From Motilibacter aurantiacus (lineage in GTDB: Bacteria > Actinomycetota > Actinomycetes > Motilibacterales > Motilibacteraceae): 35,557 nt of DNA. Location of the stretch: the NCBI RefSeq assembly GCF_011250645.1, contig NZ_JAANNO010000010.1, positions 94,378 through 129,934 of the forward strand, read 5' to 3'. The notes beneath the pieces are model-generated. The model was not told where the DNA came from. It made no database searches and was given only the letters and a program-made list of their open reading frames with translations. Position numbers and translations under genes: made by a program. Below, piece after piece: positions 1 to 35,557 of this stretch. Numbering within the stretch: the first letter of the stretch is position 1; each line of letters opens with the position of its first letter.

Positions 1-623
1 GCCGCCGTGGCCGCCGTCGCCGCTCCCGCGGCGCCCGCCGCCGCGCTGGGGCCCGTCACCGGCACACCCACCCGTGTCGCGTCCTTGAGCATGACCGCGG
101 GCGACACGTCGCTGACCCGCGGGCAGCTGACGACGGTCACCGTCCGCGCGCATTTGGTCGACCCCGACCCGGGGGGCGTCGAGGCCGGCGGCGCGTCCGG
201 CGGCCCGGACCAGTGGCTCGCCAGCTGCCCTGCGTGTCGGTCAGCTTCTCCGGCAGCAGCCGGGAGCAGGCCTGGAACGGGCGCGGCGTGCCGTTGAGGC
301 TCGTGTCCGGCACCGCGCAGGACGGCGTCTGGGAGGGGTCGTACGTGCTCGGCGCCGCGAGCGCGGGGCGCTGGACGGCAACCGGGATCGTGGCCGGCGA
401 CCTGCGCCGGCCGGGGCAGGGCCCGTACGGCAACAACGTCATGGGCCTCGAGACGCTCGTCCCCGAGCTCGGTCGCCGGCAGGCGTGGATCGACGGGTTC
501 GTCGCCGGGACCCAGGCCCGGCACGGTCAGGACAGCGGCACGAAGTCCAGTTCCTGGAAGTCCACGACCTCCGACTGCCACCGGTCGCGGACGAAGGCCA
601 CGTGCACCGGGTGCTCGTCGTAG
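1..623 (+). pseudogene. Secreted protein gene, 5'-truncated by window edge, frameshifted
   Basis: Frame 1 opens with an Ala-rich stretch that looks like the end of a signal peptide, followed by a beta-domain-like start (ASLSMTAGDTSLTRGQLTTV). Near 205-220 the protein-like sequence moves to frame 3 and continues as PCVSVSFSGSSREQAWNGRG, then a second beta-rich stretch (GVWEGSYVLGAASAGRWTATG). Frame 3 runs to a stop at 621-623, but its last ~30 codons lie antisense to the convergent Dabb gene and look random, so the true end may be near 520-530. The frame change is a real lesion or a sequencing error. The start lies outside the window. Function is unknown; an extracytoplasmic Ig-like protein is the most that can be inferred. 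Confidence 0.45.
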
Positions 624-820
624 CCCTGGTAGGCCACCTCGTCCGCGAACTCCATCGAGAACGAGTAGGCGAAGGCGCTCTTCGGGCTGACCTGCCGCAA
701 CTGCTCGAAGCGCTGGACGCCGGGGATGTCGGCCAGCGCCCGGGCGGCGGACAGGAACCCCGCCTCCTCGTCCGAGCCGGCTGCGTGCTTCAGGGTGAAC
801 ACCACGGTGTGTCGGATCAC
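527..820 (-). CDS. Dabb-family (stress-responsive alpha/beta barrel) protein
   Basis: A 97-residue protein starting VIRHTVVFTLKHAAGSDEEA. The opening hydrophobic strand with its HTVVF motif, the mid-region FEQLRQVSPKSAFAYSFSMEF and the ending HPVHVAFVRDRWQSEVVDF match the dimeric alpha/beta barrel Dabb family. Members are small and often of unknown role; some are cyclases or stress-induced. The GTG at 820 is chosen because AGGG lies 7 nt upstream and the family begins here; a longer reading frame to 856 would overlap the sigma gene. It starts 4 nt after the ECF sigma stop codon, so it is probably the last gene of that operon. Confidence 0.82.
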   Translation of the reverse strand: MIRHTVVFTLKHAAGSDEEAGFLSAARALADIPGVQRFEQLRQVSPKSAFAYSFSMEFADEVAYQGYDEHPVHVAFVRDRWQSEVVDFQELDFVPLS

Positions 821-824
821 CCGC

Positions 825-2093
825 TCACCCTGGCCCAGCGCCGGCCCGCGCCGCAAGCTCGGCTGCGCGGCGGGTCAGGAACCGCTGCTCCGGCACGCTC
901 GCCGCACGTGAAGCAGCTTTCCGGTACTCGGCTGCGGCGCCGGCGACGTCACCCGCCCGCTCGAGCAGGTGTGCCCGCACGGCCTCCAGGCGGGTGCGCG
1001 CGGCGCCGCGCTCCTCCTCCAGCAGCTCCAGCTGGGCGAGCCCCGCGTGCGGGCCCTCGGCCATGCCGACGGCCACCACCCGGTTGAGCGCGGCGGCCGG
1101 CCCCGGCGCCAGCTGCAGCAGCACGTCGTACAGCGCCGCGACCTGCTTCCAGTCGGTCTCCTCGGCCGTCGGCGCCTCCGCGTGCACCGCGGCGATGGCC
1201 GCCTGCACCTGGTACGCCCACGGCCGCCCGCGGGACAGCGCGGACGCCACGAGCTCCAGGCCCTCGGCCACCAGCGCCGCGTCCCAGAGCGAGCGGTCCT
1301 GCTCCGGCAGCGGCACCAGGAACCCGTCCGGGGAGGTACGCGCCGCCCGCCGCGCGTCCGTCAGCAGCATCAGCGCGAGCAGCCCCTGCAGCTCGGCCCA
1401 CGTGGGCAGCTGCGCGTGCAGCCGCCGGGTCAGCCGGATCGCCTCGCCCGTGAGCTCGGCGCGGTGCAGGTCGGGGCCGGAGCTGGCGGCGTAGCCCTCG
1501 TTGAAGACCAGGTAGAGGACCTGGAGCACGACGGGCATGCGGGCGTCGAGGTCCGCGCGCGAGCGCAGGGCGAAGCCGTGCCCGGACTCGCGCACCCGCG
1601 CCTTCGCCCGCGAGATGCGCTGCGCGATGGTGGGCTCCGGCACCAGGAACGCGCGGGCGATCTCGGCCGTCGTCAGGCCACCCACCGCCCGCAGGGCCAG
1701 CGCGAGCTGCGACGGCGGCTGCAGGGCCGGGTGGCAGCAGAGCAGCAGCAGCGTCAGCGAGTCCACGTGCGCGCCGTCCCGGTCCGCGTCGGCCGGGGCG
1801 TCGACCAGCTCGTCGCGCGGGGTGGCCTCCAGGTGGGCGCGCTCACGCCGCGCGCGGGCGGTGTCGGCCCGCACCTCGTCGAGGTAGCGCCGGGACGCGA
1901 CCGTGACCAGCCAGCCGCGGGGGCGCTCCGGCACGCCCGACCACGGCCACTTCTGCGCCGCGGCGAGCAACGCCTCCTGGACCGCGTCCTCGCAGCGGGC
2001 GAAGTCGCCGTAGCGCCGGACGAGCGCGCCGAGGGCCTGCGGCGCGAGCTCGCGCAGCAGGCCCTCGACGCCGGCCGGGTCAGTCGGTGGCAC
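825..2093 (-). CDS. ECF42-type RNA polymerase sigma factor with C-terminal helical domain
   Basis: A 422-residue protein. Residues 1-75 hold sigma region 2 (ARCEDAVQEALLAAAQKWP, then PRGWLVTVASRRYLDEVRAD). Residues about 110-170 hold region 4 (LLLCCHPALQPPSQLALALR, GGLTTAEIARAFLVPEPTIA). The remaining 250 residues form an alpha-helical, TPR-like domain containing YLVFNEGYAASSG. This architecture, and the DGPF-domain gene immediately upstream, define the ECF42 group, in which the C-terminal extension replaces a classical anti-sigma factor in controlling activity. The GTG start overlaps the DGPF stop by 14 bp, implying translational coupling. ECF42 factors usually transcribe their own DGPF operon; no promoter was verified here. 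Confidence 0.93.
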   Translation of the reverse strand: MPPTDPAGVEGLLRELAPQALGALVRRYGDFARCEDAVQEALLAAAQKWPWSGVPERPRGWLVTVASRRYLDEVRADTARARRERAHLEATPRDELVDAPADADRDGAHVDSLTLLLLCCHPALQPPSQLALALRAVGGLTTAEIARAFLVPEPTIAQRISRAKARVRESGHGFALRSRADLDARMPVVLQVLYLVFNEGYAASSGPDLHRAELTGEAIRLTRRLHAQLPTWAELQGLLALMLLTDARRAARTSPDGFLVPLPEQDRSLWDAALVAEGLELVASALSRGRPWAYQVQAAIAAVHAEAPTAEETDWKQVAALYDVLLQLAPGPAAALNRVVAVGMAEGPHAGLAQLELLEEERGAARTRLEAVRAHLLERAGDVAGAAAEYRKAASRAASVPEQRFLTRRAAELAARAGAGPG

Positions 2094-2451
2094 CGTGCTC
2101 CATGACGGGCCAGACCTCCACCCCGCCGAGCCCCTTGCCGTAGCGCAGGCACGGGTAGGAGCTCGCGATGCCCAGTGCCCGCTCCTCGCTGGCGACGTCG
2201 ACCACGACGTAGGACCCGACGTGCTCCTTGGCCTCCAGGTAGGGGCCGTCGGTCACGACCGGCACGCCCCCGCCGGCCACGGCCCGGATCGAGCGGGGCT
2301 GCGGCAGCAGGCCGTCGACGGCCACCAGCTCCCCGGACGCGCGCAGTGCGGCGTTGAACGCGTCGACCTCGGCGACCATCCGGCCGAACTCCTCCGGGCC
2401 GGTACCGGCCCAGATCTGCTCGTTGCCGTAGATCAGCATCATGTACTTCAC
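2080..2451 (-). CDS. YCII/DGPF-domain protein, ECF42 partner
   Basis: A 123-residue protein beginning with KYMMLIYGNEQIWA and carrying DGPYLEAKEHVGSYVVVDV, the DGP(F/Y) motif that names the family, then a C-terminal LRYGKGLGGVEVWPVME. The fold is the YCII-related ferredoxin-like barrel. DGPF proteins are almost always encoded beside ECF42 sigma factors and are their usual regulon members; their biochemical activity is not established. The GTG start at 2451 has AAGGGG about 6 nt upstream. It is the first gene of the DGPF-sigma-Dabb operon. Confidence 0.92.
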   Translation of the reverse strand: MKYMMLIYGNEQIWAGTGPEEFGRMVAEVDAFNAALRASGELVAVDGLLPQPRSIRAVAGGGVPVVTDGPYLEAKEHVGSYVVVDVASEERALGIASSYPCLRYGKGLGGVEVWPVMEHGATD

Positions 2452-2470
2452 GTCGGTCCCCTTCGGCTCG

Positions 2471-2489
2471 GGCGCCGCCTCCCGGCGCC
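2471..2489. terminator. GC-rich hairpin between oxidoreductase and DGPF operon
   Basis: Perfect 7-bp stem GGCGCCG / CGGCGCC with a 5-nt loop, 20 nt before the DGPF start codon and 58 nt after the oxidoreductase stop, both on the minus strand. There is no U-tract. It could be a weak actinobacterial terminator for the upstream gene or a 5' leader hairpin of the DGPF operon. Confidence 0.4.
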
Positions 2490-2546
2490 GTCAGTGGCTG
2501 ATCGGAGCGGGGCCGGCGGTCTCGACATCTTGCCGCGAGCAGCCGC

Positions 2547-4136
2547 TCAGCGCCGCTGCGCGCGGACGACGGTGTCGTGCATCGTCATCGGCCGGCCCTC
2601 GCGAACGCCCTCGCGGGCCCGGTCCTCGGCCACGAGCACCTTCCACTCGGCCGGGTCGAGCAGGCCCACCACGTCCTCGACCGTGAAGAACATCTCGGCC
2701 GGGTGGTGTCCGCCCTCCTCGAACATCGACCGCGCGTGGCCGACGACGAGCAGCGTGCCCCCCGGCGCCACGGCGCGGGCGAGCCGGGCCAGCGCGGCCT
2801 GCAGCTGCTGGGGCGGCAGGTGCATGAACTGCGCGGAGACCAGGTCGTACGCCCCCGGCGCGGGCACCCAGGCCGCGAGGTCGGCGTGCAGCCAGCTGCA
2901 CCGCTCCCCCACGCCCTCCGCGCCGGCGTGCGCGGCGGCCCGCTCGAGCGCGCTGCGCGAGATGTCCGCGCCGTCGACCTGCCAGCCGCGCGACGCGAGC
3001 CACACCGCGTCCGCGCCCTCACCGCACCCGACGTCGAGCGCGCGCCCGGGAGCCAGCTCGGCGGCCTCGGCGACGAGCTGCGGGTTCGCCCGCCCGCTCC
3101 ACACCTGCCCGGGGCCGCCGTACCGCTCCTCCCAGTAGCCCTCCTCGAAGAAGCTCGCGCCCTGCTCCGTGCGCAGCTGCTCGGCCGCCCCCGCCCGCAC
3201 CGCCACGGCCTTCGCGGTGTCCTCCATGACCAGGTCGCCGTTGATCGCCGCGCCCGCCCGCATGCCCGCTGCGGCGGACACGATCACCTGGGCGGTCATG
3301 TCGGCGACGTTGCCCGCGACCCACATGCCGGGCACCGCGGTCGCCCCCGTCGGGTCGGCCGTCACGGCGCTGCCGATGACCGCGCCGTGCATCTCGCGGT
3401 CCTCGGCCGGGAGCCCGAGCTGGGCCGGCAGGTCGGCGCGGGCCCGCATCACGGTCCCGACGGCGAGTGCCTCGCGGGCCACCGTCTCCCCGGACGCGAG
3501 GCGTACGCCGGTGAGCCGGCCGTCCGCGGCCTCCACCGCCGCGACGGCCCCCTCGACGACGACGATGCCGCGGGCGAGCAGCTTCTCGCGGTCCTCGTCC
3601 GGCAGCGTCAGGGTGTTGGTGAAGAAGGCCACGTCCGGCGTCAGCTGCCGCCACATCAGTGCCTGGTGGACCGAGAGCGGGCCGGTGGCGAGCACGCCCA
3701 GCGCGCGGTCGCGTACCTCGTACCCGTGGCAGTAGGGGCAGTGCAGCACGTCGCGGCCCCAGCGCTCGCGCAGCCCGGGCACGTCGGGCAGCTCGTCGGC
3801 CAGCCCGGTGGCGACGAGCAGCCGGCGGGCCTCGACCGATCGGCCGTCCGCGAGCGCGACGCGGAAGCGCGGCCCCTCCAGTCGCTCGACCCCGGTCACC
3901 CGCCCGTCGACGACCTCCACGCCGTACGCCGCGGCCTCGGCCCGGCCGATCGCCAGCAGCTCGCGCGGCGGGGTGCCCTCCCGGCCGAGGTAGTTGTGCA
4001 TGTGCGCCGCCGGGGCGTTGCGCGGCTCGCCGGCGTCCACGACGAGCACCGAGCGCCGCGACCGCCCGAGCGCCACCGCGCCGCTGAGCCCGGCCGCGCC
4101 GCCGCCCACGACCACCACGTCGTACGTCTTCTCCAC
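2547..4136 (-). CDS. FAD-dependent thioredoxin-reductase-like oxidoreductase fused to SAM methyltransferase
   Basis: A 529-residue two-domain protein. Residues 1-300 are a thioredoxin-reductase-like flavoprotein: YDVVVVGGGAAGLSGAVALG binds FAD, CPYCHGYE is a CxxC redox motif, and PGMWVAGNVADMTAQVIVSA is the C-terminal FAD motif. Residues about 325-529 are a class I methyltransferase: ALDVGCGEGADAVWLASRGW (motif I), VDGADIS (acidic loop) and DLVSAQFMHLPP. GTG 4136 is chosen because GGAGGAGG lies 5 nt upstream; ATG 4151 and a longer frame to 4190 lack a site and would overlap the promoter. It is divergent from the XRE-cupin gene, a pairing seen in other actinobacteria. The substrate is unknown; a small-molecule or thiol detoxification role is only a guess. 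Confidence 0.9.
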   Translation of the reverse strand: MEKTYDVVVVGGGAAGLSGAVALGRSRRSVLVVDAGEPRNAPAAHMHNYLGREGTPPRELLAIGRAEAAAYGVEVVDGRVTGVERLEGPRFRVALADGRSVEARRLLVATGLADELPDVPGLRERWGRDVLHCPYCHGYEVRDRALGVLATGPLSVHQALMWRQLTPDVAFFTNTLTLPDEDREKLLARGIVVVEGAVAAVEAADGRLTGVRLASGETVAREALAVGTVMRARADLPAQLGLPAEDREMHGAVIGSAVTADPTGATAVPGMWVAGNVADMTAQVIVSAAAGMRAGAAINGDLVMEDTAKAVAVRAGAAEQLRTEQGASFFEEGYWEERYGGPGQVWSGRANPQLVAEAAELAPGRALDVGCGEGADAVWLASRGWQVDGADISRSALERAAAHAGAEGVGERCSWLHADLAAWVPAPGAYDLVSAQFMHLPPQQLQAALARLARAVAPGGTLLVVGHARSMFEEGGHHPAEMFFTVEDVVGLLDPAEWKVLVAEDRAREGVREGRPMTMHDTVVRAQRR

Positions 4137-4161
4137 GTCGTCCTCCTCCATCGGTCCCCCG

Positions 4162-4190
4162 ACTATCGGCAGCGCGTGCAGGGTTGACAA
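4162..4190 (-). promoter_or_regulatory. Promoter of the oxidoreductase-methyltransferase gene
   Basis: On the minus strand TTGTCA (4190-4185) and GATAGT (4167-4162) are separated by exactly 17 bp, close to a housekeeping consensus. Transcription would begin about 4155 and leave a leader of roughly 19 nt containing the GGAGGAGG site, which supports the GTG start at 4136. The -10 overlaps a TGCCGATA half-site shared with the palindrome at 4197-4211. Confidence 0.7.
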
Positions 4191-4196
4191 GTTCTA

Positions 4197-4211
4197 TTGC
4201 CGATACGGCAA
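4197..4211. promoter_or_regulatory. Candidate operator of the XRE-cupin regulator
   Basis: Perfect palindrome TTGCCG-ATA-CGGCAA ending 9 bp before the XRE start codon. A second inverted copy of the half-site (TGCCGATA read on the minus strand, about 4169-4162) covers the -10 of the divergent gene. The placement suits autoregulation plus repression of the neighbour. Binding is inferred. Confidence 0.6.
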
Positions 4212-4220
4212 CATGGGCGG

Positions 4221-4826
4221 ATGCCGGACGCCCCCCAGGACGACTTCACCCCCGTGCTCGACGCCGTCGGCCCGCGCCTGCGCGACCTGCGCCAGCAGCG
4301 CGGCACGACGCTGGCCCAGCTCTCCGAGTCCACCGGCATCTCGATCAGCACGCTCTCCCGGCTCGAGTCCGGGCAGCGACGGCCCACGCTCGAGCTGCTG
4401 CTGCCGCTGGCCCGGGCGCACCAGGTGCCGCTCGACGAGCTCGTCGACGCGCCGCCGACCGGCGACCCGCGGGTCCGGCTCAAGCCCTTCAGCCGGCACA
4501 ACCGGACCTTCCTGCCGCTCACCCGGCGACCCGGGGGGCTGCAGGCGTACAAGGTCGTCTTCCCGCCGGAGCCGCTGCCCGTCGGCCAGGAGCTCAAGAC
4601 CCACGAGGGCTACGAGTGGGTGTACGTCCTGTCCGGGCGGCTGCGCCTGCTGCTCGGCGATCGGGACGTCGAGCTGCACGAGGGCGAGGTGGCCGAGTTC
4701 GACACCCGGCTGCCGCACTGGCTGGGCAACACCGGGCCGGGGACGACGGAGGCGCTGTCCCTGTTCGGCCCGCAGGGCGAGCGGATGCACGTGCGGGCGC
4801 GGCCCGCGGGCAGGTCCGACGATTGA
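4221..4826 (+). CDS. XRE-family regulator with C-terminal cupin sensor domain
   Basis: A 201-residue protein. Residues about 13-68 form a helix-turn-helix (LRDLRQQRGTTLAQLSESTG, ISISTLSRLESGQRRPTLEL). Residues about 105-190 form a cupin barrel (EGYEWVYVLSGRLRLLLGDR, ELHEGEVAEFDTRLPHWLGN). Such HTH-cupin proteins are ligand-responsive repressors. ATG 4221 is taken as start: no Shine-Dalgarno is clear, and the palindrome 4197-4211 lies just upstream, so the message may be leaderless or very short. An in-frame TTG at 4197 is possible but lies within the palindrome. The likely target is the divergent oxidoreductase-methyltransferase gene; the ligand is unknown. Confidence 0.9.
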   Translation: MPDAPQDDFTPVLDAVGPRLRDLRQQRGTTLAQLSESTGISISTLSRLESGQRRPTLELLLPLARAHQVPLDELVDAPPTGDPRVRLKPFSRHNRTFLPLTRRPGGLQAYKVVFPPEPLPVGQELKTHEGYEWVYVLSGRLRLLLGDRDVELHEGEVAEFDTRLPHWLGNTGPGTTEALSLFGPQGERMHVRARPAGRSDD

Positions 4827-4931
4827 GGGCGAAGGGCACAGTTCGGCATTGACGCCGGGCGCCACGCGCAGGCGGGGCATCCGACGTGACCGTCCCCCTA
4901 CACTCGGCCTCCGGACGGAAGGAGCCCGCCC

Positions 4932-6065
4932 ATGACCACTCCCGGGAACCGCGCGGGCGGCGCACGCCCGCACCGCCCCACCCTGCAGGAAGTGGCCGAC
5001 CGGGCCGGCGTCAGCCTCAAGACCGCGTCCCGGGCGTTGAATCGTGAGCCGCACGTCGCCGAGGCCACGGGCGAGCGCGTCCGCCGGGCCGCGGACGAGC
5101 TCGGCTTCCGGCTCAACGCGCTCGCCCGCGAGCTGCGCTCCGGTGCGACGTCCACCACCGCCGGACTCGTCATCGGCGACGTGGGCAACCCCTACTACTC
5201 GCGGATCGCGCGCGGCGTCGAGCGCGAGATGGACGCCCGCGGGCTCCAGCTCATCACCTCGAGCACGGACGACGACCCAGAGCGCGAGCGCGTCGCCGTC
5301 GCGGGGCTGCTCGAGCGCCGGGTCGCCGCGCTGCTCGTCGTCCCCTCCTCCGAGGACCACCGCTACCTCGAGGGCGAGCGCGCGCACGGGCTGCCGGTCG
5401 TCTTCCTCGACCGCCCCGCCGGGCACATCGACGCAGACACCTTCGTGCTCGACGACCGGGCCGGCGCGCGGGCCGCGGTCGAGCACCTGCTCGAGGCCGG
5501 CCACGAGCGCATCGGGCTGGTCGGGGACTTCTCCCGGCTGTCCACCCACCGCGCACGGGTGGCCGGCCACGCCGACGCGATGCAGGCCGCCGGCGTGCAG
5601 GGCTGGGAGACGTACGTCCGGGCCGACTGCCACGACCTCGACGCGGCCGCCCGGGGCGCGAGCGACCTGCTCTCGCTGCCCGAGCCGCCGACGGCCCTGT
5701 TCACCACGAACAACCGCTGCACCACCGGCGCGCTGCGCGCCGTCGCCGGCCTGCCCGACCGCCCCGAGATCGTGGGCTTCGACGACTTCGACCTGGCCGA
5801 CGTGCTCGGGGTGACGGTCGTCGCCCACGACCCGGAGGAGATGGGGCGGCTGGCCGCCCGGGCCGCCCTCGCGCGGCTCGACGGGGACGACAGCCCGCCG
5901 CGCACCGTCGTGCTGCCGACGCGGCTGGTGGTTCGCTCGGCGCCGGGCGCGCCGGCGACCGGACGGGAGTCGCTCGGCGTGCGCAGCGGTGGCCGGCCGT
6001 CGCTGGCGGTGGCGCGGCCGCGTGACGCGGCCCCGCTGCTCGGGGCCGACGCGGCCTCCGGCTAG
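4932..6065 (+). CDS. LacI-family transcriptional regulator
   Basis: A 377-residue protein. The N-terminal HTH is PTLQEVADRAGVSLKTASRA with the hinge helix region FRLNALARELRSG, followed by a periplasmic-binding-protein-like sensor domain (GLVIGDVGNPYYSRIARGVE, VEHLLEAGHERIGLVGD, EIVGFDDFDLADVLGVTVV). AAGGAG sits 7 nt before the ATG; TACACT at 4899-4904 is a possible -10. About 45 residues after the usual family end are Arg/Ala-rich and of no recognised function. No sugar catabolic or transport gene is adjacent, so the regulon and effector are unknown. It converges on arfB, with the two stop codons overlapping by 4 bp. Confidence 0.93.
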   Translation: MTTPGNRAGGARPHRPTLQEVADRAGVSLKTASRALNREPHVAEATGERVRRAADELGFRLNALARELRSGATSTTAGLVIGDVGNPYYSRIARGVEREMDARGLQLITSSTDDDPERERVAVAGLLERRVAALLVVPSSEDHRYLEGERAHGLPVVFLDRPAGHIDADTFVLDDRAGARAAVEHLLEAGHERIGLVGDFSRLSTHRARVAGHADAMQAAGVQGWETYVRADCHDLDAAARGASDLLSLPEPPTALFTTNNRCTTGALRAVAGLPDRPEIVGFDDFDLADVLGVTVVAHDPEEMGRLAARAALARLDGDDSPPRTVVLPTRLVVRSAPGAPATGRESLGVRSGGRPSLAVARPRDAAPLLGADAASG

Positions 6066-6496
6066 TCCTCGCCGCGCCGCATCCGCTTCACGTCCGAGCG
6101 GGCCTTCTTCGCCTTGAGCCGGCGCTCGACCGAGCCCCGGGTCGGACGGGTCGCCCGGCGCGGGCGTGGCGGCGGGGCTGTCGCCTCGAGCAGCAGGTCG
6201 CGCAGCCGGGCGCGCGCGGCCTCGCGGTTGCGCAGCTGGGAGCGCTGCTCGCTCGCCACGACGACCACCGCGCCGTCGACCAGCCTGCCCTCGAGCCGCT
6301 GCAGCGCCCGCGCCTTCAGCGGCGCCGGAAGGGCGGCGCTGGCCGCGAGGTCGTACGTCAGCTCCACCCGGCTGTCCGTGGTGTTGACCGACTGCCCGCC
6401 CGGGCCGGACGAGCGCGAGAAGCGCCAGGACAGCTCGGCGGCGGGGACCACGAGCCCCGGGCGCAGGGCCAGGTCGTCCCCCGCGGGCGGCGGCAC
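6062..6496 (-). CDS. arfB: ArfB (YaeJ/ICT1-like) peptidyl-tRNA hydrolase
   Basis: A 144-residue protein from GTG 6496. It carries the release-factor GGQ loop in SGPGGQSVNTTDSRVELTYD, the YRSQ-like motif SEQRSQLRNREAARARL and the basic tail RRATRPTRGSVERRLKAKKA that inserts into the mRNA channel of stalled ribosomes. The family rescues ribosomes on non-stop messages by hydrolysing peptidyl-tRNA. The reading frame opens further upstream to GTG 6550, inside the rsiG 3' end, with AAGGA very close to it; homologues of about 140 residues favour 6496. It lies 17 nt downstream of rsiG and is probably cotranscribed with it. Confidence 0.9.
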   Translation of the reverse strand: MPPPAGDDLALRPGLVVPAAELSWRFSRSSGPGGQSVNTTDSRVELTYDLAASAALPAPLKARALQRLEGRLVDGAVVVVASEQRSQLRNREAARARLRDLLLEATAPPPRPRRATRPTRGSVERRLKAKKARSDVKRMRRGED

Positions 6497-6512
6497 GAGC
6501 GGGAGCAGCGGG

Positions 6513-7073
6513 TCAGCGGCCGGTGAGCAGGTCCTCGACGGACGCGGCACCGTCCTTGTAGCGGCGGCCGATCTCGGCCGTGCAGGCGTCGACGACCTCC
6601 TGCACCTTGCGCCGGGACTGGGAGACCTCGTCCTCGAAGGCGCCCAGCCGCGAGATCGCGCCGCTGAGCTCGTCGTCGGAGAGCGCGTCGAGGTCGGAGA
6701 AGCCGACGTCCGCCACGATCTGCTCCACCCGGCGCCGGTGCTCGCCCACCCGGGAAGGGTCGATGTGCGGCACCCGGGCGTGGCTCTGGTCGCTGCGCGG
6801 GCCGGAGTCGGTCAGCGTGCGGGCCAGCCGGGTCACGAAGTCGGCCTCGGACTCCTCCTGGCCGCCGCCGGCCCGGCGCGAGACCTCCGCGCGCAGGATG
6901 TCCAGCCGGCCCTGGAGGAGGCGGCGGACGTACGACAGGTCGGACTCCTCCTGCTCGGCGTCGCGGCGCAGCACGCGGACCTCGTCGAGCGGGCGCTCGG
7001 CCAGGTGGTCGAGGTATCCGGGCGCGAGCACGCGGTCGATGCGGCGCCGACCGCCCTCCATCGGCTGCGTCAT
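6513..7073 (-). CDS. rsiG: RsiG (AmfC-like) c-di-GMP-dependent anti-sigma factor
   Basis: A 186-residue, mostly helical protein. It contains two copies of E-x3-S-x2-R-x3-Q-x3-[17 protein letters not shown] near residue 38 and [16 protein letters not shown] near residue 147. In Streptomyces RsiG each helix of an antiparallel coiled coil carries one copy; together they bind a c-di-GMP dimer so that the protein can hold the sigma factor WhiG inactive. Finding both motifs intact is strong evidence for this identity. The ATG 7073 start has GGGAGAGG 2-9 nt upstream; longer frames have no domain sequence. The divergent neighbour is dtd. WhiG itself is not in the window. Confidence 0.93.
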
Positions 7074-7095
7074 GGCCTCTCCCGTCGTCGCGCTG

Positions 7096-7110
7096 GTGGT
7101 CTTCGACCAC
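7096..7110. promoter_or_regulatory. Inverted repeat in the rsiG leader
   Basis: GTGGTC-TTC-GACCAC, a perfect 6-3-6 inverted repeat 22 nt upstream of the rsiG start in the 100-bp gap shared with dtd. It may be an operator or a leader hairpin. No known regulator motif was matched. Confidence 0.35.
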
Positions 7111-7173
7111 GCACAGTCGTCCTGCACACATCCTGCCACCTCGGGACGACCGACAGTGGGCAAGGATGTCCCG

Positions 7174-7728
7174 ATGCGTGCCCTGCTGCAGCGTGCCCTG
7201 TCGGGGAGCGTCACCGTCGACGGCGAGGTCGTGGGGCGGCTGCCCGGCCCGGGGCTGGTCGTCCTGCTCGGGGTCGCGGTCGGGGACGACGAGCCGACCG
7301 CTCGCGCGCTGGCCGCCAAGACGTACGAGCTGCGCGTCCTGCGCGACGAGCGCAGCGCCGCCGACCTCGCCGCCCCGCTGCTCGTGATCAGCCAGTTCAC
7401 GCTGTACGCCGATACCCGCAGGGGCCGCCGGCCCAGCTGGTCCCCGGCCGCCCCCGGCCCGGTGGCCGAGCCCCTCGTCGAGGCGTACGTCGCCGAGCTG
7501 CGTTCGCGCGGCGCGCACGTGGAGACCGGCGTGTTCGGCGCGGACATGCAGGTCGCGCTGGTCAACGACGGCCCGGTGACCGTGCTGCTGGAGCTGCCCG
7601 CCCCCCGAGCGCCCCGCCCCGCGCCGCCGCCCGGCCCCTCGCGTTGGCGCAATGCCGCATTCACGCGAACCTATGGGCGCGATGCCGCATCGTCGCAGGC
7701 AGGTTCCGGCACGATGCCGCATTCATAG
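7174..7728 (+). CDS. dtd: D-aminoacyl-tRNA deacylase
   Basis: A 184-residue protein whose first ~145 residues are a complete Dtd: [20 protein letters not shown] at the N terminus, [18 protein letters not shown] (the SQFTL active-site motif) and [16 protein letters not shown] (the NxGPxT motif). Dtd hydrolyses D-amino acids from mischarged tRNAs. AAGGA lies 7 nt before the ATG. After LELPAP the frame runs on for about 40 atypical residues through the short repeats at 7652-7722; this tail is not part of the family and was probably gained when the original stop was lost. It is divergent from rsiG, an arrangement found in other actinobacteria. Confidence 0.93.
7652..7722. repeat. Three copies of ATGCCGCAT at ~30-bp spacing
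   Basis: ATGCCGCAT occurs at 7652-7660, 7682-7690 and 7714-7722 (start-to-start 30 and 32 bp). Copies 1 and 3 share ATGCCGCATTCA, copies 1 and 2 share an upstream GGCGC. The core is palindromic around its centre. The array overlaps the odd C-terminal tail of dtd and lies in a convergent region, so an ordinary promoter role is unlikely. Confidence 0.75.
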
Positions 7729-7746
7729 GCGACGGCAACGGCACCG

Positions 7747-7786
7747 GTGGAGCGCGGGCCGGGCCCGGGCGCGGTCAGCGCTCCAC
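7747..7786. terminator. Convergent terminator between dtd and the sugar transferase
   Basis: GTGGAGCGC / GCGCTCCAC, a perfect 9-bp stem with a 22-nt GC-rich loop that can itself pair. It lies 19 nt after the dtd stop and 67 nt after the sugar transferase stop. No U-tract. The same stem sequence recurs at 23542-23583. Confidence 0.6.
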
Positions 7787-7852
7787 GAACCCAAGGGCCT
7801 ACGGGAACACGGGCCGCAGGCGTCGCGGCACCCGGCCGGAGGACCGCCGGCG

Positions 7853-9367
7853 TCAGTACGCCCCGGACCCCTTCATCACGGCCGCGAGCGTCTTCCACAG
7901 GATGAGCATGTCCGCGGTCATCGACCAGTTCTCGACGTAGTACAGGTCGAGCCGGACCGTGTCCTCCCAGGACAGGTCGGACCGGCCGCTGACCTGCCAG
8001 AGCCCGGTCATGCCCGGCTTGACGAGGAGCCGGCGGCGGACGTCGAACGCGTAGCGCTCCACCTCCGACGGGAGCGGGGGGCGCGGCCCGACCAGGCTCA
8101 TCTCGCCGCGCAGCACGTTGAACAGCTGGGGCAGCTCATCGAGGGAGTAGCGCCGGATGAACCGGCCGACCGGGGTGATGCGCGGGTCGGCGCGCATCTT
8201 GAACAGCACGCCGTCGTGCTCGTTCTGCTCGGCCAGGGCGGCGAGCATCTGCTCGGCGTTGACGACCATGGAGCGGAATTTGAAGACGGTGAACGCCTTT
8301 CCGTCGCGGCCCACGCGCTGCTGACGGAAGAAGACCGGCCCCTTGCTGGTGAGCTTGACGGCGAGCGCGATGGCGACGAGGACCGGCGACAGCAGCACCA
8401 CGAGGACGCTGCCGACGACCCGGTCGAAGACGCCCTTGGCCACGCGCATCGGCCCCTCGTACTGCGGGGGCTCGACGTGCAGGAGCGGCAGGCCCGCGAC
8501 GGGGCGTACGTGGACCCGCGGGCCGGCAACGTCGGTCAGCGCCGGCGCGACGACCAGGTCGGTGCCGGTGCCCTCGAGCGTCCAGCCGAGCCGGCGCAGC
8601 GCGGTCGGGGTGAGCCCGACCGACGGCACGACCGCCACCGTGTCGGCGCCGGTCGCGCGCACGGCCTCGACGACGGTGTTGAGCGAGCCCACGACGGGGA
8701 GCCCGGCCGCCTCCGCGGTGGTCACGGCGGCCGGCTCGTCCGCGCCGCCGGGCAGGCAGACGCCGACGACCTCGAACCCGGCGTACTTCTCCCGGGTCAG
8801 CTCGGCCGCCAGGTGGCGGACGTTGTCCGGGCTGCCCACCACGAGGACGCGGTGCGCCCACCCCCCGCGCCGGCGGCGCGAGTGCAGCCACTTGCGCGCG
8901 ACCCACCGCTCGAGCAGCAGGCCCGCGGTGCCGAGCGGGAACGCGACGGCGACCAGCGGCCGGGCGTACGCGGCCGACCCCAGGTAGGCGACGATCGCGA
9001 CCAGCCCGAACAGGCGCACGCTGGCGGTGACCACGCGCTTGTACTCGTCGGGGCCGGTGCCCACGACCCGTCGGTCGCGCGAGAGGTGCAGGGAGAGGCT
9101 GGACATCCAGGCGACGCCGAGCAGCACGGCGAGCCAGCGCTGGGAGACGAGGTCGTCACCGCTCGGTGGCGGTGCGTCGGACCCGGCGTCGAAGCCGACG
9201 GCGACCGCGATGGCCAGTGCGGCCGCGACCACGACCAGGTCGGCCGCCACCAGCGTGGTGCCCAGCCGCCGCAGCCAGCTCGGCCGGCCCGACACGAAGG
9301 ACGTCGCCTCGCCGGACGTGGCGGACGACCCGCCCCCCGGGGCCACGACGGGCTCGGTCTCGAGCAA
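7853..9367 (-). CDS. Polyprenyl-phosphate hexose-1-phosphate transferase (WcaJ/WbaP-like)
   Basis: A 504-residue membrane protein. The N-terminal third has hydrophobic segments (TTLVAADLVVVAAALAIAVA, ASVRLFGLVAIVAYLGSAAY, PLVAVAFPLGTAGLLLE). A Rossmann-like middle follows (HRVLVVGSPDNVRHLAAELT). The C-terminal ~200 residues are the bacterial sugar transferase domain: KGVFDRVVGSVLVVLLSPVL, PVFFRQQRVGRDGKAFTVFK with FRSM, RYSLDELPQLFNVLRGEMSL with VGPRPP, and KPGMTGLWQVSGRS. It transfers a sugar-1-phosphate to undecaprenyl phosphate to start an exopolysaccharide or glycan chain. No glycosyltransferases or export genes adjoin it, so its polymer is unknown. The start codon follows a leader containing the hairpin at 9413-9437. 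Confidence 0.94.
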   Translation of the reverse strand: MLETEPVVAPGGGSSATSGEATSFVSGRPSWLRRLGTTLVAADLVVVAAALAIAVAVGFDAGSDAPPPSGDDLVSQRWLAVLLGVAWMSSLSLHLSRDRRVVGTGPDEYKRVVTASVRLFGLVAIVAYLGSAAYARPLVAVAFPLGTAGLLLERWVARKWLHSRRRRGGWAHRVLVVGSPDNVRHLAAELTREKYAGFEVVGVCLPGGADEPAAVTTAEAAGLPVVGSLNTVVEAVRATGADTVAVVPSVGLTPTALRRLGWTLEGTGTDLVVAPALTDVAGPRVHVRPVAGLPLLHVEPPQYEGPMRVAKGVFDRVVGSVLVVLLSPVLVAIALAVKLTSKGPVFFRQQRVGRDGKAFTVFKFRSMVVNAEQMLAALAEQNEHDGVLFKMRADPRITPVGRFIRRYSLDELPQLFNVLRGEMSLVGPRPPLPSEVERYAFDVRRRLLVKPGMTGLWQVSGRSDLSWEDTVRLDLYYVENWSMTADMLILWKTLAAVMKGSGAY

Positions 9368-9412
9368 GTCCGGGAACCTCCGTCGACGCAGGGACCGGCA
9401 CGTGGGAGCCGG

Positions 9413-9437
9413 GCCTGTAGCCCGTCAGGCTACAGGC
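9413..9437. terminator. Hairpin between ygfZ and the sugar transferase gene
   Basis: GCCTGTAGCC / GGCTACAGGC, a perfect 10-bp stem with a 5-nt loop. It lies 30 nt after the ygfZ stop and 45 nt before the sugar transferase start, both on the minus strand. It probably ends the FABP-fur-ygfZ operon; a leader role for the next gene is an alternative. Confidence 0.6.
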
Positions 9438-9466
9438 GGCGTGCCGGGGGTGGAGCAGGTCCGGGC

Positions 9467-10531
9467 TCAACCCCCCGATCGAAGCGCCGTGCGGGCGGCG
9501 CGCCCGGCACCGGGCGGCTCGGGCGCGGCGGCGAGCAGCGCCGGCTCCTCCTGCGCGGCCGCCACGCCGGCGACCAGGAGCCGGGCGTCCAGCGGGACGG
9601 ACCGCTTGACCAGCGCGAGCGCGACGGGCCCGAGCTCGTGGTGCTGCACGACCGTGCCGACCGTGCCCACGGGGCGCCCGTCGGCCTCGACCTGCGCGCC
9701 GCCGGCCGGCAGCGTCTCGGCGGAGCCGTCCAGGTGCAGCAGCACGAGCCGCCGCGGCGGCCGGCCCAGGTTGTGCACGCGCGCGACCGTCTCCTGGCCG
9801 CGGTAGCAGCCCTTGTCCAGGTGGACGGCGGTCGTCAGCCACCCGGCCTCGTGCGGGATGGTGCGCTCGTCGGTGTCCACCCCGGGGCGCGGCACGCCGG
9901 CGGCGACCCGCAGCGCGTCGTACGCCCAGCGCCCTGCCAGCGGGCCGGCGCCCTGCGCGTACGCCGCGAGCTCCGCGCGCGGCACGAGCACCTCGCGCCC
10001 GCGCAGCGGAAGCGCCGGGTGCGGCAGCCAGGTCGTCAGCAGCCGCTCGTGCGGCGTCGCCACCGGCTCCCAGGCCGCCGCCCAGGCGGCGGTGACGTCC
10101 TCGACCTCGACCTCGGTCCAGAACCGCATCCGCAGCAGGTAGCCCGCGAGGGCCCCGGCGGCGCCGGGCTCCACGGTCATCCAGGTCGAGGTGCCGTCGT
10201 CGACGACGTTCGCGTGGGTCTCGACGCGCCCGTTGGGGTCCAGCACCAGCAGCTCGGTGGGCGTGCCGACCGGCAGGTCGCGCAGGAACTGGCTGGTCAG
10301 GTCGTGCAGCCAGCCCAGCCGGGCGGCGCCGGTGACGCGCACGACGCCGCGGTCGGACAGGTCGACCAGCCCGATGCCCTGCTCCAGCCGGCGCTGCTCG
10401 GCGAGCGGGTCGCCGTAGTGCCACGCGATGCGCTCGTCCGGCGGCTCGGCCGCGACCGCTCCGGGGGTGCTCAGCAGGACCGACGTCTCGACCGACATGT
10501 CCGGGGCAACCGCGCGGGGCGGCGGGGTCAT
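9467..10531 (-). CDS. ygfZ: YgfZ/GcvT-family folate-binding protein
   Basis: A 354-residue protein with the GcvT-like tripartite fold. Key motifs are LVDLSDRGVVRVTGAARLGW with LHDLTSQ near residue 55-80 and DKGCYRGQETVARVHNLG near residue 240, which is the KGCYxGQE signature of YgfZ. YgfZ uses tetrahydrofolate to support assembly or repair of iron-sulfur clusters. Its ATG overlaps the fur stop codon by 4 bp (ATGA), so the two are translationally coupled. Linkage to a Fur-type sensor and a heme-binding protein fits a metal/oxidation-related operon. Confidence 0.93.
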   Translation of the reverse strand: MTPPPRAVAPDMSVETSVLLSTPGAVAAEPPDERIAWHYGDPLAEQRRLEQGIGLVDLSDRGVVRVTGAARLGWLHDLTSQFLRDLPVGTPTELLVLDPNGRVETHANVVDDGTSTWMTVEPGAAGALAGYLLRMRFWTEVEVEDVTAAWAAAWEPVATPHERLLTTWLPHPALPLRGREVLVPRAELAAYAQGAGPLAGRWAYDALRVAAGVPRPGVDTDERTIPHEAGWLTTAVHLDKGCYRGQETVARVHNLGRPPRRLVLLHLDGSAETLPAGGAQVEADGRPVGTVGTVVQHHELGPVALALVKRSVPLDARLLVAGVAAAQEEPALLAAAPEPPGAGRAARTALRSGG

Positions 10532-10953
10532 TCCGCCGGGTCGGCGGCGGCGCAGTCGCGGCAGCGGCCGAAGATCGCGAAGTGGCTCACGTCGACCGCG
10601 AAGCCCTGCTCGCGGGCGATGCGCTTGACCAGGTCGTCGGCCACGGAGGTGTCGGCCTCGGTGACCCGCCCGCAGTCGCGGCAGACCAGGTGCAGGTGGT
10701 CGGACTCGTTGGCCGGGTGGTAGGTCGGCGCGCCGTGCCCGAGGTGGGTGTGCGTGACCAGGCCGAGCTCCTCGAGCAGCTCGAGGGTGCGGTAGACGGT
10801 GGAGACGTTGACCCCGCTGGCGGTGCGCTGCACCTCCGTGAGGACGTCCTCGGGCGTGGCGTGCCCGAGCGTGGCCACGGCCTCGAGGACCAGCTGGCGC
10901 TGCGGAGTGAGCCGGTAGCCCCGCTCCCGCAGCGTCGCCTGCCAGTCGGTCAT
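10528..10953 (-). CDS. Fur-family metal-responsive repressor
   Basis: A 141-residue protein. The N-terminal winged helix is RGYRLTPQRQLVLEAVATLG with NVSTVYRTLELLEELGLV. The dimerisation half has the metal motif SDHLHLVCRDCGRVTE, H-rich segment and a second CxxC (GRCRDC), i.e. the four-Cys structural zinc site. It represses metal uptake or detoxification genes, but sequence alone does not separate Fur, Zur and Nur. The start overlaps the FABP stop by 4 bp and the stop overlaps the ygfZ start by 4 bp, so the three are one operon. Confidence 0.92.
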   Translation of the reverse strand: MTDWQATLRERGYRLTPQRQLVLEAVATLGHATPEDVLTEVQRTASGVNVSTVYRTLELLEELGLVTHTHLGHGAPTYHPANESDHLHLVCRDCGRVTEADTSVADDLVKRIAREQGFAVDVSHFAIFGRCRDCAAADPAE

Positions 10954-11480
10954 CCGGCGGCCTTTCCCGCCCGCCCGATCGCCTCCGTCGCGCCGACCTT
11001 CTTCAGCCGCGCCGACGCGTGGGGGGACAGCGGCTGGCCGAGCGCTGCCTTGTCGTACGCCCACAGCAGGTCTCCTTCGACCAGCCCGTAGAGCCGGTGC
11101 CCGGCGGTGTGCTCCTCCGCGGAGACGGTGCGGGCCACCACGTCGGTGCGCAGCTCCAGGCGCGCGGGGTGGATCTCGCCGACGTAGACCTCGACCACGC
11201 CCGTCGGCTGGACGATGAGCGCCTCGATGAGGCTCTCCGGCTGCGGGCGCCAGTAGCCGGTCTCCACGGTGATGACGTCCCCGCGCTCGCCGTCCTCGCG
11301 CAGCTGCCAGAGCCGGCTCTCGTAGGTCAGGTAGGGGCCCCCGACGTGGTCGAAGACGACCTGCTGCCCGAACCGGGCCTCCTGCATCGTGGGGTAGCCG
11401 ATGACCCCGGCGCCCTGCCAGACGCCGAGCAGCCAGGCGACCGGGACGAGCTCGGACGGCAGGTCGGGGGTCAGCTCCAT
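10950..11480 (-). CDS. FABP-like / nitrobindin heme-binding protein
   Basis: A 176-residue beta-barrel protein. Family hallmarks are LLGVWQGAGVIGYPTM (the GxWxGxG opening strand) and a late His in LSPHASARLKKVG, which serves as the heme ligand in nitrobindins. Between them lie alternating strands such as ESRLWQLREDGERGDVITVE and ETGYWRPQPESLIEALIVQP. Members bind ferric heme and react with nitric oxide or peroxynitrite. The gene begins 16 nt after the stop of a 33-residue membrane peptide and overlaps the Fur gene. Confidence 0.88.
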   Translation of the reverse strand: MELTPDLPSELVPVAWLLGVWQGAGVIGYPTMQEARFGQQVVFDHVGGPYLTYESRLWQLREDGERGDVITVETGYWRPQPESLIEALIVQPTGVVEVYVGEIHPARLELRTDVVARTVSAEEHTAGHRLYGLVEGDLLWAYDKAALGQPLSPHASARLKKVGATEAIGRAGKAAG

Positions 11481-11496
11481 GCGCCGCCGGCCCCCG

Positions 11497-11598
11497 CTAG
11501 GCCTGGGACTTGAACAGCTTGTAGACCGCGTAGAACGCGAACCACGTGATCAGCAGCGCGGCAAGGGCCAGCAGGCCCGTATAGAAAACCTCCAGCAC
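11497..11598 (-). CDS. 33-residue single-pass membrane peptide, first gene of the FABP-fur-ygfZ operon
   Basis: On the minus strand GTG 11598 opens a 33-codon frame: VLEVFYTGLLALAAL, then LITWFAFYAVYKLF and the ending KSQA. One hydrophobic helix of about 20 residues is followed by a short Lys-containing tail, so the C terminus is probably cytoplasmic. The WFAF(Y)xVYKLFK pattern resembles tiny proteins I recall next to this operon in other actinobacteria, but that is memory, not a search. No Shine-Dalgarno is present; TAGACT ends exactly 7 nt before the GTG, the arrangement of leaderless actinobacterial genes. Function is unknown. Confidence 0.72.
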   Translation of the reverse strand: MLEVFYTGLLALAALLITWFAFYAVYKLFKSQA

Positions 11599-11605
11599 GG
11601 GCGCG

Positions 11606-11613
11606 AGTCTACT
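11606..11613. promoter_or_regulatory. Overlapping divergent -10 elements with leaderless starts
   Basis: The octamer AGTCTACT holds TAGACT on the minus strand (11611-11606, 7 nt before GTG 11598) and TCTACT on the plus strand (11608-11613, 8 nt before ATG 11622). Both genes would be transcribed from, or within a base of, their start codons. No clear -35 was seen on either side. Confidence 0.6.
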
Positions 11614-11621
11614 GTGCGGGC

Positions 11622-11993
11622 ATGCCCGAGACGTCCCGCACTCTCGTCGTCAAGGTCACCGCCGGCGCCGACGCCCCCGAGCGCTGCTCGCAGGCCTTCA
11701 CGGTGGCCGCCACCGCGGCCGCCGCGGGCGTGCCCGTGTCGCTCTGGCTCACCGGCGAGTCGGCCTGGTTCGCCCTGCCGGGCCGCGCGGCGGAGTTCAC
11801 GCTGCCGCACGCCGCCCCGCTCCCGGACCTGCTCGACGCGGTGCTCGCCGCCGGCACCGTGACCCTCTGCTCCCAGTGCGCGGCGCGGCGCGGGATGACC
11901 GGCGCCGACGTGCTCGCGGGCGTACGCATCGCCGGGGCGGCGGTGTTCGTGGAGGAGGCCCTGGCCGACGGCGCGCAGGCGCTCGTCTATTAG
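11622..11993 (+). CDS. DsrE-family small sulfur-relay-like protein
   Basis: A 123-residue protein beginning SRTLVVKVTAGADAPERCSQ and containing GVPVSLWLTGESAWFALPGR, LLDAVLAAGTVTLCSQCAAR and ADVLAGVRIAGAAVFVEEAL. These fit the DsrE/DsrF-like fold, whose members bind or relay persulfide or act as small regulators. The CSQC pair is in the position of the functional cysteines of the family. It is probably leaderless and is divergent from the FABP operon; it converges on the SseC/SseA genes through the hairpin at 12009-12047. Partner is unknown. Confidence 0.8.
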   Translation: MPETSRTLVVKVTAGADAPERCSQAFTVAATAAAAGVPVSLWLTGESAWFALPGRAAEFTLPHAAPLPDLLDAVLAAGTVTLCSQCAARRGMTGADVLAGVRIAGAAVFVEEALADGAQALVY

Positions 11994-12008
11994 CTGCCGG
12001 ACGCGAGA

Positions 12009-12047
12009 AGGTGCCCTGCTGACGATCCAGCCGTCAGCAGGGCACCT
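12009..12047. terminator. Bidirectional terminator between dsrE and sseC
   Basis: AGGTGCCCTGCTGACG / CGTCAGCAGGGCACCT, a perfect 16-bp stem with a 7-nt loop, 15 nt after the DsrE stop and 12 nt after the SseC stop. It is the strongest hairpin in the window and is positioned to end both convergent transcripts. Confidence 0.85.
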
Positions 12048-12059
12048 GCTCGGACGCGG

Positions 12060-12359
12060 TCAGGCGACGGCGACGTCCACCCGGGTGACCTCGCCGACCG
12101 TGGCCCGCACCGCGCGGTCCGTCGGCTGGGCGCCCGGAGCGAGGACGCGTACGGTCCACTCCCCCGACGCGGCGAAGAAGCGGTACTGCCCGGTGGCCGA
12201 GGTCGGGACCTCGGCGACGAACTCGCCGGACGCGTCGAGCAGCCGGACGTAGGCGCCCGCGAGCGGCGCGTCGTCGCGCGAGACGACGCCCGCGACGACG
12301 GCCTGACGGGAGAGGTCGACCCCGGAGAGGTCGAGGTCCTGAGGAGGTGCTCCGCACAT
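12060..12359 (-). CDS. sseC: SseC-type DUF1416 protein
   Basis: A 99-residue protein starting MCGAPPQDLDLSGVDLSRQA, with carboxypeptidase-regulatory-like strands AGVVSRDDAPLAGAYVRLLD and EFVAEVPTSATGQYRFFAAS. DUF1416 proteins (SseC in mycobacteria) are encoded immediately after CysA/SseA-type thiosulfate sulfurtransferases. Their exact role is unknown, thought to be in sulfur transfer. The start is 5 nt after the sseA stop with no good ribosome site, so translation is probably coupled. Confidence 0.88.
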   Translation of the reverse strand: MCGAPPQDLDLSGVDLSRQAVVAGVVSRDDAPLAGAYVRLLDASGEFVAEVPTSATGQYRFFAASGEWTVRVLAPGAQPTDRAVRATVGEVTRVDVAVA

Positions 12360-12364
12360 GGTCG

Positions 12365-13207
12365 TCAGCTGCCCGATCCGGTCTCGACCGGAACGCCGAC
12401 CAGCGAGCCGTACTCGGTCCACGACCCGTCGTAGTTCTTGACGTTCGGCTGGCCGAGCAGCTCGTGCAGCACGAACCACGTGTGCGCCGAGCGCTCGCCG
12501 ATGCGGCAGTACGCGATCGTGTCCTTGCTGGCGAGGTCGACCCCGGCCTGGACGTACAGCTCGGCGAGCTCGGCCTCGTCCTTGAACGTGCCGTCGTCGT
12601 TGGCGGTCTTCGACCACGGGATGTTCTTCGCGGTCGGGACGTGCCCCGCGACCATCGCGGACTCCTGCGGCAGGTGCGCCGGGGCGAAGAGCTTGCCGCT
12701 GAACTCGTCGGGGCTGCGCACGTCGACCAGGTTGAGGTTGCCGATGGCGGCGACGACCTCGTCGCGGAAGGCGCGGATCGAGTTGTCCGGCTCCTGCGCG
12801 GTGTAGCTGGTGGCGGGGCGCTCGACCACGTCGCTCACCAGCTCGCGGGCGTCGAGCTCCCACTTCTTGCGGCCGCCGTCCATGAGCCGGACGTCGCGGT
12901 GGCCGTAGAGCTTGAAGTACCAGTAGGCGTAGGCCGCGAACCAGTTGTTGTTGCCGCCGTAGAGGACGACCGTGTCGTCGTTGGCGATGCCCTTCTTCGA
13001 CAGCAGGGCCTCGAAGCCCTCCTTGTTGACGAAGTCGCGGCGGACCGGGTCCTGCAGGTCCTTGCGCCAGTCGATGCGGATGGCGCCCTTGATGTGGTTG
13101 CGGTCGTAGGCGGCGGTGTCCTCGTCGACCTCGACCAGCACGACCTTGGGGTCGTCCAGATGGGCCTCGACCCAGTCGGCGTCGACGAGCGCGGTCTCGC
13201 GGCTCAT
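12365..13207 (-). CDS. sseA: Thiosulfate sulfurtransferase (rhodanese)
   Basis: A 280-residue tandem rhodanese. The N-terminal inactive domain contains LVEVDEDTAAYDRNHIKGAI and TVVLYGGNNNWFAAYAYWYF. The C-terminal active domain contains LVDVRSPDEFSG and the active-site loop AYCRIGERSAHTWFVLHELL, with the catalytic Cys in CRIGERS. It moves sulfane sulfur from thiosulfate to an acceptor. A strong site (AAGGAAGAGGG) precedes the ATG. A Cys-containing leader peptide and a hairpin lie upstream (13321-13458), suggesting control by cysteine supply. The downstream partner is SseC; the sulfur-carrier gene at 13593 is close but probably has its own promoter. Confidence 0.95.
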   Translation of the reverse strand: MSRETALVDADWVEAHLDDPKVVLVEVDEDTAAYDRNHIKGAIRIDWRKDLQDPVRRDFVNKEGFEALLSKKGIANDDTVVLYGGNNNWFAAYAYWYFKLYGHRDVRLMDGGRKKWELDARELVSDVVERPATSYTAQEPDNSIRAFRDEVVAAIGNLNLVDVRSPDEFSGKLFAPAHLPQESAMVAGHVPTAKNIPWSKTANDDGTFKDEAELAELYVQAGVDLASKDTIAYCRIGERSAHTWFVLHELLGQPNVKNYDGSWTEYGSLVGVPVETGSGS

Positions 13208-13320
13208 GGATTCCCTCTTCCTTCTAGTGTTCGCTCAGGGTTGCAGACGTCCCCGGGACGGGCCTTCGATGCGGCTGCGGCCCGACGGGGGCGGGGGCTC
13301 GGTGGAACTCTGCGGAGCGC

Positions 13321-13382
13321 CCCGTGCGGCGCGGGCGCGGGAAGGGGCCGATGCGGCACCGGCTTCCCGGGGGGCGCACGGG
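13321..13382 (-). promoter_or_regulatory. Nested hairpin between leader peptide and sseA, possible attenuator
   Basis: Three nested perfect stems: CCCGTGCG/CGCACGGG (13321-13328 with 13375-13382), CGGGAAG/CTTCCCG (13338-13344 with 13363-13369) and GCCG/CGGC (13347-13350 with 13354-13357). The structure starts 1 nt after the leader peptide stop on the minus strand, so ribosome position on the leader could affect folding. No alternative antiterminator pairing was worked out. Confidence 0.5.
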
Positions 13383-13383
13383 A

Positions 13384-13458
13384 TCAGGCGCGGCGACAGA
13401 GGCTCGCCGCGACCCGACAGAGGTCGACAGCGCGCCGGCGGATCAGCAGTCCTGCCAT
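13384..13458 (-). CDS. Cysteine-containing 24-residue leader peptide upstream of sseA
   Basis: Minus-strand ATG 13458 opens a 24-codon frame that reads MAGLLIRRRAVDLCRVA and ends ASLCRRA. The Arg-rich start followed by DLCRVAxxLCRR is the pattern of the small leader peptides that precede sulfur genes in streptomycetes and other actinobacteria; Cys-coding leaders act as cysteine-responsive attenuators in mycobacteria. TAGGAT lies exactly 7 nt before the ATG, so the message is probably leaderless, which is also typical. An in-frame ATG at 13467 would overlap the -10. It lies 176 nt upstream of sseA with a nested hairpin between. Confidence 0.82.
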   Translation of the reverse strand: MAGLLIRRRAVDLCRVAASLCRRA

Positions 13459-13465
13459 GGAGGGC

Positions 13466-13471
13466 ATCCTA
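13466..13471 (-). promoter_or_regulatory. -10 element of the leader peptide/sseA transcript
   Basis: TAGGAT on the minus strand (TANNNT), 7 nt before the leader peptide ATG, placing the transcription start on the start codon. No convincing -35 is present at 16-18 bp. Confidence 0.6.
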
Positions 13472-13592
13472 GGGGGACGTCAAGATCCGGGACGGGACGT
13501 CCGCGAGCTGAGACCCCGCCGGAACGTGTCGATCACCCGTCCGCGTCACCGACCGCATCCCTGCGGCACCACCAGCCGGCGTCGCAGCCCGC

Positions 13593-13847
13593 TCACCCGC
13601 CCGCGAACGGCGGCAGCACCTCCACGACCGCGCCCTCACCGAGCGAGCGCCCCGCGGCCGCCTCCCGCGCCACGCGCTCGCCGTCGACCAGGAGGCTCGC
13701 GGCCCCCAGCACGGCCCGCAGCCGCTCCCCGTGCGTCCGCGCCACCTGCGCGAGCGCGTCCGCGACCGTCGCCGCGTCCACGACGTCCTCGGCGCGGCCG
13801 GCGGCTGCCTTCGCGGCCGCCCAGTAGCGCACCGTCACCTGGGGCAC
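13593..13847 (-). CDS. MoaD/ThiS-family ubiquitin-like sulfur carrier
   Basis: An 84-residue protein beginning VPQVTVRYWAAAKAAAGRAE and ending VVEVLPPFAGG. The C-terminal Gly-Gly is the adenylated/thiocarboxylated end of MoaD/ThiS carriers, and PPFAGG is typical of MoaD. It supplies sulfur for molybdopterin or another pathway; the rhodanese next door is a plausible sulfur donor for its activating enzyme. AGGGAGGG lies 5 nt before the GTG 13847. Whether it serves molybdopterin or another product cannot be told because no other moa or thi gene is in the window. Confidence 0.88.
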   Translation of the reverse strand: MPQVTVRYWAAAKAAAGRAEDVVDAATVADALAQVARTHGERLRAVLGAASLLVDGERVAREAAAGRSLGEGAVVEVLPPFAGG

Positions 13848-14075
13848 AAGCCCTCCCTTCCGTCGGTGGCCGAGCGCCGCGGTGCGCCGGACCGGGGCAA
13901 ACCCGCCCTGAGCTGATCGAAAGTAAAGGGGCGATGACACGCGGATGACACAAGCACCCCCTATCCTTCGGTCCAGAAACGCGGGAGCCGCATGCTCCCA
14001 GCCCACAGTGCCGTGGGGCCGGACCGGACCGAGGGGCTCGGGGTGCCACGGCATCCCGCCCGCTGGAGGTGGGAC

Positions 14076-14792
14076 ATGGCGAGCGTCCTCCTGCTGACCA
14101 ACGCACTGCAGCCGTCGGCCGAGGTGCTTCCCGCCCTGGGGCTCCTCCTGCACTCGGTGCGCGTGGGCCCGGCCGAGGCGTCCGCCCTGCTCGACGCGCC
14201 GCCCAGCGACGTCCTGCTCCTCGACGGCCGCCGCGACCTGCCCCACGCCCGCGCCACCTGCCGGCTGCTGCGTACGACCGGGCTGAGCTGCCCGCTCATC
14301 CTCGTCGTCACCGAGGGCGGGCTGGCCGCGGTGACCGCCGAGTGGGGCGTGGACGACGTCGTGCTCGACACCGCCGGCCCGGCCGAGGTCGAGGCCCGGC
14401 TGCGGCTCGCCACCGGACGGCTGGCGATCGCGGCGTCCTCGGACCCGGACTCCCCCAGCGAGATCCGCAACGGCGACCTCTCCATCGACGAGGCGACCTA
14501 CGTGGCGAAGGTGCGCGGCCGCGTCCTCGACCTCACGTTCAAGGAGTTCGAGCTGCTGAAGTTCCTCGCCCAGCACCCGGGCCGGGTCTTCACCCGCGCC
14601 CAGCTGCTGCAGGAGGTGTGGGGCTACGACTACTTCGGCGGCACCCGCACGGTCGACGTGCACGTCCGGCGGCTGCGCGCCAAGCTCGGCGCCGACCACG
14701 AGGCCCTGATCGGCACGGTCCGCAACGTGGGCTACCGCTTCGTGGCGCCGGACAAGGGCGCGGACGAGCGCATCGCCGCGCCCACGGCCTGA
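14076..14792 (+). CDS. glnR: GlnR, OmpR-type global nitrogen regulator
   Basis: A 238-residue protein that closely follows actinobacterial Gln[21 protein letters not shown] at the N terminus, [20 protein letters not shown] in the receiver domain, [20 protein letters not shown], then the winged-helix output domain ([40 protein letters not shown]). GlnR is an orphan regulator that works as a dimer without phosphorylation and activates or represses glnA, amtB, nir and other nitrogen genes; it also cross-talks with PhoP. GGAGGTGG precedes ATG 14076; an in-frame upstream ATG at 13992 would add atypical residues. It converges on the nucleotidase gene. Confidence 0.96.
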
Positions 14793-14879
14793 GGGGCCCC
14801 TCGCGCGTCAGGCCGGTCGGCGTCGGGTGGGCTCGCTCGTGCCCGGCGCGCAGTCCCGGGCACGGGCCCGGCCTCGGCC

Positions 14880-14945
14880 GGTCGGTGCACGCGACCGACC
14901 ACGCGGTCGCGCCTCCCACCCGGCACATCGGGTAGGAGGCGCGAC
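14880..14945. terminator. Two hairpins between glnR and the 5'-nucleotidase gene
   Basis: GGTCGGT/ACCGACC (14880-14886 with 14894-14900) is followed by GTCGCGCCTCC/GGAGGCGCGAC (14906-14916 with 14935-14945), a perfect 11-bp stem whose loop has an inner ACCCG/CGGGT pair. They lie in the 171-bp gap between convergent genes and probably stop both transcripts. Confidence 0.75.
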
Positions 14946-14963
14946 GGAGCGACCGGTGGCCGG

Positions 14964-16697
14964 CTACGGCAGGCGGGTGATCCGGTTCAGCCCCGGCACG
15001 ACGTACGGCGCGGTCGCCGACGAGTTGGCCGAGAGGAAGCGCGCGAAGCCGTCGATGTCGACGCCGCCGTAGAGCGGGTCGGTGCCCTCGGCGAAGGTGG
15101 CGTAGCCGTCGCCGCCCTCGATGAGGAAGTTGTTGGCGCCGACACGGTACTTCTTGCCCAGCTCGAGCGGCCGGCCGCCGACGAGGACGTTCGAGACGCG
15201 GTTCCCGGCCGGGGCCGAGGCGGTGAAGGTGTAGGTCAGGCCCGACACCGGCAGCCGGCCTGCCTCGAGGATCTGCTTGACCTGAGCGCCCGTGTAGGTC
15301 TTCGAGACGTTGTAGTTGCTGAACGGCTGAACGGCGAAGGCCTCTTCGTACGTCACCGCACCGTCGCCCTTGGGCAGGTCGGCCCGGATGCCGCCCGGGT
15401 TCATGAAGGCGATGTCGATCGGGCCACCGCCGGCGATGGACGGGTCGGCGCGGACCGAGTCGGCGAGCAGGTCACCCAGGGCCGACTCGCCCGCGGAGTT
15501 GGTGCTGCGGGTGATGTCCGAGCCGATGTAGCCGATCGTCCGCGTGGCGATCGGGCCGAGGTACGTGCGGTACCGGTTCATCAGATCGCTGATCTGCGCG
15601 TCCGGAGTCACGGTGCGGGTGACGATGACGTTCTCGGCCTTGGTGGCCTGCCGGTCGACATCGCCGGTCCGGCGGTCGATGACGAGGTCGATGTCGGTGA
15701 CCAGGCGGCCGTAGTTGCCGGCCTGGGTGACCAGCCGGGGGTTGCCGGCCGGGTCGGGGGCCTTGCAGTTGAAGGCCGAGTGGCTGTGGCCGGTCACGAT
15801 CACGTCGACGGCGGAGGTGACGTTCGCGTTGATGCCGCGGGCCGCGCCACCGAGCGAGGAGCAGCCGTTGTAGGCGCTGCCGCCGCTGCCGCCCTCGTGC
15901 ATGAGGACGACGATCGCCTCGACGCCCCTGGCCTGCAGCTGGGCGGCGTGCTTGTTGATGACCTGGGCCTCGTCCTTGAAGGACAAGCCGCGGATGCCCG
16001 ATGCCGTGACGATCGACGGGGTCGAGGACGTGACGACGCCGATGAAGCCCACCTTGGCGCCGTTGTGGAACTTCTCCACGTGCGTCGCGGCCATGAGCGG
16101 GCTGCCGTCGGCGGTGAACTCGACGTTCCCAGCCAGGTAGTCGAAGTCGGCGCCGCGGAAGCGCTTTCCGCCGAGGTCCTTGGCGGCGCAGCTGTTCTGG
16201 TTGTCCGCGCCGGCCTCGTCGCGGATGCAGCCGCCCTTCTGCATGCGGAGCAGCTCGGCGTAGCCCTCGTCGAACTCGTGGTTGCCCACGGCCGAGAGCT
16301 CGACGCCCATCAGGTTCATCGCCTCGATGGTCGGCTCGTCGTGGAACGCCGCCGACAGCAGCGGCGACGCGCCGATCATGTCGCCGGTGCCGATCGTGAA
16401 GCTGTCCTTCTTGCCGGCGCGCAGCTGCTTCAGGTGCGTCGAGAGGTACGCCGCACCGCCCGCCGGCACGGCCGGCTGGCCCCCGCCCGGGTTGACGGTG
16501 CCACCGGACCCGGTGGGCGGCTCGAGGTTGCCGTGGAAGTCGTTCACGGCGAGCAGCTGGATGTGCTGCAGAGGCTGGGACGTGACCGAGACGGCGTCGG
16601 CGGGGACGGCGGTCATCGCCGTCGCGGCCAGGACGGCGCCGGCGGCCGCGGCGAGCAGGGCCGCGCGCGGGCGCACGCGTCCGAGGATGGGCGTCAT
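14964..16697 (-). CDS. Secreted 5'-nucleotidase/UshA-like phosphoesterase (copy 1)
   Basis: A 577-residue secreted enzyme. A Sec signal peptide covers residues 1-35 (RPRAALLAAAAGAVLAATAM to PADA). The metallophosphoesterase domain has LLAVNDFHGNLEPP (the DxH motif), TIGTGDMIGASPLLSAAFHD (GD motif), LSAVGNHEFDEGYAELL (GNHE) and VTGHSHSAFNC (GHSH). The C-terminal nucleotidase domain has ALGDLLADSVRADP, FMNPGGIRADLPKGDGAVTY, EEAFAVQPFSNYNVSKTYTG and NNFLIEGGDGYATFAEG. It should release phosphate from nucleotides outside the cell. AGGAGA lies upstream of the ATG. A PHO-box-like repeat precedes it. The gene at 18188-19939 is a close paralogue. Confidence 0.95.
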   Translation of the reverse strand: MTPILGRVRPRAALLAAAAGAVLAATAMTAVPADAVSVTSQPLQHIQLLAVNDFHGNLEPPTGSGGTVNPGGGQPAVPAGGAAYLSTHLKQLRAGKKDSFTIGTGDMIGASPLLSAAFHDEPTIEAMNLMGVELSAVGNHEFDEGYAELLRMQKGGCIRDEAGADNQNSCAAKDLGGKRFRGADFDYLAGNVEFTADGSPLMAATHVEKFHNGAKVGFIGVVTSSTPSIVTASGIRGLSFKDEAQVINKHAAQLQARGVEAIVVLMHEGGSGGSAYNGCSSLGGAARGINANVTSAVDVIVTGHSHSAFNCKAPDPAGNPRLVTQAGNYGRLVTDIDLVIDRRTGDVDRQATKAENVIVTRTVTPDAQISDLMNRYRTYLGPIATRTIGYIGSDITRSTNSAGESALGDLLADSVRADPSIAGGGPIDIAFMNPGGIRADLPKGDGAVTYEEAFAVQPFSNYNVSKTYTGAQVKQILEAGRLPVSGLTYTFTASAPAGNRVSNVLVGGRPLELGKKYRVGANNFLIEGGDGYATFAEGTDPLYGGVDIDGFARFLSANSSATAPYVVPGLNRITRLP

Positions 16698-16747
16698 TCA
16701 GGGGTCTCCTGGGAGCTGCGGACGTGGGGGGCCGGTGGCCCCGCCGG

Positions 16748-16802
16748 AGGCTAGGGCAGCCGATGCCGTCCGCCGTGAGAAGCAGGCGAACTCCGCATGA
16801 AC
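16748..16802 (-). promoter_or_regulatory. PHO-box-like direct repeats and -10 upstream of nucleotidase copy 1
   Basis: On the minus strand three adjacent 11-nt units read GTTCATGCGGA (16802-16792), GTTCGCCTGCT (16791-16781) and TCTCACGGCGG (16780-16770); a 16-bp spacer then leads to TAGCCT (16753-16748). The first two units resemble the Streptomyces PhoP direct-repeat unit (GTTCACC-type). Predicted transcript leader is about 45 nt. PhoP binding is inferred. Confidence 0.6.
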
Positions 16803-16817
16803 TCGTCGGCCCGGCTC

Positions 16818-17537
16818 TCAGATTCTCCTGCCGCGGGTGTCGTACGCGACGACGCTCGTGCCGCGGGACTGGCGCAGGGCCTCCTCGGCCTGCTGCACCG
16901 CCGACCGGGACGACGACGGGTCACCCTGCATCTCGGGCACGGGCACCGCGAGGGCCCAGACCCGCCACTCCGCCAGCCCGTCGACCCGGAAGATCGCCGC
17001 GTCCCGCTTCCTGCCATCGGCCGTGGACACCACGACGCGTGCCGCACGCGCCGGCACCTGGCCGACGATCACCCGTGGGCCGCCGTCCCTGGTGTAGCCG
17101 GAGGGTGGCCGGTGCCCGGGAGCGCCGCACCCGAAGCTCGTGGCCTCGAACTGGATGCAGAGCAGCCCGGCCGTGCTCATGTACGCCACCGTCCCGCCCG
17201 CGAGCTGGGTGATCCGTCCGGCGGGGACCCGCATGTCGGGCGGGTCGTAGTTCAGGGGGTCCGGGGTCGTGGGGATGCCGAGCTGGCTCGTCATCGGCGT
17301 GGCCACCGAGGACGCGCCCGTCCCCGGCGTCGCCGCCTCCTCGCCGCCGGCGCCCGCGACCGCCGCCACGGTCGCCACGCCCAGGACGGCGGCGCTCGCC
17401 GTGGCCACCGAGCCGAGGGACCGGCGCCGGGCGCGGGCCCGGATCTGCCCGGCTGCGGCGGCGGGGCGTACGACGCGGTCGGCCTCCGCCTCGAACGCGC
17501 GCTCCAGCAGGTCGTCGAGGTGCTCAGGCGCGGGCAT
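16818..17537 (-). CDS. Single-pass membrane protein, probable anti-sigma-like partner of the adjacent ECF sigma factor
   Basis: A 239-residue protein. Residues 1-40 (EHLDDLLERAFEAEADRVVR, then RARARRRS) are cytoplasmic and basic. A membrane helix follows (GSVATASAAVLGVATVAAVA), then a ~175-residue outside domain with two cysteines (LLCIQFEATSFGCGAPG), YTRDGGPRVIVGQVPARAAR and EWRVWALAVPVPEMQGD. The ATG overlaps the sigma gene by 14 bp. This architecture suggests a sensor or anti-sigma role, but no zinc-binding anti-sigma motif is visible, so the function is inferred from position. It ends 120 bp before the nucleotidase copy 1 start. Confidence 0.7.
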   Translation of the reverse strand: MPAPEHLDDLLERAFEAEADRVVRPAAAAGQIRARARRRSLGSVATASAAVLGVATVAAVAGAGGEEAATPGTGASSVATPMTSQLGIPTTPDPLNYDPPDMRVPAGRITQLAGGTVAYMSTAGLLCIQFEATSFGCGAPGHRPPSGYTRDGGPRVIVGQVPARAARVVVSTADGRKRDAAIFRVDGLAEWRVWALAVPVPEMQGDPSSSRSAVQQAEEALRQSRGTSVVAYDTRGRRI

Positions 17538-18033
17538 CGGGTGCCTCCTGGTACGACGTGGGCAGGACGGCGCGGACGCGCGCGGCGCCCTTGCTGGCGT
17601 AGCCGCGGACAGCGGCCTCGGTGCAGCCGAGAGTGCTCGCGATGGCCGCGTCGTCGTAGCCCGCGTAATGGCGCAGCACCAGCACGGTGCGCTGCCGTGG
17701 TGGCAGGTCGGCGAGGGCGCGGTGCAGGACGTCGCGCTCTCCCACGAGGTCGGCCGGGTCGTCGAGCAGCCCACCGGTCGCCGTGTCGGGCGGGGCCGCG
17801 ACCGGCCATTCGGGCAACCGGAGCCGCCGCCGCCAGGACAGGTGGGTGTTGACCACGATGCGGCGCACGTAGGCGTCCGGGCTGTCGGCGCGGGCCACCC
17901 TGCCCCAGTGACGGAACGCCTTGAGCAGCGCGCTCTGCACCAGGTCCTCGGCCAGGTAAGCGTCGCCGGTCAGGACGTAGGCGAACCGGGTCAGCGCGAG
18001 CGCGCGGGCCGCGACGTACTCGTCGAACGTCAC
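17524..18033 (-). CDS. SigE-family ECF RNA polymerase sigma factor
   Basis: A 169-residue protein. Region 2 is FDEYVAARALALTRFAYVLT with GDAYLAEDLVQSALLKAFRH, region 4 is LPPRQRTVLVLRHYAGYDDA with AIASTLGCTEAAVRGYASKG. Length and motifs fit the actinobacterial SigE-family ECF group (about 165-180 residues). GTG 18033 is chosen because GGAGGG lies 7 nt upstream; the longer frame to 18126 would run into the terminator at 18127-18158. It overlaps the downstream membrane protein gene by 14 bp, so the two form an operon. Regulon is unknown. Confidence 0.93.
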   Translation of the reverse strand: MTFDEYVAARALALTRFAYVLTGDAYLAEDLVQSALLKAFRHWGRVARADSPDAYVRRIVVNTHLSWRRRLRLPEWPVAAPPDTATGGLLDDPADLVGERDVLHRALADLPPRQRTVLVLRHYAGYDDAAIASTLGCTEAAVRGYASKGAARVRAVLPTSYQEAPDARA

Positions 18034-18126
18034 GCCGCCGCCCTCCAGGTCTTCACTCCCCCAACGACGCCGCCCGTCCCGCCCTTGTTGCCAGCCGCAG
18101 GGGACTCGTTCTCCGGCAGACGCCAA

Positions 18127-18158
18127 GAGGGTGGCCCGCCGAACGGCGGGCCACCCTC
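18127..18158. terminator. Terminator after nucleotidase copy 2
   Basis: GAGGGTGGCCCGCC / GGCGGGCCACCCTC, a perfect 14-bp stem with a 4-nt loop (GAAC), starting 30 nt after the nucleotidase copy 2 stop on the minus strand and 94 nt before the ECF sigma gene. Confidence 0.85.
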
Positions 18159-18187
18159 GTCATGTGTGCGTCAGCGGAGGCCGGGCG

Positions 18188-19939
18188 TCACGGCAGGCGC
18201 GTGATGCGGTCCAGCGCCGGCGGCGCCAGCGGCGAGTTCGCCTCGAGGTACGACGCGAAGGCCTCGATGTCGAGGCCGCCGTAGAGCGGCGCCGTGCCCT
18301 GCGCGAAGGCGGTGAAGTTGTCGCCGCCCTCGAGCAGGAAGTTGTTGCCGGCGACCCGGTAGCTGCGGCTCAGGTCGAGCGGCTGGCCGTTGACCAGCAC
18401 GTTGGAGACCTTCGAGCCCTTGGGCGCGGAGTCGCTCCAGCTGTAGGTGAGCCCGGAGACGCCGAGGATGCGGTTCTGGCCGGCGCCCGGGTTGTCGAAC
18501 TGCTGCTCGAGGACCGCCTTGAGGTCGGAGCCCTTGAGCGTCTTGGAGACGTTGTAGTTGCTGAACGGCTGCACGCTGAAGGCCTCGCCGTACTGCACGA
18601 CGCCGTCAGGGGCGAACGGCAGGTCGGCGCGGACGCCGCCGGGGTTGATGAAGCCGATCTCCACCGGGCCGTTGCCCTGCACGGAGGCGTCGGCCTTGGC
18701 GGCGTCGGCGAGGACGTTGCTCAGCGGGGCCTCGCCGGCCGGGCTCGTCGCACGGACCAGGTCGGCGGAGATCGAGCCCAGCTCGCGGCTCGCGATCGGG
18801 CCGAGGTAGCCCTGGTAGCGGGCGATGAGGCCGGTGATGGCAGGGTCCGCCGGGACCGTGCGGGTCACCACGTGGTTCGTCGCGGTGGTCTGCGCCCGGT
18901 TGATGTCCCCCGTGCGGCGGTCGAAGGCGAGGTCGACCTCGGAGATGAGCCGGCCGGCCGACGCCCCCTGGACGACCACGCGCGGGTTGCCCGCCGGGTC
19001 GTTCAGCTTGCAGTTGTAGCCGGCGTGGGTGTGGGCGTTGAGCAGCACGTCGACCGACGGCGAGATGCGGTTGTTGAGGTCCAGGACGGCGCCGTTGAGG
19101 TTGGAGCAGGCGTTGTAGAGCCCGGCCTGGCTGCCGCCCTCGTGGATCACGGCGACGATCGCCTGCACGCCCTGCGCCTGCAGCTGCGCGGCGTACCGGT
19201 TGATCGTGTCCGCCTCGTCGGTGAACGTCAGGCCGGCGACGCCGCTGGCCGTCACGATCGACGGGGTGGTCTTGGTGACGACGCCGATGAAGCCGACCTT
19301 CGCGCCCTGGTGGAACTTCTCCACGTGGGTCGCGGAGAGGATCGTCCTGCCGGTCGCGGTGTACTCCACGTTCGCGGCGAGGTAGGGGAAGTCCGCCCCG
19401 CGGAAGCGCTTGCCGCCGAGGTCCTTCGCGGGGCAGCTGTTCTGGTTGTTCGCGCCCTCGCCGTCGCGGATGCATCCGCCCTTCTGGATGCGCAGCAGCT
19501 CGGCGACGCCCTCGTCGAACTCGTGGTTGCCGACGACACCGAGGTCGACGTCCATCAGGTTGTGCGCCTCGATGGTCGGCTCGTCGTGGAAGGCGGCCGA
19601 CAGCAGCGGGGACGCGCCGATGAGGTCGCCCGACGAGACCGTGAAGGAGTCGCGCTCCCCGGCGCGCAGCGCCTTCAGGTGCGTGGAGAGGTAGGCGGCG
19701 CCCCCGGCGTCCACGTTGACCGCAGCGCCGGTCGAGCTGGTGCCCGTCTGGATCCGCCCGCCGGAGCCCGACGGCGGCTCGAGGTTGCCGTGGAAGTCGT
19801 TGAAGGCCAGCAGCTGGATCCGCTGGATGGGCGCGGACGCGGCGGAGGCCGGAACGGCCGCGGTCACGGCTGCGGCCAGGGCGCCACCGGCGGCGGCGAC
19901 GGCCAGCAGCCGCTTGCACCGCTCACTGGGCTTGGTCAT
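18188..19939 (-). CDS. Secreted 5'-nucleotidase/UshA-like phosphoesterase (copy 2)
   Basis: A 583-residue secreted enzyme. The signal peptide is KRLLAVAAAGGALAAAVTAA to ASAAS. Catalytic motifs are LLAFNDFHGNLEPPSGSGG, VSSGDLIGASPLLSAAFHDE, LGVVGNHEFDEGVAELLRI and LLNAHTHAGYNC; in the last the usual GHxH is AHTH. The C-terminal domain has FINPGGVRADLPFAPDGVVQ, EAFSVQPFSNYNVSKTLKG and NNFLLEGGDNFTAFAQG. It shares near-identical blocks with copy 1 along its whole length, so the two arose by duplication. GGGAGA precedes ATG 19939. PHO-box-like repeats lie upstream. It should hydrolyse extracellular nucleotides or related phosphoesters. Confidence 0.95.
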   Translation of the reverse strand: MTKPSERCKRLLAVAAAGGALAAAVTAAVPASAASAPIQRIQLLAFNDFHGNLEPPSGSGGRIQTGTSSTGAAVNVDAGGAAYLSTHLKALRAGERDSFTVSSGDLIGASPLLSAAFHDEPTIEAHNLMDVDLGVVGNHEFDEGVAELLRIQKGGCIRDGEGANNQNSCPAKDLGGKRFRGADFPYLAANVEYTATGRTILSATHVEKFHQGAKVGFIGVVTKTTPSIVTASGVAGLTFTDEADTINRYAAQLQAQGVQAIVAVIHEGGSQAGLYNACSNLNGAVLDLNNRISPSVDVLLNAHTHAGYNCKLNDPAGNPRVVVQGASAGRLISEVDLAFDRRTGDINRAQTTATNHVVTRTVPADPAITGLIARYQGYLGPIASRELGSISADLVRATSPAGEAPLSNVLADAAKADASVQGNGPVEIGFINPGGVRADLPFAPDGVVQYGEAFSVQPFSNYNVSKTLKGSDLKAVLEQQFDNPGAGQNRILGVSGLTYSWSDSAPKGSKVSNVLVNGQPLDLSRSYRVAGNNFLLEGGDNFTAFAQGTAPLYGGLDIEAFASYLEANSPLAPPALDRITRLP

Positions 19940-19992
19940 GCGGGTGTCTCCCGAGGGTCGACGGCATCGGACGGAAGCGTCCGTCGGCAGGC

Positions 19993-20048
19993 AGGCTAGG
20001 CACAAGGGCCGACAGTTGGGGTGAACTTCCGGTGACGATGTCACCGCG
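19993..20048 (-). promoter_or_regulatory. PHO-box-like direct repeats and -10 upstream of nucleotidase copy 2
   Basis: On the minus strand CGTCACCGGAA (20037-20027) is followed directly by GTTCACCCCAA (20026-20016), two 11-nt units sharing TCACC; a weaker unit lies before (20048-20038). A 17-bp spacer leads to TAGCCT (19998-19993), the same -10 as copy 1 and nearly the same spacing. The second unit contains the exact GTTCACC core of the Streptomyces PhoP site. Confidence 0.65.
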
Positions 20049-20068
20049 GCCGGGGCGGGGCGCCCGGT

Positions 20069-20074
20069 TAGCCT
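20069..20074 (+). promoter_or_regulatory. -10 element of mshD
   Basis: TAGCCT ends 6 nt before the mshD ATG, so the message is probably leaderless or has a leader of a base or two. The mshD upstream region also contains the PHO-box-like units of the divergent nucleotidase gene. Confidence 0.5.
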
Positions 20075-20080
20075 GCAGGG

Positions 20081-21058
20081 ATGTCGGACGCGTTGCGCAT
20101 CGAGATCGCCGGCCGCCTGGGCAAGCCCGAGGTCGACGCGGTGACCTGGCTGGTGGAGGCGGCGACCGAGGCCGACGGCGTGCGCCCGCTCTCCGAGCAC
20201 GTGGAGCTGCACCTGCGCTACGGCGGGGACCGGCCCGCCCGCAGCCTGCTCGCCTGGGACGGCGACGCGCTGGCGGCGTACGCCCATCTGGACGTGACCG
20301 ACGCGGTGGCCGGCCCCAGCGCCGAGCTCGTGGTGCACCCGGGACGGAGACGGCGCGGCTACGGCCGGGCGCTGCTCGACGCGGTGCTCGCCGAGACGCC
20401 CGACGGCTCGGTCCGGGTGTGGGCGCACGGCGGGCTGCCGGGGGCAGCGGCGCTGGCGCGGGGGGCGGGGCTGGCCCAGGCCCGCGAGCTGCTGCAGATG
20501 CGCCGGCCGCTCGCCGCCACGTTGCCCTCGCCGGCGGTGCCCGAGGGCGTGCGCCTGCGCACCTTCCGCCCGGGCGAGGACGACGCCTCCTGGGTGGAGC
20601 TCAACGCCGCGGCCTTCGCCCAGCACCCGGAGCAGGGCGCGTGGACGCTGGACGACCTGCACGTCCGGCTGCACGAGCCGTGGTTCGACCCGGAGGGCTT
20701 CTTCCTGGCCGAGCGCGCGGGCGAGCTCGTGGGCTTCGGCTGGACGAAGGTGCACGGCGGCGAGGAGAAGCCGCGCCTCACCGTCGTCCGCGAGGCGGGC
20801 GAGGAGGGGGAGCAGGAGCTGCCCCGCAAGCTGCACGGCCACGACCCGATCGGCGAGCTCTACGTCCTCGGCGTCTGCCCGACGGCGCGCGGCGGCGGCC
20901 TGGCCCGGGTGCTCGCGGTGCAGGCCCTGGCCCACCTGCGCGACCGCGGGCTGGACGAGGCGATGCTCTACGTCGACGCCGACAACACGGCGGCGCTGCG
21001 GTTGTACGAGTCGCTCGGGTTCACCCGGTTCGACGTGGACGTGATGTACGCCCGCTGA
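20081..21058 (+). CDS. mshD: Mycothiol synthase
   Basis: A 325-residue protein with two GNAT domains. The N-terminal half has AELVVHPGRRRRGYGRALLD. The C-terminal active half has VRLRTFRPGEDDASWVELNA, AAFAQHPEQGAWTLDDL, WFDPEGFFLAERAGELVGFG and ELYVLGVCPTARGGGLARVL, ending with NTAALRLYESLGFTRFDVDV. The NAAAFAxHPEQG and WFDPxGFFLA motifs are diagnostic of MshD, which acetylates Cys-GlcN-Ins to make mycothiol, the main thiol of actinobacteria. It is a strong marker of the phylum. The next gene downstream is the frameshifted LacI regulator. Confidence 0.96.
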   Translation: MSDALRIEIAGRLGKPEVDAVTWLVEAATEADGVRPLSEHVELHLRYGGDRPARSLLAWDGDALAAYAHLDVTDAVAGPSAELVVHPGRRRRGYGRALLDAVLAETPDGSVRVWAHGGLPGAAALARGAGLAQARELLQMRRPLAATLPSPAVPEGVRLRTFRPGEDDASWVELNAAAFAQHPEQGAWTLDDLHVRLHEPWFDPEGFFLAERAGELVGFGWTKVHGGEEKPRLTVVREAGEEGEQELPRKLHGHDPIGELYVLGVCPTARGGGLARVLAVQALAHLRDRGLDEAMLYVDADNTAALRLYESLGFTRFDVDVMYAR

Positions 21059-21079
21059 GCCGGGCAGAGCGGACTCGAC

Positions 21080-22166
21080 GTGGCGGTACGCCTCAAGGAC
21101 GTGGCTCTGCGCGGGCGTCTCGGTGGCCGCCGTCAGCAACACCTTGAACCGGCCGCAGGTCGTCAGCGCGGCTCTCCAGCAGCGCGTGCACGCGGCCATC
21201 GAGGAGCTCGGCTACCTGGGCAACGAGTCGGCCCGGGCACTGCGCACGGGCCGGAGCCGCGCCCTCGCGCTGGTCGTGACCGACTGGGCCAACCCGTTCT
21301 TCACCGACGTCGCGCAGGGGGCAGACCACGCCGCGAGCGAGCGCGACGTGACGGTGGCGCTCTGCAGCAGCTTCAGCGACCGCGACCGGGAGCACCGGCA
21401 CCTGGAGCGGTTCGAGGCGGCCCGGGCCTCCGGGGTGATCGTCACCCCGCTGGACGTCGCCGACCCGTGGCTGCACGGGCTGGCCTCCCGCGGCGTCCCC
21501 GTGGTGGTGCTCGCGCGCCAGATCGACGATCCCGGCCTCTGCTCGGTCCGCACCGACGACGAGGCCGGCGGCGCGCTGGCCGCACGCCACCTGCTCGAGC
21601 GCGGGCACCGGCGCCTGGCGTTCGTCGGGCTGCAGTTCGGCGACCGGCACCGGGGCGCGACCCGCGTGGTCGAGCGCCCGGAGTTCGCCGGCGCCGGCCT
21701 GCTGGCGGTGGCGGCCGAGGCCCCGGCCCTGGCCGCCGGACGGCAGGCGGGCGACGAGATCGCAGCGCTGCCGCCTCGGCGACGGTCGACCGGGGTGCTG
21801 TGCGGCAACGACCTGCTCGCGCTCGGGGTGCTGCAGGCCATGACCGAGCACGGCCTCCGGCCCCCCGAGGACGTCGCGATCGTGGGCTACGACGACATCG
21901 GGTACGCCGCCGGCGCCGCCGTCCCCCTGACCTTTCTCCGCCAGCCGAGCGTCGAGCTCGGCCGGGCCGCCGTGCGGCTGCTGCTCGACGAGGTCGACCG
22001 CGGCCCGGAGCACCGCCACGAGCACGTCGTGTTCGTTCCCGAGCTGGTGGTGCGGCGCTCGAGCGACGTGACGCGCCGGGTACGGCGCGCGAGTAGCCTC
22101 ACGCGCCTCAAGTCGGACAGACCCGGGCAAGATGTGTTCGACGGCCCGGTTGCTGGGCACGACTGA
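21080..22166 (+). pseudogene. LacI-family regulator, frameshifted in its DNA-binding domain
   Basis: GTG 21080 starts VAVRLKDVALR, the first HTH helix of a LacI protein. At about 21112 the frame breaks: the expected RAGVSVAAVSNTLN continues in another frame as VSVAAVSNTLNRPQVVSAAL. A 2-nt loss or 1-nt gain would explain it. The rest is intact: hinge VHAAIEELGYLGNESARALR, sensor domain ALALVVTDWANPFFTDVAQG, VGYDDIGYAAGAAVPLTFLR. The segment around FGDRHRGATRVVERPEFAG is shorter than usual. If the lesion is real the protein could not bind DNA normally unless it starts within the second frame. The target is unknown. It lies 22 nt after mshD. Confidence 0.75.
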
Positions 22167-22199
22167 GGCGGCAACCCACAGCGCACTCGAGGAGGCTCC

Positions 22200-22343
22200 A
22201 TGGGCATCGGCGACATGACCGAGAAGGCCAGCGACGCGGGCCTGGAGAAGGCGGCGGACACGGCCGAGGCCAAGACCGGCGGCAAGGGCACCGACCAGAT
22301 CGAGAAGGGCCAGCAGGCCGCCGACGCCAAGATCGGCGAGTAG
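22200..22343 (+). CDS. 47-residue antitoxin-like (Rv0909-type) small protein
   Basis: ATG 22200 opens a 47-codon frame: MGIGDMTEKASDAGLEKAAD, then TAEAKTGGKGTDQIEKGQQA and ADAKIGE. The Lys/Ala/Asp-rich helix pattern with KTGGKxxDQIEKG matches small actinobacterial proteins annotated as antitoxin or CsbD-like. GAGGAGG lies 5 nt before the ATG, a strong site. A hairpin terminator (22358-22390) follows at once, so it is a separate small gene. No toxin gene is adjacent; its role may be stress-related rather than part of a toxin-antitoxin pair. Confidence 0.82.
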   Translation: MGIGDMTEKASDAGLEKAADTAEAKTGGKGTDQIEKGQQAADAKIGE

Positions 22344-22357
22344 CAGCAGCCCCTCGG

Positions 22358-22390
22358 ACGGCCGGTCGCGCACCCTGCGCGGCCGGCCGT
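22358..22390. terminator. Convergent terminator between the small protein gene and tetR
   Basis: ACGGCCGGTCGCGC / GCGCGGCCGGCCGT, a 14-bp stem with one G-T pair and a 5-nt loop, 15 nt after the small gene's stop and 10 nt after the tetR stop on the other strand. Confidence 0.75.
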
Positions 22391-22399
22391 TCGCGTTGG

Positions 22400-22984
22400 T
22401 CAGCCCGGCGCGAGCAGCCCGGCCAGCGCCACGTCGACCGCCGCGCGCTGGGCGTCCGGCGCGTACGTCTCCTCGTCGACGGTCGCCAACGAGTTCAGCC
22501 CCTCGACGAGCGCCACCAGGGCCAGGGCGTGCGCCCGCACGTGGGCGGCGTCGAGCTCGGGCCGTACGGCCCCGACCAACCGAGTGACCCGCTCGACGAA
22601 CGCCCGGTTGCCGCGCACGTGCAGCTCGGCCAGCTCCGTGTCGCCGAGGGCGGCGGCCAGGAAGCCGAGCCAGACCCGCGCCTCCTCGCGGGCCTGCGGG
22701 GTGAGCGAGGCGGCCTGCAGCAGGACGGCGTGCAGCGCCTCGGCCGGCGTGCCCGTCTCCGCCGCGTCCGCGCTCTGGGCCGTCCGCTCGTGCAGGACCT
22801 CGCGGGCGTGCGCGAGCAGCGCCCGCTTGTCGCGGAAGGTGTGCAGCACCAGTCCCGTCGTGCAGGCGGCGCGCTCGGCGACCGCTCGCAGCGAGAGCCC
22901 CTGCGGCCCCTGCTCGGCCAGGACGGCCCACACGGCGGCCGACAGCCGGGCACGCTGGCCCTCGATCTCCCGCCGTCTGGGCAC
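22400..22984 (-). CDS. TetR-family transcriptional regulator
   Basis: A 194-residue protein. The N-terminal HTH is RLSAAVWAVLAEQGPQGLSL with RAVAERAACTTGLVLHTFRD and KRALLAHAREVL. The rest is helical ligand-binding domain (ALHAVLLQAASLTPQAREEA, RVWLGFLAAALGDTELAELH). GTG 22984 is chosen because GAAAGGA lies 8 nt upstream and the family begins here; the longer frame to 23059 would cross the operator. It is divergent from the GNAT gene, with the palindromes at 23021-23041 between, so it probably represses itself and the GNAT gene. The ligand is unknown. Confidence 0.9.
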   Translation of the reverse strand: MPRRREIEGQRARLSAAVWAVLAEQGPQGLSLRAVAERAACTTGLVLHTFRDKRALLAHAREVLHERTAQSADAAETGTPAEALHAVLLQAASLTPQAREEARVWLGFLAAALGDTELAELHVRGNRAFVERVTRLVGAVRPELDAAHVRAHALALVALVEGLNSLATVDEETYAPDAQRAAVDVALAGLLAPG

Positions 22985-23020
22985 GTCGCCGTCCTTTCGC
23001 CGAGCCGAAGCGTAGCGAGT

Positions 23021-23041
23021 GTTACCGTAACGTTCGTTACG
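23021..23041. promoter_or_regulatory. Candidate TetR operator with two overlapping palindromes
   Basis: GTTAC-C-GTAAC (23021-23031) overlaps CGTAACG-TT-CGTTACG (23026-23041). The site is 37 bp upstream of the tetR start and 17 bp upstream of the GNAT start, in the only AT-richer patch of the gap. The repeated GTTAC unit suggests two dimers could bind. Confidence 0.65.
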
Positions 23042-23057
23042 AGACACGGAGGCCTGC

Positions 23058-23519
23058 ATGCCCGATCCCCTGACCGTCTCGCCCGAGCCCTGGGACGCAT
23101 CTGACGGCGAGCGGCTGCGCGCCGCACAGCGCGCCGAGCTCGACGCGCGCTACGGGTGCGACGACCACGAGCCCGGAGAGCCGCCGACCGCGGAGTCGGT
23201 GAGCGTGTTCCTCGTCGCGCGCGACGAGGCGGGCACCGCTCTGGGCTGCGGCGGGCTGCGGTTCCTCGGCCCGGGGTCGGCCGAGATCAAGCGGATGTAC
23301 GTCGAGCCCGCAGCCCGTGGCACGGGTGTGGCCGTCGCGGTCCTGCGCGCCCTCGAGAACCGTGCCCGGGCCGCGGGCGTGGGCCGCCTGCTGCTGGAGA
23401 CCGGGACGGCACAGCCGGATGCGATCCGCTTCTACGAGCGTGAGGGCTACCAGCGGATCGAGCCGTTCGGCGCGTACGTCGGGTCCGAGATCTCCGTCTG
23501 CTACGCGCGCGACCTCTGA
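23058..23519 (+). CDS. GNAT-family N-acetyltransferase
   Basis: A 153-residue protein. The acetyl-CoA-binding motif is EIKRMYVEPAARGTGVAVAV followed by LRALENRARAAGVGRLLLET; the motif B end is QPDAIRFYEREGYQRIEPF. GGAGG lies 7-8 nt before the ATG. It is divergent from tetR with a shared operator, so it is the likely target of that regulator, as in small drug- or metabolite-acetylating modules. Substrate is unknown. Confidence 0.9.
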   Translation: MPDPLTVSPEPWDASDGERLRAAQRAELDARYGCDDHEPGEPPTAESVSVFLVARDEAGTALGCGGLRFLGPGSAEIKRMYVEPAARGTGVAVAVLRALENRARAAGVGRLLLETGTAQPDAIRFYEREGYQRIEPFGAYVGSEISVCYARDL

Positions 23520-23540
23520 CCTGCGGGCGCGGGCGGCAGA

Positions 23541-23584
23541 CCGTGGAGCGCCAGGGGGGTCAGGGCGCCCTCAGCGCTCCACGG
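23541..23584. terminator. Convergent terminator between the GNAT and LysR genes
   Basis: CCGTGGAGCGC / GCGCTCCACGG, a perfect 11-bp stem with a 22-nt loop that contains a further AGGGCGCCCT palindrome. Its right arm enters the 3' end of the LysR gene. The central 9 bp of the stem are identical to the terminator at 7747-7786. Confidence 0.7.
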
Positions 23585-24500
23585 CGCGGACGCCGTCCCG
23601 GTCACCGGCCGAGAGCTCGCCGGCCACCCGCGCCAGCGTGCGCAGCACGGAGGCGACCGCCGCCCGCGGCAGCCGCTCGGGGCGTGCCAGCGCCTCGATG
23701 CGGCGGGTGACCGCGGCGCCCTCGATCGGGCGCAGCACGACCCCCGGGTGCTGCGGGCCGGTGTAGCGCGGGACGAGGGCGACCCCGCCCCCCGCGGCGA
23801 CGAGCGCGACGGACACCGAGAACTCGTTGATCCGGTGCACGGGGCGGATGGGACGGCCGGCGGCCGTCACCACCGCCTCGAACGCGCCGAGCAGCGGGAA
23901 GCCCTCGTGCACGGCGATCCACGGCTCGCCGGCGACGTCGGCCGCGGTGAGCGCTTCCCGGGCCGCCAGCCGATGCCCCACGGGCAGGGCGACGTCGATC
24001 GGCTCGCGCAGCAGGCCGAAGGAGCGCACGGTGCGCGGCCAGCCCGGGCCGTGCTCCGGCCGGTGGGCGATCACGACGTCGTAGTCCGCGCACAGCGCCG
24101 GGAAGTCGGCCTGGGCCACGTCCTCGTCGGCACAGGCGACCCGGGGCCCGCCCGCGTCGGCGAGGGCCGCGACCAGGCGGGGGAAGAGCGTGGCCGCCGC
24201 ACTGGAGAACGCCGCGACCGCCACCGTCGCCTCCGGGTCGGCCAGGTAGTCCTCCACAGCGGCCTCCGCCCGGGCGAGCGCCTCCGCCACGTCCGCGGCC
24301 GCATCGGCCACCGCCCGCCCGGCATCGGTGAGGACCAGCACCCGGCCCCGCCGCTCCGTGAGGGGCACGGCGGCGCCGCGCTGGAGGGCGGCCAACTGCT
24401 GGGAGACGGCGGACGGGGAGATGTGCAGCGCGGCGGCGACCGCGGTCACGCTCCCGCGGTCGCCGAGCTCGCGGAGGACGGCGAGCTGGCGCGGGTCCAT
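23571..24500 (-). CDS. LysR-family transcriptional regulator
   Basis: A 309-residue protein. The N-terminal HTH is MDPRQLAVLRELGDRGSVTA with ALHISPSAVSQQLAALQRGA, followed by the linker helix and the effector domain (ATVAVAAFSSAAATLFPRLV, EPWIAVHEGFPLLGAFEAVV, EFSVSVALVAAGGGVALVPR). It is divergent from an EamA transporter with 71 bp between starts, the usual layout for a LysR regulator and the exporter it controls. The inducer is unknown. A convergent terminator covers its 3' end. Confidence 0.93.
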   Translation of the reverse strand: MDPRQLAVLRELGDRGSVTAVAAALHISPSAVSQQLAALQRGAAVPLTERRGRVLVLTDAGRAVADAAADVAEALARAEAAVEDYLADPEATVAVAAFSSAAATLFPRLVAALADAGGPRVACADEDVAQADFPALCADYDVVIAHRPEHGPGWPRTVRSFGLLREPIDVALPVGHRLAAREALTAADVAGEPWIAVHEGFPLLGAFEAVVTAAGRPIRPVHRINEFSVSVALVAAGGGVALVPRYTGPQHPGVVLRPIEGAAVTRRIEALARPERLPRAAVASVLRTLARVAGELSAGDRDGVRAVER

Positions 24501-24571
24501 GAAGCGAAACTACAGGGACGCTGAACCAGCTGCCGCTTGCTCTTCACGGTCTCCCCCGGCAGCCTCGGCCC

Positions 24572-25540
24572 GTGACCAGGCTTCGCACCACCTACGCCGT
24601 CGACGCCGTCCTGCTCGGGGTCGCGGTGGTCTGGGGCACGAGCTACCTGGTCGCCAAGGACCTGACCGCGGTGGCGGCCGTCTCGGTGGTGCTCGCGCTG
24701 CGCTACCTGCTGACCGCGGGCTCGCTGCTCGCCTGCTGCGCCGCCTCGCGGTCGGCCCCCAGCCGCGCCGAGACCCGCGTCGGCGCGCTCCTCGGCTGCA
24801 CGCAGGCGGCGATCCTGGCCCTGGAGACGGCAGGGGTCGCGCACACGTCGGCCACCAACGCCGGGCTGCTCATCAGCCTGACCGTCGTGTGCACCCCGCT
24901 CCTGGAGAGCGTCTGGTCACGCGACTGGCTGCCCGCCCGGTTCTTCGTCGCCGCGACCCTCGCCGTCGTCGGCGTCGGGCTCCTGGTGTCGGCCGACGGG
25001 CTGGCGGCCCCGGGCGGCGGGGACCTCCTCGTGCTCGCCGCCGCGGGCGTACGCGCCACGCACGTCACGCTCATCGGGCGGCTGACCGCGGGGCGGGCGT
25101 ACCGGTCCCTGCAGATCACCACGGTGCAGGCCGTCGTCGGCACGGGCGTGTTCGCGCTCGCGGCGGGGCCGCGGCTGCCCGACACGGTCCCGCAGCTTTC
25201 CGGGCCGGACTGGGCTCGCCTGGCCTACCTCGCCCTGGCCTGCAGCGTGTTCGCGTTCCTGGCCCAGACGTGGGCGATCCGCCGCACCTCCGCGAGCCGC
25301 GCCAGCCTGCTCATGGGCACCGAGCCGGTGTGGGCCGTGGCCGCCGGCGTCGGCCTCGGGGACGAGTCGCTGACCGCCCTCAGCGCCTGTGGAGCGGCCC
25401 TGATCGTGATCGCGACGTACTGGGGCCGCGCGGTCGAGGGGCGCCACCGCGAGCGCGTCGAGCCACCGACGGCCCCGGACGCGGCCTTCACCGAAGCCGA
25501 CTACACCGAACTGCAGGTGCAGGCTCAGCCGCTGCGCTGA
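24572..25540 (+). CDS. EamA/DMT-family transporter
   Basis: A 322-residue membrane protein with about ten hydrophobic helices in two EamA repeats. The first repeat begins AVDAVLLGVAVVWGTSYLVA and includes VVLALRYLLTAGSLLACCAA; the second includes LAYLALACSVFAFLAQTWAI with ASLLMGTEPVWAVAAGVGLG. Such proteins export metabolites, amino acids or drugs. GTG 24572 gives the normal N terminus; no clear ribosome site precedes it. A hydrophilic C-terminal tail (about 35 residues, EGRHRERVEPPT) extends beyond the family. It is divergent from LysR and its 3' end overlaps the convergent DUF6204 gene by 16 bp. Confidence 0.92.
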   Translation: MTRLRTTYAVDAVLLGVAVVWGTSYLVAKDLTAVAAVSVVLALRYLLTAGSLLACCAASRSAPSRAETRVGALLGCTQAAILALETAGVAHTSATNAGLLISLTVVCTPLLESVWSRDWLPARFFVAATLAVVGVGLLVSADGLAAPGGGDLLVLAAAGVRATHVTLIGRLTAGRAYRSLQITTVQAVVGTGVFALAAGPRLPDTVPQLSGPDWARLAYLALACSVFAFLAQTWAIRRTSASRASLLMGTEPVWAVAAGVGLGDESLTALSACGAALIVIATYWGRAVEGRHRERVEPPTAPDAAFTEADYTELQVQAQPLR

Positions 25541-25878
25541 GCCTGCCGCTGTCGCTTGGCCAGCGGCGCCTGCGACAGGTCCTCGGCGACGGTGTCGTTC
25601 AGGGTGTACGCGAGGCCGCGCTCGTCGAGCCAGGCACGGCAGGCCGCCTCCGCCCGCTCGGCCGCCTCGAGAACGTCCTCCTCGGCCTCGCCCGCGGCTG
25701 CGAAGCGGAAGGTGAAGAACGGCCGGGCGGCGACGTCGTAGGACATGTGCCCCTCGGGCGTGAAGCGTGCCGACAGGACGTCGTGCCGGCCCGCCTGGGC
25801 CAGCAGCGCGGCGCGCTGCTCGGCCGTCAGTGCCTCGAACGAGCCTCGGATCTTGATGCGGAAGTCGCGGGTGCTCAC
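25525..25878 (-). CDS. DUF6204-like small protein
   Basis: A 117-residue protein starting VSTRDFRIKIRGSFEALTAE, with HDVLSARFTPEGHMSYDVAA, RPFFTFRFAAAGEAEEDVLE and the ending AEDLSQAPLAKRQRQAQRSG. It matches actinobacterial proteins I recall as DUF6204, whose function is unknown. GTG 25878 is chosen over a longer frame to 25905 because TACCGT (25890-25885) lies 6 nt upstream, suggesting a leaderless start, and because family members begin here. The start codon lies inside the left arm of the hairpin at 25870-25906. Confidence 0.82.
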   Translation of the reverse strand: MSTRDFRIKIRGSFEALTAEQRAALLAQAGRHDVLSARFTPEGHMSYDVAARPFFTFRFAAAGEAEEDVLEAAERAEAACRAWLDERGLAYTLNDTVAEDLSQAPLAKRQRQAQRSG

Positions 25879-25906
25879 CCGCCGACGGTAGTGACGGGTG
25901 AGCACC
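25870..25906. terminator. 12-bp hairpin spanning the DUF6204 start codon
   Basis: GGTGCTCACCCG / CGGGTGAGCACC, a perfect 12-bp stem with a 13-nt loop. It begins 12 nt after the stop of the upstream secreted-protein gene and includes the DUF6204 start codon. It is probably the terminator of the upstream gene; in any read-through transcript it would hide the DUF6204 start, whereas a leaderless transcript from 25878 would lack half the stem. Confidence 0.7.
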
Positions 25907-25918
25907 TCGCACCAACGG

Positions 25919-27352
25919 TTATCGCGACCAGATGGTGGCCTGCGGCGCAGCGGCCGTCAGCCGGGCGCCGGAGTCGAACGACAGGAACGACGGGCCCGGC
26001 AGGTAGTCGGAGGTGAGGAAGAACGCGCGGCCGATCCGCTTCACGGTCAGCGTCGCCCCGTTGTCGCCGCTGCCGCTGCGGGTGCGGATGGCCAGCAGCG
26101 CCTCGACGTCGTCGGCGGTCGTGCCGACCGGGAGCTCGACGGTCGTGGCGGCCGGCACGTCGCGGGCGATCGTCCAGCCGAGCACCGAGTGGTCCGAGCG
26201 GTAGACCGTGGCGTCACCGCGCAGCTTGACCCCGATCGCGAGGCCGGGCAGCGAGCCGGCGCCCTGGGCGGCACCCGTCACCTGGGTGGTCTCGACCCAG
26301 AGGTAGGAGCGCTGGTCGCCGACGGCCGGCGTCGCGGGGTCCGAGGGGGCCTCGATCTGCCCTTCACGCACCATCTCCTTCGCCATCACCTGGTAGGTCC
26401 AGGGGTTGGTGTCCATCAGGTGCTCGCGCGACCTGTCGGCCGGGCGCGTCTGCCGGGTGTCGAGCTGGAAGCGCATCCGCTCGTCCGCAGGCGTCGTGAT
26501 CTCGTGGCACATGTTGTTGTTCGACGTGCAGACCTGGATCAGCGGGTGGTCACCCTCGAACTGCCCGGTGAACTCGACCGTGCCGTGCCCGGCGGACTGG
26601 TAGACGCCGGTGCCGGGGACGCGGTCGCCGTCCTCGTCGAGCTCGACCCGGTAGAACCACTCGATGTCGGTGGTACGCCCCCAGCGGGCCATGAGGGCCG
26701 GCGAGTTCGTGCCGCCGTCCTCGTTGCTCCACACGACGGAGTACTCCACGACCGTGTGGCCCGCAGTGGTCGCGGGGCGCGACTCGTGCCAGGCGATGAG
26801 CGGGGTGTCGGTGGTGGCGTTCTGCCAGGTGCTGCCGAGCGCCGGAAGCGCGCGGCCGATGAGGATCGGCGCGTGCTTGAGCACGTCGTGCTCGGGCGCG
26901 TTCTCCCGCGACACGTCGACCCGCAGCCGGCTCATCTGCACGGACGGGACGCCGGCCGGCGAGCGCTCGTCGAAGACCAGGCGCAGCTCGTGGTCGCCCT
27001 TGTCCAGGCGCCCGAGTGCGAAGGTCCGGAGCGTTGGGATGTTCGAGGGCACCACGATGTCGGTGACGTGCCGGCCGTCGACGTACGCGGCGACGACGGC
27101 GCTCTCGCGCCCCTCGACCGACCAGTCGGCGTTGCCGGCGGAGACGGTGGCGGTGAGGATGGCCTCGCCGGGGCGGCGCACGTCGAGGTCGATGGTGCCG
27201 GCCTGGCCGCGCTGGAGGTGCATGCGCCCCTCGCGGCCCTCGGACGCGGTGGCGGGAGCGGTCGTGACGGCGATCGCGGCGCCGGACAGCGCGGCGGTGG
27301 CGAGGACGGCGCCGAGGGCGCGTCCGGCCAGGGTGTCGATGCGGCGGCGCAT
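25919..27352 (-). CDS. Secreted protein of unrecognised family
   Basis: A 477-residue protein. The signal peptide is RRRIDTLAGRALGAVLATAA to APATASEG. An Ig-like N-terminal part (GTIDLDVRRPGEAILTATVS, ADWSVEGRESAVVAAYVDGR) is followed by a distinctive middle (HAPILIGRALPALGSTWQNA, EYSVVWSNEDGGTNSPALMA, RWGRTTDIEWFYRVELDEDG) and a C-terminal beta-rich part ending AAAPQATIWSR. I do not recognise the family; the middle region has the look of an enzyme or lectin domain. Two cysteines (QVCTSNNNMCHEI) may form a disulfide. AAGGGAGA precedes ATG 27352. It lies downstream of the GDPD gene on the same strand, with a terminator-like hairpin between, so cotranscription is uncertain. Confidence 0.82.
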   Translation of the reverse strand: MRRRIDTLAGRALGAVLATAALSGAAIAVTTAPATASEGREGRMHLQRGQAGTIDLDVRRPGEAILTATVSAGNADWSVEGRESAVVAAYVDGRHVTDIVVPSNIPTLRTFALGRLDKGDHELRLVFDERSPAGVPSVQMSRLRVDVSRENAPEHDVLKHAPILIGRALPALGSTWQNATTDTPLIAWHESRPATTAGHTVVEYSVVWSNEDGGTNSPALMARWGRTTDIEWFYRVELDEDGDRVPGTGVYQSAGHGTVEFTGQFEGDHPLIQVCTSNNNMCHEITTPADERMRFQLDTRQTRPADRSREHLMDTNPWTYQVMAKEMVREGQIEAPSDPATPAVGDQRSYLWVETTQVTGAAQGAGSLPGLAIGVKLRGDATVYRSDHSVLGWTIARDVPAATTVELPVGTTADDVEALLAIRTRSGSGDNGATLTVKRIGRAFFLTSDYLPGPSFLSFDSGARLTAAAPQATIWSR

Positions 27353-27424
27353 GACGTCTCCCTTGTGGAGTCGGGGATGTGCGCCGCCAGGCAAGCCTCG
27401 TCGGGTTGCCCGTCGATGACCGGC

Positions 27425-27470
27425 GCAGGGCCGGCGGGTGACGCCTTCGCGAAGCACCCGCCGACCCTGC
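27425..27470. terminator. Terminator after the GDPD gene
   Basis: GCAGGG-cc-GGCGGGTG pairs with CACCCGCC-ga-CCCTGC (27425-27440 with 27455-27470), two stems separated by a 2-nt mismatch, 14-nt loop. A smaller stem CCCTCAG/CTGAGGG (27476-27492) directly follows the GDPD stop. Both lie before the downstream secreted-protein gene. Confidence 0.7.
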
Positions 27471-27492
27471 GCTGTCCCTCAGCCACTGAGGG

Positions 27493-29571
27493 TCAGCGCA
27501 GCCCGTTGAGCTTCGCGACCTCGATCAGCGCCCAGGGGTCGTCGGAGATGATGCCGTCGACGCCCAGGTCGATCACCCGCTGCATGGTCGGCTTGTCGTT
27601 GATCGTGTAGGGCACGACCTTGAGGCCGACCGCGTGCAGGCCGGCGACGTCCGGCCCGTGGAAGTACGCCGGGCTCTGCCGGAGGTACCAGTCGCTCGAC
27701 GCCACCGTCCCCTGCGCCGGGTCGTGGACCTGCCAGTTCGCCGACACGGTCGACGCTCCGGAGGCGCGGACGAGGGCACCGAGGTCCTTCGTCGTCCACC
27801 AGTCCAGCGTCCCGGTCCACGGGCTCTTCACGGCCGGGTCGCCGTACGCCGCCTGCAGCGAGCACTCGTCGGCGACCGTCGCGCACTCGGCGGGGCCGTA
27901 CTGCCACACGAGCGCGACCGTCTCCAGGTCAGGGCGGATCTGCTTCGCGTACTGGATGGTCCGCCAGTCGAACGACTGAAGCGTGGTGCGTTTGATCAGC
28001 TTCGCCCGCTTGATCTCGCGCACGACCTCGTGGGTGAAGGTCTTGTGGCGGATGGTGTCGTCGGCCGTCGGGCTCAGCTTGGTCTCGATGTTGAGCCGGA
28101 CGTCCTCACGGCCGCTCTCGTTGACGAGGTCGAGGACCTCCTCGAGGGTGGGGATCCCCGCCCCCGGGACGGCCTGCTGCTGCGGGAGCTCGGCCGTCAG
28201 CGTCCTGCTGCCGCAGTCGATCGTCCTGATCTGCGCGAGCGTCAGGTCGTGGACGGCCTTGCCGACGTACGGGAACTCCGGGTCGTCGGGCGTCACCGGT
28301 TCGGTGTCGATGCAGTGCGAGCCGTTGATGGTGCGGTCGTGGATGACGACGGGCACCCGGTCCTGCGTGACGCCCGTGTCGAACTCGAGGGTCGAGATGT
28401 CCTCGTAGGAGAGCGCGTTCGCGAATGCCGCGAGTGTGTTCTCCGGCAGGCGTGCGCGGCCGCCGCGGTGCGCCTGGACGTCGAACGGGGAGGCGTACTG
28501 CTCCGGACGGGCGACCCCTCGCTCCTGCAGGACCTCGCGCAGCCGGTCGGGGTAGTCGGTGATGAGGCCGTCGATGCCGTCGTCGAGGAGCTTGCGCATC
28601 GTGGGCTTGTCGTTGACCGTCCACGGCACGACCTCGATGCCCGCGGCGTGCGCGGAGTCGACCATGGCCTTGGTCACGTACGGCCGGTAGCCCGCGTCGG
28701 TGACCGTTCCGTTCTGCGGGAAGCCGTGCACGGGCGAGAACGCGTCGGCGTCGAAGGACGCGATCGCGGCGATGGGGTCGCCGCCGAAGTCGTCGATGTC
28801 GATCCCGCCGAGCCACGGGGAGGCGCCGGGGCGCCCGGTCTGCAGGAAGTCGTAGTTCGTGAGCGCGACGAGCGGCAGGCGCGGCTCCACCTCCCCGATC
28901 CGCTTCAGCGTGCCCCAGTCGAAGCTCTGGATCGTGACCTGGCCGAGCATGTCGGCGGCGAGGATCTCACGGACCGCGATCTGCACGAACTGCTCACGCG
29001 GGGCGGTCTCGTGCGGCGCGCCGGCCTCGACCTTGGTCTCGACGTTCAGCATCACGTCGTCCGCCCCGTAGCGCTCGACGAGCGCGAAGACGTCACGCAG
29101 CTCGGGCATCCGCGCACCCGGCACGCGCTCCTGGGTGCTGACGTACGGCTCGTTGGTGCGGTAGCTGCACTCCAGGGTCTTCACCTGGTCGAGCGTCAGG
29201 TCCTTGATGTACTTGCCGACGTACGGGTACTCCGGGTCGCCCGGGAAGGCCGGCCCGGTGTCACGGCAGGGCTGCGCGCCGACCCGGCGGTCGTGCGTGA
29301 CGACGGCCTTCTGGTCCTGGGTGATCTGGATGTCGAGCTCGAGCGTGGAGACGCCGAGCTGCAGCGCGTTGCCGAAGGCGGCGAGGGTCCCCTCCGGCCG
29401 CAGCCCCATCCCGCCGCGGTGGGCCTGCAGGTCGAAGCCGCTCGCGTCGGCCGCAGCGGCGGCCGTCGTGCTCTTCGGAGCGGAGGTCTTGGCGTACGCG
29501 GTGGCGGGCAGGACGCTCGTGGCGGCCGCTGCGGTCGCAACCGCGACAGCGAGCACGCGACGGTGCTGCAT
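27493..29571 (-). CDS. Secreted protein with two glycerophosphodiester phosphodiesterase domains
   Basis: A 692-residue protein with a signal peptide (RVLAVAVATAAAATSVLPAT). Two GDPD domains follow, about residues 45-350 and 365-690. Domain 1 has FDLQAHRGGMGLRPEGTLAA, STLELDIQITQD and VVTHDRRV; domain 2 has FDVQAHRGGRARLPENTLAA, STLEFDTGVTQD and VVIHDRTI. These are the HRG, ExD and HD catalytic motifs. Both also have NxETK. Domain 1 has PEGT where PENT is usual. Such enzymes release glycerol-3-phosphate from lipid-derived or teichoic-acid glycerophosphodiesters. AAGGG precedes the ATG. The close similarity of the halves shows an internal duplication. Confidence 0.94.
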   Translation of the reverse strand: MQHRRVLAVAVATAAAATSVLPATAYAKTSAPKSTTAAAAADASGFDLQAHRGGMGLRPEGTLAAFGNALQLGVSTLELDIQITQDQKAVVTHDRRVGAQPCRDTGPAFPGDPEYPYVGKYIKDLTLDQVKTLECSYRTNEPYVSTQERVPGARMPELRDVFALVERYGADDVMLNVETKVEAGAPHETAPREQFVQIAVREILAADMLGQVTIQSFDWGTLKRIGEVEPRLPLVALTNYDFLQTGRPGASPWLGGIDIDDFGGDPIAAIASFDADAFSPVHGFPQNGTVTDAGYRPYVTKAMVDSAHAAGIEVVPWTVNDKPTMRKLLDDGIDGLITDYPDRLREVLQERGVARPEQYASPFDVQAHRGGRARLPENTLAAFANALSYEDISTLEFDTGVTQDRVPVVIHDRTINGSHCIDTEPVTPDDPEFPYVGKAVHDLTLAQIRTIDCGSRTLTAELPQQQAVPGAGIPTLEEVLDLVNESGREDVRLNIETKLSPTADDTIRHKTFTHEVVREIKRAKLIKRTTLQSFDWRTIQYAKQIRPDLETVALVWQYGPAECATVADECSLQAAYGDPAVKSPWTGTLDWWTTKDLGALVRASGASTVSANWQVHDPAQGTVASSDWYLRQSPAYFHGPDVAGLHAVGLKVVPYTINDKPTMQRVIDLGVDGIISDDPWALIEVAKLNGLR

Positions 29572-29914
29572 GCGCGATCCCTTCAGCTGGGTGAGGTGGC
29601 AAAGCCCTCACGCTGTCGAAGGCGCGCGGACCCCGGGTGTGCAGCACGCGGCGTGCGGGCGGCCATCGGGTTGCGAGGCGGTGAAGCGGCGCGGTGTGCG
29701 CCGGGTCAGCTCTGCGCAGGCACGGGGTGGGCCGGACGCCCGGACGGGAGCACGCGCAGCACCGCCGAGGCGACGAGCAGCCCGGACAGCCCGGACATCG
29801 AGGGCAGGACGAGGAACGCGTCGCTCGGCGCCGGCGTCGACGCTGCGAGGGCGAGCAGGCAGCTCGCGACGCGGCCAGCGGTAGCTGACCTCGACCCCCT
29901 GGGGTGTCACCCCG
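29572..29914. other. 343-bp gap with no convincing gene
   Basis: Between the GDPD start and the stop of the short surface-protein paralogue. The minus strand has a hydrophobic open stretch 29706-29906 (SCLLALAAS, SMSGLSGLLVASAVLRVL) but no start codon before its middle and no ribosome site, so it may be a remnant. A GCTTCACCGCC sequence resembling a single PHO unit lies upstream of the GDPD gene on the minus strand. A weak 6-bp inverted repeat (GTGAGG 29591-29596 / CCTCAC 29606-29611) lies in the GDPD leader. Confidence 0.5.
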
Positions 29915-30640
29915 TCACCCCGTCGTCGCGCTCCTGCGGCGGGCCAACGGCGGCACCCACAGCCCGAGGAGCAGCAGCGCCCCCACCGCGCCGAGGCCCA
30001 GCCAGAGCCCGAGCGGAAGGCGGGACGAGCCGCCGTCGCCGCCGGGCGACGCCGCCGCCGCCGAGGGGCCGGTGCTCGGCTCGGCCGCCCCGGCGACCGG
30101 CGGCAGGGCGTCACCGGCGAGCGGGGCGGCCGGGGAAGCCGTCGGCCGGCTCGCGGCCGGCGGCGCGCCCACGAGCCGCCAGGTCTTCCCGCTGCGGCCG
30201 AAGCGGATCTCGCCCCGGAACGTCGCGAGGTCCGCGGTCCCGAGCCGCTTGCGGCAGTGCAGCACGAGGGCGTACGTCCCCGAGTAGTGGACGACGGGCG
30301 GCTGCGACATCGCCCCCTGGTCGCGGAGGTTGCGCGGGGCGGGCACGGTGAACGACGCGGCGCTGCCGCCGGCCGTGCCGTAGATCGACAGCGGCGAGCT
30401 CGCCACGTAGTTCTCCCCGCCCTTGCCGAACCCCGTGCCGTCGATGGTGACGACGAGGCCCGTCGCCGCGGCGGGGCAGCCACCCGACGTGCGGAAGGTC
30501 AGGAAGGTCTCCAGGCCGCCTTCGACGGGGTCCACCGTCAGGCTCCCCTGCGCCTGGGCGGACGCGGGCGTCGGCGACCCCGCCGCGAGGACCGCCACCG
30601 TGGCGCAGGCCGCCAGCGCGCGGCGGACGTTGCGGGTCAT
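29915..30640 (-). CDS. Secreted, membrane-anchored surface protein (short paralogue)
   Basis: A 241-residue protein. Signal peptide RRALAACATVAVLAAGSPTP; outside domain residues 30-155 ([80 protein letters not shown]); a Pro/Ser/Ala-rich linker; a membrane helix LGLWLGLGAVGALLLLGLWV; and a basic tail PLARRRSATTG. The outside domain is the same as residues 37-167 of the longer protein at 32521-34044, including [13 protein letters not shown], PAPKNLxDQGA and a second Cys. It lacks a sorting motif. The start is 13 nt after the PstB stop, so it is the last gene of the cluster. Function is unknown. Confidence 0.85.
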   Translation of the reverse strand: MTRNVRRALAACATVAVLAAGSPTPASAQAQGSLTVDPVEGGLETFLTFRTSGGCPAAATGLVVTIDGTGFGKGGENYVASSPLSIYGTAGGSAASFTVPAPRNLRDQGAMSQPPVVHYSGTYALVLHCRKRLGTADLATFRGEIRFGRSGKTWRLVGAPPAASRPTASPAAPLAGDALPPVAGAAEPSTGPSAAAASPGGDGGSSRLPLGLWLGLGAVGALLLLGLWVPPLARRRSATTG

Positions 30641-30653
30641 CGAGCTGCGCCCG

Positions 30654-31484
30654 TCAGCCGAATCGGCCGTTCACGTAGTCGGCCGTCCGCGGGTCGACCG
30701 GCGACTCGAAGATGTCGCGCGTCGCGCCGGCCTCCACGATGTGCCCGGGCTTGCCCTGCTCGGCGAGGAAGAACGCGCAGACGTCGGAGACGCGGGCCGC
30801 CTGCTGCATGTTGTGCGTGACGATGACGATCGTGACCTCGGACTTGAGCTCCCCGATGGTCTCCTCGATGCGCCGGGTGCTCGTGGGGTCGAGCGCCGAG
30901 CAGGGCTCGTCCATGAGCAGCACGCGGGGGGTGATCGCGAGGGATCGGGCGATGCACAGACGCTGCTGCTGGCCGCCGGAGAGGCCACCGCCCGGCTGCC
31001 GGAGCCGGTCCTTGACCTCCTTCCAGAGGCCTGCCTTCTGCAGGCAGCTCTCGACGAGGCCGTCCTTCTCGGCGCGGTCGGCCCGCCGGCCCGTCAGCTT
31101 GAGGCCGGCGACCACGTTGTCGTAGATGCTCATCGCCGGGAAGGGGTTCGGCTTCTGGAAGACCATCCCGATCTGGCGCCGGGCGTCGGTCAGCCGCTTG
31201 CCGACGGCGTAGACGTCCTCGCCGTCGAGCAGCACCTCCCCCGCCAGCGACGCCGACGGCACCAGCTCGTGCATCCGGTTGAGGATCCGCAGGAAGGTGG
31301 ACTTGCCGCACCCGGACGGGCCGATCAGCGCGGTCACCTGGCCGGCCGGCATGGTCAGGCTGACCCGGTCGAGCACCTTGTGGTCGGCGAACCAGGCCGA
31401 GACCGAGCGCCCCTCGAGGGTGGCGAGCCCTGCCGCGGGCGCCGGGACGTCCTCCGTGAAGAAGGGCGATTCGATCGTACTCAT
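30654..31484 (-). CDS. pstB: PstB-type phosphate ABC transporter ATP-binding protein
   Basis: A 276-residue ATPase. Walker A is [20 protein letters not shown], the Q-loop [20 protein letters not shown], the signature [17 protein letters not shown], Walker [21 protein letters not shown] and the switch His [25 protein letters not shown] and DEPCSALDP are typical of PstB. PstB normally energises the PstCA permease, but no permease or PstS gene is in the window. GAGGAAG precedes ATG 31484, which gives the usual length; the longer open frame to 32108 is not coding. It lies 26 nt after the sortase-like gene and 13 nt before the short surface-protein gene, so it is embedded in their operon. Confidence 0.95.
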
Positions 31485-31510
31485 GGTTGTCTTCCTCGGA
31501 TCGGCTGAGC

Positions 31511-32524
31511 TCAGATGAGGTTCGGCAGCAGACGGGCGACCAGCCCCGCGACGGTGAGCCCGAGCGCGCCGAGCACGGGCACCCCGACCAGCCAGGCCTG
31601 CCACTTGCCCCACCGGGCACGGGCCCAGACGAAGGCCAGCGACGCGGGGAGCAGCAGCTCGCCCCACAGCAGGATGCGGATCCAGACGCTGTCGTCGCCC
31701 ACCATGGCGCGCTCGTTCTCCGGCAGCGTCGCGGACGTGAACGGGGGCCGGGCGGGCGCGACCTGCGGCGCGGACGTGAGGTCGGCGTCGACGTAGACGA
31801 CGCCCTCGGGCGCGTACCAGGGGCCGTCCGCGGTGACGAGCGTGATCCGGCCCTGGCCCGGTGCGCGCGCCTCCATCGGGCTGCCCTCGCGGCGCGGGCT
31901 GCCGATGACCTCGTACGTGTGCGCCTGGCCGCCCTGGGCCGTGGTCACCCGGATGATGTCGCCACGCTCGAGCTGGTCGATGTCCTCGAACGGGCCGCCG
32001 TACGTGGACTTCCGCCCGTAGATGACCGAGATGGAGTTCTGCCCCGGCAGGACCGTCGAGCGCAGCAGCCCGGGGCCCTTCTCCAGCACCTCGGACGTGG
32101 TCCCCCACCCGACGACCTCGTGCTCCATGCCGATACGGGGGATGTCGAGGATCGCCACGGGAGCGCCGAGCGGCACGGCGCGGCCCTCCAGGTCGAACGG
32201 GCCCACCGGAGCGGTGCCCAGGGCCAGCTGGCTGCGGAACTCCGCGTACTGCTGGTTCTGGGCCCGCACGTGCTGCAGATGGCTGACGAGCAGGAGGTTG
32301 CCGGCGAAGCCCAGCGCCAGCGTGGCGAGGAGCGAGAGCGCCGTCCCCGCGAAGGTCAGGCCGGGCCGCTGGGGCGCGGAGCCACCGGTGGCCGCTCCGG
32401 CGCGGCGGAAGCGGCCGAGCAGCCCGGCGCGCGGCGCGGACGGTCGCTGCGGCGCCTCGCCGCCCGGGAGGCCGCGCCCCTCCCCCAGCTCGGGGGAGGG
32501 ACGCAACGTGGTGGTCTGGCTCAC
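31511..32524 (-). CDS. Sortase-fold membrane protein lacking the catalytic residues (pseudosortase)
   Basis: A 337-residue membrane protein. Residues 1-55 are a Pro/Arg-rich cytoplasmic region. A membrane helix follows ([20 protein letters not shown]). The outside sortase-like domain is residues about 110-265 ([76 protein letters not shown]). Two C-terminal helices end the protein. In class E sortases the segment after LPG reads GHRTTYG and the catalytic Cys sits in TLTTC; here these read YGRKSTYG and TLVTADG, so both His and Cys appear lost, and no obvious catalytic Arg follows. GTG 32524 overlaps the surface-protein stop by 4 bp. A scaffold or receptor role is possible. Confidence 0.82.
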
Positions 32525-34044
32525 GGCTGGTGCGGACCGTCCTCGGCCAGGGTCCCCGCGGCAGCCTGCGGCAGCGCCCGGCGGCGCCGCGCGGCCACGT
32601 GCAGGTTCGTGCCGGCGGCGAGGAAGGCGAGCGCGATGAGCGCGAGCGGGACCGCGGTGAGGCCGGTGGCGGCCAGCGTCCCCTTGCCGTCGCTCGTGTT
32701 CGAGGCGGCGGCGTCGCTGGCGGCGACGTCCTCCTGGCCCAGCACCGCGAACTCGACGGTCGCGCTGGCCTTGCCGTCGGACAGGACGAGCGAGTGCGGG
32801 CCGACCGCGAGGTCGTCCGGCACGGTGAAGTCGTAGGTCACGACCCCGTCGGCGTTGGAGGTCGCGGTGTCCAGCCAGGCGGCGGTGGAGGACGGCGCCG
32901 GGCTCGCCGAGGCCGACGTGGACGCCGAGGGGCTCGGCGACGCCGAAGGGCTGGGCGACGCCGAGGGGCTGGGCGACGCCGAGGGGCTGGGCGACGCGGA
33001 CGGGCTCGGCGACGCGGACGGGCTGGCCGACGGGCTACCGCTGGCCCCCGGGCTCGCGGAGGGCGAGGCCGACTCGGCAGCGGCCTGCAGCGGCCGCGTC
33101 AGCACGTCGGCCGGGTCGAGCGCGACCGCGATGGAGCTCTGCGCGCCGAAGCCGGTCGCACGGATGCGGACGGTGTCGCCGTGCGCGAGCGACGGCGAGG
33201 CCGGCAGCGGGTTGCCGTTGACGTCGGTGATGCTGACGTTGGACGACGACGCCGCGGTGGGCGAGGGAGTCGGGGAGGGGCTCGGGGTCGTCGACGGGGA
33301 GGCACCGGGGCTCGCCGACGGCGACGCGCTGGCCGAGGCCGACGGCGACGCGCTGGCCGACGGGCTGGCCGACGGCGAGGGGCTGCCCGACGGGGACGTC
33401 GAGGGCGACGCGCTCGGTGAGGGCGACGGGCTGGTCGACGGCGACGCGCTCGGCGAGGCGCTCGGCGAGGCGCTCGGCGAGGGCGACGGGCTCGGGGACG
33501 GCGAGGGGGCAGTGGGCGACGGGCTCGGCGAGGGCGAGCCGCCACCCGGGAGGACGGCGACCCAGGACGTTCCGCCCTCGGCGGGGAACCGGATCGTGCC
33601 GCCGCGGAACTCTCCGAGGCTGGTCGCGTTGAGCGCGGTGCGGCAGAAGAGGACGAACTCGTAGTCGCCCTTCCACTGCTCGACGGGCGGGGACGCCAGG
33701 GCGCCCTGGTCCTGCAGGTTCTTGGGCGCCGGCACCGAGAACGGCTGGGTCGAGCCGCCGGACGATCCGTAGGTCGTGAGGGCCGTGTTGGCCACGTAGT
33801 TGAGCCCGGACTCGGGGAACCCGTGACCGTAGATCTTGACGAGCAGGTTGGTGGCGGCGGCCGGGCATCCACCGGAGGTGCGGAAGGTGATGCCGCCGGT
33901 CGTGAGGACGCCGGACTCCGGGGTCACGGTGAGCGTGCCGACGTCGGCCGCCCCCGCGGGGCTGGAGGCCAGCACGGTGGCCGTCGAGGCCGTCGCGAGC
34001 GCTGTCAGCGCCGCTGCGAGGGGCCGGGAGACACGCATGGACAC
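32521..34044 (-). CDS. Secreted Ser/Pro-repeat surface protein with LAATG sorting-like tail
   Basis: A 507-residue protein. A signal peptide ([20 protein letters not shown]) leads to a domain shared with the short paralogue ([60 protein letters not shown]). A Ser/Pro/Ala tract follows (33540-33250), then an Ig-like domain ([20 protein letters not shown] to [20 protein letters not shown]) interrupted by a second tract (33075-32878). The C terminus has LAATG (32676-32662), a hydrophobic stretch and ARRRRA, the layout of a class E sorting signal; 17 residues follow the Arg cluster. GTG 34044 is chosen from AGGAAG 9 nt upstream; GTG 34053 is possible. Function is unknown. Confidence 0.86.
32878..33075. 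repeat. Ser/Pro/Ala-coding tract with six tandem 18-bp units
   Basis: Within the surface-protein gene (minus-strand coding), residues about 327-392. Six adjacent 18-bp units run 32921-33028, each coding SPSPSA or a close variant; units 3 and 4 are identical and unit 2 differs by one base. Copy number is likely to vary between strains. The tract sits inside the Ig-like domain rather than between domains. Confidence 0.85.
33250..33540. repeat. Ser/Pro/Ala-coding low-complexity tract
   Basis: Within the same gene, residues about 172-268: a degenerate SP, SA and ST dipeptide repeat joining the N-terminal domain to the Ig-like domain. It resembles a flexible or glycosylated wall-spanning stalk. 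Repeat units are less regular than in the tract at 32878-33075. Confidence 0.85.
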
Positions 34045-34265
34045 GCGATCCACTTCCTAGGGTGTGAAAAAGACGGCGGGGCCTCGGCTCGTCAGCGGGG
34101 CAGTGCCCGCGCCGCCACGGAACAGCCGAGCGAATAGTGGAATGAGGACCGGGCCGGGAGGCGACGTCAGCATGAACGCCACATGTCCATGCCGGCCGGT
34201 GCCGACCCGCTGCGCGCTTTTCGCGGGCGTAGCTCCGGCATCGTCCGCATTCCGCGCGCGACGTG

Positions 34266-34299
34266 CCGGGGGGCGGGCGGTTGCCCGCCCGCCCCCCGG
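34266..34299. terminator. Terminator after the Ig-repeat protein gene
   Basis: CCGGGGGGCGGGCGG / CCGCCCGCCCCCCGG, a perfect 15-bp stem with a 4-nt loop (TTGC), 12 nt after the stop of the Ig-repeat protein gene on the minus strand. It isolates that gene from the surface-protein cluster. The 221 bp between it and the cluster's first start codon hold no gene; a ribosome site (AGGAAG, 34059-34054) and a possible -10 (TATTCG on the minus strand near 34134) lie there. Confidence 0.8.
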
Positions 34300-34311
34300 G
34301 CGTCCAGGACC

Positions 34312-35557
34312 TCAGCTGACGACGACGGTGCGGGTGACCGACCCGCTCGTGCCGTTCGGGCCGGTCACCTTGACGGTGACCGTGTAGGTGCCCGCGGAGG
34401 CGTACATGTGGGTGCCGAAGACGCCACGGAAGCCGTTCGGCCCAGCGAGGATGCCGGTCGACGACTGGCCGTCGCCCCACTCGATCGTCGCGCTCAGCGC
34501 GTTGCTGGGGGCGGCCGAGTTGACGACCACGCCCACCGCGGCGCTGAACATCTGGCGTGCGCTGACGGAGATCGTCGCGCCGCCCGTGACGGCGATCCCG
34601 CCGCCCTGCGCAGCTGTGACGGTGAAGCTCACGGCGGCAGACGTGGAGCCGATGTAGGCCGCACCGGAGGGCACGAACTCAGCGGTCACCGAGCTCGTCC
34701 CGACCGGCAGGCCCGTCGTCGAGTACGCCGCGGTGCCGTTCGAGACGGCGACGGTCCCGAGGACGTCGGAGCCGCGGCGGAAGGTGACCGAGCCGGCGGC
34801 GGCCGCCGGCGACACCGTCGCCGTGAAGGTGACGTTGGTGCCCTGCACCTGCGGGCTCGCCGGCGACGCGGTGAGCGCCGTCGTCGTGGCCACCGGGGCA
34901 GCGGTGATCGTGTACGAGAGGGCCGCCGACGTCGAGCCGAGGTACTCGGCGCTCGACGGGGTGAAGACCGCCGTGAGCGTGCGGGTGCCGACGGCCAGCG
35001 TGGAGGTGCTGATCGTCGCCTTGCCGCCCGCGACGGGAGCAGAGCCGAGCGACGTCGAGCCGTCCCGGAACTGGACGGTGCCGGCCGCGGCCGGGGACAC
35101 CTCGGCCGTCAGGGTGACGGCCGTGCCGACCTGCTGCGGGCTGGCCGGGCTGGCCACGAGCGTCGTCGTGGTGGCCGCCGGAGCGGCGGTGACGACGTAG
35201 CTGAGCGCCGACGAGGTGGAGCCGGTGTAGTTGCCGCCCGTGGGCGCGAACTCGGCGGTGACGGAGCTGGTGCCGACCGGCAGCGCGGAGGTCGTGAACA
35301 TCGCGACGCCGTTGGCGACGGCGGCGGTGCCGAGGGTCTCGCTGCCCCGGCGGAACGTCACCGTGCCGGCGGCCGCGGCGGGCGTGACCGTGGCGGTGAG
35401 GGTGACGGCCGTCCCGACCTGCTGCGGGGAGGCCGGCGACGCCGTCAGCGCGGTGGTCGTGGCGTTCGGGACGGCGGTGATCGTGTAGCTCAGCGCGGTC
35501 GAGGTGGAGCCGACGGAGCCCGTGCCCGACGGGACGAACTGCGCCGTGATCGAGCTC
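34312..35557 (-). CDS. Ig-like repeat protein with C-terminal PKD domain (start outside window)
   Basis: C-terminal ~415 residues of a larger protein; the frame is open to the window edge. It holds the tail of one repeat and three complete Big_3_5-type Ig repeats of about 90-95 residues, each with the pattern ATTTxLxASPASPQ, VTFRRGS or VQFRDGS, LPVGTSSVTAEF and GSTSxALSY. A linker (GGGIAVTGGATISVSARQMF) is followed by a PKD-like domain (SATIEWGDGQSSTG, THMYASAGTYTVTVKVTGPN). Such proteins are secreted adhesins or spacer arms of enzymes. No membrane anchor or sorting signal is at the C terminus, which ends VTRTVVVS. What lies N-terminal is unknown. Confidence 0.88.
   Translation of the reverse strand, partial: SSITAQFVPSGTGSVGSTSTALSYTITAVPNATTTALTASPASPQQVGTAVTLTATVTPAAAAGTVTFRRGSETLGTAAVANGVAMFTTSALPVGTSSVTAEFAPTGGNYTGSTSSALSYVVTAAPAATTTTLVASPASPQQVGTAVTLTAEVSPAAAGTVQFRDGSTSLGSAPVAGGKATISTSTLAVGTRTLTAVFTPSSAEYLGSTSAALSYTITAAPVATTTALTASPASPQVQGTNVTFTATVSPAAAAGSVTFRRGSDVLGTVAVSNGTAAYSTTGLPVGTSSVTAEFVPSGAAYIGSTSAAVSFTVTAAQGGGIAVTGGATISVSARQMFSAAVGVVVNSAAPSNALSATIEWGDGQSSTGILAGPNGFRGVFGTHMYASAGTYTVTVKVTGPNGTSGSVTRTVVVS

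Follow-up and report, generated by a model that had tools for sequence, protein, structure and literature searches.

A probable leaderless cysteine leader peptide gene before sseA in Motilibacter aurantiacus and the near-invariant UGU codon of its family

Does the 24-codon frame that precedes sseA in Motilibacter aurantiacus encode a leader peptide through which cysteine could set the expression of the gene, and which of its parts would do the sensing? The DNA analyzed (the window) is a stretch of 35,557 nucleotides, positions 94,378 to 129,934 of contig NZ_JAANNO010000010.1 (assembly GCF_011250645.1), and the features under study are listed in Table 1. The earlier note had proposed a cysteine-sensing attenuator made of a leaderless frame with two Cys codons and a nested hairpin. 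Its description of the minus strand was exact letter for letter as to TAGGAT, the spacer GCCCTCC (7 nt), the ATG at 13458-13456, and the 24-codon frame, which is closed by a TGA at 13386-13384. The hairpin that it placed 1 nt past the leader stop is present from 13382 onward and foldable, and the distance of 176 nt from the stop to the sseA ATG (13207) is also exact. The gene reached is a rhodanese of the sseA/cysA2 type that matched NF008557 (3-mercaptopyruvate sulfurtransferase) at E 4.1e-32, under the cut-off of that model, and the DUF1416 gene after it is probably in the same operon. A ThiS/MoaD-family sulfur carrier gene (13593-13847, minus strand) lies directly upstream of the leader promoter.

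Table 1 Features of the sseA leader locus; D+n positions are counted in codons from the conserved Asp (D)
Feature	Position	Strand	Basis
-10 element TAGGAT of the putative leaderless promoter	13466..13471	-	Spacing kept among distinct leaders; no recognisable -35
Leader sORF, 24 codons and stop, MAGLLIRRRAVDLCRVAASLCRRA	13384..13458	-	NF042934 above cut-off, NF042933 below; homologues
First Cys codon (codon 14, D+2), UGU in the window	13417..13419	-	Mostly UGC in the family, not invariably Cys
Last Cys codon (codon 21, D+9), UGU, proposed sensor codon	13396..13398	-	TGT lock in two samples
Nested hairpin, judged incidental	13321..13382	-	No U-run; near shuffles; not found in same-genus relative
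C-rich, G-poor spacer from leader to sseA, candidate Rho-loading region	13208..13383	-	Base counts; family-wide skew
sseA/cysA2-type two-domain rhodanese, presumed target	12365..13207	-	PF00581, E 1.2e-32
DUF1416 gene, next after sseA	12060..12359	-	PF07210, E 9.2e-37

The window peptide was matched by NF042934 (NCBIfam "putative leader peptide", cis_reg_atten, an entry that names a putative role only) at 29.5 and 30 bits using hmmscan and at 27.5 bits in a genome scan, above the cut-off of 27 each time; the match stops at the last Cys, and no difference from this family was seen. Against NF042933 (Ms5788A family Cys-rich leader peptide), E-values of 1.7e-8 to 2.5e-9 and 34-36.6 bits were obtained, short of the cut-off of 45. 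Because of both scores relative to their cut-offs, the window leader was assigned to the broad NF042934 family as a relative, not a formal member, of Ms5788A. With the Ms5788A family and the mycobacterial sORF upstream of cysA2 (Shell 2015; Canestrari 2020) it shares the core RRAVDLCRVA and the place before a cysA2/sseA rhodanese, and the spacing of its -10 element would fit their leaderless start, but it has two separate Cys codons where those polycysteine leaders have a terminal run of Cys codons. The copies from Mycobacteriaceae (L120, L121, L123, L124, L127, and L149), which are like MLTKRRAVDLCRVAGCCCCCCSC, carry the core RRAVDLCRVA followed by a Cys run and so tie the window peptide to the published polycysteine leader. 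The Cys-rich sORF before cysA2 has ribosome occupancy in M. smegmatis, according to Shell 2015 (PMC4633059). No match to the leader peptide was found in Pfam, and none up to E 1 with the Rfam covariance models over 13100-14100. Judged by its sequence, the window leader is a new member of an already described actinobacterial leader family thought to sense cysteine. The leader peptide, the link to cysteine, and the sulfur gene downstream, all put forward in the earlier note, thus gain the backing of described-family homology and a published mycobacterial precedent.

Relatives were collected by an sseA search of genome contigs, from which the best 80 of 585 loci encoding a relative were taken, and a frame of the form RR/RL-x-V-D-L/F/Y was found upstream of the rhodanese in 80/80 of them. 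The first search pattern missed L040, L104, L111, and L131 and then 9 of 40 in the next batch, which were added by hand; duplicates (L002, L004) and chance-level matches (L009, L010) were removed, and the leader counts leave out L190-L212. The 185 leaders analyzed are 174 distinct ones over the compared stretch; they are related and hence not independent events, and a hand-typed table gives 28 family labels among 100 genomes. Using the 24-mer as the query, 33 of 60 relatives matched at E ≤ 0.01. At the same threshold NF042934 matched 151 of the 197 Actinomycetes genomes drawn, about three in four (127 above the cut-off), and 0 of 14 control genomes; at a loose E ≤ 10 a match was returned in 10 of the 14 controls, none above the cut-off. 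A phylum-wide draw gave 17 matches in 246 at E ≤ 0.001, 16 within the class and one weak match outside, and within the genomes drawn the leader family looks confined to the class Actinomycetes. The leader of a genome of the same genus (L091) is nearly letter-for-letter identical. In a genome of the same family (L093) the leader is followed by a carbonic anhydrase-like frame, identified by eye, with sseA about 600 nt off, and at several other loci, too, an additional frame separates the leader from sseA. A single Streptomyces genome can have as many as 15 NF042934 matches, suggesting a large network.

A search of the M. aurantiacus genome with the 24-mer returned the leader itself (E 8.3e-10) and a second copy at E 4.8e-4, and five leader-like frames besides that of the window were recorded. 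The frame C5 (E 8.0e-8) has as its nearest large called frame a prenyltransferase 841 nt away, with no clear target found among the frames called nearby; a cysteine dioxygenase-like frame, judged by eye, lies on the divergent strand. C3 (E 1.1e-4) precedes a symporter of the sodium:dicarboxylate family, and the three weak matches C1 (E 0.026), C8 (E 0.16), and C6 (E 2) precede an M14 peptidase, a GAF-ANTAR gene, and a nitrite/sulphite reductase, respectively. The last Cys codon is UGU in all six frames, that of the window counted. Twenty frames downstream of leaders, picked by a crude coding score and hand-selected, were compared with Pfam; nitrite/sulphite reductase, PALP enzymes, cysteine dioxygenase, rhodanese, DUF4395, luciferase-like monooxygenases, FMN reductase, sulfatase, and symporters were among the matches. 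The genes are largely sulfur-related, and some have no plain sulfur role (for example, the M14 peptidase and the GAF-ANTAR gene).

A TANNNT element ends 6-8 nt ahead of an in-frame ATG or GTG in 137 of the 174 distinct leaders (106 at exactly 7 nt); 22 shifted controls gave 0-14 of 174 (mean, 4.2). The same spacing is present in 77 of the 80 sseA loci (best 80 of 585). It is not shown by the other five frames of the M. aurantiacus genome. A scan of 13100-13700 gave no sigma-70 -35/-10 pair, so it is the conserved -10 spacing that points to a putative promoter here. This spacing and the homology to the described family agree with the leaderless start that had been claimed for the window.

The peptide itself appears to be under constraint. 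Arg at D-4 is encoded by five codons, Val at D-1 by GTC (79), GTG (42), GTA (18), and GTT (17), and Asp by GAC (137) and GAT (37), a variation which indicates that the residues are kept as amino acids. The full invariance of Arg and Asp is partly a product of selection because the search patterns required both, and Val at D-1, Arg at D+3 (166/174), and Val at D+4 (139/174 distinct leaders) are the better evidence for conservation of the peptide. Since RRxVDLxRV is kept at the amino acid level, the nascent peptide may matter: in the exit tunnel it could stall the ribosome, or prime it to stall, at the last Cys, and sensing would then not be by Cys-tRNA supply alone. Such an arrest is a possibility of lesser weight than the cysteine leader itself and is on balance doubtful. 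Residues far from the Cys codons are kept while their codons vary, which would be unusual for a plain tRNA-supply attenuator that needs Cys codons alone, but part of the apparent invariance was selected by the patterns and the Cys run of the mycobacterial members fits tRNA supply. That the product is a small protein acting in trans is highly improbable in spite of the conserved amino acids; many copies occur per genome, each before a different gene with its own promoter, and a protein product would not explain the fixed UGU codon described below.

At D+9, the position of codon 21 in the window, TGT was found in 173 of the 174 distinct leaders. The exception (L055), the sole such case in the 80 sseA loci, has TGA where the last Cys codon would be, and its leader ends early for that reason. 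Cys is present at D+2 in 136 of the 174 distinct leaders (TGC, 128; TGT, 8), and the Cys codons at D+7 are TGC (40) and TGT (10). Both Cys codons noted earlier in the window are there, but they are not equal, only the second being common to nearly all family members. The search patterns demanded a Cys in the tail and never its third base, and for L150-L189 a Cys at D+9 earned a bonus. A second sample of 60 places, picked from listings before the codon was looked at, had TGT at D+9 in 57, and the other three had no Cys there (AGC, GGG, and TAG); 4 of the 57 share a core with the first set, and 198 distinct cores were covered in total. As background, the sseA genes of the 80 loci (best 80 of 585) and the window have 81 TGC and 0 TGT, TGT makes up 68 of 628 Cys codons (10.8%) in 325 flanking long frames, a count that overlapping loci enter more than once, and it makes up 4 of 69 in 22 long frames of the window.

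Around UGU the bases of the second sample vary widely, and what is constrained therefore seems to be the codon itself. The idea of a longer RNA motif as the cause was put aside, as bases and codons vary on both sides. A C directly follows UGU in 151 of 173 leaders; at the D+2 Cys, used as the control, 146 leaders gave TGC then C in 132, TGT then C in 9, and TGC then A in 5. Among L011-L090, a helix between leader codons 2-5 (GCGACAG or CGACAGAGC, in differing reading frames) and the last-Cys segment is possible in loci of the Streptomyces and Streptosporangiales type. The motif GACAG stands at pairing distance in 68 of 173 distinct TGT leaders vs 10 of 700 control windows, and the pair types are 60 C-G vs 2 compensatory G-C, with 4 G-A, 1 G-G, and 1 T-G. 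As a general explanation of the UGU lock this helix was rejected, since neither the window nor most other groups have it and the groups without it keep UGU all the same.

The hairpin after the leader stop has outer arms CCCGTGCG/CGCACGGG and inner arms CGGGAAG/CTTCCCG. Its minimum free energy is -35 kcal/mol (z -1.53), a value equaled or bettered by 9 of 200 shuffles, and over its full 176 nt the spacer has no folding advantage over shuffles (z +0.43). The spacer of the same-genus genome differs from that of the window (z +1.47 over the first 66 nt after the leader). A classical attenuator with this hairpin as its intrinsic terminator is highly improbable: a hairpin exists and folds somewhat better than shuffles, but no U-run or terminator-like site was found at 13100-13700, the hairpin was not found in the relative whose leader is kept, and T-rich windows occur in just 6 of 52 leader-sseA spacers. 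The hairpin is judged to be incidental in a G+C-rich region. What survives of the attenuator layout in the earlier note is the leader, the leaderless start, the cysteine link, and the sulfur gene, but not the hairpin as a working part, which lacks a U-run, barely exceeds shuffles, and is not found in the same-genus genome.

The spacer itself is C-rich and G-poor. In the window its first 156 nt have 73 C and 49 G, a skew, (C-G)/(C+G), of 0.197 that is under the family average. For the 52 loci tested (spacers of 80/100-300 nt only), the skew is 0.268, and 57 intergenic stretches from elsewhere in these loci give 0.030 (p 2e-17), the sseA loci in this comparison being related to each other. Over the first 60 nt past the leader stop it is 0.188 in 123 sseA-type leaders and 0.223 in 51 others vs about 0 upstream. 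This composition fits Rho-type attenuation; it is compatible with Rho loading and is not proof of it. The last Cys codon lies 3-4 codons before the stop in 146 of the 185 leaders, so that a ribosome halted at this codon would cover the stop together with the opening bases of the spacer, which favors Rho. For other terminator-less cys leaders, Rho has been suggested in Seliverstov 2005 (PMC1262725).

In the competing form of output, control acts on translation: a structure would otherwise mask the ribosome-binding site of sseA, and a ribosome pausing at the Cys codons would open it, as in M. smegmatis. The work of Canestrari in 2020 reportedly speaks for translational control there, through a structure that masks the downstream start site, and not for Rho. 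For the M. smegmatis polycysteine leaders this control is cited as published in Smith 2022 (PMC9094748), PMC13236596, and PMC9031893, and the mechanism is called translation attenuation in two of these (Nat Microbiol 2026, PMC13236596; PMC9031893); PMC11133741 is a further source. In a crude folding model, placing a ribosome at the last Cys lifts the unpaired fraction of the window Shine-Dalgarno zone from 0.56 to 0.65. Across 53 loci (those with TGT at D+9 and a spacer of at most 300 nt), however, the zone is equally open with real (0.451) or shuffled (0.456) leaders (p 0.84), and a ribosome at the first Cys, the last Cys, or the stop gives 0.456, 0.473, and 0.462 (last Cys vs full, p 0.08). 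When the last-Cys segment was examined for direct pairing to the Shine-Dalgarno region of sseA, the three best partners at each locus showed no consistency. Sequestration of the start site by the leader was rejected as having no consistent effect over the 53 loci, and this result is weak evidence because the model is crude. Taken on its own, translational control at sseA is an unlikely reading that still carries real weight, and the preference for Rho over start-site control stands at about an even chance.

The reading preferred here, and a likely one, is a leaderless cysteine-responsive leader peptide gene, the counterpart of the mycobacterial sORF before cysA2. The family match, the frame in 80/80 loci (best 80 of 585), the leaderless spacing, the sulfur targets, the spacer skew, and the few T-rich windows would all count for it. 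Against it count the published M. smegmatis work, which by analogy favors translational control and not Rho, the little effect that a stalled ribosome is modeled to have on the start site in the 53 loci, and the members that precede genes without a plain sulfur role. The inferred course of events is that transcription would begin at or beside the ATG at 13458 and ribosomes would translate the 24 leader codons. When cysteine or Cys-tRNA is short, the ribosome would pause on the last Cys codon, the UGU at 13398-13396 that lies four codons ahead of the stop, and sseA and the following gene would be expressed more; when cysteine is ample, it would finish and leave, the C-rich spacer would be exposed, and expression would be cut, most likely by Rho. 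The tnaC leader of Escherichia coli senses tryptophan via an arrest peptide, and a ribosome that stays close to its stop codon blocks access of Rho. The window leader would work alike, with a ribosome near the stop set against Rho, but has no homology to tnaC. According to Seliverstov 2005 (PMC1262725), the Cys leader peptides of Mycobacterium, P. acnes, and B. longum are alike in having a short frame, Cys codons near the stop, and no terminator, but theirs are Cys runs before cys operons and cbs, and the window has another gene. The uORFC-8-2 element before cysS in Rhodobacterales (PMC8632094) also has Cys codons in a uORF and presumed Cys-tRNA sensing, but it has an intrinsic terminator, tandem Cys codons that are mostly UGC, and an unrelated sequence from another phylum.

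UGU and UGC are normally read by one tRNA. Put forward tentatively, and at rather less than even confidence, is a codon-locked sensor in which the shared Cys must be UGU and never UGC, the tunnel peptide RRxVDLxRV helps to set the pause, and Rho is gated at the C-rich spacer by release or by a pause close to the stop. UGU would have been chosen as the slower codon by wobble when Cys-tRNA is scarce, and the peptide would be a built-in brake. The choice of regulatory codons is treated in Elf and Ehrenberg 2005 (PMC1183508). No report of the UGU lock was found in a full-text literature search, the key paper, Canestrari 2020, being beyond its reach, and it may be in print.

The gain for the window alone is a single regulatory leader to annotate. 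The finding on the family reaches further: it is rare for one position to show so clean and strict a constraint on the choice among synonymous codons. If the codon-locked reading is true, a cysteine attenuator with a codon-specific, nascent-chain-assisted switch would exist across Actinomycetes. If a change of UGU to UGC abolishes the response, codon identity, and not only the amino acid or the tRNA, would tune the attenuator, and a sulfur-control network that is easy to search for would be marked out in some three of every four Actinomycetes genomes drawn (151/197).
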